Below the pieces are notes generated by a model, which saw only the letters and a list, made by a program, of their open reading frames with translations, was not told where the DNA came from and made no database searches. Shown here one piece after another: positions 1 through 64,000 of a stretch of DNA of 64,000 nucleotides (position 1 is the first letter of the stretch; the number at the start of each line of letters is the position of its first letter). The stretch lies in the NCBI RefSeq assembly GCF_018531375.1, contig NZ_JAHBOH010000001.1, positions 1,860,001-1,924,000 of the forward strand, given 5' to 3'. A program made the position numbers and the translations under genes. This DNA comes from Cellulomonas fulva (GTDB lineage: Bacteria > Actinomycetota > Actinomycetes > Actinomycetales > Cellulomonadaceae).

Positions 1-501
1 GAGCGCGAGCTCCGCGGGGTCCTGGGCCACGAGCTGCAGCACGTCTACAACCGGGACATCCTCACGTCGTCCGTCGCCGCCGCGGTGGCCGGCGTGATCA
101 CCTCGCTCGCGCAGATGGCGCTGTGGTTCGGCGGGGGAGACCGGCGCGAGGGCGGCAACCCGCTCGCCGGCCTGCTGCTGCTGTTCCTGGCGCCCTTCGC
201 CGCGATGCTGATCCAGATGGCGATCAGCCGCACGCGCGAGTACGACGCCGACGAGGACGGCGCCGCCCTGACCGGCGATCCCCTCGCGCTCGCCTCCGCG
301 CTGCGCAAGCTGGAGAGCGGCACCAAGGCGCGCCCGCTGCCGCAGGACCAGAAGCTCGAGAACGTCTCGCACCTGATGATCGCGAACCCGTTCCGCGGCG
401 CCGGCATGGCGCGCCTGTTCTCCACCCACCCGCCGATGGCGGACCGCATCGCACGCCTCGAGGCGCAGGCCGGCACCATCGGCGGCATCACGCGCTACTG
501 A
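1..501 (+). CDS. htpX: M48 family zinc metalloprotease, HtpX-like (5' end outside window)
   Basis: This is the C-terminal 166 residues of a membrane zinc protease; the reading frame is open from the first base, so the start lies upstream. The visible part begins just before the zinc motif HELQH (HExxH: two zinc-binding His and the catalytic Glu). It then has two hydrophobic segments (around residues 24-43 and 58-75 of the fragment) and the downstream SRTREYDAD motif, whose Glu is the third zinc ligand in M48 peptidases. It ends with the usual [15 protein letters not shown] tail. Known role of the family: quality control of membrane proteins under stress. It converges on yajQ with a strong hairpin between them. 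The family call is secure; HtpX versus another M48B member is not separable without the N-terminus. Confidence 0.9.
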
Positions 502-544
502 GGACGGCGCGGGCGCGGGCGGCGGCTACCTCGGGGCCGGAGCT

Positions 545-584
545 GACGAGAGGGCGCGCCCCGGCCGGGGCGCGCCCTCTCGTC
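545..584. terminator. bidirectional terminator between htpX and yajQ
   Basis: A perfect 18-bp inverted repeat with a GGCC loop lies between two convergent genes, 44 bases after the htpX stop and 9 bases after the yajQ stop. The symmetric stem can serve both strands. There is no long T tract, as is usual in high-GC actinobacteria. Confidence 0.85.
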
Positions 585-592
585 GTCCCGCG

Positions 593-1090
593 TCAGCGGT
601 AGTTCACGAACTGCAGCGCGGCGTCCACGTCGGCGCCCTTGAGCAGGGCGATCGCGGCCTGCAGGTCGTCGCGGCTCTTGCTGGTCACCCGCAGCTCGTC
701 GCCCTGGATCTGCGTCTTGACGGTCTTGGGGCCCTCGTCGCGGATGATCTTGGCGAGCTGCTTCGCGATCTCCGTCGACAGCCCCTCCTTGATGCTCGCG
801 GCGAGCCGGTACTCCTTGCCCGACGGCTTGGGCTCGCCGTCGCCCGTGTCGAGCGCCTTGAGCGAGATGCCGCGCTTGATGAGCTTGGACTGGAAGACGT
901 CGAGCACCGCGAGCACCCGCTCGGAGGAGTTGGCGACCATGAGCACCGACTCCCCGCTCCAGGTGATCGACGCACCGACGCCCTTGAAGTCGTAGCGCTG
1001 CGCGATCTCCTTCGAGGCCTGGTTGAGCGCGTTGTCGACCTCCTGCCGGTCGACCTTGCTGACGACGTCGAACGACGAGTCGCTCGCCAT
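593..1090 (-). CDS. yajQ: YajQ family (UPF0234) nucleotide-binding protein
   Basis: The 165-residue product matches the YajQ family along its full usual length (about 160-165 residues). It starts [14 protein letters not shown], carries the conserved [17 protein letters not shown] and the [20 protein letters not shown] block, and ends LQFVNYR. The family folds as two ferredoxin-like domains; some members bind cyclic di-GMP or nucleic acid, but the role in actinobacteria is not established. The ATG start is preceded by GGAGGGG at the right distance. It is monocistronic, convergent with htpX, and divergent from the tRNA-Tyr gene. The family call is secure; the ligand is not known from sequence. 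Confidence 0.93.
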
Positions 1091-1148
1091 GTGGCACCCC
1101 TCCGATGTCCGTTCCGTGCCTGTGTCACCCGGCTGTCCACCCGTCGTT

Positions 1149-1178
1149 TTCTCGACCGGCCCCGGGTGTTGCTATCCT
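1149..1178 (+). promoter_or_regulatory. candidate promoter of tRNA-Tyr
   Basis: TTCTCG (1149-1154), 18 bases, then TATCCT (1173-1178) lies about 84 bases before the tRNA. The same GCTATCCTT string recurs before rpmG at 3658-3666. The -35 match is weak. Confidence 0.4.
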
Positions 1179-1261
1179 TCCACGGCACGCTGCGCGAGCG
1201 GCGGTCGGGATGCACGACGACCTCGTCGGCCCGGCCCCTGATCGCACGGCGGCACCACCCC

Positions 1262-1343
1262 GGCGGGTTACCCGAGTGGCCAAAGGGGGCTGACTGTAAA
1301 TCAGCTGGCAACGCCTACGGGGGTTCGAATCCCTCACCCGCCA
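1262..1343 (+). tRNA. tRNA-Tyr (GTA)
   Basis: An 82-nt class II tRNA. The acceptor arms GGCGGGT and ACCCGCC pair perfectly, the anticodon loop CTGTAAA presents GTA, a long variable arm follows, and the T loop reads GGTTCGAATCC. The CCA end is not encoded. It stands alone with its own terminator. Confidence 0.97.
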
Positions 1344-1350
1344 CGTTGCC

Positions 1351-1378
1351 GAAGGGGCGCCCCACGGGGCGCCCCTTC
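1351..1378 (+). terminator. terminator after tRNA-Tyr
   Basis: Perfect stem of GAAGGGGCGCCC type (12-13 bp) with a very short loop, eight bases after the tRNA end. Confidence 0.85.
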
Positions 1379-1523
1379 GCTTTCCCATCCCGCGCCGCCC
1401 ACCCCCGCCCCCACCCGCGAGCGGTCACGCTCCGCACCCCCGCGGCCCGGGCACCCCGCCCACCCGCCCTCGCACACCTCACCCCCCCCACCCCGCACCC
1501 CCCACCCCCACGCCCCCCACCTC

Positions 1524-1598
1524 CCGCGAGCGCGGACGGTGCGTGCCGAGCGCGCCCGTTGACCGTCCGCGCTCACCCGGCACCGTCCGCGCTCGCGG
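1524..1598. repeat. 75-bp palindromic element, copy 1
   Basis: The outer arms 1524-1542 and 1580-1598 are a perfect 19-bp inverted repeat (CCGCGAGCGCGGACGGTGC and its complement). Inside lies a second GTCCGCGCTC (1564-1573), so the left arm can pair with either of two right arms. Length and layout are the same in copies 2 to 4. Confidence 0.9.
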
Positions 1599-1697
1599 GC
1601 ACGTGCGCGCGGTTACCTGCGCGACCGCGGACCTGCGCGCCCTGACCGCTCGCCCCCCGGCACCGCCCCACCCCACCCCACCCGGGCGTGCCTCCCC

Positions 1698-1772
1698 CCG
1701 CGAGCGCGGACGGTGCGTGCCGAGCGCGCCCGTTGACGGTCCGCGCTCGACCTGTACCGTCCGCGCTCGCGG
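1698..1772. repeat. 75-bp palindromic element, copy 2
   Basis: Nearly identical to copy 1 over 75 bases. The outer arms 1698-1714 and 1756-1772 pair perfectly over 17 bp, and the inner GTCCGCGCTC is kept. Differences fall mainly in the segment between the two right arms. Confidence 0.9.
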
Positions 1773-1874
1773 TTGGTGTGCGCGCGGTTGGTGTGCGCGC
1801 CGGGGGGTGTGCACGCGGGACTGGTGCGCGGCCGGGGGCGCGCGCGGTACGCCCCACGGCACTTCACCTCATCG

Positions 1875-1949
1875 CCGCGACTGCGGACGGTGTGTAGCGA
1901 GCGTGACTGTTGATCGTCCGCGCTCACCTCTTGCTGTCCGCGGTCGCGG
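1875..1949. repeat. 75-bp palindromic element, copy 3 (diverged)
   Basis: Same 75-base length and same layout as copies 1 and 2, with several substitutions (CTGCGGACGGT in the left arm, GTCCGCGGTCGCGG in the outer right arm). Pairing of the outer arms is largely kept. Confidence 0.8.
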
Positions 1950-2174
1950 GTCGGGGCGTGGACGGTTCGGGTCGCGATCGGTACTGACGTTGGGTTCGGG
2001 CGTGCGCCGGGCGCGGGCGCCTCGTCGTCGTGGACAACCCGCCGGCGGTGGTCATGGCGGTGGGTCCTCCCGTGAGGCGGGCTGGGGTCGGGTGGCTGAG
2101 TGAGGGGTGGGGACAAGGGGTGGGGCGCGCTCGTCCTCTGGCAGCCTCGGCGAGGGGTCGAGGACGGGGGAGCC

Positions 2175-3035
2175 ATGGGGACGACGAGCGGGCTCGTGAC
2201 GGGCCGTGGCGCGGAGTCGGCGCGTCGCGCGGGCGACGTGCGGGTGCGGCGCGGGGCGTACGTGGGCCGTGACCACTGGGACGGGCTGACGCCCGACGAG
2301 CGGTATCTCCTGGCCGTCCAGGCGACCGCGAGCGCCGCGCGCGGCGCTCCGTTGCTCTCGCACTGGTCCGCAGCAGCGGTCTGGGGCCTTCCGGCGGTCG
2401 GCCGACCCGACGACCGCGTCCACATCACCCTCCCGGAGGCGTCCGGCGGCCGCTCCAAGCGGGGCGTCGTCCGGCACACCCGCGCCGGCGAGGTGTCGCA
2501 GCGGGTGCACGCCGGCCTGCTGGTGACGAGCGCCGCCCGCACCGCCATCGACCTCGCGCGCGTCGGAGGCCTCGCGTCTGGGCTGGTCGCGGCGGACGCC
2601 GCCCTGCGGGCGCGGCTGGCGACGCCCGACGAGCTCGCCGCCGAGGTCGCGCCCTTGGTGGCCCGGCGGGGCGCGCGCGCTGCTCGAGCGGTCGCCTCGC
2701 TCGCCGACGCCCGCAGCGAGTCTCCCGGAGAGTCGCTGAGCAGGGCGCGGATGCACGAGCACGGGCTGCCGATGCCCCGGCTCCAGCACGACGTGTACGA
2801 CGGTCGCGGCTTCGTCGGGCGCGTGGACTTCTGGTGGCCGGAGCTCGGCGTGGCCGGTGAGTTCGACGGCAGGGTGAAGTACGACGACGCGGACGGGCCG
2901 GACGTCCTCTGGCGCGAGAAGGTCCGCGAGGACCGCCTCCGCGCGCTCGTGCGCGCGTTCGTCCGGTGGACGTGGGACGACGCCTGGCGGGGTGGCCCGA
3001 TGTGCGACGCCCTGCGCCGTGCGGGCGTCCACTGA
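2175..3035 (+). CDS. AbiEi/DUF559-type protein with Vsr-like nuclease domain
   Basis: A 286-residue protein. The N-terminal two thirds resembles the AbiEi-antitoxin-like module common in actinobacteria (LLSHWSAAAVWGLP, then VHITLP, then TSAARTAIDLARVGG). The C-terminal part is a DUF559/very-short-patch-repair-like PD-(D/E)XK fold: RVDFWWPELGVAGEFDGRVKY supplies the D, E and K of the nuclease core, followed by a basic WREKVREDRLRAL helix and a WTWDDAW motif. The ATG is preceded by GGGGGAG. An in-frame GTG lies upstream at 2100 but has no ribosome site. It stands alone between copies of a 75-bp palindrome, three upstream and one downstream. Function is unproven: it could be a nuclease, a regulator or a domesticated element. 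No partner toxin gene is next to it. Confidence 0.75.
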   Translation: MGTTSGLVTGRGAESARRAGDVRVRRGAYVGRDHWDGLTPDERYLLAVQATASAARGAPLLSHWSAAAVWGLPAVGRPDDRVHITLPEASGGRSKRGVVRHTRAGEVSQRVHAGLLVTSAARTAIDLARVGGLASGLVAADAALRARLATPDELAAEVAPLVARRGARAARAVASLADARSESPGESLSRARMHEHGLPMPRLQHDVYDGRGFVGRVDFWWPELGVAGEFDGRVKYDDADGPDVLWREKVREDRLRALVRAFVRWTWDDAWRGGPMCDALRRAGVH

Positions 3036-3064
3036 CTCGTGGGCGCAGCACCGTACGGCCGCGC

Positions 3065-3139
3065 CCACGAGCGCGGACCTCCGAGCCCGACCGCGGACGC
3101 TCGACGGGCGCACTCGAGCCGGTACGTCCGCGCTCGCCG
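3065..3139. repeat. 75-bp palindromic element, copy 4 (diverged, downstream of the DUF559 gene)
   Basis: CGAGCGCGGAC (3068-3078) and GTCCGCGCTCG (3126-3136) sit at exactly the same offsets as in copies 1 to 3. The interior has diverged. It begins 29 bases after the DUF559 stop, so it could also act as that gene's terminator. Confidence 0.75.
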
Positions 3140-3253
3140 GGGGAGGGGGAGGTCGCGCGGGGAGGGGGGAGGCAGGGGAGGCGGGGGTGGGTGCGCGCCG
3201 GTGGGAGGGCGGATTTCGCGGGCGGGGGTTCGTTGTGTAGCCTGTTCCGCGCT

Positions 3254-3326
3254 GCCCCGATAGCTCAGTCGGCAGAGCGTCTCCATGGTAAGGAGAAGGT
3301 CAAGGGTTCGATTCCCTTTCGGGGCT
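3254..3326 (+). tRNA. tRNA-Thr (GGT)
   Basis: A 73-nt tRNA. The acceptor stem GCCCCGA/TCGGGGC, the D arm AGCTCAGTCGGCAGAGC and the anticodon loop ATGGTAA (anticodon GGT) are clear; T loop GGTTCGATTCC. CCA is not encoded. It lies 52 bases before tRNA-Met, probably in one transcript. Confidence 0.96.
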
Positions 3327-3378
3327 CTGTGGTGTGTCCAGGCGTGCGGCGCGAGCCGCGCGCCCGGGAGCACCGCGA

Positions 3379-3452
3379 GGCGGGGTAGCTCAGTTGGTGA
3401 GAGCGCACGACTCATAATCGTGAGGTCGCGGGTTCGAGCCCCGCCCCCGCTA
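3379..3452 (+). tRNA. tRNA-Met (CAT), elongator type
   Basis: A 74-nt tRNA with anticodon loop CTCATAA (CAT) on a CACGA/TCGTG stem and T loop GGTTCGAGCC. The acceptor stem pairs as GGCGGGG/CCCCGCT, with a G-T first pair. The initiator hallmarks (unpaired first base, three G-C pairs above the anticodon loop) are absent, so it is read as elongator Met. Confidence 0.92.
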
Positions 3453-3460
3453 CCGGCAGT

Positions 3461-3515
3461 GAGAACGGGCCGGTGCGATCGACCGCCAGACGGTCGGCCG
3501 CACCGGCCCGTTCTC
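3461..3515 (+). terminator. terminator after tRNA-Thr/tRNA-Met
   Basis: Perfect 17-bp outer stem (3461-3477 with 3499-3515) carrying an inner GACCG/CGGTC hairpin, starting nine bases after tRNA-Met. Confidence 0.85.
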
Positions 3516-3868
3516 GCGTCCGAGCCGGCGCCGGCCTGCCCCCTGGCCCGCCTATGGGTCAGCCGCGGGCCGCCGGTCACGCTCCTGGAGCCGGCTGTGG
3601 GCGGCTGCCGGACGTGACGAGGGCAACGAGCCCGGGTGCGGAGCGGCCGGTGCCGTGCGCTATCCTTGTCGGCGGCTTGTGCTCGCGTGCGATGGTGGCT
3701 GCCCCGCAGTCCGCCAACGACGTGCGTCGACAGGCGTCCCGGCGCGGAGCCCTCGTCCCGAGGGTCGCGCGAAGGACGCGGCACGGCCGATGATGACCCC
3801 CGGAGGGTGCCGCCCGGCGCCCGAAGAACGATCGCTAGCGTCCTGGTGGCGCGAGAGGTGGCACGACC
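3516..3868 (+). promoter_or_regulatory. gene-free leader region of rpmG with a candidate -10
   Basis: About 350 bases without a gene, between the tRNA terminator and rpmG. TATCCT at 3661-3666, inside the string GCTATCCTT also seen before tRNA-Tyr, is the best -10 candidate. No good -35 is visible. The roughly 200-base leader that would follow has no strong hairpin. Confidence 0.4.
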
Positions 3869-4039
3869 ATGGCCAGCAAGAGCTCGGACGTCCGTCCGAA
3901 GATCACGCTCGCGTGCACGGAGTGCAAGGAGCGGAACTACATCACGAAGAAGAACCGTCGGAACGACCCCGACCGGCTCGAGATGAAGAAGTTCTGCCCG
4001 CGCGACAACCGCCACACGCTGCACCGCGAGACCCGCTGA
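3869..4039 (+). CDS. rpmG: 50S ribosomal protein L33
   Basis: A 56-residue L33 with the family signature [23 protein letters not shown] and the C-terminal RETR. It is a zinc-ribbon type by its CTEC pair, but the second pair reads CPRDN, so only three cysteines remain. Asp or a nearby His may replace the fourth ligand, or zinc binding may be weakened. The ATG start gives the normal length. Its stop is followed nine bases later by the first MaoC gene, an order (rpmG then hadA/hadB-like genes) conserved in many actinobacteria. Confidence 0.95.
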
Positions 4040-4047
4040 CCCTGGCG

Positions 4048-4497
4048 ATGCCCGTCGACACCGGGTACGCGGGGCGCGAGTACGCGCCGAACGCCGTCTT
4101 CGAGGTCGGACGTGAGCACCTGCGGTCCTTCGCGGCCGCGGTCGGGGCCCAGCACCCCGCTCACACCGACGCGGAGGCGGCGCGTGCGTTGGGCTACCCC
4201 GACGTCATCGCACCGCCGACGTTCGCCGTCGTCGTCGCGCAGCGGGCCGAGGCCCAGCTGTTCGAGGACCCCGCCGCCGGCATCGACTTCAGCCGCGTCG
4301 TGCACGCCGACGAGCGGTTCACGCACCACCGCCCGATCCACGCCGGCGACCGGCTGGTCACCGTGCTGCACGTCGACTCGATCGTCGAGCGGGCCGGGCT
4401 CGCGATGATCACCACGCGCGCCGAGATCGCGAGCGAGGACGGCGAGCCCGTCGCCACCGTCGTCTCCACGCTCGCCGTCCGCCCCGAGGAGTCCTGA
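4048..4497 (+). CDS. MaoC-type dehydratase N-terminal domain protein (HadA/HadC-like)
   Basis: A 149-residue single hotdog-fold protein of the FAS1-like dehydratase type. The region VGREHLRSFAAAVGAQHP, then HTDAEAARALGYPDVIAPPTFA, then HHRPIHAGDRL is typical of the non-catalytic HadA/HadC-like half of (3R)-hydroxyacyl dehydratases. The next gene overlaps by one base and encodes the catalytic half, so the two probably form a heterodimer. In mycobacteria the equivalent genes dehydrate beta-hydroxyacyl-ACP for mycolic acids. Nothing here implies mycolates, so a general acyl-dehydration role is the safer reading. Probably co-transcribed with rpmG. Confidence 0.85.
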   Translation: MPVDTGYAGREYAPNAVFEVGREHLRSFAAAVGAQHPAHTDAEAARALGYPDVIAPPTFAVVVAQRAEAQLFEDPAAGIDFSRVVHADERFTHHRPIHAGDRLVTVLHVDSIVERAGLAMITTRAEIASEDGEPVATVVSTLAVRPEES

Positions 4498-4919
4498 TGG
4501 CCCCGCGCCTCGCCGAGCTCGAGGTCGGCCAGGAGGTCGCCCGGACCGAGGTCGTCGTCGACCGTGCCCGGCTGGTGCGGTACGCCGGCGCGTCCGGTGA
4601 CTTCAACCCGATCCACTGGAACGAGCGCGTCGCGACGTCGGTCGGACTGCCGGGCGTCATCGCCCACGGCATGTGGACCATGGGCGCGGCTGTCGGCCCG
4701 GTCGCGGACTGGGCCGGTGACCCCGGCCGGGTCGTCGACTACCAGGTCCGCTTCACGCGGCCCGTGCCCGTGCCGGACCCCGGTGCCGCGAGCGTCGAGG
4801 TGGTCGCCGTCGTCGGGCTGCTCGACGAGGCCGCCGGCACGGCGCGCATCGATCTGACGGTCTCGGTCGACGGGCAGCGCGTGCTCGGCAAGGCTCAGGC
4901 GGTCGTCCGCCTGGCCTGA
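4497..4919 (+). CDS. MaoC family dehydratase (HadB-like catalytic subunit)
   Basis: A 140-residue hotdog protein carrying the complete R-hydratase active-site motif: SGDFNPIHWN (catalytic Asp and His at about residues 34 and 39) and the substrate tunnel segment PGVIAHGMWTMG. The ATG overlaps the stop of the preceding gene (TGATG), so translation is coupled and the two subunits are likely made in equal amounts. Predicted reaction: reversible dehydration of a 3-hydroxyacyl thioester. The partner supplies the non-catalytic half. The order after rpmG is conserved in actinobacteria; the physiological substrate is not shown by sequence. Confidence 0.88.
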   Translation: MAPRLAELEVGQEVARTEVVVDRARLVRYAGASGDFNPIHWNERVATSVGLPGVIAHGMWTMGAAVGPVADWAGDPGRVVDYQVRFTRPVPVPDPGAASVEVVAVVGLLDEAAGTARIDLTVSVDGQRVLGKAQAVVRLA

Positions 4920-4923
4920 GGGC

Positions 4924-4995
4924 CGAGACGACCACCGAGACGACCTCCGCGACGACCTCCGCGACGACCTCCGAGACGACCTCCGAGACGACCTC
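4924..4995. repeat. 12-bp tandem repeat, six units
   Basis: Six head-to-tail units of CGAGACGACCTC (two with CGCGAC, the first ending CAC), starting four bases after the MaoC stop. A small hairpin, TCGCTCC/GGAGCGA, follows at 4998-5016. Together they fill the space between two convergent genes and may terminate transcription. Confidence 0.8.
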
Positions 4996-5028
4996 GGTCG
5001 CTCCCGCGTGGAGCGAGCCGGCAGCGCG

Positions 5029-6132
5029 TCAGGCCGGGACCGGCCCCGTCGTGGTGCCGACCCGCAGCTCCACGGGCAGCACCACGGGGTCGGGGTGGTT
5101 GCCCTCGAGGAGCTGCGCCACCGCCCTGCCTACCTGGGCGCCCTTCTCGGCGAGCGGCTGCGCCACGGTCGTCAGCACGTCGGGCGCGAGCCACGGGAGG
5201 TCCAGCCCGTCGAACCCGGCGACGGAGACGTCGCCCGGCACGGCCAGGCCGAGCTCACGGGCGGCGAGGACGACGCCCGATGCGAGCAGGTCCGACTGGC
5301 ACAGCACGGCGGTCGGACGGTCCGGCCGGTCGAGCAGCGCACGCCCGGCAGCGGCGCCGTGCTCGACGAGCGAGGCGGGGGTCTCGTAGATCTCGACCGG
5401 CTCCACGCCGCCGTCGCGCATGCCCTCGAACCGGCGGCGCGTCACCTGCCACACGGCCTCGCCGACGCGCTCGGGCGCGACGATGCCCTCGCCGCGCGCG
5501 CGGTCGAACGGCAGGGAGACGCACGCGATCCGGCGGTGGCCCAGGTCGACGAGGTGACGCGCGGCGTCCGCCATGCCGGCACGGTCGTCGATGCCGACGG
5601 TCGCGACGTCGGGCTCGGGGACGCCCTCGACGACGACGGTGGGGACGCCGCGACGCCGCAGCGCACCGAGCACAGGGTCCTCGACGCCGCTGCCCCAGAG
5701 CAGCACGGCGACGTCCATCGCCGCGGACAGCACCAGCGGGTCGACGGGCGGCTCGGCGGGGTCGGTCGGCCCGGGGATGAGCAGCACGCCCAGGTTCATC
5801 TCGCCCAGCGTCCCGACGAGCCCGTCGAGGACCTGGATCGACACCGGGTCCCGGAACGAGCGCCGCAGCGCGTCACCGACCACGACGCCGACGATCCCGG
5901 ACCGTCCGCTGCGCAGCTGGCGGCCGAGCGGGTTGGGACCGGAGTAGCCGAGCTCGGTGGCCGCCGCCAGCACGCGCTCACGCGTGGAGGCCGCGATCGG
6001 GCCGGCGCCGGAGAACGCGAGGGACGCGGTCGACACCGACACGCCGGCGGTCGCGGCGACGTCGGCGAGCGTCGGGCGCTGGGACGACAGCGGGCACCTC
6101 CGGGCGGCTCGGCGACGGCCCGCGACGAGCAC
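5029..6132 (-). CDS. LacI family transcriptional regulator
   Basis: A LacI/GalR repressor. The helix-turn-helix TLADVAATAGVSVSTAS and hinge region are followed by a periplasmic-binding-protein-like effector domain (SGIVGVVVGDA, then SDLLASGVVLAARELGLAVPGD, then FDGLDLPW). The annotated outer limit is an in-frame GTG at 6132 without a ribosome site and with an arginine-rich extension. A CTG at 6090-6088 sits six bases after GGAGG (6101-6097) and would give 353 residues starting just before the HTH, so a rare CTG start is plausible. It is divergent from an MFS gene, with a palindrome AATCGATT between them as the likely operator. The effector is unknown. Confidence 0.88.
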   Translation of the reverse strand: MLVAGRRRAARRCPLSSQRPTLADVAATAGVSVSTASLAFSGAGPIAASTRERVLAAATELGYSGPNPLGRQLRSGRSGIVGVVVGDALRRSFRDPVSIQVLDGLVGTLGEMNLGVLLIPGPTDPAEPPVDPLVLSAAMDVAVLLWGSGVEDPVLGALRRRGVPTVVVEGVPEPDVATVGIDDRAGMADAARHLVDLGHRRIACVSLPFDRARGEGIVAPERVGEAVWQVTRRRFEGMRDGGVEPVEIYETPASLVEHGAAAGRALLDRPDRPTAVLCQSDLLASGVVLAARELGLAVPGDVSVAGFDGLDLPWLAPDVLTTVAQPLAEKGAQVGRAVAQLLEGNHPDPVVLPVELRVGTTTGPVPA

Positions 6133-6198
6133 GCGGACCGCTGTGCGGGGCGTCGGTTGACGCCGCGGTCAGCGTACCCGCAGAATGTCGACCGATCC

Positions 6199-6212
6199 TC
6201 AAATCGATTCGA
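6199..6212. promoter_or_regulatory. probable LacI-family operator
   Basis: TCAAATCGATTCGA: a perfect AATCGATT core with a central CG and partly matching flanks, the usual form of LacI-family sites. It lies between the LacI gene and the divergent MFS gene. Confidence 0.6.
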
Positions 6213-6295
6213 TACGGTCGGGCGGCAGCACCCTCCGGCCCGCTCCCGCCCTGGCGCCGCCCCGTGCCGCCTGCCTCCCGGGAGGTGCGCGTAGC

Positions 6296-7645
6296 GTGAG
6301 CGACGCACCCCGAACCGAGACCGCCGCCGTTCCCGGAGCCTCGATGCCCACCCTGCGTGACCCGGTCCGCGCCGCCTCGGCGGCGGTCTTCGCCGTCTTC
6401 TTCCTCAACGGCTTCAACTTCGCGAGCTGGGCGTCGCGGCTGCCCGCCGTGCGGGACGGCCTCGGCCTGTCCGCCGGGCAGATGGGGCTCCTCCTGCTCG
6501 TCGGTTCCGTGGGGTCTCTCGTCTCGCTGCCGCTCGCCGGGACGATCATCGAGCGGCTCGGTGCGCCCCGGACCGTCCTCGGCTTCGCGGTGCTCAACGC
6601 GGTGGGCCTGACGACCGCCACGGTCGGCGTCGCGCTCGACCAGATCGTGCTCACGGGCGTCGGCCTGGTCGCGTACGGGGTGGGCACGGGCGTGTGGGAC
6701 GCGGCGATGAACCTCGAGGGCGCGCTCGTCGAGCAGCGGATCGGCCGCACGATCATGCCGCGCTACCACGCGAGCTTCTCCTTCGGCACGGTCGCGGCGG
6801 CCGGCATCGCGGCGATCGCCGCCGGCCTGCACGTGCCCGTGGAGATCCACATCCCCGTCGCGGTCGCCGCCTCCACCGTCGCGGTCGCGCTCGCGGTCCG
6901 TTCCTTCCTCCCGGCGGGCCACGGCGACGTCGTCGTGCCCGACGAGGCCGGCTCCCCGGCCGCGAGCGGCGGCCGCGCCCGCCGCGCGCTGGCCGCCTGG
7001 CTGGAGCCGCGCACGCTGCTCATCGGGCTCGTGGTGCTGGCGGCCGCGCTCACCGAGGGCTCCGCCAACGACTGGGTGAGCCTCGCGGTGGTCGACGGCT
7101 TCGACACCCAGCACGCGGTCGGGGCCGTCGCGCTCGGGGTGTTCCTCGCCTCGATGACCGCGACGCGCTGGTTCGGCACCGCGCTGCTCGACCGGTTCGG
7201 CCGCGTGGTGGTCCTGCGGCTGTGCGCCGCGCTGGCGCTCGTCGGGCTGACGCTGTTCGGGCTCGCGCCGACGCTGTGGCTCGCGGTCGTCGGGATCCTG
7301 GCGTGGGGCGCCGGAGCGGCGCTGGGCTTCCCCGTGGGGATGAGCGCCGCGGCCGACGACCCGCTGCGGGCCGCGGCGCGCGTGAGCGTCGTCTCCACGA
7401 TCGGCTACTCGGCGTTCCTCGCCGGGCCGCCGCTGCTCGGGCTGCTCGCGGAGCACGTGGGCTACCGGCACGCGCTGCTCGTCATCCTGGTCCCGGTGGC
7501 CCTCGGCATCTTCGTCGCGGGCGCCGCGGCCCCGCTCAGGCGACCCGAGGACGCGGCGTCCGGGACGCCGCACCCCCCGGCCGACGAGCCCGCCGACGAG
7601 CCCGTCGACCAGCCCCTCGAGCAGCCGGTCGACGAGCGCCCGTAG
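6296..7645 (+). CDS. MFS transporter (YbjJ/fucose-permease-like)
   Basis: A 449-residue major facilitator protein with about 12 hydrophobic segments. The first transmembrane region, LNGFNFASWASRLPAVRDGL, and the following LSAGQMGLLLLVGSVGSLVS resemble the YbjJ branch of the fucose-permease-like family. A charged loop (about 215-245) splits the halves, and the tail is Pro/Asp/Glu-rich (PADEPADEPVDQP). The GTG at 6296 is used because GGGAGG lies upstream; an ATG at 6185 would overlap the operator and add a non-hydrophobic leader. It is divergent from the LacI gene and probably controlled by it. Substrate is unknown; sugar or drug export are both possible. Confidence 0.85.
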   Translation: MSDAPRTETAAVPGASMPTLRDPVRAASAAVFAVFFLNGFNFASWASRLPAVRDGLGLSAGQMGLLLLVGSVGSLVSLPLAGTIIERLGAPRTVLGFAVLNAVGLTTATVGVALDQIVLTGVGLVAYGVGTGVWDAAMNLEGALVEQRIGRTIMPRYHASFSFGTVAAAGIAAIAAGLHVPVEIHIPVAVAASTVAVALAVRSFLPAGHGDVVVPDEAGSPAASGGRARRALAAWLEPRTLLIGLVVLAAALTEGSANDWVSLAVVDGFDTQHAVGAVALGVFLASMTATRWFGTALLDRFGRVVVLRLCAALALVGLTLFGLAPTLWLAVVGILAWGAGAALGFPVGMSAAADDPLRAAARVSVVSTIGYSAFLAGPPLLGLLAEHVGYRHALLVILVPVALGIFVAGAAAPLRRPEDAASGTPHPPADEPADEPVDQPLEQPVDERP

Positions 7646-7654
7646 CCTGGGGAC

Positions 7655-8776
7655 ATGACCGTGCGCACCACCCCCCGTCTCGCGGACCTCACGACGCTGG
7701 GCGTCGGCGGCCCGTCCGCCCGGTACGTCGAGACGACGACGGAGGCGGAGCTGGTCGACGCGGTCCGGACGGCGGACGAGGCCGGCGAGCCCCTGCTCGT
7801 CGTCGGGGGCGGCTCCAACCTCGTGGTCGCCGACGAGGGGTTCGACGGCGTCGTCGTGCGCGACACCCGGACCGGGATCGAGGTGCCGGACCACTCCGCG
7901 TGCGCCGGGGTGACGTACACGGTGCCCGCGGGCACGCCGTGGGACGACGTGGTCCTCGAGGCCACCACGCACCGGCTCTACGGCATCGAGGCGCTGTCCG
8001 GCATCCCGGGGTCCACGGGCGCGACGCCGGTGCAGAACGTCGGCGCCTACGGTCAGGAGGTCGCGCAGACGATCGCGACCGTGCGGGTGTGGGACCGCGC
8101 CCGCGCGCGGGTGCGCACGCTGCCCCTCGTCGACCTGAAGTTCGGCTACCGCACGTCCCTGCTCAAGCGCTCGATGCGGGACCCGGGGACGGGCGCCGCG
8201 CTGCCGGCGGACCCGCGCGACCCCGTCGACGAGCGCGCGCCCTGGACGCCGACGCCGCGGTACGTGGTGCTCGACGTGACGTTCCAGCTGCGCCAGGGCA
8301 CGCTGTCCGCGCCGATCGCGTACGCGGAGCTCGCGCGCACGCTCGGCGTCGAGGTCGGGGAGCGGGCGCCGCTGCTGGACGTGCGCGCGGCGGTGCTCGA
8401 GCTGCGCGGACGCAAGGGCATGGTGCTCGACCCCGCGGACCCGGACACCCGTAGCGCGGGCTCGTTCTTCACCAACCCCGTGCTCGACGCGGCCGCGGCC
8501 GACGCCCTGCCCGCGGACGCCCCGCGCTTCCCCACGGCGGACGGCCGGACCAAGACGAGCGCCGCGTGGCTGATCGAGCACGCGGGCTTCACCCGGGGCC
8601 ACGGGCTGCCCGGCCCCGCTGCCCTGTCGACCAAGCACACGCTCGCGCTGACCAACCGCGGCGGCGCGTCGACGCAGGACCTGCTCGCGCTCGCGCGCGA
8701 GGTCCGGTCCGGTGTCCTGTCCGCCTTCGGGGTGCGGCTCGAGCCGGAGCCGGTCCTCGTCGGGGTGCGCCTCTAG
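7655..8776 (+). CDS. murB: UDP-N-acetylenolpyruvoylglucosamine reductase
   Basis: A 373-residue MurB, the cytoplasmic FAD enzyme that reduces UDP-GlcNAc-enolpyruvate to UDP-MurNAc with NADPH in peptidoglycan synthesis. Visible are the N-terminal TLGVGGPSARYVE, the FAD-binding VVGGGSNLVVADEGF, the GIPGSTGATPVQNVGAYGQE block, the catalytic serine region SAGSFFTNPVL and the C-terminal LEPEPVLVG with the catalytic Glu. The ATG is ten bases after the MFS stop, so the two may be co-transcribed. It converges on the adenosine deaminase gene. murB near secE/nusG is a common actinobacterial arrangement. Confidence 0.95.
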   Translation: MTVRTTPRLADLTTLGVGGPSARYVETTTEAELVDAVRTADEAGEPLLVVGGGSNLVVADEGFDGVVVRDTRTGIEVPDHSACAGVTYTVPAGTPWDDVVLEATTHRLYGIEALSGIPGSTGATPVQNVGAYGQEVAQTIATVRVWDRARARVRTLPLVDLKFGYRTSLLKRSMRDPGTGAALPADPRDPVDERAPWTPTPRYVVLDVTFQLRQGTLSAPIAYAELARTLGVEVGERAPLLDVRAAVLELRGRKGMVLDPADPDTRSAGSFFTNPVLDAAAADALPADAPRFPTADGRTKTSAAWLIEHAGFTRGHGLPGPAALSTKHTLALTNRGGASTQDLLALAREVRSGVLSAFGVRLEPEPVLVGVRL

Positions 8777-8841
8777 TCCTGCCGGGACGTCCCGCGGGGC
8801 GCCGTCGCGGAGCCTGCGGTCCGACGAGGCCGCGCGGCCGG

Positions 8842-9894
8842 TCAGGCGTCGGGCGCGGACCCGTCTCCCGCCCGGGCGGGCTCGGCGAGCCAGGAGTCGA
8901 CGCCCGCGAGCAGCCGCCGGCGGACGTCGTCGGACGCCCGGCTCGCCCGGATGGAGGACCGCGCGAGGTCCGCGAGCTCCCGGTCGTCGAACCCGTGCTC
9001 GTCGCGCGCGATCGCGTACTGGGCGATGAGGCGCGCGTGGAACAGCAGGGGGTCGTCGGCGCCGAGCGCCACGCGTGCACCGGCGTCGACGAGCGTGCGC
9101 AGCGGCACCTGGGCCGCGTCGCGGTAGACGCCCAGCGACACGTTCGACGCGGGGCAGACCTCGAGCGCGACCTCGTCGGCCACGATCGCGTCGAGCAGGC
9201 GCGGGTCCTCCGCGCTGCGCACCCCGTGGCCCAGGCGGTCCGGCCGCAGGTGCGCCACGACGTCCTGCACGTGCGCCGGCCCCAGGAGCTCGCCGCCGTG
9301 CGGGACCGAGGCGAGGCCGGCTCGTCGGGCGATCGCGAACGCCGGCCCGAACTCCTCGGTCTCGCCGCGCCGCTCGTCGTTCGAGAGCCCGAACCCGACG
9401 ACCTGCCCGGGCGCGTCGCCCGCGTGCCGTGCGGCGAGGCGCGCGAGGGTCCGGGCCTCGAGCGGGTGGCGCATCCGGGAGGCGGCCACGACGACGCCGA
9501 CCGAGACGCCCTCGCGCGCGCTCGCGGCGCGCGCCTCGTCGAGCACGATCTCGAGCGCGGGCGTGATGCCGCCGACGAAGGGCGCGTACGAGGTGGGGTC
9601 GACCTGGATCTCCAGGCGTCCCGAGCCCTCGGCGGCGTCGTCCGCGACGGCCTCGGCCACGATCCGCCGCATGTCGGCCTCGCTGCGCACGCACGCGCGC
9701 GCGGCGTCGTACAGGCGCTGGAACCGGAACCAGCCGCGCTCGTCCGCTGGCACGTGCAGGGGGTCGGCGTCGAGCAACGTCGCGGGGAGGCGGATGCCGT
9801 AGCCCCGCGCGAGCTCCGCGAGCGTGCGCAGCCGCATCGAGCCGGTGAAGTGCAGGTGGAGGTGCGCCTTCGGGAGCCGGGAGAGGTCGCGCAC
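8842..9894 (-). CDS. add: adenosine deaminase family protein
   Basis: About 350 residues of the amidohydrolase superfamily. Metal ligands are visible as KAHLHLHF (HxH near the N-terminus), VPHGGE and GADDPLLF. LGHGVRS with the catalytic His and the CPASN motif are those of adenosine/AMP deaminases, so the enzyme should convert adenosine to inosine in purine salvage. The HLHLHFTGS start differs from the classical ELHLHLDGS but is seen in actinobacterial homologues. The GTG at 9894 fits the homology; no ribosome site is seen, and an in-frame CTG nine bases upstream is an alternative. An open frame continues to 10035 but adds low-complexity sequence. Confidence 0.87.
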   Translation of the reverse strand: MRDLSRLPKAHLHLHFTGSMRLRTLAELARGYGIRLPATLLDADPLHVPADERGWFRFQRLYDAARACVRSEADMRRIVAEAVADDAAEGSGRLEIQVDPTSYAPFVGGITPALEIVLDEARAASAREGVSVGVVVAASRMRHPLEARTLARLAARHAGDAPGQVVGFGLSNDERRGETEEFGPAFAIARRAGLASVPHGGELLGPAHVQDVVAHLRPDRLGHGVRSAEDPRLLDAIVADEVALEVCPASNVSLGVYRDAAQVPLRTLVDAGARVALGADDPLLFHARLIAQYAIARDEHGFDDRELADLARSSIRASRASDDVRRRLLAGVDSWLAEPARAGDGSAPDA

Positions 9895-10052
9895 GTCGGT
9901 CAGTCTGCCAGCGACGGAGCGAGCGCGGCGGCGACCGGGTGATTCGTGCCCGGGGGTGTGGACGGTCCCGGTCGGGGGGCCGATGTGCTTCCTAGGATGC
10001 CGTCCTGACGTCGCGCCCCGAGGGGAGCGGCGCACGACCAGGGGAGAAGCCG

Positions 10053-12542
10053 TTGCACCAGGACCCGCTCGCCGCGCTCGCCGCGGACCCGTCGACGCCG
10101 CCCGGGCAGCTCGCCCGGATCGCGACGGAGCGACCCGACCTGCGGGTCCGCATCGCGGAGCACCCGGCCGCCTACCCCCAGCTGCTCGACTGGCTCGCGG
10201 GTCAGGGGGACGCCGACGTCGCGGCGGCGGTCGCGCGGCGTCGCGCCGCCGCGGCGAGCACCGCTCCGCCTGCGTCGTCCCCTGCGTCGCCCTCTGTGAC
10301 GCCGTCGTGGCAGCCCCAGCCGCTGGTGCCCCAGCCGCGCACGGCGCATCCGGGCGTGCCCGAGCCGGCGCCGACCGCCCTGGCTCCGGCGTCCGTCGGA
10401 ACCGGGTCCGTCGAGACCGGGCCCGTCGAGACGGCGTCCGTCGAGGTCGCCTCCATCCAGACGCCGTGGGTCGCGACCGACGAGCCCGCCCCGCCTGCGC
10501 GCCGGCGCCGCGGGCTGCTCATCGGCATCGCGGCCGGCGTCGTCGTGCTGCTGGGCGTGGGTGCCTACGTCACGTGGGCGACCGTGTTCTCCAAGCTCGG
10601 CGGTGCGCCCACCGCCGAGGCCGCGGTCACCCAGCTCCTCGAGGGGGCGACGAGCGGCGACGGCATCGCCGTCTACGGTGTGCTCCCGCCGTTCGAGGTC
10701 GATGCGTTCCGGGACGCGGCCGCGCCGCTCTCGCAGGTGACGCAGGACGCCGAGCGCGTGGACGTCGCGGCGCTCCTCGACGAGGTGGAGATCGACCTGG
10801 CCGGCCTCGACCTGACCGTGGTCGACGTCGACGAGGGCCTCGCGCGCGTCGAGCTGACCGGCGGCACGCTGACCGTCGACGCCGATGCCGAGGCGCTCTA
10901 CGACGCCCTGGTGGACGCCTACTCGGGCACGCTCGGCGACGAGGTCGCGCAGGAGCTCGAGACCTCGCGGGACGAGGCCGTCGACGCGCTGGCCGACGGC
11001 CTGCCGTGGTCGGTCACGGCCGCGGACCTGGTCTTCCCGACCCCCGCGGGCGAGCAGAAGCCGTTCCTCATGGCGGTCGAGGAGGACGGTCGCTGGTTCG
11101 TCAGCCCGCTCATGACGATCGGCGAGTACGTGACGGTGCTGCAGGGCGGCACGCGCGGGAGCATGCCGTCCGACGAGGGTGAGCGGTACCCGACGGCTGA
11201 CGAGGCGGGTGCGGCCTTCCTGGGCGCACTGCCGTCGGCGACGACGGGCGACCTCTCGGACCTCGCGGCGGTGCTCTCCCCGGCCGAGCGACGGTTCGTG
11301 GAGGTCTACGTCCAGGCGTGGGTCGACGACGCGAACGACGGCGACCTCGCCGGGTCGGCCCTGACGATCGACGGCGCCCTCGAGGCGACCGACCTCGGCG
11401 GCGGTCGCGCGCGGCTCTCGCCGCACGAGCTGGCGGTGACGGTGGACGGAGAGACCGTCACGTTCGACGGCGTGTGCGCGACGGCGGAGGGCGAGACGCG
11501 CTGCCTCGACGAGAGCGCGGGCGCACGCGAGCTCGGTCTGGACCAGGTGGGCCTGGTGGCGGTGGAGGACGACGGCGGGTGGCGCGTCTCGATGATCGCC
11601 ACGCTGGCCGACGCGTTCGGCACGGTGGGGGAGAACGTGGTGCGGCTTCAGGAGGAGGGCAAGCTCGAGGACCCCGAGTGGCTGACGGAGAACTTCGGCG
11701 ACCTCGCCCCTGGCATGGGTCTGGGTGGCACAGGTCTGGGCGGCACAGGTCTCGGAGGCATGGGCCTGGGTGGCACGGGGCTCGACGGGCTGGGGCTGGA
11801 CGACGGCGCGCTCGGCGAGGACGGGACGGACTGGACTGGCGAGGGCTGGACCGACGAGGACTGGACCGACGAGGGCTCCGGTGACGTCACGGCGGGTCCG
11901 GCACCGGCGACGGGGACGGCCACGGGCGGCATCCCCGTCAGCGACGAGGGTGTCGGAGTCGCCGGCGACGGCGACACGGTGGTCGCGGTGTACGTCGACC
12001 TGATGTGCCCCTTCTGCGCCCAGATGCACGCTGCCCAGGGCGCTGACCTGGTCGAGCTCGCGCGGCAGGACGGCGTCACGGTCGAGTACCACCCGATCGC
12101 GTTCCTCGACTCGCTGTCGCAGGGGACGGCCTACTCGACTCGCGCCGCGAACGCGGTGGCCGTGGTCGCGGACCGCGACCCCGAGCACGTCGTGGACTTC
12201 CTGACGGCGCTGCTGGAGAACCAGCCCACGGAGAACTCGGTCGGCCTGACGGACGTCGAGATCGGCGAGCTGGCGCGAGGGGTCGGCGTGCCCGCCTCGG
12301 TCGTCGAGCGGTTCACGCTCGTCGAGGGGGTCGAGATGGGCCCGGACTCGGAGTGGTCGGCGTCGATGCGCGAGTTCGCGCCCTGGGTCGTGGCGGGCAC
12401 GACGAGCCTGGCGGAGCAGCTCGGGTCGGTCTCCGCCCCGCGCGTCCTCATCGACGGGCAGGTGTGGCCCGAGGCCGACACGTCGGAGCTCTACCTGCCG
12501 GGCGCGCTCGCGAACGCGGTCCGCGGGGCCGCCCGGTCCTGA
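10053..12542 (+). CDS. LRV-like domain, membrane anchor and C-terminal DsbA-like thioredoxin-fold protein
   Basis: An 829-residue multidomain protein from a TTG start preceded by GGGGAGAAG. Residues 1-55 (DPSTPPGQLARIATERPDLR) look like a variant leucine-rich repeat domain of the cytoplasm. A Pro/Ala linker follows, then RRRRG and one transmembrane helix (about 155-177), placing the rest outside. Two NTF2-like segments span about 185-370 and 375-545. A glycine-rich GLGGT tract (about 554-585) and an acidic Trp-rich tract (about 593-612) lead to a DsbA-type domain (about 630-825) with CPFC at 652-655, matching MCPFCAQMH of secreted thiol oxidoreductases. It may catalyse disulfide formation outside the cell. 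This fusion is unusual. Its stop abuts the next gene's stop on the opposite strand. Confidence 0.8.
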   Translation: MHQDPLAALAADPSTPPGQLARIATERPDLRVRIAEHPAAYPQLLDWLAGQGDADVAAAVARRRAAAASTAPPASSPASPSVTPSWQPQPLVPQPRTAHPGVPEPAPTALAPASVGTGSVETGPVETASVEVASIQTPWVATDEPAPPARRRRGLLIGIAAGVVVLLGVGAYVTWATVFSKLGGAPTAEAAVTQLLEGATSGDGIAVYGVLPPFEVDAFRDAAAPLSQVTQDAERVDVAALLDEVEIDLAGLDLTVVDVDEGLARVELTGGTLTVDADAEALYDALVDAYSGTLGDEVAQELETSRDEAVDALADGLPWSVTAADLVFPTPAGEQKPFLMAVEEDGRWFVSPLMTIGEYVTVLQGGTRGSMPSDEGERYPTADEAGAAFLGALPSATTGDLSDLAAVLSPAERRFVEVYVQAWVDDANDGDLAGSALTIDGALEATDLGGGRARLSPHELAVTVDGETVTFDGVCATAEGETRCLDESAGARELGLDQVGLVAVEDDGGWRVSMIATLADAFGTVGENVVRLQEEGKLEDPEWLTENFGDLAPGMGLGGTGLGGTGLGGMGLGGTGLDGLGLDDGALGEDGTDWTGEGWTDEDWTDEGSGDVTAGPAPATGTATGGIPVSDEGVGVAGDGDTVVAVYVDLMCPFCAQMHAAQGADLVELARQDGVTVEYHPIAFLDSLSQGTAYSTRAANAVAVVADRDPEHVVDFLTALLENQPTENSVGLTDVEIGELARGVGVPASVVERFTLVEGVEMGPDSEWSASMREFAPWVVAGTTSLAEQLGSVSAPRVLIDGQVWPEADTSELYLPGALANAVRGAARS
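11715..11795 (+). repeat. in-gene 15-bp repeat encoding GLGGT units
   Basis: About five imperfect 15-base units encode the GLGGT/GLGGM tract between the extracellular segment and the DsbA-like domain. It looks like a flexible linker. Confidence 0.7.
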
Positions 12543-13169
12543 TCAGCCGGCGGGAAGGTAGCCCCGTTCCATCGCGGCGGTGACGGCGCGCGTGCGGTCG
12601 TCCACGCCGAGCTTGGCGAAGACGCGCAGGAGGTGCGTCTTGACGGTCGCCTCGGCGATGAACAGCTCGGCGCCGATCGCGGCGTTGGAGAGCCCGCGCG
12701 CGACGGCGGCGAGCACCTGCGTCTCGCGTGGGGTCAGGCGCTCGTCGTTGCCGCGCACCTGCTGGACCAGGCGCCGAGCGACGGACGGCGAGAGCGCGGC
12801 CTCCCCACGGGCGGCGGCACGCACGCCGGCGACCAGCTCGGCCCGGGGCGTGTCCTTCAGCAGGTAGCCGGTCGCGCCCGCCTCGACCGCGCGCAGGATG
12901 TCGGCGTCGGTCTCGTAGGTCGTGAGCACCAGGACGCGGGCACCCGGCACCTCGGCCACGATCCGCGCCGTCGCCGCGGCGCCGTCGAGCCGCGGCATGC
13001 GCAGGTCCATCAGCACCAGGTCCGGCGTGAGGGCGTGCGCGAGCGCGACCGCCTCCTCGCCGTCGGCGGCCTCGCCGACGACCTCGAGGTCGTCCTCCAC
13101 GGCGAGCAGGCCGCCGAGACCGGACCGGACGACGGGGTGGTCGTCCGCGAGCAGCACCCGGATCGTCAT
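12543..13169 (-). CDS. NarL/LuxR family response regulator
   Basis: A 208-residue regulator. The receiver domain (1-120) has the acidic pair LLADDHP, phosphoacceptor Asp55 in LVLMDLRMP, and the Thr/Lys switch positions (LVLTTYE, YLLKD). The C-terminal LuxR-type HTH reads LTPRETQVLAAVARGLSNAAIG, then EATVKTHL. Its ATG overlaps the stop of the histidine kinase (ATGA), so it is the partner of that kinase. It is the last gene of an operon-like run with the ABC exporter upstream, which it probably regulates. The stop codon touches that of the convergent gene. Confidence 0.93.
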   Translation of the reverse strand: MTIRVLLADDHPVVRSGLGGLLAVEDDLEVVGEAADGEEAVALAHALTPDLVLMDLRMPRLDGAAATARIVAEVPGARVLVLTTYETDADILRAVEAGATGYLLKDTPRAELVAGVRAAARGEAALSPSVARRLVQQVRGNDERLTPRETQVLAAVARGLSNAAIGAELFIAEATVKTHLLRVFAKLGVDDRTRAVTAAMERGYLPAG

Positions 13170-14386
13170 GCCCGTCCTCCCGTCGGCAGCCGCAGTCGCA
13201 CGCGGGTCCCCGCGCCGTCGGAGCCGGTGAGCTCGAGCGACCCGCCGCCCGCGCGGGCACGCTCGCGCAGGCCCCGCACGCCGTTGCCCTCGGGGTCGTC
13301 GGGCCGCAGCCCGCGGCCGTCGTCCACCACCGCGAGCTCCACCTCGTCGGACCTGCGGGTGAGCCGCAGGTGGACGCTCGAGGCGCCCGCGTGCCGACGC
13401 ACGTTCGCGAGCGACTCCTGCGCACCCCGCAGGACCGCGACCGCGACGTCCTGCGGGACCGGGTCGGCCGTGTCCGGCGCGTCGACGTCCACCCGCACCG
13501 GGGTCCCGGTCTCGGCGGCGAACCGTTCGCCCAGTCGGCGCAGTGCCGCGGCGAGGTCGCCGTCCTCGAGCGCCGGGGGCGCGAAGGCGGCGACGAGCGC
13601 GCGCGCCTCGGCCAGGTTCTCCCGGGCGACCGCCTCGATCTGGCCGATCCGTTCCTGGGCGCTCTCCGTGCGGCCGACCGCGAGCTCGGCGCTCGAGGCC
13701 TGGGCCAGCATGACGACGCTGGTGAACCCCTGCGCGAGCGTGTCGTGGATCTCCTGGGCGATCCGCGCCCGCTCGGCCAGGACGCCCTCGGAGTGGTGGC
13801 TCGCGGCGAGTGCGGCCTGCGCCGCGTTGAGCTCGTCGAGCAGCTGCGCCCGCACCTCGCCCTCCTCGGCGACGTAGGTGACCCACAGCCCGAGCCCGAT
13901 CGCGAACACCAGGCCCACGACCGACTGCCCGACGATGCCCGGCAGCTCGTCGGGCGACGCGTCGACCCGCAGGGCGGTCGCCGCCACGACGCCCGTGGTG
14001 AGCAGCACGGTCCACAGGACCCCGGCGACCCGGCTGGTCGCGAAGAACCAGATCTGCGAGTACGCGACGAACAGCAGGACGATGCCGAGCTCGGCCGACC
14101 AGGTGACAACCGTCGTGGCGACGACGAGGACGACGAGGTAGGACTGCGTGAGCGCGCGGGAGGCGAGGCGGGCGCCGCGGTGCCCGAGCAGCTGGTAGCC
14201 CACCGCGAGGGCGGCGAAGGCGGCGACCGTGACGGCCCGACGGCCGGGTCCGCTCGCGGCGGGGACCGTGAACGCGGCGGTGATCGCGAGCAGGATCCAG
14301 AAGGCGGTGTCCCAACCGCGCAGCGTGCGCTGCCAGAACTGCTCGCGGCCGCCCACGTCCGTCCTCACGGTGCGCAAGCCTGCCAC
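13166..14386 (-). CDS. sensor histidine kinase (HisKA_3/DesK-like)
   Basis: A 406-residue membrane kinase. Five or six hydrophobic segments occupy about residues 27-175 with no large extracellular loop. The HisKA_3 dimerisation motif ERARIAQEIHDTLAQ follows, with phosphoacceptor His214, then a HATPase domain with LANVRRHA (N box), VVDDGRGL and GNGVRGLRERA (G boxes). It pairs with the overlapping response regulator. The small sensor suggests that it detects a membrane signal or acts with the neighbouring ABC exporter. The GTG at 14386 is the longest start; in-frame starts slightly downstream are possible. Confidence 0.9.
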   Translation of the reverse strand: MAGLRTVRTDVGGREQFWQRTLRGWDTAFWILLAITAAFTVPAASGPGRRAVTVAAFAALAVGYQLLGHRGARLASRALTQSYLVVLVVATTVVTWSAELGIVLLFVAYSQIWFFATSRVAGVLWTVLLTTGVVAATALRVDASPDELPGIVGQSVVGLVFAIGLGLWVTYVAEEGEVRAQLLDELNAAQAALAASHHSEGVLAERARIAQEIHDTLAQGFTSVVMLAQASSAELAVGRTESAQERIGQIEAVARENLAEARALVAAFAPPALEDGDLAAALRRLGERFAAETGTPVRVDVDAPDTADPVPQDVAVAVLRGAQESLANVRRHAGASSVHLRLTRRSDEVELAVVDDGRGLRPDDPEGNGVRGLRERARAGGGSLELTGSDGAGTRVRLRLPTGGRA

Positions 14387-14443
14387 CGCCGGCTCGTTCC
14401 CGTCCCCGTCTGCGTACTCGTCCTCGTCCTCGTCACGCGTCGG

Positions 14444-15310
14444 TCACCCGTCGTCACGTCGCCGCCACCGGAAGGTGCGCACGCCGACGACGAGCCCGAC
14501 GACCAGCCACGCACCCAGGACGGCCGCCGTCGCCCCGAGCTGCCAGGAGCCGCCGACCTCGAGCGTCGCGGCCTCGTCGGGCAGGAACACCGAGCGCATG
14601 CCCTGCGCCATCCACTTGAGCGGGAACAGCGAGGCGACGGACTGCATCCACGACGGCAGCTCGTCGAACCGGAAGAACACGCCGGAGACGAACTGCAGCA
14701 CCAGCACGACCGGGGTCACCACGGCGCTCGCGGACCGCCCGCTGCGCGGCAGCGAGGAGAACGCGACGCCGCACACGGCACCTGTCGCGGTGCCGAGCAG
14801 CAGCACCCACGCGAACGTGGCCCAGTCGCCCGCGTCGTCCGGCAACGGGACGTCGAACGCCGCCGCGGCGACGGCCAGCAGGATCGCGACCTGCAGCAGG
14901 CAGCTCACCAGGACCTGCCCGATCTTGCCCAGGAAGTACGACGCGGCGGGCAGCGGCGTCGCGCGCAGGCGCTTGAGCGCCCCCTCGTCGCGCTCGACGG
15001 CGATCGAGATCGCGAGGTTCTGGAAGCTCGAGAGCATGACGCCCGTGGCGACCATCCCCGGCAGGAAGTACTGCGGGAAGGACACCGACGCCCCGCCGAA
15101 GTCGATGTCCGAGCCGTCCTGGCCGAACACCGTGGCGAAGATCGCCAGCATGATCACCGGGTACGCGAAGATGAAGATGACCGCGTCGCGCTCGCGGAAG
15201 AAGCCACGGACCTCGTAGGCCGTCCGGGCGAGCCCGAGCCGCAGCGGGCCGGGCAGGGCGGCGCCCCGGCGGGTGGCCGGAGAGCTCGTGGCGGTCGTCG
15301 CGGTGGTCAT
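14444..15310 (-). CDS. ABC-2 type transporter permease
   Basis: A 288-residue ABC-2 permease with six predicted transmembrane segments: the first about 45-65, one around 95-110, the others in the C-terminal half. The ABC-2 signature region ERDEGALKRLRATPLP lies between the first two. ATG overlaps the stop of the ATPase gene, so subunits are translationally coupled. The pair resembles DrrAB/NatAB-type exporters of antibiotics or other hydrophobic compounds. A two-component system of NarL type follows directly, a known arrangement for resistance or envelope-stress exporters. The substrate cannot be read from the sequence. Confidence 0.9.
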   Translation of the reverse strand: MTTATTATSSPATRRGAALPGPLRLGLARTAYEVRGFFRERDAVIFIFAYPVIMLAIFATVFGQDGSDIDFGGASVSFPQYFLPGMVATGVMLSSFQNLAISIAVERDEGALKRLRATPLPAASYFLGKIGQVLVSCLLQVAILLAVAAAAFDVPLPDDAGDWATFAWVLLLGTATGAVCGVAFSSLPRSGRSASAVVTPVVLVLQFVSGVFFRFDELPSWMQSVASLFPLKWMAQGMRSVFLPDEAATLEVGGSWQLGATAAVLGAWLVVGLVVGVRTFRWRRRDDG

Positions 15311-16197
15311 CGCACACCCTCCCGGGCTTCGTCGGTGACGGCGTCGGCGGCACCGTCCGGGCCGCCGATGAGACTGAGGTACACGTCCTCGAGGGTCGGC
15401 CGGAGGACCTGCAGCCCCGGCACCTCGCCGAGGTGCGCGGCGAGCTCGGCGACGGTCGCGGTCGGGGTGTCGGTGCGGACCTCGCGGGGTCCGTCCTCGC
15501 CGGTCCACCGCACGACCGCCTGGCGGGCGGACCGCCCACCGAGGTCGGCGGGCGTGCCCTGCGCGACGACCCGGCCGCGGTCGACGACGACCACGCGGTC
15601 GGCCAGGTGCTCGGCCTCCTCGAGGTAGTGCGTGGTGAGCAGGATCGTCGTCCCGTCCGCGCGCAGGCCGGCGATCAGGTCCCAGAAGGACCGCCGCGCC
15701 TGCGGGTCGAACCCGGTGGTCGGCTCGTCCAGGAAGACGAGCTCCGGCCGGCCGACGATGCCGAGCGCCACGTCGAGGCGACGGCGCTGGCCGCCGGACA
15801 GCTGTCGCGTGCGCACCCGGACCTTCTCCCGCAGCCCGACGGCGTCGATCACGTCCTCGGGGTCCCGCGCGTCGGGGTAGTACCGCGCGAAGTGCCGGAC
15901 GAGCTCGCCGACCGTGGCCTCCGCGAGGTCGTCGGTCCCCTGCAGGACCACGCCGATGCGGGAGCGCCACTGCCGTCCCGCCGCCGCGGGGTCCTCGCCG
16001 AGCACGCGGACCTCGCCCGCGTCGCGTCGCCGGAAGCCCTCGAGGATCTCGACGGTCGTCGTCTTGCCGGCGCCGTTCGGTCCCAGGACGGCCAGGATCT
16101 CGCCGCGCTGCACGACGAGGTCGAGCCCGTCGACGGCCTTCTTCGGCCCGTAGGTCTTGCGCAGCGCGCTGACCTCGACCGCAGGTGCTGGTGTCAT
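15307..16197 (-). CDS. ABC transporter ATP-binding protein (DrrA-like)
   Basis: A 296-residue ATPase. Walker A GPNGAGKTTT (39-48), Q loop region GVVLQGTDD, signature LSGGQRRRLDVALG, Walker B LVFLDEPTTGFD and the H-loop LLTTHYLEEAEHLADR are complete. A C-terminal extension (about 215-296) with LEDVYLSLIGG is typical of DrrA/CcmA-like exporters. First gene of the run ATPase, permease, kinase, regulator, all on the minus strand. A perfect palindrome lies 59 bases upstream of the start and may be an operator. Confidence 0.92.
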   Translation of the reverse strand: MTPAPAVEVSALRKTYGPKKAVDGLDLVVQRGEILAVLGPNGAGKTTTVEILEGFRRRDAGEVRVLGEDPAAAGRQWRSRIGVVLQGTDDLAEATVGELVRHFARYYPDARDPEDVIDAVGLREKVRVRTRQLSGGQRRRLDVALGIVGRPELVFLDEPTTGFDPQARRSFWDLIAGLRADGTTILLTTHYLEEAEHLADRVVVVDRGRVVAQGTPADLGGRSARQAVVRWTGEDGPREVRTDTPTATVAELAAHLGEVPGLQVLRPTLEDVYLSLIGGPDGAADAVTDEAREGVR

Positions 16198-16255
16198 GGC
16201 TCCAGCGTGGTCCCCGCGCCGCCCGGTCGGGAAGGACCGGAGGACCGGACCGTGC

Positions 16256-16273
16256 GTCCACCGACCGGTGGAC
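16256..16273. promoter_or_regulatory. 18-bp perfect palindrome before the ABC operon
   Basis: GTCCACC-GACC-GGTGGAC lies between the aminotransferase stop and the ABC ATPase start, both on the minus strand. It can be the operator of the NarL-type regulator or a weak terminator of the aminotransferase gene. Confidence 0.5.
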
Positions 16274-16292
16274 CCGCGGGTCCGTCCCGGGG

Positions 16293-17507
16293 TCAGCCGG
16301 CCTCGGCGAGCAGCCCCTGGATCCGCGACACGCCCTCGACCAGGTCGTCGTCGCCCAGCGCGTAGGACAGCCGCAGGAAGCCCGACGGCCCGAACGCCTC
16401 GCCGGGCACCACCGCGACCTCGACCTCGTCGAGGATCAGGGCCGCCAGCTCGGCCGACGTCGTCGGCGTGACGCCCCGGATCGTGCGGCCGAGCACGCCG
16501 TCCACCGACGGGTACGCGTAGAACGCGCCCTGCGGCGACGGCACGACGACACCGTCGATGGCCGAGAGCATCTCGACCATGGTGCGCCGGCGGCGGTCGA
16601 ACGCCGCCCGCATCGCCTCGACGGCGGTCAGGTCGCCGCTGAGCGCGGCGATCGCGGCGCGCTGGGAGACGTTCGCGACGTTCGAGGTGAGGTGGCTCTG
16701 GAAGTTGGTCGCGGCCTTGATGACGTCCGACGGGCCGATCATCCACCCGACCCGCCAGCCGGTCATCGCGTACGTCTTGGCGACGCCGTTGAGCACGATC
16801 GAGGTGTCGACCAGCTCGGGCACCACGCGCTGGATCGGCGTGAACACCGCGTGGTCGTAGGTCAGGTGCTCGTAGATCTCGTCGGTGATGACCCAGATAC
16901 CGTGCTCGAGCGCCCAGCGCCCGATCTCCGCCGTCTGCTCCGGGGAGTACACCGCGCCCGTCGGGTTGGACGGCGAGCAGAACAGCAGGGCCTTCGTGCG
17001 CGGCGTGCGCGCGGCCTCGAGCTGCTCGACGGTCACCAGGTAGCCCTGCTCGACGCCGGCGAACACCTCGACGGGCTCGCCGCCCGTGAGGCGGATCGCC
17101 TCGGGGTAGGTGGTCCAGTACGGCGCCGGGAGGAGGACCTCGTCACCCGGGTCGACGATCGCGGCGAACGCCTGGAAGACCGCCTGCTTGCCGCCGTTGG
17201 TCACGAGCACGTCCTGCGGGCGGACCTCGTACCCCGAGTCGCGCAGCGTCTTGGCGGCGATCGCCTCCCGGAGCGCGGGCAGGCCCGCCGCGGGCGTGTA
17301 GCGGTGGTTCGCCGGGTCCAGCACCGCGGCGGCGGCCGCGTCGACGATCGCCGTGGGCGTCGGGAAGTCGGGCTCCCCGGCCCCGAAGCCGATCACGGGC
17401 CGGCCCGCCGCCTTGAGCGCCTTCGCCTTGGCGTCGACGGCGAGCGTCGCCGACTCGGCGATCGCGGAGAGGCGGGCAGAGACACGGGGGCGCGGCGACT
17501 CACTCAC
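16293..17507 (-). CDS. aspC: pyridoxal-phosphate aminotransferase, aspartate type (class I)
   Basis: A 404-residue fold-type I aminotransferase. The sequence shows [12 protein letters not shown], the PLP-binding [11 protein letters not shown] and [29 protein letters not shown] (Asp for the pyridine nitrogen), the Schiff-base lysine in [17 protein letters not shown], and the C-terminal LRLSYA with the substrate-binding Arg. This fits aspartate aminotransferase of the Ib subgroup (oxaloacetate/glutamate exchange). The GTG start (17507) gives the usual N-terminus. The gene is upstream of tRNA-Trp/secE in divergent orientation, a conserved actinobacterial neighbourhood. Confidence 0.92.
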
Positions 17508-17739
17508 CGGGCCATAGTGGCAGACGTCACGTCGTCGCGGAGAGGCCGTCCGTACCGACGACCTGCCGACGACGAGCCGATCACGAGCCGACGAAGAGCC
17601 GACGAAGAGAGCGGTTCGACCCAGTCGCCGGCGTCCCGTACAGTGGTCCACCGGCGGTTGACGTTCGCCAAGATGACCTGTGCCCGCAGCGCCTCGGTGC
17701 TGCACGGTGCGGGACGTCCTGGGGCTCCGAGTCCGTCGT

Positions 17740-17812
17740 AGGGCAGTGGCGCAATTGGTAGCGCAGCGGTCTCCAAAACCGCAGGTTGCAGGTTCGAGTC
17801 CTGTCTGCCCTG
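17740..17812 (+). tRNA. tRNA-Trp (CCA)
   Basis: A 73-nt tRNA. Acceptor AGGGCAG/CTGCCCT, anticodon loop CTCCAAA (CCA), T loop GGTTCGAGTCC, discriminator G. It lies 56 bases before secE, the standard actinobacterial order trnW-secE-nusG. Confidence 0.97.
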
Positions 17813-17868
17813 CGCAAGCAGGTATCGCAGGTCCCAGTTCCAGCACCGACGAGACGCAGAGGCAAGAC

Positions 17869-18162
17869 GTGAGCGAAACAGCAGCCTCCGCGGCGTCCGA
17901 CGCCGAGGGTTCGGCGCGCACGCCCGCGACGAAGGCCTCGGGCCGTTCCGGTCACCCGGACGAGCGCCGGGGGCTGTTCGCGCGCATCGCCCTCTTCGTC
18001 CGTCAGGTCGTCGCGGAGCTCAAGAAGGTCGTCCGGCCCACGCGGCAGGACCTCATCACCTACACGACCGTCGTGCTGGTGTTCGTCGCCGTCGTCATGG
18101 CGTTCGTCACGGTGCTCGACCTGGGCATCGGCCGGGTCACCTTCTGGGTCTTCGGCGGCTGA
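17869..18162 (+). CDS. secE: preprotein translocase subunit SecE
   Basis: A 97-residue SecE. A variable hydrophilic N-terminus of about 40 residues precedes the amphipathic helix [19 protein letters not shown], the family signature, followed by [13 protein letters not shown] and a single transmembrane helix to the C-terminus. It is the essential clamp of the SecYEG channel in the inner membrane. GTG start with AGAGG upstream. It sits between tRNA-Trp and nusG as in most actinobacteria. Confidence 0.95.
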
Positions 18163-18237
18163 CCGCCCCCGGGCCCGCGGGCCCGCGCCCTGCCCGCCAT
18201 CCGGGCCGCACCATCGTCGTAGAAAGCAGGTTCGCAC

Positions 18238-19074
18238 GTGTCGAACGAGTCGTCTGAGCCCACGCCGGCCGACGTCGAGCTCGAGGACGCCCTCGAGTCC
18301 GTCGAGGCAGTCGAGGCACCTGTCGACGCCGACGCCGCGGCGGACGCGACCGCGCAGGACGCCGTCGACGTGACGGTGCCCGAGGGTCAGTCCGACGAGG
18401 GTGCGTCCGACGAGGCTGTGTCCGACGAGGGTGCGTCCGACGAGGCCGTGTCCGACGAGCCGGACCCCGACGAGGACCCCGTGGCGGCGTTCAAGTCGCG
18501 GCTGCGCAGCCTGCCGGGCGACTGGTACGTCATCCACTCCTACGCGGGCTACGAGAACCGCGTGAAGGCGAACCTCGAGAACCGCACGCAGAGCCTCAAC
18601 ATGGAGGACTTCATCTACCAGGTGGAGGTCCCCATGGAGGAGGTCGTCGAGATCAAGAACGCGCAGCGCAAGGTCGTCAAGCGCGTGCGCATCCCGGGTT
18701 ACGTCCTGGTCCGCATGGACCTGACCGACGAGTCGTGGGGCGCGGTGCGGCACACGCCCGGCGTCACGGGCTTCGTCGGCCACACGCACCAGCCGGTCCC
18801 GCTCACGCTGGACGAGGTGTTCTCGATGCTGGCCCCGGCCATCGAGGCGAAGGCGCCGACGGCGCCCGCCGCGGGTGCCGCGAAGGCCGCGAGCAAGATC
18901 CAGGTCGACTTCACGGTCGGCGAGTCGGTCACCGTCACGGACGGCCCGTTCGACACGCTGCCCGCGACGATCTCCGAGATCAACGCCGAGAACCAGAAGC
19001 TCAAGGTGCTCGTCTCGATCTTCGGCCGGGAGACCCCGGTCGAGCTCTCGTTCAGCCAGGTCGCCAAGATCTGA
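18238..19074 (+). CDS. nusG: transcription termination/antitermination protein NusG
   Basis: A 278-residue NusG. The NGN domain starts at about residue 96 ([22 protein letters not shown], then [12 protein letters not shown], then TPGVTGFVG), and the C-terminal KOW domain reads [14 protein letters not shown] to SFSQVAKI. NusG binds RNA polymerase and links it to Rho or the ribosome. The first 90 residues form an acidic extension rich in Asp, Glu, Ala and Val, with two near-identical ten-residue repeats [10 protein letters not shown]. Long acidic N-termini are common in actinobacterial NusG, but this one is expanded by repetition. GTG start. Confidence 0.95.
18391..18459 (+). repeat. 30-bp tandem repeat in the acidic tail of NusG
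   Basis: Two 30-base units (18391-18420 and 18421-18450) differ by one base, and a partial third follows. They encode [10 protein letters not shown] twice plus SDE. Confidence 0.85.
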
Positions 19075-19087
19075 CCGGACGGGCAGG

Positions 19088-19104
19088 GCCCCACGTCGTG
19101 GGGC
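19088..19104 (+). promoter_or_regulatory. hairpin between nusG and rplK
   Basis: GCCCCAC-GTC-GTGGGGC, a 7-bp stem with a 3-base loop, 13 bases after nusG and 58 before rplK. It may be an attenuator or an mRNA-processing site in the rplKA leader. Confidence 0.45.
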
Positions 19105-19162
19105 GTCATTGCAACCGGGTCATCGCCCACGGCGTCGGCCCACGAACAGAACGGACGGCTTC

Positions 19163-19591
19163 ATGCCCCCCAAGAAGAAGGTCACCGGCCTGATCAAGCT
19201 CCAGATCAACGCCGGAGCCGCCACGCCGGCCCCGCCGATCGGCCCCGCGCTCGGCCAGCACGGCGTCAACATCATGGAGTTCTGCAAGGCGTACAACGCG
19301 GCGACCGAGTCGCAGCGCGGCAACGTCATCCCGGTCGAGATCACGGTGTACGAGGACCGCTCGTTCACCTTCATCACGAAGACGCCGCCGGCCGCCGAGC
19401 TGATCAAGAAGGCCGCGGGCGTCGCCAAGGGCTCGTCCACGCCGCACACGGTCAAGGTCGCGACGCTGACCCGCGAGCAGGTGCGCGAGATCGCCAGCAC
19501 CAAGCTCGAGGACCTCAACGCGAACGACCTCGAGGCCGCCGAGAAGATCATCGCGGGCACCGCCCGTTCGATGGGGATCACCGTCGCCTGA
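19163..19591 (+). CDS. rplK: 50S ribosomal protein L11
   Basis: A 142-residue L11 with the N-terminal [18 protein letters not shown], proline-rich [16 protein letters not shown] (the 23S/thiostrepton-site domain) and the RNA-binding C-terminal domain with SMGITVA end. It forms the stalk base with 23S rRNA and is needed for RelA activation. The prolines of the thiostrepton loop are intact. The ATG lacks a strong ribosome site (GGACGG). Co-directional with nusG and rplA. Confidence 0.97.
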
Positions 19592-19672
19592 CGACGGTCA
19601 CCCGCACCACCAGTGGCAGGGCCCGCGTGCGGCCCGTCTGACCACGACTGCTGACACAAGGAGAGCAAGCAG

Positions 19673-20392
19673 ATGCCGAAGCACAGCAAGGCGTACCGCG
19701 CCGCCGCCGAGAAGATCGAGGCCGGCCGGGTCTACGCGCCGCTCGAGGCCGTCCGCCTGGCGCAGGCGACGACCACGACGAAGTACGACGCGACCGTCGA
19801 GGTGGTCTTCCGCCTCGGGATCGACCCCCGCAAGGCGGACCAGATGGTGCGCGGCACCGTCAACCTGCCGCACGGCACGGGCAAGACCGCCCGCGTCATC
19901 GTGTTCGCGAACGGCGAGCGCGCCGAGCAGGCGCGCGCCGCGGGTGCCGACGAGGTCGGTGGCGACGAGCTCATCGAGAAGGTGGCCGCCGGCTACACCG
20001 ACTTCGACGCGGCCGTCGCGACGCCGGACCTCATGGGCAAGGTCGGTCGACTCGGCAAGGTCCTGGGCCCGCGTGGTCTCATGCCGAACCCGAAGACCGG
20101 CACCGTGACGATGGACGTGGCCAAGGCCGTGTCCGACATCAAGGGCGGCAAGATCGAGTTCCGCGCCGACCGGCACGCGAACCTGCACTTCATCATCGGC
20201 AAGGTGTCGTTCAGCGACGTCCAGCTGGTGGAGAACTACGCCGCCGCGCTCGAGGAGATCCTGCGTCTCAAGCCGTCCGCGTCGAAGGGTCGCTACATCA
20301 GCAAGGCGACCATCACGACGACGAACGGCCCGGGCATCGCGCTGGACCAGAACAAGACCCGCAACCTGACCTCGGAGGACGAGGCGGCCTGA
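19673..20392 (+). CDS. rplA: 50S ribosomal protein L1
   Basis: A 239-residue L1. The family motifs [23 protein letters not shown], the [20 protein letters not shown] signature and the C-terminal [16 protein letters not shown] are intact. L1 binds the mobile stalk of 23S rRNA and in other bacteria represses its own operon. ATG preceded by AAGGAG. Unlike the textbook rplKAJL operon, the run ends here with a strong terminator, and rplJ lies more than 6 kb downstream. Confidence 0.97.
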
Positions 20393-20424
20393 CGCCCCTC
20401 CCCGAGGCCGGGTGACCGGACTCC

Positions 20425-20472
20425 CACGACGAAGGCCCTGGACCGCGATCGCGGTCCAGGGCCTTCGTCGTG
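20425..20472. terminator. bidirectional terminator after rplA
   Basis: A perfect palindrome with arms of up to 24 bases (CACGACGAAGGCCCTGGACC and complement) centred on GATC, between convergent rplA and the PFTE protease gene. It isolates rplKA from the accessory island. Confidence 0.9.
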
Positions 20473-20493
20473 CGCCCGTCGGACGGAGCTGGC

Positions 20494-22356
20494 TCAGCGG
20501 GCGTCGCGGCGGCCCGCCACCAGCCCGGCCTGGTAGGCGCGCCGGGCGACCGTCCGCGTCGCACGCACCGCGGCCGTCCGGTACGCGGCGGCGTACGCGC
20601 GGCTCCGCCGCGCCCACGCGGCGCGCACCGCGACGAGCGTGGCGCGCCGGCCGGCACGTGCACCTGCCCGGTAGCCCGCACGCAGGCCCGCGACGTACGC
20701 GGCGCGCAGGCGGGCACTCCCGCTCGCGACGCCGCTGGGTCCCGCCGACCCGCCCATCCCCTCGGTGAACGGCTCGGTGAACGGCTCGGTGAACGGCTCG
20801 GTGAACGGGTTGGCGCCCAGCGCTTCGGTGAACGGCTCCGTGAACGGCTCGGTGAAGGGTTCGGTGAACGGGTTGGCGCCCAGCGCTTCGGTGAACGGCT
20901 CCGTGAACGGCTCGGTGAAGGGTTCGGTGAACGGGTTGGCACCGAGCAATTCGGTGAACGGCTCGGTGAACGGGTTGACGCCCAGTGCCTCGGTGAACGG
21001 TTCGGTGAACGGGTTGGCGCCGAGCGCCTCGGTGAACGGTTCGGTGAACGGCTCCGTGAACGGTTCGGTGAACGGGTTGGCGCCCAGTGCTTCGGTGAAC
21101 GGCTCGGTGAACGGGTTCGCGGCCAGCGCCTCGGTGAACGGTTCGGTGAACGGCTCCGTGAACGGCTCCGTGAACGGCTCCGTGAACGGCTCGGTGAAGG
21201 GTTCCGTGAAGGGCTCGGTGAACGGCTGCGCCGACGTCGCGCCGTCGCTCCGGCCAGGCGAGGCCGGTGCGGCCGACCGGGGCGCCCCCTGCGCGCCCCG
21301 GCCCGCCGCTCCGGCCTCGCCCCACGTCCACGGCCGTCGGGTCGCCCCCGGTGCCGCGGCACGCGCCGCGACGACGGAGACCCCGAGCGTGTCGAGGACG
21401 ACGTCGATGGGGTTCGCCACCGAGAAGCTGCCGTCGTCCTCCCCGGCCCACAGCAGCGCGACGACGGCGCCGTCCTCGTCGACCACGACGGAGCCGGAAT
21501 CGCCGCCCGCGGAGAAGCGCTCGACACCCTCGGCGGGCTCGACGCGCACCTGGTCGCGGAGCGTGCGCCAGCCGATGCCGGGCCCGAAGTCGACGGACGT
21601 CGTGTAGTCCGTCGAGACCACGGTCCCGACGGTCACCCCGGTCGTCCGGCCGGACTTGCGCACCGTGGCACCGAGCTCCGCGCGGGCGGCGCCGGCGACG
21701 GGGCCGATGCCGACGACGCCGGGCAGCCACGGCGCGCCGGGTGCGAGTGCCACGACGGCGGCGTCGATGCGGTCCGTGAGCGTGCCGCGCACCAGCGCGC
21801 CGACGCGGTCGCGCGGGGTGCCCCCGTCGGCGATCGCGGGCTGGACCCAGGTGCTGCCCGTGTCCTCGAGCCCGTCGCCCGCGGCCACGTGCCAGTTCGT
21901 GAGCGCGAAGGCGTGGCCGGTGTGCCGCTCGCGGACAAGGACGCCGAGCGTGCCGTTGACGCTGCGGCGCTGCGCCGTGCCGTCGACCGGGATCGTGACG
22001 GCGTCGGCCGGGCCGATGCTGAGGCCGCCGGCGAGCGGGCGGACGCGGGCCGTGTGCAGGTCCGGGCCGGCCGTGTCCGCGCCGCGCAGAGGCGAGACCC
22101 GGTGCTCGACCACGTCGGTGGGCACGCCCTCGAACTCGGCCGGGATGCGCTCGTGGTCGTCCAGGTCGTCGACCGGACGCTTGCGCTGGACGTGCACCAC
22201 GATGGCCTGCCGGCCGGTCGGGGTGCCGTCGGACCACTTCTCGGCGATGTCGACGCCGATGACGCCGGAGCGAGCGAGGAGGGCGTCCTCGACACCCCGC
22301 TTCGTGGGTCGGATCCGGGCGCGGTCGTCGGGGGCGGGCTCGTCGTGCTGGGACAT
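20494..22356 (-). CDS. trypsin-like serine protease with PFTE repeat and basic C-terminal region
   Basis: A 620-residue protein. The chymotrypsin-fold part (about 110-330) has a complete triad by motif: His156 in ALTNWHVA, Asp198 in RIDAAVVAL and Ser287 in SAGGDSGSV. The region before it (IAEKWSDGTPTGRQAIVVHV) resembles bacterial Nal1/Deg-like S1 proteases. Residues 378-532 are 30 copies of the tetrapeptide PFTE in blocks of 8, 2, 4, 2, 2, 4, 4 and 4, separated by pentapeptides such as ALGAN. Residues 533-620 are Arg/Ala-rich with no acidic residue until near the end. There is no signal peptide, so it should be cytoplasmic. ATG at 22356 has AGGAG upstream; a longer frame to 22458 lacks one. 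It is divergent from a sigma factor/CHAT operon. The function is unknown. Confidence 0.82.
   Translation of the reverse strand: MSQHDEPAPDDRARIRPTKRGVEDALLARSGVIGVDIAEKWSDGTPTGRQAIVVHVQRKRPVDDLDDHERIPAEFEGVPTDVVEHRVSPLRGADTAGPDLHTARVRPLAGGLSIGPADAVTIPVDGTAQRRSVNGTLGVLVRERHTGHAFALTNWHVAAGDGLEDTGSTWVQPAIADGGTPRDRVGALVRGTLTDRIDAAVVALAPGAPWLPGVVGIGPVAGAARAELGATVRKSGRTTGVTVGTVVSTDYTTSVDFGPGIGWRTLRDQVRVEPAEGVERFSAGGDSGSVVVDEDGAVVALLWAGEDDGSFSVANPIDVVLDTLGVSVVAARAAAPGATRRPWTWGEAGAAGRGAQGAPRSAAPASPGRSDGATSAQPFTEPFTEPFTEPFTEPFTEPFTEPFTEPFTEALAANPFTEPFTEALGANPFTEPFTEPFTEPFTEALGANPFTEPFTEALGVNPFTEPFTELLGANPFTEPFTEPFTEPFTEALGANPFTEPFTEPFTEPFTEALGANPFTEPFTEPFTEPFTEGMGGSAGPSGVASGSARLRAAYVAGLRAGYRAGARAGRRATLVAVRAAWARRSRAYAAAYRTAAVRATRTVARRAYQAGLVAGRRDAR
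20761..21225 (-). repeat. 465-bp coding repeat: 30 PFTE units with 7 pentapeptide spacers
   Basis: Twelve-base units encoding PFTE occur in runs of even number, split by 15-base spacers encoding ALAAN, ALGAN, ALGVN or LLGAN. 30 x 12 plus 7 x 15 equals exactly 465. Synonymous codons vary between units (for example CTC/TTC and GGT/CGT on the plus strand), so the array is not very recent. Confidence 0.95.
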
Positions 22357-22572
22357 CGGGAGGGTCTCCTCGGTCGGTGCGCGGAGGCGCGCTTCACCAG
22401 TGGCGCGCTCGTCAGGAGCGCAGGGGACGCGGCGAGATACGCGAGCGTCGGCGTTCACCCGTTCGGGTGGTCCGGCTCATCGGCACGGGGTTCGGTGGCC
22501 GAAGAGGTATCAGGCCGTGCGCCGACGACTCCTCGTAGGCACGACCCGCGGGGTGGCGTGCCCACGTCGATC

Positions 22573-22602
22573 TTGTCGGGTTTGTCCGGGCCGTCCTAGT
22601 CT
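22573..22602 (+). promoter_or_regulatory. candidate promoter of the sigma/CHAT operon
   Basis: TTGTCG (22573-22578), 18 bases, TAGTCT (22597-22602), 46 bases before the sigma factor start. The rest of the 292-base divergent region shows no clear repeats or operator. Confidence 0.5.
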
Positions 22603-22648
22603 GACCGGGAGCGGCCGCCACCACGAGGCCAGTCGAGCGAGGGGCCAG

Positions 22649-23281
22649 ATGATGAGTGACGACCTGGTGGAGCCGGTGGACACCGCGCTCCGCGGCCAGG
22701 GGGATGGGCTCGCCGACCAGGCGGCCCGCGCGGTGATCGCGTACCGCGAGGGGAACAGCCAGCCCCTCGCCGCCCTGGTCCAGGTGATGACCCCGCTCCT
22801 GTGGCACACCGTGCGTGCCCAGGGCGCCGACGCCGAGTCGGCCCAGGACATCGTGCAGAACGTGTGGCTCTCGCTGGTCCGCGAGATCGACACGATCCGC
22901 GACCCCCGCGCCACCCTCCAGTGGACGCTGGTCACCGCCAAGCGCGCGGCGTGGCGCACGGTCCGGCGCACGCGTGACGAGGCCGCGCGGACCGACGGCG
23001 ACGAGCAGGCGACCGAGTGGCTCACGGTGCCGCTCGACCAGCTGCCGGACGCCCAGGCCGTGCGGGACGAGCGGGACCGCGTCCTGTGGGAGCACGTCCG
23101 CGCCCTCCCGGAGCGCTGCCGCAAGCTGCTCGGCCTGGTCGCGCTGGTCGACCGGCCGGACTACACCGTCGTCTCGCAGGCGCTCGGCATGCCCGTCGGG
23201 AGCATCGGGCCGACCCGCGGCCGCTGCCTCGCCAAGCTGCGGGTCTCGCTCGCTGCCGACCCCACCTGGAGCCTGTCATGA
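22649..23281 (+). CDS. RNA polymerase sigma factor, ECF-like
   Basis: A 210-residue sigma-70 family protein. Region 2 reads GADAESAQDIVQNVWLSLVREID with the WTLVTAKRAAWRTVRR segment. Region 4 reads ALPERCRKLLGLVALVDRPDY, then VSQALGMPVGSIGPTRGRCLAKLR, the helix-turn-helix that contacts -35 sites. Two adjacent ATGs (22649, 22652) follow GAGGGG. The stop overlaps the next ATG (ATGA), and the CHAT gene follows, giving a three-gene operon. No recognisable anti-sigma factor is present; the next small gene could fill that role but shows no zinc-binding motif. The regulon is unknown. Confidence 0.87.
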   Translation: MMSDDLVEPVDTALRGQGDGLADQAARAVIAYREGNSQPLAALVQVMTPLLWHTVRAQGADAESAQDIVQNVWLSLVREIDTIRDPRATLQWTLVTAKRAAWRTVRRTRDEAARTDGDEQATEWLTVPLDQLPDAQAVRDERDRVLWEHVRALPERCRKLLGLVALVDRPDYTVVSQALGMPVGSIGPTRGRCLAKLRVSLAADPTWSLS

Positions 23282-23781
23282 CCCCCGACGACGCCGCCCT
23301 CACCCTCCTCGCCGGCGGGGCCGTCGACGACCTCGACGTCGCCGTGCTGGGTCGTCTGGCCGAGCTCGTGAACGCGGCCGACCCGATGCCCGACGGGCTC
23401 GTCGACCGGATCGGGATGGCCCTCACGATCGAGGCGCTGCACGCAGAGGTCGCCGAGCTGCGGCTGGTCGGTGAGCCCGCCCTCGCGCTGCGGGCCGACG
23501 AGACGAGCATCGAGGCCGGGACGATCACGTTCACGACCGACGTGCTCACCGTGATGATCTCCGTGCACCACGAGAACGAGCGCGTCCGCGTCGACGGCTG
23601 GGCCGCGCCGACGGGCGAGCTCGACGTCGAGCTGCACCAGTCGGGCCGTGTGGTGACCACGCGGTCCGACGAGGACGGGCGGTTCGTGTTCGTCGAGGTC
23701 GAGCGCGGTCCCGCACGGCTGGTGCTGCGCCGCCCGTCCGACCCCTCGATGCCGGTCGTGACCCCGCAGATCGAGCTCTAG
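23278..23781 (+). CDS. small protein with predicted beta-sandwich C-terminal domain
   Basis: A 167-residue protein translationally coupled to the sigma factor (ATGA overlap) and eight bases before the CHAT gene. The N-terminal 60 residues are helical (GRLAELVNAADPMPDGLVDRI, then ALTIEALHAEVAELRL). The C-terminal part (about 85-160) reads VRVDGWAAPTGELDVELHQ, then TTRSDEDGRFVFVEVERG, the strand pattern of carboxypeptidase-regulatory or CnaB-like beta sandwiches. No cysteine, membrane segment or catalytic motif. Its position suggests an adaptor or regulator of the sigma factor or the CHAT protein; this is inference from context only. Confidence 0.7.
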   Translation: MTPDDAALTLLAGGAVDDLDVAVLGRLAELVNAADPMPDGLVDRIGMALTIEALHAEVAELRLVGEPALALRADETSIEAGTITFTTDVLTVMISVHHENERVRVDGWAAPTGELDVELHQSGRVVTTRSDEDGRFVFVEVERGPARLVLRRPSDPSMPVVTPQIEL

Positions 23782-23788
23782 CGGGACC

Positions 23789-26416
23789 ATGACCTCAGCC
23801 CCCGGGCCGGCCGGGACCGGCCCGTCGACGAGCGGCGACCTCACGCCGCGGCTCGAGCGGCTCGCCGTCGAGGTGGCGTGCGCCGAGGCCGACAACGCGG
23901 AGGGCCATCCGGCCCAGGCACGTCGGCGGCTCGTCGCTGCGCTGGCCACGCTCGACCGGCTCGACGACGGCTCGCTCGACGACGTGCTCGTCGTGCGGAT
24001 CCGCGCGCGTGCCCTCATGGAGCTGGCGAAGTGCGAGTTCGAGACCCGGGGCGGCCCCCAGGCGGCGCTCGCCCGGCTCGACGCGCTCGTGGCGGCCGGG
24101 GCGGACCGGTCGTGGCCCGGCGTCGTGCCGGCCACGGCGGGGGTCCGCGGCCTGCTGGCGCTGCGCGCCGGCAGGCACGAGGAGGCGCTCGCGGCGCTCG
24201 ACGCCGCGGTCGCGGAGGTCGAGGCCGCGGATCCGGTCGACGGCTGCCGCGCGCTCCTCAACCGCGGCACGCTGCACCTGGACCGGCAGGACGTGGAGGC
24301 CGCGCGGGCCGACTACGAGGAGTGCGCCCGACGTGCCCGTGAGGCGGGCTTCGACCTGCTCGTGTTCAAGGCCGAGCACAACCTCGGCTACGTGCACGCA
24401 CGTGCCGGGCGGCTCCCGGAGGCTCTCGCGAGCATGGAGGCCGCCGCGCGCACCCTGCCGGGCCCCGAGCGGCCGACGGCGCTCCGGGATCGCAGCGAGG
24501 TGCTGCTCGAGGCCGGCCTGGTCGGCGTCGCCGACGCCACGCTGGCCCGCGCCGCGGAGATGTTCGCGGCGGAGGGGATGCCGCGCGAGGTGGCGGAGTG
24601 CGAGCTCGGCCGCGCGGAGTGCGCGCTGCTGCGCGGTGACGCGAGCGCGGCGCGCCGGTGGGCGGCGAGCGCGCGCCGCCGGTTCCAGCGGCGCGGCGAC
24701 GAGGCGTGGGTGGTCCGGGCCGCGCTCCTGGCGCTGCAGGCGGACGCCGCGGTGTCCGCGCGGCTCGAGGGCCGGGCCGCCCGGACCGCGTGGGCGGGCG
24801 TCGCCCGGCGGGCCGCGGAGGTGGAGGAGCTGTGCCGGGCGACCGGGCGCCCGACGTGGCAGCGGCAGGCCGCCTACCTCCGGATCGAGGCGGACGTCGC
24901 ACGGGGAACCGGACCCGACCCGCAGCGCGTGCTCGCCGGGCTGGGCGTCGTCGGGGCCGACGAGGCGCTCACCGCGCGCCTGCACGGGCGCCGCGTCCGG
25001 GCGCTCCTCGCGGTCGCCGCAGGCCAGCCGGAGCGCGCCGCCCACCACGTGCGCGCGGGCCAGCGGGACCTCGCGCTGCACCGGAGCCGGTTCGGCTCGC
25101 TGGACCTGCGCACCGCGGGTGCGGTGCACGGCGTCGCGCTCGCGGACCTGGACATGCGGCTCGCCCTGTCCACCGGCCGTCCCGAGCCGGTGCTCGAGGC
25201 CGCCGAGCGGGTGCGCGCGGTCATGGGCGGGGCGCCGCGGCTCCGCCCGCCCGCCGACCCGCGGACGGCGGAGCTGCTGGCGGAGCTGCGCCGGCTCGTC
25301 GAGGGCAGCCGCCCGGTCACCGCCCGCCCGCAGGCGGACCCGGAGCGGATGCGCCTCATGGCGGAGGCGAAGCGCCTCAAGCTCGAGATCCTGTCCCGCT
25401 CGTGGCACGAGCCCGGGCGGGCGCGCGACGAGCGCGAGGGCCGCGCGCACGAGGCCCGCGCGACCCTGGCGCGGCGCCCGGGCAGCGTCCTGCTCGACGT
25501 GATCGAGCACCGCGGTGAGCTCCTCGCCGTGCGGATGGACGAGCAGGGCGCGCTGCTGCACGACCTCGGCGGCGCACCGCCGGTGGCGGAGCTGGTGCGG
25601 CGCGTGCACGCCGACCTCGAGGTCGTCGCGAACCCGCTGGTGCCGGCGGAGCTCCGCGCGGTCGCGCAGCGCTCGCTCGAGGCCGCGTTGACCGGGCTCG
25701 ACGGCGCCCTGGCACCGGCGCTGCAGGCGGTCGGCGAGCTCGTCGTCGTCGCCGGCGGGTGGCTCGGCGTCCTGCCGTGGTCCCTGCTGCCGTCGCGCCG
25801 CGGGCTGCCGACGGTGGTCGCGCCGTCGGTGCACCACTGGATGCGGTACGCGGGCTCGGGCCTGCCCGCCACGCCCGTGACGGCGGCCGCCGGGCCGGGC
25901 CTGACGCACGCGGACGACGAGGCCGCGCGGGTCGCCGGGCTGTGGCCGGGTGGTCAGGCGCTGGTGGGGGAGGAGGCCTCGGTCGCGCGGATCACGGCCG
26001 CGCTCACGACCCCGGGCATCGTGCACCTCGCCGCGCACGGCCGGCACGAGCAGGACAACCCGTTGTTCTCCTCGCTCCGGCTGGCGGACGGACCGCTGTT
26101 CGCCCACGAGCTGGACACCGGCGGGACGGTGCCGGACCTCGTCGTCCTCTCGTCGTGCGAGGTGGGGCGCGCGACCATCCGGGCGGGCGGCGAGTCCCTG
26201 GGGCTGGCGAGCGTGCTGCTGCGGACGGGGGTGCCGTGCGTGGTCGCCGCGATCGCGCCGCTGCCCGACGAGACCGCGCTGCGGGTCATGACCGACGTGC
26301 ACGAGCAGCTGCGCTCGGGCGTCCCGGTCGCGCCCGCCGTGGCGGGAGCGTGTGCCCGGGACCTCGAGACGACCGGTGTGCACGTGCCGCTCGTGTGCCT
26401 CGGCGCCCCGGCGTGA
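23789..26416 (+). CDS. TPR-repeat protein with C-terminal CHAT (caspase-like) protease domain
   Basis: An 875-residue protein. About residues 20-480 are helical repeats of TPR type (for example ARRRLVAALATLDRL, AALDAAVAEVEAADP, LLNRGTLHLDRQDVEAARADY). A helical linker follows, then a CHAT domain (about 565-875) with the clan CD dyad: His750 in VHLAAHGRHEQDNPLFS and Cys790 in DLVVLSSCEVGRA, plus GGESLGLASVLL and the C-terminal cysteine region. CHAT proteins are caspase/separase-like proteases, several of which act in regulated killing or signalling. Here it ends an operon with a sigma factor and faces a trypsin-like protease gene. Substrate unknown. ATG start. Confidence 0.88.
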   Translation: MTSAPGPAGTGPSTSGDLTPRLERLAVEVACAEADNAEGHPAQARRRLVAALATLDRLDDGSLDDVLVVRIRARALMELAKCEFETRGGPQAALARLDALVAAGADRSWPGVVPATAGVRGLLALRAGRHEEALAALDAAVAEVEAADPVDGCRALLNRGTLHLDRQDVEAARADYEECARRAREAGFDLLVFKAEHNLGYVHARAGRLPEALASMEAAARTLPGPERPTALRDRSEVLLEAGLVGVADATLARAAEMFAAEGMPREVAECELGRAECALLRGDASAARRWAASARRRFQRRGDEAWVVRAALLALQADAAVSARLEGRAARTAWAGVARRAAEVEELCRATGRPTWQRQAAYLRIEADVARGTGPDPQRVLAGLGVVGADEALTARLHGRRVRALLAVAAGQPERAAHHVRAGQRDLALHRSRFGSLDLRTAGAVHGVALADLDMRLALSTGRPEPVLEAAERVRAVMGGAPRLRPPADPRTAELLAELRRLVEGSRPVTARPQADPERMRLMAEAKRLKLEILSRSWHEPGRARDEREGRAHEARATLARRPGSVLLDVIEHRGELLAVRMDEQGALLHDLGGAPPVAELVRRVHADLEVVANPLVPAELRAVAQRSLEAALTGLDGALAPALQAVGELVVVAGGWLGVLPWSLLPSRRGLPTVVAPSVHHWMRYAGSGLPATPVTAAAGPGLTHADDEAARVAGLWPGGQALVGEEASVARITAALTTPGIVHLAAHGRHEQDNPLFSSLRLADGPLFAHELDTGGTVPDLVVLSSCEVGRATIRAGGESLGLASVLLRTGVPCVVAAIAPLPDETALRVMTDVHEQLRSGVPVAPAVAGACARDLETTGVHVPLVCLGAPA

Positions 26417-26511
26417 CCCCGGACCGACGGCGGGGCAGCGTTGCGGCCGGGTCGCGACCGGGGTGCGACCGGAGTGCGGCCGGGGCGCGACCGCTGTCCG
26501 AGCGCGCGGAT

Positions 26512-26540
26512 TTGGCCGGGCGCCCGTCGTCGCGTATCGT
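26512..26540 (+). promoter_or_regulatory. candidate promoter of rplJL
   Basis: TTGGCC (26512-26517), 17 bases, TATCGT (26535-26540), about 200 bases before rplJ and just ahead of the L10 leader. Confidence 0.6.
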
Positions 26541-26737
26541 CGTCGTGCCCAAGACCGCCGGTCGCGGTCCGCTCGTCGGACCAGCCGAAGTCCCGCAGCA
26601 CGCGGAGGCCAGCGCAGGTGAGAGTTCCACATGATGGCCCGGTTCGCCCGTGCCGCCCTGTCGAGCCCCGCGCCTGCGCGGGGCTCTTGTCGTTCCCGGG
26701 GCGGACGCAGACCGGCACCACCATCGGAAGGATTGCC
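26541..26737 (+). ncRNA. ribosomal protein L10 leader with attenuator-like hairpin
   Basis: The rplJ 5' UTR has the features of the L10 leader family: a GACCAGCCGAAG...GGAGGCCAGCGCAGGTG region (26580-26622) that in known leaders folds into the L10-L12 binding kink-turn, followed by GAGCCCCGCG/CGCGGGGCTC (26663-26686) and TTGTCGTT. The last hairpin resembles an intrinsic terminator, so L10-mediated attenuation is the likely control. Most of the 320-base gap after the CHAT gene is this leader and its promoter. Confidence 0.75.
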
Positions 26738-27268
26738 ATGGCGAGGCCGGACAAGGCAGCCGCCGTCGCGGAGCTCACGGACAAGTTCCGTGAGTCCAAC
26801 GCGGCCGTGCTGACCGAGTACCGCGGGCTCACCGTGGCGCAGCTCAAGACGCTGCGTCGCGCGCTCGGCGGCAACGCAACCTACGCCGTGGTGAAGAACA
26901 CGCTGACCGCGATCGCGGCCAAGGAAGCCGGTCTGAACGGCCTCGACGACGCGCTCGCGGGCCCGTCGGCGATCGCCTTCGTCACCGGCGACCCGGTCGA
27001 GGCCGCCAAGGGTCTGCGTGACTTCGCCAAGGCGAACCCCGCGCTGGTCATCAAGGGCGGTGTCCTCGACGGACGCGCCCTGACCGCCGCGGAGGTCACC
27101 AAGCTCGCGGACCTCGAGTCCCGTGAGGTCCTGCTGGCCAAGGCGGCCGGTGCGATGAAGGCCAAGCTCTACCAGGCTGCCTACGTCTTCACCGCGAACA
27201 CCGCCCAGGCCGCTCGTGTCATCGATGCCCTGCGTCAGAAGCAGGAGTCGGAAGGCGCGGCTGCCTGA
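26738..27268 (+). CDS. rplJ: 50S ribosomal protein L10
   Basis: A 176-residue L10. The N-terminal rRNA-binding domain ([45 protein letters not shown]) and the C-terminal helix that carries L7/L12 dimers ([12 protein letters not shown]) are present. It forms the base of the stalk. ATG with GGAAGG upstream. It follows an L10 leader and precedes rplL by 94 bases, a standalone rplJL operon closed by a terminator. Confidence 0.97.
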
Positions 27269-27362
27269 TCAGGCCTCGGCCTGACCAGCGCACCACGCAC
27301 CACCCCACATCCCGCTTCCGACGCGACGGCGTCGTGGAGCACCGAAGAAAGGAACGCCTCTC

Positions 27363-27755
27363 ATGGCGAAGCTCAGCACCGAGGAGCTCATCGAGCAGTT
27401 CAAGGGTCTGACCCTCATCGAGCTCTCCGAGTTCGTGAAGGCCTTCGAGGAGGTCTTCGAGGTCACCGCCGCTGCCCCCGTCGCGGTCGCCGCCGCTCCC
27501 GCCGCCGGTGGTGGCGCGGGCGAGGCCGCTGCCGAGGAGGAGAAGGACTCGTTCGACGTCGTCCTCGAGGCCGCCGGCGACAAGAAGATCCAGGTCATCA
27601 AGGAGGTGCGCGCGCTCACGTCGCTAGGCCTCAAGGAGGCCAAGGACCTCGTGGACGAGGCCCCCAAGGCCGTCCTCGAGGGCGCGAACAAGGAGACCGC
27701 CGAGAAGGCCAAGGCGCAGCTCGAGGGCGCCGGCGCGACCGTCTCGCTCAAGTGA
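27363..27755 (+). CDS. rplL: 50S ribosomal protein L7/L12
   Basis: A 130-residue L7/L12. N-terminal dimerisation helices ([26 protein letters not shown]), Ala/Gly hinge (about 40-58), and the factor-binding C-terminal domain with [20 protein letters not shown] and the final VSLK. It recruits EF-Tu and EF-G to the ribosome. AGAAAGGA ribosome site. Ends with a terminator 46 bases after the stop. Confidence 0.97.
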
Positions 27756-27800
27756 TCTGACTCCGCCCGCGGGCACGACCCGCGCGCGGAGGCTCACGTC

Positions 27801-27838
27801 CGAAGGCCCGTCGTCCCTCCGGGGACGGCGGGCCTTCG
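27801..27838 (+). terminator. terminator after rplL
   Basis: A 17-bp stem with one G-T pair (CGAAGGCCCGTCGTCCC and complement) and a four-base loop, 45 bases after the rplL stop. Confidence 0.85.
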
Positions 27839-28259
27839 CCGTCGCCGCAGCCGTCCCGCCGCCGGCCTCGTCACCGTGCCCGCTGCCGCCCCTCGACGCG
27901 CCCGGGAGGGTGACCGGGCGCACGCGGCCGGCCCTGCCGACTTCCCGTGCGAGCCGGGGTGTGCCACCATGGCCGCGGCGACGACGAGGTCGCCCGCCTG
28001 GCTGAGAGGCCGGGCGCGGACGGTCGTTCGACCGGCCGGCTGGAGCGGTGAGCGCCTGGTGCGCACCTGCTCGCCGACCCGGGTGGACTTCCGTCGGGGG
28101 GCCGAGTATGCTAGCGCTTTGCGCTGGCCTGTGCCCGCGATCTCAGATATCCCGAGCTGGAGCCCGACGTACGTGCGCGTCGGGCACCGGCCTCGAGGCT
28201 GGGGGTCGCGCCCTGCCCGGCAGCGCAGCGTGCCTCTCGACCGCAGGGAAGGACCCCTC
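27839..28259 (+). promoter_or_regulatory. gene-free leader region of rpoB with candidate promoter
   Basis: About 420 bases without a gene. TGGACT (28084-28089), 17 bases, TATGCT (28107-28112) is the best promoter candidate and would give a leader of about 140 bases. That leader holds AGCGC-TTT-GCGCT (28113-28125) and a CCCGACG/CGTCGGG hairpin (28161-28183). The larger open frame through here only extends rpoB upstream without a ribosome site. Confidence 0.5.
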
Positions 28260-31200
28260 TTGGCTGCCTCGCGCACCCCTTCTGCACCGTCCGCCGACGC
28301 CATCGCGAACCGCACCGCATCCCGCCGCATCTCCTTCGCCAAGATCAACGAGCCGCTCGAGGTCCCCGACCTCCTCGGCCTGCAGACCGAGAGCATGGAC
28401 TGGCTGCTGGGTAACGAGCGTTGGCAGGCCCGCGTCGCCGCCGCCCTCGAGGGCGGCCGGAACGACGTCCCGCAGACCGCCGGCCTCGAGGAGATCTTCG
28501 AGGAGATCTCCCCGATCGAGGACTTCGGCGGCACCATGTCGCTCTCCTTCCGCGAGCACCGCTTCGAGCCGGCGAAGTACACGGCCGAGGAGTGCAAGGA
28601 GAAGGACTTCACCTTCGCCGCGCCGCTGTTCGTGACCGCCGAGTTCGTCAACTACACGACCGGCGAGATCAAGAGCCAGACCGTCTTCATGGGCGACTTC
28701 CCGCTCATGACCGAGCGCGGCACGTTCATCATCAACGGCACCGAGCGCGTCGTCGTCTCGCAGCTCGTCCGCTCCCCGGGCGTCTACTTCGAGCGCACCG
28801 CGGACAAGACCTCGGACAAGGACGTGCTCACGGCCAAGGTCATCCCCAGCCGTGGTGCCTGGCTCGAGTTCGAGATCGACAAGCGCGACAACGTCGGCGT
28901 CCGCGTCGACCGCAAGCGCAAGCAGAACGCGACCGTCCTGCTCAAGGCGCTCGGCATGACCGAGGGCGAGATCCGCGAGGAGTTCGCCGCCTACCCGGCG
29001 GTCATCGACACCCTCGAGAAGGACCACGTCCAGACGCAGGACGAGGCGCTGCTCGACCTGTACCGCAAGATCCGCCCGGGTGAGCCGCCGACGGTCGAGG
29101 CCGGCCGCGCGCTGATCGAGAACTTCTACTTCAACCCCAAGCGCTACGACCTCGCCAAGGTCGGCCGCTACAAGGTGAACAAGAAGCTCGGCCAGGACGC
29201 GCCGCTGACCGACTCGGTGCTGTCCGTCTCGGACGTCGTGGCGACCATCAAGTACCTCGCCGCGCTGCACGTCGACCAGACCTCGCTGCCGGGCACGCGC
29301 AACGGGGAGTCGATCGAGGTCCGCGTCGAGACGGACGACATCGACCACTTCGGCAACCGCCGCATCCGCGCGGTCGGCGAGCTCATCCAGAACCAGGTCC
29401 GCACGGGCCTGTCCCGGATGGAGCGCGTCGTGCGCGAGCGCATGACGACGCAGGACGTCGAGGCGATCACGCCGCAGACCCTGATCAACATCCGCCCGGT
29501 CGTGGCGTCGATCAAGGAGTTCTTCGGCACCTCGCAGCTCTCGCAGTTCATGGACCAGAACAACCCGCTCGCGGGCCTGACGCACAAGCGGCGTCTGTCG
29601 GCCCTGGGCCCGGGTGGTCTGTCCCGTGACCGCGCCGGCATGGAGGTCCGTGACGTCCACCCGTCGCACTACGGCCGCATGTGCCCGATCGAGACCCCTG
29701 AGGGCCCGAACATCGGCCTGATCGGCTCGCTGGCCTCGTTCGGCCGGATCAACCCGTTCGGCTTCGTCGAGACCCCGTACCGCAAGGTCGTCCAGGGCAA
29801 GGTCACCGACGAGGTGCACTACCTCACGGCCGACGACGAGGACCGCCACGTCATCGCGCAGGCGAACGCCCCGCTCGAGGCCGACGGCCGGTTCGAGGAG
29901 GACCGCGTCCTGGTCCGCACCAAGGGCGGCGAGATCGACTACGTGACGGGCGAGACCGTCGACTACATGGACGTGTCCCCGCGCCAGATGGTGTCGGTCG
30001 CCACGGCCCTGATCCCGTTCCTCGAGCACGACGACGCGAACCGCGCCCTCATGGGCGCCAACATGCAGCGCCAGGCCGTGCCGCTGGTCCGTTCCGAGGC
30101 GCCGCTGGTCGGCACCGGCATGGAGCGGCGTGCGGCCGTCGACGCGGGTGACGTCATCGTCGCGACCAAGCCCGGCGTGGTCACGGAGGTCTCCGCGGAC
30201 CTCATCGTCATCGCCAACGACGACGCGACCACGTCGACGTACCGCGTGGCGAAGTTCCGCCGCTCGAACCAGGGCACGTCGTACAACCAGCGCGTGCTGG
30301 TCGACACCGGCGCGCGCGTCGAGGCCGGCTCCGTGCTGGCCGACGGCCCGGCGACGGACGAGGGCGAGCTCGCGCTCGGCCGCAACCTCCTCGTCGCGTT
30401 CATGTCGTGGGAGGGCCACAACTACGAGGACGCGATCATCCTCAGCCAGCGCCTGGTGCAGGACGACGTCCTGTCCTCGATCCACATCGAGGAGCACGAG
30501 GTCGACGCGCGCGACACCAAGCTCGGCCCCGAGGAGATCACGCGGGACATCCCGAACGTCTCCGAGGAGGTCCTGGCCGACCTCGACGAGCGCGGCATCA
30601 TCCGCATCGGCGCCGAGGTCGCGGCGGGCGACATCCTGGTCGGCAAGGTCACGCCCAAGGGCGAGACCGAGCTGACCCCGGAGGAGCGCCTGCTGCGCGC
30701 GATCTTCGGCGAGAAGGCGCGCGAGGTCCGCGACACGTCGCTCAAGGTGCCGCACGGCGAGTCCGGCACGGTCATCGAGGTGCGCACGTTCAACCGCGAG
30801 GACGGCGACGAGCTGCCCGCCGGCGTGAACGAGCTCGTCCGCGTGTACATCGCTCAGCGCCGCAAGATCACGGACGGCGACAAGCTCGCCGGCCGTCACG
30901 GCAACAAGGGCGTCATCTCCAAGATCCTGCCGGTCGAGGACATGCCGTTCCTCGCCGACGGGACCGCGGTGGACGTCGTCCTGAACCCGCTGGGTGTCCC
31001 CGGCCGCATGAACGTCGGCCAGGTCCTCGAGACGCACCTGGGCTGGGTCGCCAAGCAGGGCTGGGACATCGAGCTCGCCGAGGGCGACGTGTCCTGGCGC
31101 GAGGGCGTCCCGGACGTGGCGAAGTCGTCGACCCCGGGCAACCCGGTCGCGACGCCGGTGTTCGACGGCGTGCCGGAGGAGACCCTCGCGGGCCTGCTCG

Positions 31201-31766
31201 GCACCACGCTGCCGAACCGCGACGGCGAGCGCACGGTCGGCCCCGACGGCAAGGCCCGGCTCTTCGACGGCCGCTCCGGCGAGCCGTTCCCGGACCCGGT
31301 CTCGGTCGGCTACATGTACATCCTCAAGCTGCACCACCTGGTCGACGACAAGATCCACGCGCGCTCGACCGGCCCGTACTCGATGATCACGCAGCAGCCG
31401 CTGGGTGGTAAGGCGCAGTTCGGTGGCCAGCGGTTCGGCGAGATGGAGGTGTGGGCCCTGGAGGCGTATGGCGCCGCCTACACGCTGCAGGAGCTCCTCA
31501 CCATCAAGTCCGACGACGTGCCCGGCCGCGTCAAGGTGTACGAGGCGATCGTCAAGGGCGAGAACATCCCCGACTCGGGCATCCCGGAGTCGTTCAAGGT
31601 TCTGCTCAAGGAGATGCAGTCGCTCTGCCTGAACGTCGAGGTGCTGTCTTCCGACGGCGTCTCGATCGACATGAAGGAGAACGACGACGAGGTCTACCGC
31701 GCAGCGGAGGAGCTCGGCATCGACCTGTCGCGTCGCCCGAACGCCAGCAGCGTCGAGGAGATCTGA
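28260..31766 (+). CDS. rpoB: DNA-directed RNA polymerase subunit beta
   Basis: A 1168-residue beta subunit from a TTG start preceded by GGGAAGGA; an upstream frame extension lacks a ribosome site. Landmarks: [18 protein letters not shown], the rifampicin-binding region (about 420-465: [35 protein letters not shown] split over its sites) with the usual sensitive residues, YNYEDAI-type [23 protein letters not shown], and the C-terminal [16 protein letters not shown]. Length is normal for actinobacteria. It is followed by rpoC after 118 bases; together they form an operon separate from rplJL. Confidence 0.98.
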
Positions 31767-31884
31767 CGTCGAGCGGCTCGTCGCGCGCGCCCCTGCCTGC
31801 GCGACGAGCCGCCCGCACCACCCCGTGCACCATTCCGTCCGCCGGCCCGCGATCGGGCCCGGCAAGCGAAGGAAGTAGGACCCC

Positions 31885-35763
<3,879 letters not shown>

Positions 35764-35806
35764 CGTCGGTCTCGTCCGGCGTCTCGACGCCGGTCGCGAT
35801 GCCAGG

Positions 35807-35844
35807 CCCGAGGGGGCTCGCCGGTCACGGCGGGCCCCCTCGGG
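35807..35844 (+). terminator. terminator after rpoC
   Basis: CCCGAGGGGG pairs with CCCCCTCGGG, and the stem continues inward to about 17 bp around a GTCA loop, 43 bases after rpoC. Confidence 0.85.
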
Positions 35845-35860
35845 CGTCTGACCCGGTCCT

Positions 35861-35889
35861 TTGACGCTCCCCGGACGGGGAGGTAACGT
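35861..35889 (+). promoter_or_regulatory. promoter of the str operon (rpsL)
   Basis: TTGACG (35861-35866), exactly 17 bases, TAACGT (35884-35889): the best housekeeping-type promoter in the window, right after the rpoC terminator. Confidence 0.8.
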
Positions 35890-35895
35890 AGGAGA

Positions 35896-36190
35896 CCGTG
35901 CCCGCGCCGTCGGGCCCTCGCGCGTGCACACGCACGGACGTCACCCGGTTCGCCCGGTCCGGACGTCACGACGATGCGCACGGCGTCCCCCCGCCTCTTG
36001 CGGCTCGACCGCCCGGCTCCCGCTGGGTGCCCGAGCCGGAGGAGACCGGGGCGACACGCCCGAGCGCGGGGGTCGGTGCGGGAGGAAAGACCAGGCGATA
36101 GCCGCGCGACGGGCGGCGACTCGCGCACGTGCCGGCCGTCCAGGGTGACGGGACCGGTCGACCAGAGCTCATCTACCAGACGGAGACGTA
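35896..36190 (+). promoter_or_regulatory. long rpsL 5' leader
   Basis: About 295 bases from the predicted start of transcription to rpsL with no gene. At 36051-36076 it contains a 26-base block identical to one in the rpsJ leader (55915-55940). Such a long leader on an r-protein operon suggests post-transcriptional control. Confidence 0.6.
36051..36076 (+). repeat. 26-nt leader element shared with the rpsJ leader (copy in rpsL leader)
   Basis: GCGACACGCCCGAGCGCGGG followed by GGTCGG, identical at all 26 positions to 55915-55940. The block ends 114 bases before the rpsL start. Confidence 0.9.
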
Positions 36191-36559
36191 GTGCCTACGA
36201 TCCAGCAGCTGGTCCGCAAGGGCCGGCAGGCGAAGACGAACAAGTCGAAGACGCCTGCCCTCAAGGGCAGCCCGCAGCGTCGTGGTGTGTGCACGCGCGT
36301 GTACACCACGACCCCCAAGAAGCCGAACTCCGCCCTCCGCAAGGTCGCCCGCGTGCGCCTGTCGTCGGGCGTCGAGGTCACGGCGTACATCCCCGGCGTC
36401 GGCCACAACCTGCAGGAGCACTCGATCGTGCTCGTCCGCGGTGGCCGTGTGAAGGACCTCCCGGGTGTCCGCTACAAGATCGTGCGCGGCGCGCTCGACA
36501 CGCAGGGCGTGAAGAACCGCAAGCAGGCGCGCAGCCGCTACGGCGCGAAGAAGGGCTGA
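36191..36559 (+). CDS. rpsL: 30S ribosomal protein S12
   Basis: A 122-residue S12. The decoding-centre loops [13 protein letters not shown] (Lys43, Lys44) and [23 protein letters not shown] (Lys88) are wild type, so no streptomycin-resistance change is present. The Asp in DLPG that is often methylthiolated is kept. GTG start with GGAGACGTA upstream. Leads the str operon; rpsG follows after four bases. Confidence 0.97.
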
Positions 36560-36563
36560 ACCG

Positions 36564-37034
36564 ATGCCTCGTAAGGGTCCCGCCCCGAAGCGGCCGCTGA
36601 TCGTCGACCCCGTCTACGGGTCGCCCGTCGTCACCCAGCTGATCAACAAGATCCTCCTCGACGGCAAGAAGACCGTCGCCGAGTCGATCGTCTACGGCGC
36701 GCTCGAGGGCGTCCGTGAGAAGACCCAGTCCGACCCGGTCGTCGTGCTCAAGCGTGCGCTCGACAACGTGCGTCCCTCGCTCGAGGTCCGCTCGCGTCGT
36801 GTCGGTGGCGCGACCTACCAGGTCCCAGTCGAGGTCCGCCCCGTGCGTGCCACGACGCTGGCGCTGCGCTGGCTGACCGACTACTCGCGTGCTCGTCGTG
36901 AGAAGACCATGACCGAGCGCCTGATGAACGAGATCCTCGACGCCTCCAACGGCCTGGGTGCCGCCGTGAAGCGTCGCGAGGACATGCACAAGATGGCCGA
37001 GTCCAACCGGGCCTTCGCGCACTACCGCTGGTGA
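36564..37034 (+). CDS. rpsG: 30S ribosomal protein S7
   Basis: A 156-residue S7: [20 protein letters not shown] start, [36 protein letters not shown] and the C-terminal [15 protein letters not shown]. It organises the 16S 3' major domain and the head of the 30S. Four-base gap from rpsL, so co-translated. Known translational repressor of the str operon in other bacteria. Confidence 0.97.
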
Positions 37035-37112
37035 TTCCAGCCGGTGCGGCCGGCGCGCCACCGCGCGAGCCGGCCGCACCCCACCGAGCCAACCGACAAG
37101 GGGCAGACCAAC

Positions 37113-39215
<2,103 letters not shown>

Positions 39216-39338
39216 TCCCACAGGTCGAAACCTGTAGTTCCATCACACAAACCGACCCGTAGGACCGCGCGCCTCGTGACTACCCTCCCGGGTAGCCACG
39301 GACGGGCACTCTCTACCAAGTCCTGAGGAGGACACCCA

Positions 39339-40532
<1,194 letters not shown>

Positions 40533-40558
40533 TCCGCGCCCTTCGGGGCCGGTGAGCG

Positions 40559-40594
40559 AGCAGGGCCCGGGAGCTTCGGCTCCCGGGCCCTGCT
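40559..40594 (+). terminator. terminator after tuf (UUCG tetraloop)
   Basis: A perfect 16-bp stem (AGCAGGGCCCGGGAGC and complement) closed by TTCG, 26 bases after the tuf stop. Confidence 0.93.
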
Positions 40595-40799
40595 GCGTCT
40601 GCGGGCTCGGGGACCGGTGGCCCGCGTGTGGGACCCGCCCCTGGGACCTGCCCTCGGCGACCCGCTTCTGGTGCCCGACTCGTCGTGCCGTCCCCGGCGC
40701 GGAACGGCGTGAGCGCCGGCCGCGCCAAAACGATTCGGGCGACCGCCCGATCCCGGGATCCGGCGGCGCCGACCACGCCACCGGGCTAGCGTCCTGCGC

Positions 40800-41666
40800 A
40801 TGTCCGCCGATCTCCCCGAGCAGCGCCCCGCTCCGAGCGGGCGCCGGGCCGCCACCGCCGTCGAGCCCACGCCCTCCTTCTCCTCCGTCGTCGACCCCGG
40901 CGCGTCGCAGGGCAGCGCCGCACCGCCGAACAGGGGCGCCGCAGCTGCCCCCGGCGTCGGCACCCCGGCCGGCCCGCGCAGCCGGAAGGTGCTGCTCTGG
41001 GTCGTCCTGGTAGCCGTGCTCGCCGTGGTCGTCGTGGGCGCGCTCGCGATCCTCAACAAGGACGAGCCCGGCGGCGCCGACGCGACGGCGACGCTCGAGC
41101 GGGGCACCGTGACGTCGTCGGGGCTGCAGCTGACCGGCAGCGCCCAGTCGATCGCCCTCCGCGCGGACGCCCCGGCCTCGGACCTCGTCGCGGTCACCGC
41201 GACCGGCGCGGACGCGGCGGCGGAGGTCGCGGGCGGGCAGGACGCGGTCGTCTCGCTCGCGGGGGACGGCGCCTCGACGGTGCAGGTCGCGCCGGACGTC
41301 GCCTGGACGGTGCACCTGGCGGCGCAGTCCGACACCGTGACCGCCGACCTCGCGGGCGCGACCGTGGACGGCGTCTCGATCGACGCCGGCGCGCGCCTCG
41401 TCGAGCTGACGCTGCCCACCCCGACCGGCGCCGTGGTCATCGACCAGGCGGCCGGGATCGGTGGCCTGACGGTGCACGTCCCCGAGGGCGTCGCGGTCGT
41501 CGTGAAGGTCTCCTCGGGGGCCGGGACCGTCGTCCTCGACGGAGAGACGACCGAGGGGGTCGGTGCCGGCGAGGAGCTGTCGACCGACGGCTACTCGGCC
41601 GACGACCCGCACTACGAGATCGACGTCGCGGGCGGCCTCGGCACGCTCACCGTCGACCGGGGCTGA
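40800..41666 (+). CDS. membrane-anchored protein with predicted extracellular beta-repeat domain
   Basis: A 288-residue protein of unknown function. Residues 1-62 are disordered and Pro/Ala-rich. One transmembrane helix (64-85, [21 protein letters not shown]) places the rest outside. The exported part is poor in aromatic residues and made of short strands ([22 protein letters not shown], then [16 protein letters not shown]), reminiscent of DUF4097-type beta-helix proteins. No ribosome site is seen, but TAGCGT (40787-40792) lies seven bases before the ATG, which fits a leaderless mRNA. It stands alone between tuf and the LacI gene. A conserved-hypothetical call is appropriate. Confidence 0.72.
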
Positions 41667-41753
41667 GCCCCCACAGGACGCCGACGCCCTCGGCCGCACG
41701 GCGGTCGGGGGCGTCGCCGCGCACCGCTGCCCGGCCCCCGGGCGGGTGGTGCG

Positions 41754-42800
41754 TCAGGACCGCGGGGCGGCTGTGCTCCCGCGGACGACGAGCATGGTGG
41801 GCACCAGCACGTGCTCGTCGTCGAGCGGGCGGCCGGCGTCGATCTGCCGCAGCAGGAGCTCGATGAGGCGCTCGCCGATCTCCACGAAGTCCTGCCGCAC
41901 CGTGGTCAGCGGCGGGCACAGGTAGTCGGCGAGGGGGATGTCGTCGAAGCCGACGACCGAGACGTCGTCGGGCACCCGCCGCCCGCGCTCGTCGAGGGCG
42001 CGCAGCAGGCCGGCGGCCATCTCGTCGTTCGCGCACAGCACGGCGGTGACGGCCGGGTCGTCGGCCATCGCCAGCCCCTGCTCGTACCCGGACCGGGCGC
42101 TCCAGTCCCCGCGCACGAGCGCCGGGACCTCGCGGCCGGCGGCGCGCAGGGCGTGCGCCCAGGCGTCCGCGCGCATCTCGGCCGGGTTCGAGTCCGCCGG
42201 GCCGGCGAGGTGGTGGACGGTGCGGTGCCCGAGGCCGAGCAGGTGGTCCACCGCCGCCGCGGTCCCGGCGACCTGGTCCGCGCCCACCGCGGGGTGGTGC
42301 CCGACGAACCGGGAGTCCGAGACGACGACGGGGACGCGGGGCGGGAGCGCCAGCGTCGTCGGGGTGACGGTCTCCGCCCGGATGATGACGAGCCCGTCGA
42401 TCGACTGGTGCGTCAGCCGCTGGACGGCCGCGCTCACGTCCGCGGACGACGGGCTCTCGACGTCCACGAGCGTGACGGTGTAGCCCGCGCGACGGGCGGC
42501 CTCGACGACCGCCTCCATCGTGCGCGCCTCGCCCGTCCGGGACAGCCGGTGGGCGACGAGGCCGATGGTGCGGAAGCTGCCGTAGCGCAGCGCGCGTGCG
42601 GCGTTGTTGGGGGAGTAGCCGAGCTGCTCCATCGCGTCGAGGACGCGCTGCCGGGTCTCGGCGCGCACGTTCAGCGCCCCGGTCGACACGCGTGAGACCG
42701 TCTGGGGGGAGACCCCGGCCAGCCGGGCGACGTCGCCGATCGAGGGTCCGGGGCGGCGCCGACCCGAGCGGGCAGGCGCGAGCGCTTCGTCGTCGGGCAT
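41754..42800 (-). CDS. LacI family repressor of the galactoside locus
   Basis: A 348-residue LacI/GalR protein. HTH SIGDVARLAGVSPQTVSRVS with hinge NNAARALRYGSFRTIGLV, then the sugar-binding core (SIDGLVIIRAE, VVVSDSRFVGHHPAVGAD, CANDEMAAGLLRALDERG, VVGFDDIPLADYLCPPLTTVRQD). It is close in layout to regulators of beta-galactosidase genes. TATGCT lies seven bases before the ATG (42812-42807), so the message is probably leaderless; a GTG two codons upstream is the alternative. The gene is divergent from the importer genes, and operators of one family lie between them and before other genes of the locus. Confidence 0.9.
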   Translation of the reverse strand: MPDDEALAPARSGRRRPGPSIGDVARLAGVSPQTVSRVSTGALNVRAETRQRVLDAMEQLGYSPNNAARALRYGSFRTIGLVAHRLSRTGEARTMEAVVEAARRAGYTVTLVDVESPSSADVSAAVQRLTHQSIDGLVIIRAETVTPTTLALPPRVPVVVSDSRFVGHHPAVGADQVAGTAAAVDHLLGLGHRTVHHLAGPADSNPAEMRADAWAHALRAAGREVPALVRGDWSARSGYEQGLAMADDPAVTAVLCANDEMAAGLLRALDERGRRVPDDVSVVGFDDIPLADYLCPPLTTVRQDFVEIGERLIELLLRQIDAGRPLDDEHVLVPTMLVVRGSTAAPRS

Positions 42801-42817
42801 CGCCACAGCATAGCCAT

Positions 42818-42829
42818 GGCGACGTCACC
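42818..42829. promoter_or_regulatory. LacI operator O1 (GGCGACGTCACC)
   Basis: Matches the palindrome GGTGACGTCACC at 11 of 12 positions. It overlaps the region just upstream of the regulator's -10, so it would give autorepression. Confidence 0.7.
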
Positions 42830-42873
42830 ACCCGAGGATGTCGCACGTGACGGGCCCCGGGAAGGAAGAGGGT

Positions 42874-42885
42874 GGCAACGTCACC
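42874..42885. promoter_or_regulatory. LacI operator O2 (GGCAACGTCACC)
   Basis: Ten of 12 positions match the palindrome, with the TGG/CCA flanks kept. Between the divergent regulator and importer genes. Confidence 0.65.
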
Positions 42886-42943
42886 ATTTCGTGACCCGGC
42901 CCGCGTTGACATCGTCGGCGCGGGCGTGGTTATCTCGACACGT

Positions 42944-42967
42944 CGACATGGTGACGTAAACATGTCG
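42944..42967. promoter_or_regulatory. LacI operator O3 before the importer operon
   Basis: Core GGTGACGTAAAC (42950-42961) inside a longer inverted repeat CGACATG...CATGTCG, 24 bases before the first permease start. Best placed to repress the importer operon. Confidence 0.75.
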
Positions 42968-42990
42968 AGCACACGAAGGAGTGGAGACCC

Positions 42991-43911
42991 GTGGCTCAGC
43001 TGATCGCCGCCCCGCCGGCGGCGGCGCCTCGCGCCCGTCGGCGCGGCCTGCGCCGTACCTGGACGGGCTGGGGGTTCGTCGGACCCTTCATGCTCGTCTT
43101 CGCGCTCGTGTTCCTGGCGCCCATCGCCTACTCGATCTACCTGAGCCTGTTCCGCAAGCAGCTCGTCGGCGGCAACTCGTTCGTGGGCGTCGACAACTAC
43201 GTCGCGGCGTTCCAGGACGCCCAGTTCTGGTCCGGCTTCGGGCACGTCGTCGCGTTCCTGCTGGTGCAGGTGCCGATCATGCTCGGGATCGCGCTGCTCG
43301 TCGCGCTGGCGCTCGACAGCGGCCGGCTCTACGGGAAGAACTTCTTCCGCATCTCGATCTTCCTGCCCTACGCGGTGCCCGCGGTCGTCGCGACCCTCAT
43401 GTGGGGGTTCATGTACGGGACGCGGTTCGGGCTCGTCGGGAACATCAACCGCGCGCTCGGCGTCGAGCTGCCGAACCCGCTGTCGCCCGACCTGGTCCTG
43501 GCGTCGATCGGCAACATCGTGACGTGGGAGTTCGTCGGCTACAACATGCTGATCTTCTACTCCGCCCTGCGTGTGGTGCCGGCGAGCCTCTACGAGGCCG
43601 CGGAGATCGACGGCGCGGGCCAGTGGCGCGTCATCCGCTCGATCAAGCTGCCCGCCATCCGCGGCGCCCTGGTGATCGCCACGATCTTCTCGATCATCGG
43701 CAGCTTCCAGCTGTTCAACGAGCCCAGCATCCTCAAGAGCCTGGCGCCCAACGCGATCACCACGTACTTCACGCCCAACCTGTACGCGTACTCGCTGTCC
43801 TTCTCCGGCCAGCAGTACAACTACTCGGCGACCGTCGCGATCGTCATGGGGCTCATCACGATGGTCATCGCGTACGTCGTCCAGCTGCGCGGCATGCGGA
43901 AGGAGGTCTGA
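42991..43911 (+). CDS. ABC sugar importer permease, MalF/UgpA type
   Basis: A 306-residue inner-membrane permease with six predicted transmembrane segments; it lacks the long periplasmic loop of enteric MalF. The EAA loop that contacts the ATPase reads YEAAEIDGAGQWRVIRSIKLP. GTG start with AAGGAG upstream and an operator just before it. First gene of permease, permease, binding protein, beta-galactosidase. No ATPase gene is in the window, so a shared MsiK-type ATPase encoded elsewhere is likely, as is usual for actinobacterial CUT1 importers. Confidence 0.92.
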   Translation: MAQLIAAPPAAAPRARRRGLRRTWTGWGFVGPFMLVFALVFLAPIAYSIYLSLFRKQLVGGNSFVGVDNYVAAFQDAQFWSGFGHVVAFLLVQVPIMLGIALLVALALDSGRLYGKNFFRISIFLPYAVPAVVATLMWGFMYGTRFGLVGNINRALGVELPNPLSPDLVLASIGNIVTWEFVGYNMLIFYSALRVVPASLYEAAEIDGAGQWRVIRSIKLPAIRGALVIATIFSIIGSFQLFNEPSILKSLAPNAITTYFTPNLYAYSLSFSGQQYNYSATVAIVMGLITMVIAYVVQLRGMRKEV

Positions 43912-43912
43912 C

Positions 43913-44866
43913 ATGGCGACCGAGACCGCATCGGCACCCGTCCCGACGACGCGCGGGGCCGGCGGCCGGAGCGCGGGGCGGCGAGCCGTGCGCCTGCGTC
44001 CGTCCGTCGCGCGCGGCTCGCGCCGCAACCGGCGCAGCCCGCTCCTGACCGCGCTCACGGCGATCGTGCTGCTCTACAGCATCGTCCCGCTGGTCTGGCT
44101 GCTCATCAACGCCACCAAGTCCCAGTCGGACCTGTTCGACTCGTTCGGCCTGTGGTTCGGCGACGGGTTCGCGCTGTGGGACAACGTGCGGGACACGCTG
44201 ACCTACGACGACGGGATCTTCCTGCGCTGGTTCGGCAACACGATCCTCTACGTGGTGCTCGGTGCCGGCGGAGCGACCGCGCTCGCCGTCCTGGGCGGCT
44301 ACGGCCTGGCGAAGTTCCAGTTCCCAGGCAAGCGGTGGGTGTTCGCGGTCGTGATCGGCGCGGTCGCCGTGCCCGGCACCGCGCTGGCCGTCCCGACGTT
44401 CCTCATGTTCAGCAAGATGGGCCTGACGAACACGCCGTGGGCGGTGATCATCCCGTCGCTGATCTCGCCGTTCGGCCTGTACCTCATGTGGACCTTCGCG
44501 GCCGAGGCCATCCCGACGGAGCTGCTCGAGGCGGCGCGGATGGACGGGGCGGGGGAGGTGCGCACCTTCTTCCGCATCTGCCTGCCGCTGCTGGCCCCCG
44601 GCATCGTCACGGTGCTGCTGTTCACCATGGTCGCGACGTGGAACAACTACTTCCTGCCGCTGATCATGCTCAAGGACCCCGCGTGGTACCCGCTGACCCT
44701 GGGGCTCAACGCGTGGAACGCCCAGGCCGCGACCGCCGGCGGCCAGGCGGTGTTCAACCTGGTGATCACCGGGTCCGTGCTCACGATCCTGCCGCTGATC
44801 GTCGCCTTCCTGTTCCTGCAGCGCTACTGGCAGTCCGGCCTCGCGGCCGGGTCGGTCAAGGAGTAG
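43913..44866 (+). CDS. ABC sugar importer permease, MalG/UgpE type
   Basis: A 317-residue permease, the partner of the preceding gene. A basic N-terminal stretch of about 40 residues is followed by six transmembrane segments. EAA loop: LEAARMDGAGEVRTFFRICLP. The ATG is one base past the previous stop and its ribosome site (GGAAGGAGG) lies inside the previous gene. The N-terminal extension is Arg-rich and longer than in many homologues. It forms the translocation pore with the MalF-like subunit. Confidence 0.92.
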   Translation: MATETASAPVPTTRGAGGRSAGRRAVRLRPSVARGSRRNRRSPLLTALTAIVLLYSIVPLVWLLINATKSQSDLFDSFGLWFGDGFALWDNVRDTLTYDDGIFLRWFGNTILYVVLGAGGATALAVLGGYGLAKFQFPGKRWVFAVVIGAVAVPGTALAVPTFLMFSKMGLTNTPWAVIIPSLISPFGLYLMWTFAAEAIPTELLEAARMDGAGEVRTFFRICLPLLAPGIVTVLLFTMVATWNNYFLPLIMLKDPAWYPLTLGLNAWNAQAATAGGQAVFNLVITGSVLTILPLIVAFLFLQRYWQSGLAAGSVKE

Positions 44867-44883
44867 CCGCTCCGGAGCCACCA

Positions 44884-44898
44884 CCGACGTCACGTCGG
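44884..44898 (+). promoter_or_regulatory. hairpin between permease and binding-protein genes
   Basis: CCGACGT-C-ACGTCGG, 17 bases after the second permease stop. It may protect or separate the transcript so that the binding protein is made in excess. Confidence 0.4.
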
Positions 44899-44912
44899 AC
44901 AGGCCGCCCGAT

Positions 44913-44924
44913 GGTCACGTCACC
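44913..44924. promoter_or_regulatory. LacI operator O4 (GGTCACGTCACC) before the binding-protein gene
   Basis: Eleven of 12 positions match the palindrome and it has ATGG/CCA flanks like the other sites. It implies a second controlled promoter in front of the binding-protein gene. Confidence 0.7.
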
Positions 44925-45001
44925 ACGCAGTCCCACACCCAGTCCCACACCCAGCCCCACCGAGAAGACACCTCAAGAGACAACGAAGTGAGAGGACAGT
45001 C

Positions 45002-46333
45002 ATGACCACCAAATTCCGCACGGCCGCGCGCACCGTCGCCGTCGCCGGGGTGCTCAGCCTCGCCCTGGCCGCGTGCAGCGGTTCCGGCGACGAGGGCACG
45101 ACGAGCCCGAGCGGGGACTCGACGGGCGCCGCGGGCGACCTGTCCGGCTCGCTCACGGTCTGGGCCTGGGAGCCCACGCTCGAGAAGGTCGTCGCCGACT
45201 TCGAGACCGCGCACCCGGACGTCGACATCGACCTCGTCAACGCCGGCACGGGCAACGACCAGTACACGGCGCTGCAGAACGCGATCGCGGCCGGCTCGGG
45301 CGTGCCTGACGTCGCCCAGGTCGAGTACTACGCGCTGCCGCAGTTCGCGCTCGGCGACTCGCTCGCCGACCTCACCGAGTTCGGCGCGGCCGACCTCGAC
45401 GGCACCTTCACGCCCGGCCCGTGGGCCGCGGTCAAGCAGGGCGAGGGCGTCTACGGCCTGCCGATGGACTCCGGGCCGATGGCGCTGTTCTACAACAAGG
45501 ACGTGTTCGACAAGGCAGGCGTCGACGTCCCGACGACGTGGGACGAGTACCTCGAGGCGGCGCGCGCCATCCACGAGGCCGACCCGAACGCGTACATCGC
45601 GAACGACACGGGCGACGCCGGCTTCACGACGAGCATGATCTGGCAGGCCGGCGGCCAGCCCTACTCGGTGGACGGCACGAACGTCTCCGTCGACTTCACG
45701 GACGAGGGCACGACGAAGTTCGCGGAGCTGTGGCAGCAGCTCGTCGACGAGGACCTGCTGGCCCCGATCAGCTCCTGGAGCGACGAGTGGTACCAGGGCC
45801 TCGGCAACGGCACGATCGCGACCCTGACGATCGGTGCGTGGATGCCGGCGAACCTCGAGTCCGGCGTGCCGGACGGCGCGGGCAAGTGGCAGGTCGCGCA
45901 GATGCCGCAGTGGGAGGCCGGTGGCGCCGCCACCGCCGAGAACGGCGGCTCGTCCCTCGCGGTGACCAAGGCGTCCCAGAACGCGGAGCTCGCCTACGAG
46001 TTCGTCAAGTACGCCGACGCCGGTGAGGGCGTGCAGACGCGGATCGACGGCGGCGCGTTCCCGGCCACGACCGCCGAGCTGAACTCCGACGAGTTCAAGA
46101 ACAAGGAGTTCGAGTACTTCGGCGGCCAGAAGGTCAACGAGGTGCTGGCCCAGTCGGCCGCCGACGTCGTCCCGGGCTGGCAGTACCTGCCGTTCCAGGT
46201 CTACGCCAACTCGATCTTCAACGACACGGTCGGCCAGGCGTACGTCAGCGACACCACCCTGACCGACGGCCTCGCCGCCTGGCAGCAGGCGTCGATCGAC
46301 TACGGCAACCAGCAGGGCTTCACGGTCGACTGA
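45002..46333 (+). CDS. extracellular sugar-binding lipoprotein of the ABC importer
   Basis: A 443-residue solute-binding protein of the CUT1 family. Signal peptide with lipobox ALAAC (lipidated Cys25), then a Ser/Gly/Thr linker and the binding fold beginning GSLTVWAWEPTLEKVVADFE, with GVPDVAQVEYYALPQF, YGLPMDSGPMALFYNKDVF and AENGGSSLAVTKASQNAELAYEF. It should capture oligosaccharides at the cell surface for the two permeases. The neighbouring GH35 and GH30 genes suggest galacto-oligosaccharides. ATG with GAGAGGAC upstream. Confidence 0.93.
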   Translation: MTTKFRTAARTVAVAGVLSLALAACSGSGDEGTTSPSGDSTGAAGDLSGSLTVWAWEPTLEKVVADFETAHPDVDIDLVNAGTGNDQYTALQNAIAAGSGVPDVAQVEYYALPQFALGDSLADLTEFGAADLDGTFTPGPWAAVKQGEGVYGLPMDSGPMALFYNKDVFDKAGVDVPTTWDEYLEAARAIHEADPNAYIANDTGDAGFTTSMIWQAGGQPYSVDGTNVSVDFTDEGTTKFAELWQQLVDEDLLAPISSWSDEWYQGLGNGTIATLTIGAWMPANLESGVPDGAGKWQVAQMPQWEAGGAATAENGGSSLAVTKASQNAELAYEFVKYADAGEGVQTRIDGGAFPATTAELNSDEFKNKEFEYFGGQKVNEVLAQSAADVVPGWQYLPFQVYANSIFNDTVGQAYVSDTTLTDGLAAWQQASIDYGNQQGFTVD

Positions 46334-46507
46334 CCCGGCCCGGCGGTGGTGGCGGCTCCGTCCCGCCCCCACCGCCGCCGGCCCGGGCGGTCTCCCGCCG
46401 CCCGGGCCGGACCACCCCGCACGTCCCGCGGGCTGGGTCCGGGCGACCGGCGACGCCGGATCGCCTCCACCAGCCTTCACCAGCCTTCACCGAGGAGCAC
46501 CCTTCCC

Positions 46508-48271
46508 ATGGCCGCGTTCGAGATCGGCGAGCAGGACTTCCTGCTCGACGGCGAGCCGCTGCAGATCCTGTCCGGGGCCCTGCACTACTTCCGGGTCCAC
46601 CCCGACCTGTGGGCGGACCGCATCCGCAAGGCCCGGCTCATGGGGCTCAACACCGTGGAGACGTACGTCGCCTGGAACGCCCACGCGCCGGAGCGCGGCG
46701 TCTTCGACCTGACCGGCGGGCTCGACCTGGGCCGGTTCCTCGACCTCGTCGCGGCCGAGGGGATGCACGCGATCGTCCGCCCCGGCCCCTACATCTGCGC
46801 CGAGTGGGACAACGGCGGCCTGCCGGCGTGGCTCATGGCCACGCCCGGCGTGGGCGTGCGCACGGCCGAGCCGCAGTACCTGGACGCCATCGCCGGCTTC
46901 TACGACGAGGTCCTCGCGGTGGTCGCGCCCCGCCAGGTGACCCGCGGCGGACCCGTGCTCATGGTCCAGGTGGAGAACGAGTACGGCGCGTACGGCGAGG
47001 ACGCCGCGTACCTGCGCGCGCTCGTCGCGATGGTCCGCGAGCGCGGCATCGACGTCCCGCTGACCACGTGCGACCAGGCCGACGACGAGATGCTCGGCCG
47101 AGGTGGCCTGCCGGAGCTGCACAAGACCGCGACGTTCGGGTCCCGCAGCCCCGAGCGCCTCGCGACCCTGCGCCGGCACCAGCCGACCGGCCCGCTGATG
47201 TGCATGGAGTACTGGGACGGCTGGTTCGACTCGTGGGGCGAGCAGCACCACACCACGGACCCCGCCGCCGCGGCGGCCGACCTCGACCTGCTGCTGGGCG
47301 CCGGTGCCTCCGCGAACCTCTACATGTTCCACGGCGGGACGAACCTGGGCTTCACGAACGGGGCCAACGACAAGGGCACCTACCTGCCGATCACGACGTC
47401 GTACGACTACGACGCCCCGCTCGCCGAGGACGGCACGCCGACCGCGAAGTACGACGCGTTCCGTGCGGTGATCGCGCGCCACGCACCCGTGCCCGGCGGC
47501 CGCCCGCCCGCCCGTGCCGCCGCGCCCGTCCTCGACGTCGCGCTCGAGCGCCGGGTGCGGCTCGCCGACGCGCTGCCGTTGCTGGTGGCGGACCCGAAGT
47601 CGTTCACCTACCTGCCCACCGCGGACGAGGTCGGGCAGTGGTCCGGCTTCACCCTCTACCGGACCGACGTGGCGGCCGACGACGGGCTGCTGTCGGTCGA
47701 CGAGGTGCGCGACCGTGCGGTCGTGCTCCTCGACGGCGAGCCGGTCGGCACCCTCAGCCGGACGGAAGGGCTGACGACCGTGAGCCTGCCTCCGCGCGCG
47801 GGCGTGCTCGACGTCGTCGTCGAGGACCAGGGCCGCGTGAACTACGGCCCGCGCATCGGCGAGCCGAAGGGCCTCGTCGGGCACGCGCGGACCGCGACCC
47901 GGCCCGTGACGCGCTGGGAGGTGGGCGGCCTCCGCCTCGCGAGCCTCGACCCCGACCTCCTGGCCCAGCTGCGCGCGGCCGAGGCGCAGGACGTCGCGCC
48001 GGTCGCCGGGCCGTCCTTCTGCCACGCGACCTTCGCGTCGGTCGCGGGCGCCGACCACTTCCTCCGGCTCGACGGCTGGTCGAAGGGCCTGGTCTGGCTC
48101 AACGGCACGCTGCTGGGTCGCTACTGGTCCGCCGGACCGACCCGCACCACCTACGTGCCCGGGCCGCTGGTCCGTGAGCGCAACGAGCTCGTGGTGCTCG
48201 AGCTGCACGGCGCCCGGACCGGGACCGCCGCGTTCGTCGCTGCTCCCGACCTCGGTCACACCGAGCGCTGA
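46508..48271 (+). CDS. GH35 beta-galactosidase
   Basis: A 587-residue glycoside hydrolase family 35 enzyme without a signal peptide, so cytoplasmic. The family signature GPYICAEWDNGGLPAWL, the acid/base Glu158 in VQVENEYGAYG and the nucleophile Glu234 in MCMEYWDGWFDSWG are present, followed by MFHGGTNLGFTNGAN. C-terminal beta domains end with WLNGTLLGRYWSAGPTRTTYVP. It should release terminal beta-galactose from imported oligosaccharides. The ATG is preceded by GAGGAGC. Last gene of the importer operon; related enzymes act on beta-1,3-, 1,4- or 1,6-linked galactose, and linkage is not readable here. Confidence 0.93.
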   Translation: MAAFEIGEQDFLLDGEPLQILSGALHYFRVHPDLWADRIRKARLMGLNTVETYVAWNAHAPERGVFDLTGGLDLGRFLDLVAAEGMHAIVRPGPYICAEWDNGGLPAWLMATPGVGVRTAEPQYLDAIAGFYDEVLAVVAPRQVTRGGPVLMVQVENEYGAYGEDAAYLRALVAMVRERGIDVPLTTCDQADDEMLGRGGLPELHKTATFGSRSPERLATLRRHQPTGPLMCMEYWDGWFDSWGEQHHTTDPAAAAADLDLLLGAGASANLYMFHGGTNLGFTNGANDKGTYLPITTSYDYDAPLAEDGTPTAKYDAFRAVIARHAPVPGGRPPARAAAPVLDVALERRVRLADALPLLVADPKSFTYLPTADEVGQWSGFTLYRTDVAADDGLLSVDEVRDRAVVLLDGEPVGTLSRTEGLTTVSLPPRAGVLDVVVEDQGRVNYGPRIGEPKGLVGHARTATRPVTRWEVGGLRLASLDPDLLAQLRAAEAQDVAPVAGPSFCHATFASVAGADHFLRLDGWSKGLVWLNGTLLGRYWSAGPTRTTYVPGPLVRERNELVVLELHGARTGTAAFVAAPDLGHTER

Positions 48272-48401
48272 CGCCCCACTGACGCACGCCTGACACACGC
48301 CTGACACACGCCCGGGCGCGTCTCCCGGGCGTGCTACGGTCGCCCGGGATGTCCGGATCGGGACGTCACGAGGGGACGTCAGGTCCGGCGAGGGGGCGCG
48401 C

Positions 48402-48719
48402 ATGGGTGACGGTTTCGAGGCGACGGCCGAGTCGTTGGACGCGTCCGGGTCGGCACTCCTGCAGGTCCTGTCCACGCTGGAGCCCGCGGACCCGGCGTCC
48501 TGGCCGCACGGCGTCGCGACCTACGGCTTCAGCTCGCTCGCGACCGCGATGGACGAGGCCCAGACGAGCCTGGCGACCCGGGTCGACGACGTGCAGACCG
48601 TCACGGTCGGGTGCGCGATCCGGCTCCAGGACAGCGCGCGCGCGTACCGGGAGGCCGACGAGCGGGTCCAGGCGCTGTTCCGCCGGGTCGCGGCGCTCCT
48701 GACGGGCGCCGGCGGATGA
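48402..48719 (+). CDS. small WXG100/ESX-like helical protein
   Basis: A 105-residue, almost wholly helical protein without signal peptide or membrane segment. The size, the two helices broken by PASWPHGVATYGFSS, and the ending RAYREADERVQALF (YxxxD-like, as in type VII secretion signals) fit the WXG100/DUF-type partners of type VII secretion substrates. It is the first gene of a four-gene run whose second gene encodes a calpain-like protease with a similar helical N-terminus; stop and start overlap (ATGA). It may be the heterodimer partner or chaperone. The call rests on size, helicity and context. Confidence 0.6.
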   Translation: MGDGFEATAESLDASGSALLQVLSTLEPADPASWPHGVATYGFSSLATAMDEAQTSLATRVDDVQTVTVGCAIRLQDSARAYREADERVQALFRRVAALLTGAGG

Positions 48720-49930
48720 GCGTGCTGCCGGGCGACGTCGCCGCCGTCGGCGGCACCGCGAGCGCGGCGGACCGCGCCGCACGTGCGGTCGCGGACACCG
48801 CGACGCTCGTGCGGGACGAGCGCCGCGCGCTCGACTGGACCGGCGCCGCCGCCGACGCGTGCGACGCGCGGCTCGCGGCCGTCGCCGACGGGGCGGGCGT
48901 CGTCGCGACGAGCCTCGCGACGATCTCGACCGCGCTGGCGACCTACGCCACGGAGCTCGCGGCGGCGCAGGCCGAGGCGCAGCTCGCGGACGCCGAGCGG
49001 CGCCGCACCGAGGCGCGCCTCGCCGCCGAGCCGCTCGACCTGTCCGCCTGGTTCGCCCACCTGCGCGCGCGGGTGCGGGTGTGGGGCGCCGTGCAGGGAG
49101 CCGAGGCGAGCGCGGACCGTGCGGCCGCGGCGGTGCGCGCCGCGCTGGGCACGGGTGCCGACGCGATCGGCGCGCTGGCGGACGCCGCGCGCCGCGACAC
49201 CGACGTGCCGGACGACGTCCTGACGGACGGGTCGACGGAGCAGGGGGACGTCCAGCAGCGCGGGATCGGGTCCTGCTACCTGCTCTCGTCGCTCATGGGC
49301 CTCCTGCGCACGGACGACGGCGACCGGCTCCTGCGGGAGAACGTCCGCTGGGACGAGCTGCAGCAGGGCTACTGGGTGACGCTGTACGTCGACGGCGAGC
49401 CCACCGAGGTCTTCGTCGACGGGGTCTACGACGGCGGGGTGCGGCAGCCCGCGGGGTCCGTGGGTCTGGTCTCGCTCTACGAGGCGGCGGTCGGCATCCA
49501 CCTGGGGTACGCCGACCTCGACGACGGCGGGTACCCCGAGGACGCGATGGAGCTCGTCACGGGCGAGGACGCGCGGGCCTACTCCACCGACGACTCGTGG
49601 TGGCCGTGGGACGACGGGTTCTCCGACCACCGGGACGACATCGCCGGCCGGCTCGACGACGGCGCGTCGGTGACCGCGGACACGGGTGGCCGCCCGGACG
49701 TCGACGACCTGCATGTGCAGGTCGAGCGCGACGGCGCGCTGGTCGACGTCGAGGTCGACGTGGTCGGCGGGCACGCGTACATGGTCGAGCGGATCGACGA
49801 CGACGGGGGAGTCTGGGTGCGCAACCCGTGGGGTCAGGGCAACGGCGCCGACGGCGGTGAGGTGTTCCGACTGGACGCCGACGAGTTCGCGCGGGTGTTC
49901 GGGCGCGTGACCGTCTCGGAGACGCCGTGA
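48716..49930 (+). CDS. WXG100-like N-terminus fused to a calpain-like cysteine protease
   Basis: A 404-residue protein. Residues 1-110 are a helical hairpin of WXG100/ESX type (VGGTASAADRAARAVADTATL, then LDWTGAAADACDARL). Residues about 170-404 match the calpain (C2) catalytic fold: QQRGIGSCYLLSSLMGLL with Cys187, GGHAYMVERI with His353, and VRNPWGQG with Asn370, in the right order and spacing, plus FVDGVYDGG and SLYEAAVGIHLGYADLDDGGY. No signal peptide. This design fits a type VII-secreted protease effector or a cytoplasmic regulatory protease. No secretion ATPase is in the window. GTG of the next gene overlaps its stop. Confidence 0.8.
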   Translation: MSVLPGDVAAVGGTASAADRAARAVADTATLVRDERRALDWTGAAADACDARLAAVADGAGVVATSLATISTALATYATELAAAQAEAQLADAERRRTEARLAAEPLDLSAWFAHLRARVRVWGAVQGAEASADRAAAAVRAALGTGADAIGALADAARRDTDVPDDVLTDGSTEQGDVQQRGIGSCYLLSSLMGLLRTDDGDRLLRENVRWDELQQGYWVTLYVDGEPTEVFVDGVYDGGVRQPAGSVGLVSLYEAAVGIHLGYADLDDGGYPEDAMELVTGEDARAYSTDDSWWPWDDGFSDHRDDIAGRLDDGASVTADTGGRPDVDDLHVQVERDGALVDVEVDVVGGHAYMVERIDDDGGVWVRNPWGQGNGADGGEVFRLDADEFARVFGRVTVSETP

Positions 49931-50256
49931 CCGGCGCACCGGACCAGGCCGCCGCCGGTCAGCCGGGCCGCGCTCCGCAGCGCGAACCGCGCGGGCCCGA
50001 GCGGTTCGAGCTGCGGCGCGGGACCCAGCGGGAGGTCGAGGGCGCGCTGGTCGGGGTCGTCGGCCTCGACGCGGTCGACGGGAACCTGCGCGCCCGCCTG
50101 GCGGTCGGGCTGGCGGGGCAGCGTCACCGCGCGTGGGTGGACCGCGGCCAGGCGCTCGCGGTCGCCGGCTGGGGCACGCTCGCGCTGTGCGACGTCGTGG
50201 CCGCCGGCGCCGGGCGCGCGGTGCTCGAGTTCGTCCCCGAGCCGGCCCGCGCGTGA
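49927..50256 (+). CDS. small protein of unknown function in the calpain operon
   Basis: A 109-residue protein whose GTG start overlaps the calpain stop (GTGA). The first 30 residues are Pro/Ala/Arg-rich. The rest (LRRGTQREVEGALVGVVGLDAVDGNLRARLAVGL, then WGTLALCDVVAAGAGRAVLEFVPEP) looks like a small beta-rich domain. No membrane helix, no catalytic motif. Because it is translationally coupled to a protease gene, an inhibitor or immunity role is possible, but this is inferred from position alone. Confidence 0.6.
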   Translation: MTGAPDQAAAGQPGRAPQREPRGPERFELRRGTQREVEGALVGVVGLDAVDGNLRARLAVGLAGQRHRAWVDRGQALAVAGWGTLALCDVVAAGAGRAVLEFVPEPARA

Positions 50257-50717
50257 GCCAGTCGGCCGGGGCCGGGGCCGGGGCCGGGGCCGGGAGCGGG
50301 GCTGAGACCGAGCCGGGTCGGCGGCGGGCCGCGCCCGTCCCGGTCGTCGTCGCGCTGGTCGTGGTCGTCGTGGTCGTCGCCGCGGCGGCGGTCGCGCTCG
50401 CCGCGCGCTCGGGCTCGTCGGGCTCGTCGGGACAGACGTGCGACCGTACCGCTGCGGCACCCGGAGCGGGCACGGTGGACAGCGTGAGCCAGGGCGCGCA
50501 GCTCGTCGTGGGCGACGTGCGGCTCGGGATCGGCGGCGTGTCCGACGACGGCTGCGCGGTGGACGTGCGCGGCGACGTCGGCCGGGTCGAGGTCGGTGAG
50601 CGGGTCGAGGTGGCCGGCGTGCCGGTGATGCTCCTGGCCGTCGAGCGGCGGGACGGCCAGGACGACGAGGCAGGGGGCGCGTTCGAGGCGACGTTCTGGG
50701 TGGGCGCGGCCGGGTAG
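50253..50717 (+). CDS. small membrane-anchored protein in the calpain operon
   Basis: A 154-residue protein, GTG start overlapping the previous stop (GTGA). A Gly/Ala-rich start, then RRR and one very hydrophobic helix (about 29-51, VVVALVVVVVVVAAAAVALAA), then an exported C-terminal domain with two cysteines (GQTCDRTAA and DDGCAVDV) that could form a disulfide. The domain (DVRLGIGGVSDDGC, then VEVGERVEVAGVPVMLLAVER) is strand-rich and resembles in pattern the end of the preceding protein. It could be the membrane-side partner or an external inhibitor of the calpain-like protease. Confidence 0.6.
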   Translation: MSQSAGAGAGAGAGSGAETEPGRRRAAPVPVVVALVVVVVVVAAAAVALAARSGSSGSSGQTCDRTAAAPGAGTVDSVSQGAQLVVGDVRLGIGGVSDDGCAVDVRGDVGRVEVGERVEVAGVPVMLLAVERRDGQDDEAGGAFEATFWVGAAG

Positions 50718-50743
50718 GCGGCCGGCCGTCGTCGGCAGGACGG

Positions 50744-50780
50744 CCGAAGGGCCCCCGGCCGGTCGCCGGGAGCCCTTCGG
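50744..50780. terminator. bidirectional terminator between the calpain operon and GH30 gene
   Basis: CCGAAGGGC pairs with GCCCTTCGG; after one mismatch the stem continues CCCGGC/GCCGGG around a five-base loop. It lies between two convergent transcription units. Confidence 0.88.
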
Positions 50781-50803
50781 AGGGGGTTGCTGACGGTCGA
50801 CCG

Positions 50804-53800
50804 TCAGCGCACGACCCGGAACGACGCCGTCGCCGAGGTCGACGGCACCGCGGTCGACGTGCCCGCGTACACGGCGCGGACCGTGTACGTGCCGGGGGTG
50901 AGCCGGGGGAGCGTGACGCTCGCCGCCGAGCGCGACAGCGTCGCGCCGCGGACGGCGACCTGCTTGCCGCCCCGGTACACGCGCACCGTGACCTTGCCGG
51001 TGATCGTGGCCGCAGGCTTGCCCGTGACCTTGACCGCCACGGTGGCACGCGCGGTCGACCGGACGGTCGACGCGACGCGCACCGTGGTGACGGTCGTCCG
51101 CCGCACCGTGACCTTGGTCGTCGCCGACGAGGCCCGCACCCCGGTCTGACCGGCGTACCTCGCGGTGACCGTGTACGTGCCCGGCGTGGTGAGCGCGGGC
51201 AGCCGCACCGCCGCCCGGCCGCCGGTGAGGCGCTGCGTCAGCGTCTTCACCGTCGTCGAGCCGCGCTTCACCGTGACGGTGACCTTGCCGGCGGCCGGCG
51301 ACGTGCCGGTCCGCACCGTCACGTTCGCGACGGGACGGGTGGTCGTGGTCGGCGCGGCCGGGACCACCTTCAGCGTCGTCGTGGAGGCGACCACCCGGAC
51401 GACGACCGTGACCGCGACGGTGGCCGACGAGGACGGCGCGACCTGGGTCTGCGCCGCAGCGGCGGGCCGGAACGCGGCCGAGAGCGCGTGGGTGCCCACG
51501 GCCAGGTCGTCGAGCGTGAACCGGGCGGTGCCGTCGGCACCCACCTCGGCCGACGCCACCACCGCGGCACCGTCCCGCAGCTCGACCGTCCCGCCCGCGA
51601 GCGCGGACGCGGCGTCGGACGTGACCGTGGCGGTCACGCGCACCGTCGCGCCCTCCACGACCTTCGTGGCGGAGGTGACCAGCGCGACCGAGCTGGCGGC
51701 CCGGCCGTCGAGCACCTCGACGGGCGCCGACGTGCTCGTCGTCGGGCCGAAGCCCTCCGCCGTCGCGGTGACCGTGACGGTGACCGCGGAGCCGACGTGC
51801 TCGAGCCCCGGGGTCCAGGTGGCCGAGGTGGCGCCCGGCACGTCCTGCCCGTCGACCGCCCACTGGTACGTGAGCGCGGCGTCGACCGGGTCGGTGGTCG
51901 CCGCGGCCGTCAGCTCCTGCCCGGCGACCGGGCTGCCCTCGACGTGCACCGCCGTCAGGCCGACGGTCAGGTCCAGCACGACGGTGTACGTCGTCGCGGA
52001 GCCGTCGACCGCCGTGACCGTGAGCGTCACCGTGTCGCCCGAGCGCTCCGTCGTCACGGTCGCGGACGCGTCGGTCGGGACACCGACGACGCGCGGCGCG
52101 GAGCCGCGTGCCGGGACGTCGTACGCCGTGGTCTGCGCGTCGAAGCCGCTGACGTCGACGCCGTCCACGGACAGCCGGGCCAGGGAGGACACCGACGAGG
52201 CGGCAGGCGCCACCGCGTCGATCTCCGTCTCGGACACGATCAGGTGCGTCGCGTCCCGTGCGGCGAGCACGAAGCGCACGGCGTCGGCCGTCGCCCCGGA
52301 CAGGTCCACGGTGGCCACGGGCGCCGTCGCCTGGTCGGCCAGCGTCACGGGCGGGGAGAGGGTCTGCCACGCCTGCGTGCCCGCGTCCCGGTACTGCGTG
52401 GTGACCGTCGTGGGCCAGGTGGACGACGAGCCGTCCTTGAAGAAGTAGAGGCGCGCCTCGGTCAGCACGCGCTCCTGCGCCAGGACGTACGTGAGCGTGT
52501 CGCTCGTGTTCTTGGTCCCGCCGCGCCAGTTGGACCAGCCCTTGTCGGTCCGGTCCCCGTCGACGGTCCGGGAGGCCGGGTACCCCGGCTCCGTGTAGGT
52601 CGCCGACGGCGTCGACGTGAGCGCGACGTTCTCGGCGGTCGTCGCCGCGGGCGTCACGACGACGTGCAGCGTCGCGTCGACCGCGACCGACCCGGTCGCC
52701 TCGGCGCTCACCGTGCCGGCGACCGTGACGACGCCCGGCTCGGCGAACGCGTCGGCGTCGAGCGCGTCGAGGTCCCAGGTGACCGGGACGTCGAAGCGCG
52801 CGGAGGCGGTGCCGACCTGCGCGGGCACCGTCGCCGGAGCGGCGCGCCCGACGAGGCCGACGCTCGTGCCGGCGACGACGGTCATCGAGACCGGGTCGGT
52901 GGCCACCACGTCGCCGACCTGGACCACTGCGGTCGCGGTGACGGCGTTGCCGTAGATGTCCGTGCCGGTGGCGGTGACCGTCACCGTGCCGGCGCGGTCC
53001 CAGGCGTCGGCGGGGGCGTCCCACGTGACGGGCGTCGCGACGCCGTCGCCCCAGGCGTACGTGGGAACGATCGTCGCCGGGAGCGCGGCGGGGGTGCCGA
53101 TGGTCGTGCGCAGCGAGAGCGGGCTCGTCGTGGGCGTCGCGTCGGTCGACCGGAACGTCCAGAGCTGGTTGGCGCCGCCGTTGGACCCGTAGATGCCGAC
53201 GGGCGCGCCGTCCGCGGTGGACTGCCCCCCGACGTCGAGCGAGGACGCGGTGGCGTCGTTGACGAGCGACCACGTGGTGCCGTCGAGCGTCACCAGGTGC
53301 CAGGTCGTCGTCGCCGCCGACCGCGCGGTCTCGAGCGAGACCTGCTCGAACCGGGTGCCGGCGCTGGTGGCGCCCAGGAAGCTCCCGTCGGAGGCGTTCT
53401 CGAGCGCGAACGTCCGCCGCGACGTGGGGGCGCCGGCGGCGGTGGTCTCGTGCACCACCCACTCCTGCGCGGGCAGCGCCGCCGCGGTGGTGGCGAGGGC
53501 CTTGATCTGCAGCGTGGCGGCGTCCGAGCGCGCGAGCGCCTTGCCGCTCTGCACGCCGACGGCCTGGTAGCGACCGCCGTCGACCAGCGGGTTCGCCTCG
53601 TCGGCCACACCGGAGACGCCGTCGACGACGAACGTCACCACGGACCGCGCGGGGATCGTCAGCGTCGCGGTGCCGCTCGCGGCGTCCACCGCGACGGGCG
53701 TGCCCTCGACCAGCGCGGTCGACGTGTCGTCCACGTCGGCCGCCTGCGTCGTGACCACCGGCGTCACGGTGGCGTCGGACGCGATCGTGCCGAACCCGGT

Positions 53801-55429
53801 CAGGTCGACCGTGACGGTCTGCTCGGTCGTCGCGGCGTTGGTGTGCACGATGCTCGCGCCGGTGCCGTCCGCGTCGACGGCGGCCGTCGAGGCCGCGTCG
53901 TCCGTCGGCACCAGGCGGTCACCGGCCGTGATGTAGTGCATGAAGTTGCGCATCGCGTCGAACTTGGAGTTCGTGACGATGTGGCAGTCCTCGACGGAGG
54001 CGACGTCGTCGCCCGCCGCGAGGGCGTCCGCGACCCGGCGCTGCGACTTGAACCCGACGGCGCTCGCGGCGTCTGCCGGGTCGAGCACGTCACCCGCGGC
54101 GTCGACGTACTCGCAGTCGAAGTCGACGAAGACCGAGCCCCAGTTGAGCTTCTCGCCCTTCTCCATGTTGTAGAAGTCCTCGACCTCCTGCCACAGCACG
54201 TACGCGTCCGGCTGGAGCGTGCGCAGGTCGGAGGTGATCTTCTGGGCGAGGCCCAGGGCGCCGTTGATGCTCACGGGGTCGAAGCCGGAGCCGACGAAGT
54301 CGCCGCCCGTCTCGGACATCCACAGCGTCTTGTCGGCCGCCAGCGCGTAGTCGCGGGCCTGGGCGATGCCGTTGGTGCCGTAGCTGTGGACGTTGATCTG
54401 CCCGACGTCCGCGCGCGTGCCCTCGTCGTACTGCGCCCAGGCGGTGTTGAAGTTGCCGGGGTTCGTCTCGTCGTTGGCCGAGACGACGGCGTCCGACGAG
54501 GACGCCGCGAGGTCGTCGGCGAGCAGCCCGACCAGGCTCTGCTGCTGGCCCGCGCCGGTGCCGGGGCAGATCTGCGCGCCCTCCTGCGGCTTCTTGACGG
54601 CGTTCGTGAAGGGCGTGATGCCGTCGGCCAGGCGTCCGGTCGGCGTGGACCAGTAGCCGGTGCACGGCTCGTTGAACGGGTCGACGGACTGGAACTCGAC
54701 GCCGTAGGTGTCCTCGAGGTGCTCGACCACCCGGGTCAGGTACGCCGTGAACTTGGCCGGCACGCCGTCGGTGGCGAGGACCTGCTCGCTCGTCGCGCTC
54801 GCGCCGCCCGAGGTGTAGCCGGAGCTCGTCATGAACCACGGCGGGGAGTTGGCGAAGCCCTCGAGCACCAGGTCGTCGCGCTCGTTCGCGAGCTTCTCGA
54901 GCCACCAGCGCTGGGTCGCGTCCTGGGACCAGTCGTAGCTGGCCTCGTCGTCGGGGTCCCACGCGGCGGCGAGCGCCCGGTGGTCCGCGAGGTTCGTGGT
55001 GAGCGCGCCGTAGAGGCTGTCCGGGTCGGTCGACGTGTCCTGCGCCCAGTAGCCGTCGACCGCCGCGCCCTGACGGAAGTAGTCGCCGACGTCGGACGCG
55101 CGGCCACCGCCGACGTTGTAGCGGGCCACGTTCATGTTGAGCCCGTCCGCGCCGAAGACGAGCTCGAACAGCTCGTCGCGGAGCGCGTCCGGGTAGTCGC
55201 CCGTCGCGTTGGCGAACCAGACCAGGGAGTTGCCCCAGCCCTCGAACGGCGCGCCTGCGTACGCGGGGTTGGGGGTGATGGTGACCGACGACGCCGCGGT
55301 AGCGGGGGCGGCCGCGACGGCGGTGACCGCGACGGCACCGGAGGTCGCGAGCGCCGCGCACAGCACGGAGGCGAGGGCGGATCGGGGTCGGGGTCGTGCC
55401 GTGGCCTTGCCGGGGCTCCTGCGTGTCAT
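50804..55429 (-). CDS. secreted multidomain GH30 glycosidase, probable endo-beta-1,6-galactanase
   Basis: A 1541-residue secreted enzyme. Signal peptide 1-46 (cleavage near ATAA). The GH30 catalytic barrel and side beta-domain (about 48-605) start FEGWGNSLVWFANATG; acid/base Glu254 in VDPFNEPCTGYW and nucleophile Glu373 in TLWMSETGGDF, with INVHSYGT and YVLWQEVEDFYN. These strings fit subfamily 5 endo-beta-1,6-galactanases better than glucosylceramidases or xylanases. Then: ricin-like lectin region (610-758, ending NQLWTF), two Ig-like Big_4-type modules (773-930), a discoidin/F5-8C module (934-1074), cadherin-like and Ig-like modules to 1238, and a C-terminal run of Ig-like repeats. No LPXTG anchor. 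AGGAAGG precedes the ATG; two LacI-type operators lie 52 and 77 bases upstream. Confidence 0.85.
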   Translation of the reverse strand: MTRRSPGKATARPRPRSALASVLCAALATSGAVAVTAVAAAPATAASSVTITPNPAYAGAPFEGWGNSLVWFANATGDYPDALRDELFELVFGADGLNMNVARYNVGGGRASDVGDYFRQGAAVDGYWAQDTSTDPDSLYGALTTNLADHRALAAAWDPDDEASYDWSQDATQRWWLEKLANERDDLVLEGFANSPPWFMTSSGYTSGGASATSEQVLATDGVPAKFTAYLTRVVEHLEDTYGVEFQSVDPFNEPCTGYWSTPTGRLADGITPFTNAVKKPQEGAQICPGTGAGQQQSLVGLLADDLAASSSDAVVSANDETNPGNFNTAWAQYDEGTRADVGQINVHSYGTNGIAQARDYALAADKTLWMSETGGDFVGSGFDPVSINGALGLAQKITSDLRTLQPDAYVLWQEVEDFYNMEKGEKLNWGSVFVDFDCEYVDAAGDVLDPADAASAVGFKSQRRVADALAAGDDVASVEDCHIVTNSKFDAMRNFMHYITAGDRLVPTDDAASTAAVDADGTGASIVHTNAATTEQTVTVDLTGFGTIASDATVTPVVTTQAADVDDTSTALVEGTPVAVDAASGTATLTIPARSVVTFVVDGVSGVADEANPLVDGGRYQAVGVQSGKALARSDAATLQIKALATTAAALPAQEWVVHETTAAGAPTSRRTFALENASDGSFLGATSAGTRFEQVSLETARSAATTTWHLVTLDGTTWSLVNDATASSLDVGGQSTADGAPVGIYGSNGGANQLWTFRSTDATPTTSPLSLRTTIGTPAALPATIVPTYAWGDGVATPVTWDAPADAWDRAGTVTVTATGTDIYGNAVTATAVVQVGDVVATDPVSMTVVAGTSVGLVGRAAPATVPAQVGTASARFDVPVTWDLDALDADAFAEPGVVTVAGTVSAEATGSVAVDATLHVVVTPAATTAENVALTSTPSATYTEPGYPASRTVDGDRTDKGWSNWRGGTKNTSDTLTYVLAQERVLTEARLYFFKDGSSSTWPTTVTTQYRDAGTQAWQTLSPPVTLADQATAPVATVDLSGATADAVRFVLAARDATHLIVSETEIDAVAPAASSVSSLARLSVDGVDVSGFDAQTTAYDVPARGSAPRVVGVPTDASATVTTERSGDTVTLTVTAVDGSATTYTVVLDLTVGLTAVHVEGSPVAGQELTAAATTDPVDAALTYQWAVDGQDVPGATSATWTPGLEHVGSAVTVTVTATAEGFGPTTSTSAPVEVLDGRAASSVALVTSATKVVEGATVRVTATVTSDAASALAGGTVELRDGAAVVASAEVGADGTARFTLDDLAVGTHALSAAFRPAAAAQTQVAPSSSATVAVTVVVRVVASTTTLKVVPAAPTTTTRPVANVTVRTGTSPAAGKVTVTVKRGSTTVKTLTQRLTGGRAAVRLPALTTPGTYTVTARYAGQTGVRASSATTKVTVRRTTVTTVRVASTVRSTARATVAVKVTGKPAATITGKVTVRVYRGGKQVAVRGATLSRSAASVTLPRLTPGTYTVRAVYAGTSTAVPSTSATASFRVVR

Positions 55430-55477
55430 GACTGCCTTCCTGCACTCGTCACTGAGTGGACGCCGCGCGCGGCGGCT

Positions 55478-55495
55478 GATGGTGACGTCACCATC
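55478..55495. promoter_or_regulatory. LacI operator O5, perfect palindrome, before GH30
   Basis: GATGGTGACGTCACCATC is an 18-bp perfect palindrome and the strongest member of the operator family in this window. Confidence 0.85.
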
Positions 55496-55505
55496 CGGCA
55501 GGAGT

Positions 55506-55517
55506 GGTGACGTCAAC
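55506..55517. promoter_or_regulatory. LacI operator O6 before GH30
   Basis: GGTGACGTCAAC, 11 of 12 positions of the palindrome, centred 25 bases from O5. Two sites about 2.4 helical turns apart would allow cooperative repression. Confidence 0.8.
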
Positions 55518-55914
55518 ATCGAGGGATGCGGGCAACGTTCCCAGTCCCGTCCCGGCCCGTCAACCCTCTCGGCCCGCACTGTCTGCCCGCGACCCCGCGG
55601 TCGCTCCGGCTCCGAGGGTCGTGAGCCGGAGGGATCACGGGTGCGCGGACGAGCGGTGCCGGCTCGCGAGGGGGAGGGTGGCGGTCCGGGGTCGGTGACG
55701 TGCGGGTCACACCGGGGCGGGTTGGAGATCGGGGTCCACCTCTGGCACACTGTTCAGGTTGCCCGCTACGGGTGTGCCCTCGTGCGCGCCTGATGCTGGG
55801 CCGACAGACGTGGCGAGCTGCAAGGCCCCGGGGTGAACCCGGCGGTGGCGGCTCGACGACAACCACCGACCTCGTACCGGGAACGGTACGCAGCGCCCAG
55901 GTGCGTCGCGAAGA
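55518..55914 (+). promoter_or_regulatory. gene-free region with rpsJ promoter candidate and leader hairpins
   Basis: No gene is seen between the GH30 operators and rpsJ. A weak promoter candidate is TTGGAG (55722-55727), 18 bases, CACACT (55746-55751). The leader then has GTACCG-GGAA-CGGTAC (55874-55889, GNRA loop) and GTCGC-GAAGA-GCGAC (55905-55919) before rpsJ. A 26-base element shared with the rpsL leader follows directly. Confidence 0.5.
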
Positions 55915-55940
55915 GCGACACGCCCGAGCGCGGGGGTCGG
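55915..55940 (+). repeat. 26-nt leader element shared with the rpsL leader (copy in rpsJ leader)
   Basis: Identical at all 26 positions to 36051-36076. Here it ends 35 bases before the rpsJ start; its first five bases form the 3' side of the GTCGC/GCGAC hairpin. Confidence 0.9.
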
Positions 55941-55975
55941 ACGGACCGGTTCGAGAGAGAGAAGTAGACGACGCC

Positions 55976-56284
55976 ATGGCGGGACAGAAGATCCGCATCC
56001 GGCTCAAGTCCTACGACCACGAGGTCATCGACAGCTCGGCGCGCAAGATCGTCGACACGGTGACCCGCGCTGGTGCGTCGGTCGTGGGTCCGGTGCCGCT
56101 GCCGACGGAGAAGAACGTCTTCTGCGTCATCCGGTCGCCCCACAAGTACAAGGACAGCCGCGAGCACTTCGAGATGCGTACGCACAAGCGGCTCATCGAC
56201 ATCATCGACCCCACGCCGAAGGCCGTCGACTCGCTCATGCGTCTCGACCTGCCCGCGGACGTGAACATCGAGATCAAGCTCTGA
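55976..56284 (+). CDS. rpsJ: 30S ribosomal protein S10
   Basis: A 102-residue S10 of normal length: [51 protein letters not shown]. It is part of the 30S head and, as NusE, of antitermination complexes with NusB. ATG preceded by GAGAGAGAAG. It opens the S10 operon after a structured leader; upstream frame extension has no homology. Confidence 0.97.
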
Positions 56285-56307
56285 TCGCTGGGAAGGAACT
56301 GATCCTC

Positions 56308-56967
56308 ATGGCTACCCAGCAGAACGCGCGCCCCGTCACGGCGCTGCTCGGCCGCAAGCTCGGCATGACCCAGCTCTGGGACGAGGCAGGCCGCCTCGTT
56401 CCGGTGACGGTCGTCGAGGTCGGCACGAACGTGGTGACGCAGGTCCGCTCCGCTGAGGCTGACGGCTACGCGGCTGTCCAGCTGGCCTTCGGCCAGATCG
56501 ACCCGCGCAAGGTCACCAAGCCGCTCAAGGGCCACTTCGAGAAGGCCGGGGTCACCCCGCGCCGGAACGTGGCCGAGATCCGCACGCCGAACGCTGCCGA
56601 GTTCACGCTCGGCCAGGAGCTCGACGCGACCGCCTTCGAGGCCGGTCAGCTCGTCGACGTCATCGGCACCACCAAGGGCAAGGGCACCGCCGGTGTGATG
56701 AAGCGTCACGGCTTCTCCGGCGTCGGCGCGTCCCACGGTGCGCACCGCAACCACCGCAAGCCGGGCTCGATCGGTGGCGCGTCGACGCCGTCGCGCGTGT
56801 TCAAGGGCCTGCGGATGGCCGGTCGGATGGGCGTCGCCCGTCAGACCACCCAGAACCTGACCGTGCACGCGGTCGACGCCGAGCGGGGCCTCCTGCTCGT
56901 CAAGGGTGCCGTTCCCGGCCCCAAGGGTGGCGTCGTCGTCGTGCGTACCGCTGTGAAGGGTGCGTGA
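56308..56967 (+). CDS. rplC: 50S ribosomal protein L3
   Basis: A 219-residue L3: [23 protein letters not shown] start, [19 protein letters not shown], and the [18 protein letters not shown] loop that reaches the peptidyl transferase centre. ATG with GGAAGGA upstream, 23 bases after rpsJ. Its stop lies just before the rplD start. Confidence 0.97.
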
Positions 56968-56972
56968 CCTCC

Positions 56973-57665
56973 ATGAGCGACACGCTGACCGTCGACGTCC
57001 TGGACCCCCAGGGCAAGAAGGCCGGTACGGCCGACCTGCCCGCCGAGGTCTTCGACGCCCAGACGAACATCCCGCTGATCCACCAGGTCGTCGTCGCGCA
57101 GCTCGCGGCGGCTCGCCAGGGCACCCACGACACGAAGAGCCGTGGCGAGGTCCGTGGTGGCGGCAAGAAGCCGTACAAGCAGAAGGGCACCGGCCGCGCC
57201 CGTCAGGGCTCGACCCGTGCGCCGCAGTTCGCCGGTGGTGGCGTCGTCCACGGCCCCACGCCGCGTGACTACAGCCAGCGCACCCCCAAGAAGATGAAGG
57301 CCGCGGCGCTCCGCGGTGCTCTCTCGGACCGCGCTCGCGCCGGCCGCGTCCACGTCGTGTCGGGCTTCGCGCCGGGCACCGCGCCGTCGACGAAGTCCGC
57401 GCTCGCCGTGCTCGACAACCTGTCGGGCCGCAAGAACGTGCTGGTCGTCGTCGAGCGCTCGGACGAGATCACGTGGAAGTCGCTGCGCAACGTCGAGCGG
57501 GTCCACCTGCTCGTCGCTGACCAGCTCAACACCTACGACGTCCTCATCTCGGACGACGTGGTCTTCACGCAGGGCGCGCTCGACGCGTTCCTCGCGGGCC
57601 CGGCCAAGGGCTCCAAGGCCACGGCGACCTCGACCGAGGCTGCTGCTGAGGAGGAGGCCAAGTGA
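56973..57665 (+). CDS. rplD: 50S ribosomal protein L4
   Basis: A 230-residue L4: [26 protein letters not shown] is the extended loop in the exit tunnel (macrolide region), followed by [20 protein letters not shown]4 is the translational and transcriptional autoregulator of the S10 operon in E. coli. ATG at 56973 is preferred; a GTG at 56964 overlaps the rplC stop. The C-terminus has an Ala/Glu tail (about 215-230) beyond the core. Confidence 0.96.
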
Positions 57666-57964
57666 CCAACGTCGGCAAGGACCCCCGCGACATCCTGATC
57701 GCGCCGGTCGTCTCCGAGAAGAGCTACGGCCTCCTCGACGAGGGCAAGTACACGTTCCTCGTGGACCCGCGTGCGAACAAGACCGAGATCAAGATCGCCG
57801 TCGAGCAGGTGTTCGGCGTGAAGGTCGACTCGGTCAACACCGCCAACCGTCAGGGCAAGGCCCGTCGGACCCGATTCGGCACCGGCCGCCGCAAGGACAC
57901 GAAGCGTGCGATCGTCACCCTCCGCGAGGGCACGATCGACATCTTCGGCGGACCGGTCGGCTGA
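57662..57964 (+). CDS. rplW: 50S ribosomal protein L23
   Basis: A 100-residue L23 at the polypeptide exit (docking site for trigger factor and SRP): [49 protein letters not shown] start overlaps the rplD stop (GTGA), so translation is coupled. Confidence 0.97.
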
Positions 57965-57988
57965 GCGGCCCGAGAGGACTGAGGACTC

Positions 57989-58825
<837 letters not shown>

Positions 58826-58840
58826 TAGGAGCCCGAGAGA

Positions 58841-59122
58841 ATGCCTCGCAGCCTCAAGAAGGGCCCGTTCGTCGACGGCCACCTGCAGAAGAAGGTCGAC
58901 GTCCAGAACGAGGCCGGCACGAAGAACGTCATCAAGACGTGGTCGCGTCGTTCGGTCATCACGCCGGACTTCCTCGGCCACACCTTCGCGGTGCACGACG
59001 GCCGCAAGCACACCCCGGTGTTCGTCACGGAGGCGATGGTCGGGCACAAGCTCGGCGAGTTCGCCCCGACGCGGACGTTCCGCGGCCACGAGAAGGACGA
59101 CCGGAAGGGCCGTCGCCGCTGA
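58841..59122 (+). CDS. rpsS: 30S ribosomal protein S19
   Basis: A 93-residue S19: [50 protein letters not shown]. It binds the 16S head next to S13. ATG with AGGAG upstream, 15 bases after rplB. Confidence 0.98.
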
Positions 59123-59172
59123 CCCCCGGGTCAGCTGGTGACGCCCTGACGGCAGAGACAGGAGCAGACACG

Positions 59173-59538
59173 ATGGAAGCCAAGGCGAAGGCGCGGTTCG
59201 TCCGCGTCACGCCCCAGAAGGCCCGACGCGTCGTCGACCTCATCCGTGGCAAGCAGGCCGGGGAGGCCGTCGCGGTGCTGAAGTTCGCGCCGCAGGCGGC
59301 CGCGGAGCCCGTCCTCAAGACGGTGCAGTCGGCGATCGCGAACGCGGTCGAGGGCGCCAAGCGCAACAGCGAGCGCGTCGACGAGGCCAACCTCTACATC
59401 TCGGAGGTCTTCGTCGACGAGGGCCCGACCCTGAAGCGGTTCCGGCCGCGTGCGCAGGGCCGTGCCAGCCAGATCCTCAAGCGTACGAGCCACATCACCG
59501 TGGTCGTCGCGGAGCGTGAGACGAAGGGACGGTCCTGA
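59173..59538 (+). CDS. rplV: 50S ribosomal protein L22
   Basis: A 121-residue L22: [36 protein letters not shown], and the tunnel hairpin [23 protein letters not shown] with AGGAG upstream. One base separates its stop from the rpsC start. Confidence 0.97.
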
Positions 59539-59539
59539 C

Positions 59540-60370
59540 GTGGGTCAGAAGGTCAACCCGCTCGGGTACCGCCTGGGCATCACCACCGACCACCGGTCGC
59601 GGTGGTTCGCCGACTCGACCAAGCCGGGTCAGCGTTACCGCGACTACGTCCGCGAGGACGTCCAGATCCGCAAGCTCATGAGCACGGGTCTCGAGCGCGC
59701 GGGCATCGCGAAGGTGGAGATCGAGCGCACGCGTGACCGCGTCCGCGTCGACATCCACACCGCGCGTCCGGGCATCGTGATCGGGCGTCGTGGCGCGGAG
59801 GCCGACCGCATCCGCGGCGAGCTCGAGAAGCTCACGGGCAAGCAGGTCCAGCTCAACATCCTCGAGGTCAAGAACGCCGAGCTCGAGGCTCAGCTGGTCG
59901 CCCAGGGCATCGCCGAGCAGCTCGCGAGCCGCGTGTCCTTCCGTCGCGCCATGCGCAAGGGCATCCAGTCCGCGCAGCGCGCCGGCGCCAAGGGCATCCG
60001 CGTGCAGGTCTCCGGCCGTCTCGGCGGCGCGGAGATGAGCCGCACGGAGTTCTACCGCGAGGGTCGGGTGCCGCTGCACACGCTCCGCGCGAACATCGAC
60101 TACGGGTTCTTCGAGGCCCGCACGACGTTCGGTCGCATCGGCGTCAAGGTGTGGGTCTACAAGGGCGACATGACCGAGAAGGAGTACGCCCGCGAGCAGG
60201 CGAGCCAGGCTCCGCGTCCGTCCCGCGGTGGCCCGCGCGGCGACCGCGGTGACCGTGGTGACCGTGGCCCGCGCGGCGGCGCCCCGCGTCGCGAGCGTGA
60301 GCCCCAGGCTCCCGCTGCCGAGGCGCCGGTCGAGTCGACCCCGACCCCTGAGACCGGAACGGAGGCCTGA
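59540..60370 (+). CDS. rpsC: 30S ribosomal protein S3
   Basis: A 276-residue S3: [22 protein letters not shown] domain with [18 protein letters not shown], and the C-terminal [24 protein letters not shown]. It guards mRNA entry. The last 60 residues are an Arg/Gly/Pro-rich and acidic tail ([18 protein letters not shown]) typical of actinobacterial S3. GTG start, AAGGGAC upstream. Confidence 0.97.
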
Positions 60371-60373
60371 GCC

Positions 60374-60790
60374 GTGCTGATCCCGCGCAGGCTGAAGCAC
60401 CGCAAGCAGCACCACCCCGGGCGCTCCGGCGCCGCGACCGGTGGCACGACGATCTCCTTCGGCGACTACGGCATCCAGGCTCTCGAGCCCGCCTACGTCA
60501 CCAACCGGCAGATCGAGGCTGCTCGTATCGCCATGACCCGCCACATCAAGCGCGGTGGAAAGGTGTGGATCAACATCTACCCCGACCGCCCGCTGACGAA
60601 GAAGCCCGCCGAGACCCGCATGGGTTCCGGCAAGGGCTCGCCCGAGTGGTGGATCGCCAACGTCAAGCCGGGTCGAGTGATGTTCGAGCTCGCCGGCGTC
60701 CCGGAGCCGCTCGCGCGTGAGGCCATGCGCCGCGCGCAGCACAAGCTCCCGATGAAGACCCGTTTCGTGGTTCGCGAGGGTGGTAACTGA
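60374..60790 (+). CDS. rplP: 50S ribosomal protein L16
   Basis: A 138-residue L16: [59 protein letters not shown]. It helps position tRNA at the A site. GTG start three bases after rpsC; its TGA overlaps the rpmC start (TGATG). Confidence 0.97.
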
Positions 60791-61029
60791 TGGCTATCGG
60801 AACCAAGGACCTGGCTCCCAGCGAGCTGGACGCCTTCGACGACGAGAAGCTGGTCGCCGAGCTGAAGAAGGCCAAGGAGGAGCTGTTCAACCTCCGCTTC
60901 CAGTCCGCGACCGGCCAGCTCGAGAGCCACGGGCGTCTCAAGGCCGTGCGCCGCGACATCGCCCGGATCTACACGATCCTGCGCGAGCGCGAGCTCGGCA
61001 TCCGGACCGCTCCGACCGCGAGCGAGTGA
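60790..61029 (+). CDS. rpmC: 50S ribosomal protein L29
   Basis: A 79-residue L29: [34 protein letters not shown], then [18 protein letters not shown]. It lies at the tunnel exit next to L23. Overlaps rplP by one base; eight bases before rpsQ. Confidence 0.97.
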
Positions 61030-61036
61030 GGCTGAC

Positions 61037-61321
61037 ATGACTGAGAAGCACACCACCGCCACGGCCGAGCACCGCGCGTACCGCAAGACGCGTCGTGGCT
61101 ACGTCGTGAGCGACAAGATGGACAAGACCGTCGTGGTCGAGGTCGAGGACCGGGTCAAGCACCCGCTCTACGGCAAGGTCCTGCGCCGCACCTCCAAGGT
61201 GAAGGCGCACGACGAGCAGAACACCGCCGGCATCGGCGACCTGGTCCTCATCATGGAGACCCGCCCGCTCAGCGCGACCAAGCGCTGGCGCCTGGTGGAG
61301 ATCCTGGAGAAGGCCAAGTAA
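61037..61321 (+). CDS. rpsQ: 30S ribosomal protein S17
   Basis: A 94-residue S17: [53 protein letters not shown] primary 16S-binding protein. The ATG follows GTGAGGCTGAC. It is the last gene before a 211-base gap, so it ends the S10-type operon. Confidence 0.97.
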
Positions 61322-61532
61322 GATCGCGCGGCTTCGGCTGCGTGACAACGGCCGCCGTCCGGCGGCCACCCAGTTGCCCACGGGCGGCGGGGGAGCTGGT
61401 CAGGTCACCCGAGAGGGGACCTGGGAGCGACCCCGCCGCGACGTGTGCATCACGGCAACTATCCGTTCGGCCAGGCTCGGGCCGCGGCTCACCGCGACCG
61501 GCGAGAACCCGCCAGACGACAGGAGTAGGTAG
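61322..61532 (+). promoter_or_regulatory. gap between rpsQ and rplN with hairpin
   Basis: No gene. GGCCGCC-GTCC-GGCGGCC (61350-61367) can form a short GC-rich hairpin that may partly end the S10 operon message, and TATCCG (61460-61465) is a weak -10 candidate for an rplN promoter. Confidence 0.4.
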
Positions 61533-61901
61533 ATGATCCAGCAGGAGACGCGGCTTCGCGTCGCCGACAACACGGGTGCCAAGGAGATCCTCTGCATCCG
61601 TGTGCTCGGCGGTTCCGGCCGCCGCTACGCCGGGATCGGTGACGTCATCGTCGCCACCGTCAAGGACGCCATCCCGGGCGGCAACGTCAAGAAGGGCGAC
61701 GTCGTCAAGGCAGTGATCGTGCGCACCCGCAAGGAGCGCCGCCGCCCCGACGGCTCGTACATCAAGTTCGACGAGAACGCGGCCGTGATCCTCAAGAACG
61801 ACGGGGAGCCCCGCGGCACCCGTATCTTCGGTCCCGTCGGCCGCGAGCTGCGTGACAAGAAGTTCATGAAGATCATCTCGCTCGCTCCGGAGGTGCTCTG
61901 A
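61533..61901 (+). CDS. rplN: 50S ribosomal protein L14
   Basis: A 122-residue L14: [66 protein letters not shown]. It forms an intersubunit bridge. ATG with AGGAGTAG upstream. First gene of the spc-type run. Confidence 0.98.
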
Positions 61902-61903
61902 CC

Positions 61904-62245
61904 ATGGCGAAGATCAAGAAGGGCGACCTCGTCGTCGTCATCTCGGGCCGTGACAAGGGCAAGGAGGGCCGCGTCCTCGAGGTCCTCACCGAGACGCAGC
62001 GCGTCGTCGTCGAGGGCGTCCAGCGCGTGCAGAAGCACGTCAAGGCCGGCCAGAGCGCGCGCGGTACCCGCACCGGTGGCATCGAGACCGTCGAGGCGCC
62101 CATCCATATCAGCAACGTGATGCTCGTGGACCCGGAGACCAAGCGAGGCACCCGGGTCGGCTACCGCACCGAGCAGGTCGAGCGTGACGGCCGGACGCGG
62201 ACGGTTCGCGTCCGCGTCGCCAAGCGCTCCGGGAAGGACGTCTGA
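61904..62245 (+). CDS. rplX: 50S ribosomal protein L24
   Basis: A 113-residue L24: [25 protein letters not shown] (KOW motif), [38 protein letters not shown]. An assembly initiator of the 50S. Two bases after rplN. Confidence 0.97.
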
Positions 62246-62246
62246 G

Positions 62247-62819
62247 ATGACCGAGACGACCGTGGAGGCACCGGCCCTGCCGCGCCTCAAGACGAAGTAC
62301 AACGACGAGATCCGCTCGGCGCTCTTCGAGCAGTTCGACCACGAGAACATCAACCAGGTCGCGCGCCTGGTGAAGGTCGTCGTGAACATGGGCGTCGGCG
62401 ACGCCGCCAAGGACTCGAAGCTCATCGAGGGCGCGATCCGCGACCTGACCCAGATCACGGGCCAGAAGCCGCAGGTCACCAAGGCCCGCAAGTCCATCGC
62501 GCAGTTCAAGCTGCGTGAGGGCATGCCGATCGGCGCGCACGTCACGCTGCGCGGTGACCGGGCCTGGGAGTTCCTCGACCGCCTGCTCTCGACCGCGCTG
62601 CCGCGCATCCGCGACTTCCGCGGGCTGTCGGCCAAGCAGTTCGACGGGCACGGCAACTACACGTTCGGCCTCGTGGAGCAGTCCGTGTTCCACGAGATCG
62701 ACCAGGACAAGATCGACCGCGTCCGCGGCATGGACATCACGGTCGTCACCACGGCGGACACCGACGACGAGGGTCGCGCCTTCCTCAAGCTCCTCGGCTT
62801 CCCGTTCAAGGAGGACTGA
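62247..62819 (+). CDS. rplE: 50S ribosomal protein L5
   Basis: A 190-residue L5: [76 protein letters not shown]. It binds 5S rRNA with L18 and L25. One base after rplX. Confidence 0.97.
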
Positions 62820-62822
62820 CCC

Positions 62823-63008
62823 ATGGCGAAGACCGCTCTGATCAACAAGGCCAACGCGAAGCCCAAGTTCGCGGTGCGTGGCTACACGCGCTGCCAGCGC
62901 TGCGGCCGTCCGCACTCGGTGTACCGCAAGTTCGGCCTGTGCCGCATCTGCGTGCGGGAGATGGCCCACCGCGGCGAGCTCCCCGGCGTCACCAAGAGCA
63001 GCTGGTAA
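62823..63008 (+). CDS. rpsZ: 30S ribosomal protein S14, type Z (zinc-binding)
   Basis: A 61-residue S14 of the short zinc form: [23 protein letters not shown] gives the CxxC...CxxC site, ending KSSW. Three bases after rplE, in the standard spc position. Many actinobacteria also carry a zinc-free S14 copy used under zinc starvation; none is in this window. Confidence 0.97.
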
Positions 63009-63101
63009 TCCTCAGTAGGTACGAGCGTCGGTAGGTCCCGGCCGCCACCCGCACGTCGGGTGGGGGCCGGGATACCCCGGCGAGGAAGGGCGGAAGCCCC
63101 C

Positions 63102-63500
63102 ATGACCATGACCGACCCGATCGCAGACTTCCTGACACGTCTGCGCAACGCGAACTCGGCGCACCACGACACGGTGACGATCCCGTTCTCGAAGCTCAAG
63201 TCGCACATCGCGGAGATCCTGCAGGCCGAGGGCTACATCTCCGGCTGGAAGGTCGAGGACGCCCCCGTGGGCAAGAACCTCGTCGTCGAGCTGAAGTACG
63301 GCCCCAGCCGCGAGCGTGCGCTCGCCGGCGTGAAGCGCGTGTCCAAGCCGGGCCTGCGCGTCTACGCCAAGTCCACCAACCTGCCCAAGGTGCTCGGCGG
63401 CCTCGGCGTGGCGATCCTGTCCACGTCCTCCGGCCTGCTCACCGACAAGCAGGCGGCCAAGAAGGGCGTGGGTGGGGAAGTCCTCGCCTACGTCTGGTGA
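63102..63500 (+). CDS. rpsH: 30S ribosomal protein S8
   Basis: A 132-residue S8: [57 protein letters not shown]. It binds helix 21 of 16S rRNA and represses the spc operon in other bacteria. ATG at 63102 (or 63108) with GAGGAAGGGCGGAAG upstream; the frame extension to 63060 has no homology. Confidence 0.97.
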
Positions 63501-63525
63501 TCTGAGACCAGGAAGGAGCCAAGCC

Positions 63526-64000
63526 ATGTCTCGTATCGGCAAGATTCCCGTCCCGGTCCCGGCCGGGGTGGACGTGAACATCGATGGCGCCGTCGTCACG
63601 GTGAAGGGCCCCAAGGGCACCCTCTCCCACACGATCGCGTCGCCCATCCAGGTCGAGCAGCAGGACGGCACGCTCGTCGTGACCCGTCCGAACGACGAGC
63701 GCACGTCGCGCTCGCTGCACGGCCTCACCCGCACGCTGCTGGCCAACCTGGTCACGGGCGTGACGGAGGGCTACACCAAGAAGCTCGAGATCGTCGGCAC
63801 CGGTTACCGCGTGACCGCCAAGGGTTCGGACCTCGAGTTCGCCCTCGGCTTCAGCCACCCGGTCGTCGTCTCGCCGCCGGAGGGCATCACCTTCGCCGTG
63901 GAGGCCCCGACCCGCTTCTCGGTGCAGGGCATCGACAAGCAGCAGGTCGGCGAGGTCGCCGCGAACATCCGCAAGATCCGCAAGCCCGAGCCGTACAAGG
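63526..64000 (+). CDS. rplF: 50S ribosomal protein L6 (3' end outside window)
   Basis: The first 158 codons of L6: [62 protein letters not shown], and [10 protein letters not shown] at the window edge, which in L6 is close to the end (family length about 178). It binds near the sarcin-ricin loop. ATG with AGGAAGGAG upstream. Confidence 0.97.

What the first reader, a model, noticed from the sequence alone, without database searches (positions are those of the whole stretch)
48402..50717. WXG100-calpain operon with two small coupled partners
Four genes overlap by ATGA or GTGA junctions. The second fuses an ESX-like helical hairpin to a calpain fold with Cys187, His353 and Asn370. Calpain domains are rare in bacteria and are known as cargo of some polymorphic toxins. 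The first gene could be the secretion partner, and the third and fourth (one soluble, one membrane-anchored with a cysteine pair) look like immunity or regulator candidates. No secretion machinery is nearby.
Basis: partly seen in the sequence, partly recalled or inferred. Interest (0 to 1): 0.75.

Follow-up and report, generated by a model that had tools for sequence, protein, structure and literature searches.

The report
Exported calpain-like protease with guard proteins
Four joined bacterial genes appear to make a secreted protein-cutting enzyme related to animal calpains, a helper for its export, and two small proteins, one inside the cell and one anchored in its membrane, that probably keep the enzyme from harming its maker.

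Summary
The four-gene operon (48402-50717) is real and kept in five genomes, own included. Gene 2 is a calpain-family (C2) protease: Pfam over cut-off, relatives' profile matches calpain structures at 1e-18, Gln181/Cys187/His353/Asn370 invariant in 17 of 17 rows. Its N-terminus has a W-x-G turn; gene 1 carries the YxxxD/E motif of EspC-like ESX substrates (9 of 13 rows). The genome has an ESX type VII locus (EccB, EccC, EccD, subtilase, WXG100 pairs) 56-71 kb away, outside the window. Gene 3 belongs to an unnamed domain family, related to Pfam DUF6406, that travels with calpains: of 16 matches outside the probe that I examined, 15 lay beside one. Gene 4 is membrane-anchored and probably carries the same domain, shown only through intermediates. 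Best reading: a type VII-exported calpain effector with a cytosolic and a surface inhibitor/immunity protein. WXG100-calpain fusions were known (Rawlings 2015); the partner family was not found in my searches. Inhibition and antibacterial use are inferred.

The parts
48402..48719 (+). Gene 1: 105-aa helical EspC-like protein, proposed ESX export partner of the protease
   Evidence: Weak Pfam EspC match (E 0.0038, 18.1 bits, under cut-off 23.5); orthologues precede the calpain gene in relatives
48645..48680 (+). Residues 82-93 of gene 1 (Y-x3-D-x2-h-x3-H), the extended T7SS export motif
   Evidence: YxxxD/E and the extended form in 9 of 13 rows of A2, absent from the 4 most distant; motif definition from passages of PMC3935865
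48716..49930 (+). Gene 2: 404-aa protease, ESX-like helical N-terminus plus calpain (C2) domain
   Evidence: Pfam Peptidase_C2 over cut-off; 17-row alignment A1
48836..48844 (+). W41-T-G43, the W-x-G turn of the N-terminal hairpin
   Evidence: W-x-G in 13 of 17 rows of A1
49217..49930 (+). Calpain catalytic domain, residues 168-404; Gln181 at 49256-49258, Cys187 at 49274-49276, His353 at 49772-49774, Asn370 at 49823-49825
   Evidence: Profile A5 matches calpain chains of the PDB, best E 1.2e-18; active-site residues invariant in 17 of 17
49927..50256 (+). Gene 3: 109-aa soluble partner protein, DUF6406-related domain; proposed cytosolic inhibitor/immunity protein
   Evidence: No Pfam or NCBIfam match by itself; partner profile matches it at 6.4e-21; family sits beside calpains
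50253..50717 (+). Gene 4: 154-aa protein with N-terminal membrane segment, outer domain with a conserved cysteine pair; proposed surface inhibitor/immunity protein
   Evidence: Translation; orthologues in 4 other genomes; Cys pair in 5 of 5 nearest rows; link to the gene-3 domain only through intermediates; direct match absent (E 3.6)
50337..50408 (+). Predicted membrane segment of gene 4 (residues 29-52)
   Evidence: Read from the translation; the nearest orthologues are also membrane or lipoprotein type

Best explanation
Genes 1 and 2 make an EspC-like/W-x-G heterodimer that the cell's ESX (type VII) machine, encoded 56-71 kb away, exports in folded form, carrying a calpain-family cysteine protease out of the cell, most likely as an effector against neighbouring bacteria. 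Because the protease would be folded and active before export, gene 3 blocks it in the cytosol, and gene 4, a membrane-anchored outer domain probably of the same family, blocks it at the cell surface (own enzyme on its way out, or enzyme from kin). Shown by computation: the calpain domain with intact active site, the partner gene with a conserved export motif, the ESX locus, and the constant pairing of calpains with the gene-3 domain family. Inferred: export, inhibition, the role of gene 4, and antibacterial use.
For: C2 domain and active site. Gene 1 motif; W-x-G in 13 of 17. ESX locus in the own genome. EccC over cut-off in 10 of 10 two-gene carriers of the family against 63 of 211 others, p 1e-5 without correction for kinship. 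By my reading, calpain genomes with a small helical gene beside the calpain have EccC over cut-off in 16 of 19, those without in 5 of 35 (5 membrane-type genomes and 2 Streptomyces-like ones left out). Partner domain: profile seeded with gene-3 homologues takes 57 of 782 neighbourhood proteins, 55 within four genes of a called calpain gene. Searched alone in 221 genomes, 33 matches: 13 are the probe's own rows, 16 others examined with 15 beside a calpain, 4 weak ones not examined. Several loci hold 2-4 partner copies. Precedents, passages seen: staphostatins as cytosolic inhibitors encoded with staphopains and Bacteroides lipoprotein inhibitors (PMC3462683); TelC with membrane-anchored TipC (PMC6193138); Cpe1-Cpi1 protease toxin and immunity (PMC12136450).
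Against: No inhibition, export or killing shown; no complex or single-chain model could be made. 16 of 55 whole calpain genes had no partner within four genes by the profile. The window's gene 4 is not matched by the partner profile (E 3.6); of its four nearest orthologues in the searched set two were taken, of three in the second set one; the five-row gene-4 clade against gene-3 rows gives only P 0.0056 (score 20.9, best of 40 shuffles 17.9), and against the bridging membrane rows is no better than shuffles (17.1 against 19.7). One partner-domain gene sits beside a predicted hydrolase and not a calpain (G019), one stands alone (G748). WXG100 and EspC models score below cut-off. Three genomes with a helical partner gene lack EccC over cut-off (G059, G060, G686), though G059 and G060 have a WXG100-linked EssC-like ATPase.
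Confidence: 0.66

Rival explanations
1. A secreted protease for nutrition or self-remodelling of the envelope; genes 3 and 4 only protect the maker, as staphostatins do, and there is no antibacterial role.
For: The same gene pattern is known for staphopain/staphostatin and Bacteroides C10 proteases (passages of PMC3462683). The operon keeps its place between tuf and rpsJ in G040, G051 and G057 (by gene order and size), and the window organism is rich in sugar-utilisation genes there.
Against: Patchy presence (16 of 221 genomes with P0002), exchanged N-terminal export modules, truncated extra copies (L099, L205) and partner arrays of up to four look more like effector-immunity loci.
Confidence: 0.2
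2. Genes 3 and 4 are export chaperones or adaptors of the type VII cargo and not inhibitors.
For: They are translationally coupled to the cargo gene, and small partner proteins of type VII toxins are known (search listing only: PMC10653861).
Against: In loci whose calpain has its own membrane/pilin-like N-terminus the partners persist as lipoproteins outside the cytosol (5 of 5), and two such genomes have no EccC/EssC-like match at all at 1e-40 (G612, G802). These five calpains lie in one clade of ten rows, so they are not five independent cases.
Confidence: 0.09
3. An intracellular regulatory calpain, not exported; the N-terminal hairpin and gene 1 only dimerise.
For: No signal peptide on gene 2; the WXG100 match is weak.
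Against: YxxxD/E kept in 9 of 9 of the nearest gene-1 rows; EccC association; conserved membrane-anchored partner.
Confidence: 0.05

Closest known systems
WXG100-calpain fusions of Rawlings 2015 (PMC4631099; passages seen)
   Same: WXG100 domain fused to a C2 peptidase, suggested there (text and reviewer) to be type VII exported toxins
   Different: Reported from Herpetosiphon and Segniliparus; the passages seen name no export partner gene and no inhibitor genes (the words operon and Cellulomonas do not occur)
EspC/EspA, CFP-10/ESAT-6 and PE/PPE type VII substrate pairs (passages of PMC3935865; pairing recalled)
   Same: One small partner with YxxxD/E, one partner with W-x-G, adjacent genes, ESX machinery in the genome
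   Different: The W-x-G partner carries a protease domain; curated EspC and WXG100 models score below cut-off
Staphopain-staphostatin and Bacteroides C10 protease-inhibitor operons (passages of PMC3462683)
   Same: Papain-like protease followed by a small beta-rich inhibitor gene; inhibitors can be cytosolic or lipoproteins
   Different: Other protease families and Sec export; no sequence relation tested or seen to the partner domain here
TelC-TipC (passages of PMC6193138)
   Same: Type VII toxin with a membrane-anchored outward-facing immunity protein and several paralogous immunity genes
   Different: Lipid II phosphatase, LXG, firmicute system; no cytosolic twin of the immunity protein mentioned in the passages seen
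Pfam DUF6406 (PF19944), unknown function
   Same: A full DUF6406 protein follows a calpain gene in a Streptomyces-like genome (G770) and is taken by the partner profile at 1e-15
   Different: The Pfam model itself does not match the window's genes 3 or 4

Membership tests
Peptidase family C2 (calpain) | Peptidase_C2 profile match over curated cut-off | tested here: met
   25.7 bits against 23.8; all 17 members of A1 match at E up to 1, best 7.5e-25. The six-frame search of the own genome with the same model gave 19.2 bits, under cut-off, for a part of the domain
Peptidase family C2 (calpain) | Catalytic Cys, His, Asn with the Gln before Cys | tested here: met
   Q181, C187, H353, N370 invariant in 17 of 17 rows and aligned with calpain-1
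Peptidase family C2 (calpain) | Proteolytic activity; calcium dependence | not testable with these tools
   Rawlings 2015 says that bacterial homologues lack the calcium sites (abstract)
ESX (type VII) substrate pair | YxxxD/E after the second helix of one partner | tested here: met
   Y82-x3-D86 in gene 1; 9 of 13 rows. Background 21 of 174 small proteins, gene-1 rows included
ESX (type VII) substrate pair | W-x-G turn in the other partner | tested here: met
   W41-T-G43; 13 of 17 rows
ESX (type VII) substrate pair | Curated WXG100 or EspC profile over cut-off | tested here: not met
   WXG100 15.0 of 27.3 bits, TIGR03930 20.2 of 44.85, EspC 18.1 of 23.5
ESX (type VII) substrate pair | ESX machinery in the genome | tested here: met
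   EccC 827 bits (cut-off 509), EccB 203 (27), EccD 38.7 (30), WXG100 72 and 57 (27.3), subtilase 92.7 (21.8)
ESX (type VII) substrate pair | ESX-dependent export | not testable with these tools
   Needs an eccC deletion and secretome
Polymorphic toxin with immunity | Toxin domain with exchangeable export modules | tested here: met
   Same catalytic domain behind W-x-G hairpins, longer helical regions, or a membrane/pilin-like segment
Polymorphic toxin with immunity | Cognate immunity gene beside it that neutralises the toxin | tested here: inconclusive
   Constant neighbour shown; neutralisation not testable here
Pfam DUF6406 | Match over the curated cut-off | tested here: not met
   No match for genes 3 and 4; relatives match weakly, best E 9e-4 in L098
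Gene-3 partner domain (this work) | Gene 4 of the window matches the partner profile | tested here: not met
   E 3.6; its orthologue in G041 (46% identical) matches at 6.8e-11, so membership is by intermediates only

The most novel reading that the evidence does not exclude
The gene-3 domain family, with Pfam DUF6406 as one branch, is a bacterial counterpart of calpastatin: a dedicated family of calpain inhibitors. It is duplicated so that one copy guards the cytosol and one the cell surface, and its location follows the export route of its protease.
Probability: 0.42. Interest if true: 0.75.

Novelty: new variant of a known kind. Interest (0 to 1): 0.56.

Why it matters
Bacterial calpains have no settled function; Rawlings 2015 (passages) doubts that any has been characterised biochemically. 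A partner family found beside them in most loci examined gives a direct test of their role, a likely function for a Pfam family of unknown function, and a possible case of one inhibitor fold placed in two compartments to match a protease exported in folded form.

Tried and rejected
Orphan immunity genes: I expected the partner-domain matches outside known calpain loci to be orphans. Of 11 fetched, 10 had a calpain gene beside them that the single-sequence search had missed. The eleventh (G019) sits beside a 551-aa protein with weak hydrolase matches.

Partner location follows export route: the first small gene downstream is membrane type in 5 of 5 membrane-anchored calpains and soluble in 43 of 48 others that have such a gene (of 61), p 9e-5. 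The five lie in one supported clade of ten rows and need 1-3 changes on the tree, so I do not count this as independent support.

Mobile origin: tblastn of P0002 found nothing in the plasmid and phage collections; in viral contigs 13 stretches matched a pattern and none was confirmed.

Known solved structure for the partner: best E 0.06, not taken as a match. phmmer of gene 2 alone found no PDB chain up to E 1; only the profile did.

Structure prediction of gene 2 and gene 3 could not be run.

Full report
What is there. The window lies at G000:C1:1860001-1924000 of a 3.74 Mb high-GC actinobacterial genome; the one named relative found is Cellulomonas gelida. Four genes at 48402-50717 overlap by ATGA, GTGA and GTGA and are picked by a codon-usage gene caller. 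They lie between the translation genes recognised as tuf and the ribosomal S10 cluster (my reading of the translations and gene sizes), with a sugar-transport and glycosidase cluster at the same site in the window. The four-gene set is found in G040, G041, G051 and G057. Between window and G051, codon differences are in part synonymous (23 of 62, 92 of 202, 23 of 42 and 31 of 86 differing codons for genes 1 to 4).

The protease. Gene 2 (404 aa) matches Pfam Peptidase_C2 at 25.7 bits, cut-off 23.8; the profile of 17 related domains matches calpain structures, best E 1.2e-18, with Cys, His and Asn aligned. Gln181, Cys187, His353 and Asn370 are invariant in 17 of 17 rows, and all 17 members match Peptidase_C2. 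The single sequence found no PDB chain up to E 1, and the six-frame search of the own genome with the Pfam model scored part of the domain under the cut-off; the call rests on the whole protein and on the relatives.

The export pair. The N-terminus has W41-T-G43; W-x-G is present in 13 of 17 rows. Curated WXG100 and EspC models score below their cut-offs. Gene 1 ends in Y82-R-E-A-D86-E-R-V-Q-A-L-F93, which fits the extended motif that Poulsen and colleagues give for EspC and others (passages of PMC3935865); YxxxD/E is in 9 of 13 gene-1 rows and absent from the four most distant. In small proteins of these neighbourhoods the short motif occurs in 21 of 174, the gene-1 rows included.

The machine. 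The own genome holds EccC (827 bits, cut-off 509), EccB (203 bits), EccD, a subtilase and two WXG100 pairs at about 1837-1852 kb, 56-71 kb from the operon and outside the window. In the family, EccC passes the cut-off in 73 of 221 genomes, in 10 of 10 that carry the two-gene form, against 63 of 211 others (p 1e-5, not corrected for kinship). Over the family and order genomes whose calpain neighbourhood I read, 16 of 19 with a small helical gene beside the calpain pass the EccC cut-off and 5 of 35 without do (grouping by eye; the 5 membrane-type genomes and 2 Streptomyces-like ones left out). In four genomes without EccC over the cut-off (G020, G059, G060, G089) the larger EssC-like ATPase has small WXG100-like genes near it (by eye and size).

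Genes 3 and 4. Neither matches Pfam over a cut-off or a convincing NCBIfam model. Soluble (A3) and membrane/lipoprotein (A4) partner rows align by hhalign with probability 90%, score 39.2, against 0.3% for the gene-1 alignment and a best score of 12.2 in 200 column shuffles. This signal depends on bridging rows: the close clades alone give 15.4 (P 0.067), and the five nearest gene-4 rows against all gene-3 rows 20.9 (P 0.0056, best of 40 shuffles 17.9). An iterative profile started from gene-3 rows took 59 of 777 neighbourhood proteins, among them two of the four nearest gene-4 orthologues (G041 at 6.8e-11, G051 at 9.9e-5) and many lipoproteins; a second run took 57 of 782, with one of three nearest gene-4 orthologues. 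The window's gene 3 matches the final profile at 6.4e-21; its gene 4 does not (E 3.6). So gene 3 is a firm member, gene 4 a probable one through its G041 orthologue (46% identical).

The partner belongs to the calpain. In the second run 55 of 57 recruited proteins lie within four genes of a called calpain gene (41 directly beside it); the two others are an unpaired copy in G748, fetched because of it, and one (L112) where I called no calpain gene although the six-frame match lies beside it. Of 55 whole calpain genes 39 have a recruited partner within four genes; 16 do not, though some of these have a small lipoprotein gene next to them (L045, L092, L098 and L100 recruited; L086 and L123 only by position). 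The better test is the reverse one: partner rows alone searched in 221 genomes gave 33 matches. Thirteen are the probe's own rows. Of the other 20, five were in loci already known to hold a calpain, eleven were fetched (ten with a calpain beside them), and four weak ones were not examined. A Pfam DUF6406 protein follows the calpain gene in G770, and two more Streptomyces-like loci show the same order (L157, L158). The convincing DUF6406 matches were two (G770 and G748), one of them beside a calpain.

How it probably works. Type VII machines export folded helical pairs (established knowledge, recalled), so the protease would be folded in the cytosol and need an inhibitor there (gene 3), while gene 4 would act outside the membrane, where its conserved cysteine pair (5 of 5 nearest rows) could form a disulphide. 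Staphostatins, Bacteroides lipoprotein inhibitors and the TelC-TipC pair are precedents for the parts (passages). Where the calpain has its own membrane or pilin-like N-terminus, the first downstream partner is a lipoprotein in 5 of 5 loci; elsewhere it is soluble in 43 of 48. These five sit in one clade of ten rows, so this is suggestive only. Partner arrays (up to four copies), truncated calpain copies and patchy presence (16 of 221 genomes by single sequence; 58 of 396 in the order and 6 of 396 in the phylum by profile) favour an effector-immunity reading over a housekeeping protease.

What is known. WXG100-calpain fusions and their likely type VII export were described by Rawlings in 2015 (passages of PMC4631099). 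Zhang and colleagues 2012 has no occurrence of 'calpain' in the part held. My searches for calpain with type VII secretion or polymorphic toxins, for DUF6406, for Cellulomonas with type VII secretion, for calpain-like proteases with inhibitors and for bacterial calpains listed no paper whose title or abstract start describes this partner family; I read passages, not whole papers.

Noticed in passing
L211:4504-5687 (G000:C1 about 294003-295186): A second EspC-like gene with YxxxD (107 aa) overlaps a 287-aa helical protein elsewhere in the own genome: probably another type VII substrate pair.
   Followed up: partly
L047:17736-19295 (G000:C1 about 1847735-1849294): The WXG100 pair of the own ESX locus is duplicated in tandem with identical protein sequences.
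   Followed up: no
L204:2316-5085 (G019): A membrane-anchored partner-domain protein sits beside a helical gene and a 551-aa protein with weak alpha/beta-hydrolase matches, with no calpain: the partner domain may also serve another cargo.
   Followed up: partly
L041, L042, L090, L091, L099, L104-L106, L109, L114, L118 and others: Single-gene W-x-G calpains often have a divergently transcribed lipoprotein of another, unnamed family just upstream; the one scanned against Pfam and NCBIfam had no match.
   Followed up: partly
L117:5622-7661 (G542): Four membrane-anchored partner-domain genes in tandem downstream of a calpain.
   Followed up: no
L205:5116-5541 (G021): A shortened second calpain copy, with the same N-terminal residues as the whole copy upstream, follows the partner gene.
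   Followed up: no
window 42991-48271 and 50804-55366: Sugar ABC-transport genes, a glycosidase gene and a long glycoside-hydrolase-like gene flank the operon at the tuf/S10 site, where G040, G051 and G057 have only the operon and a small gene or none (my reading).
   Followed up: no
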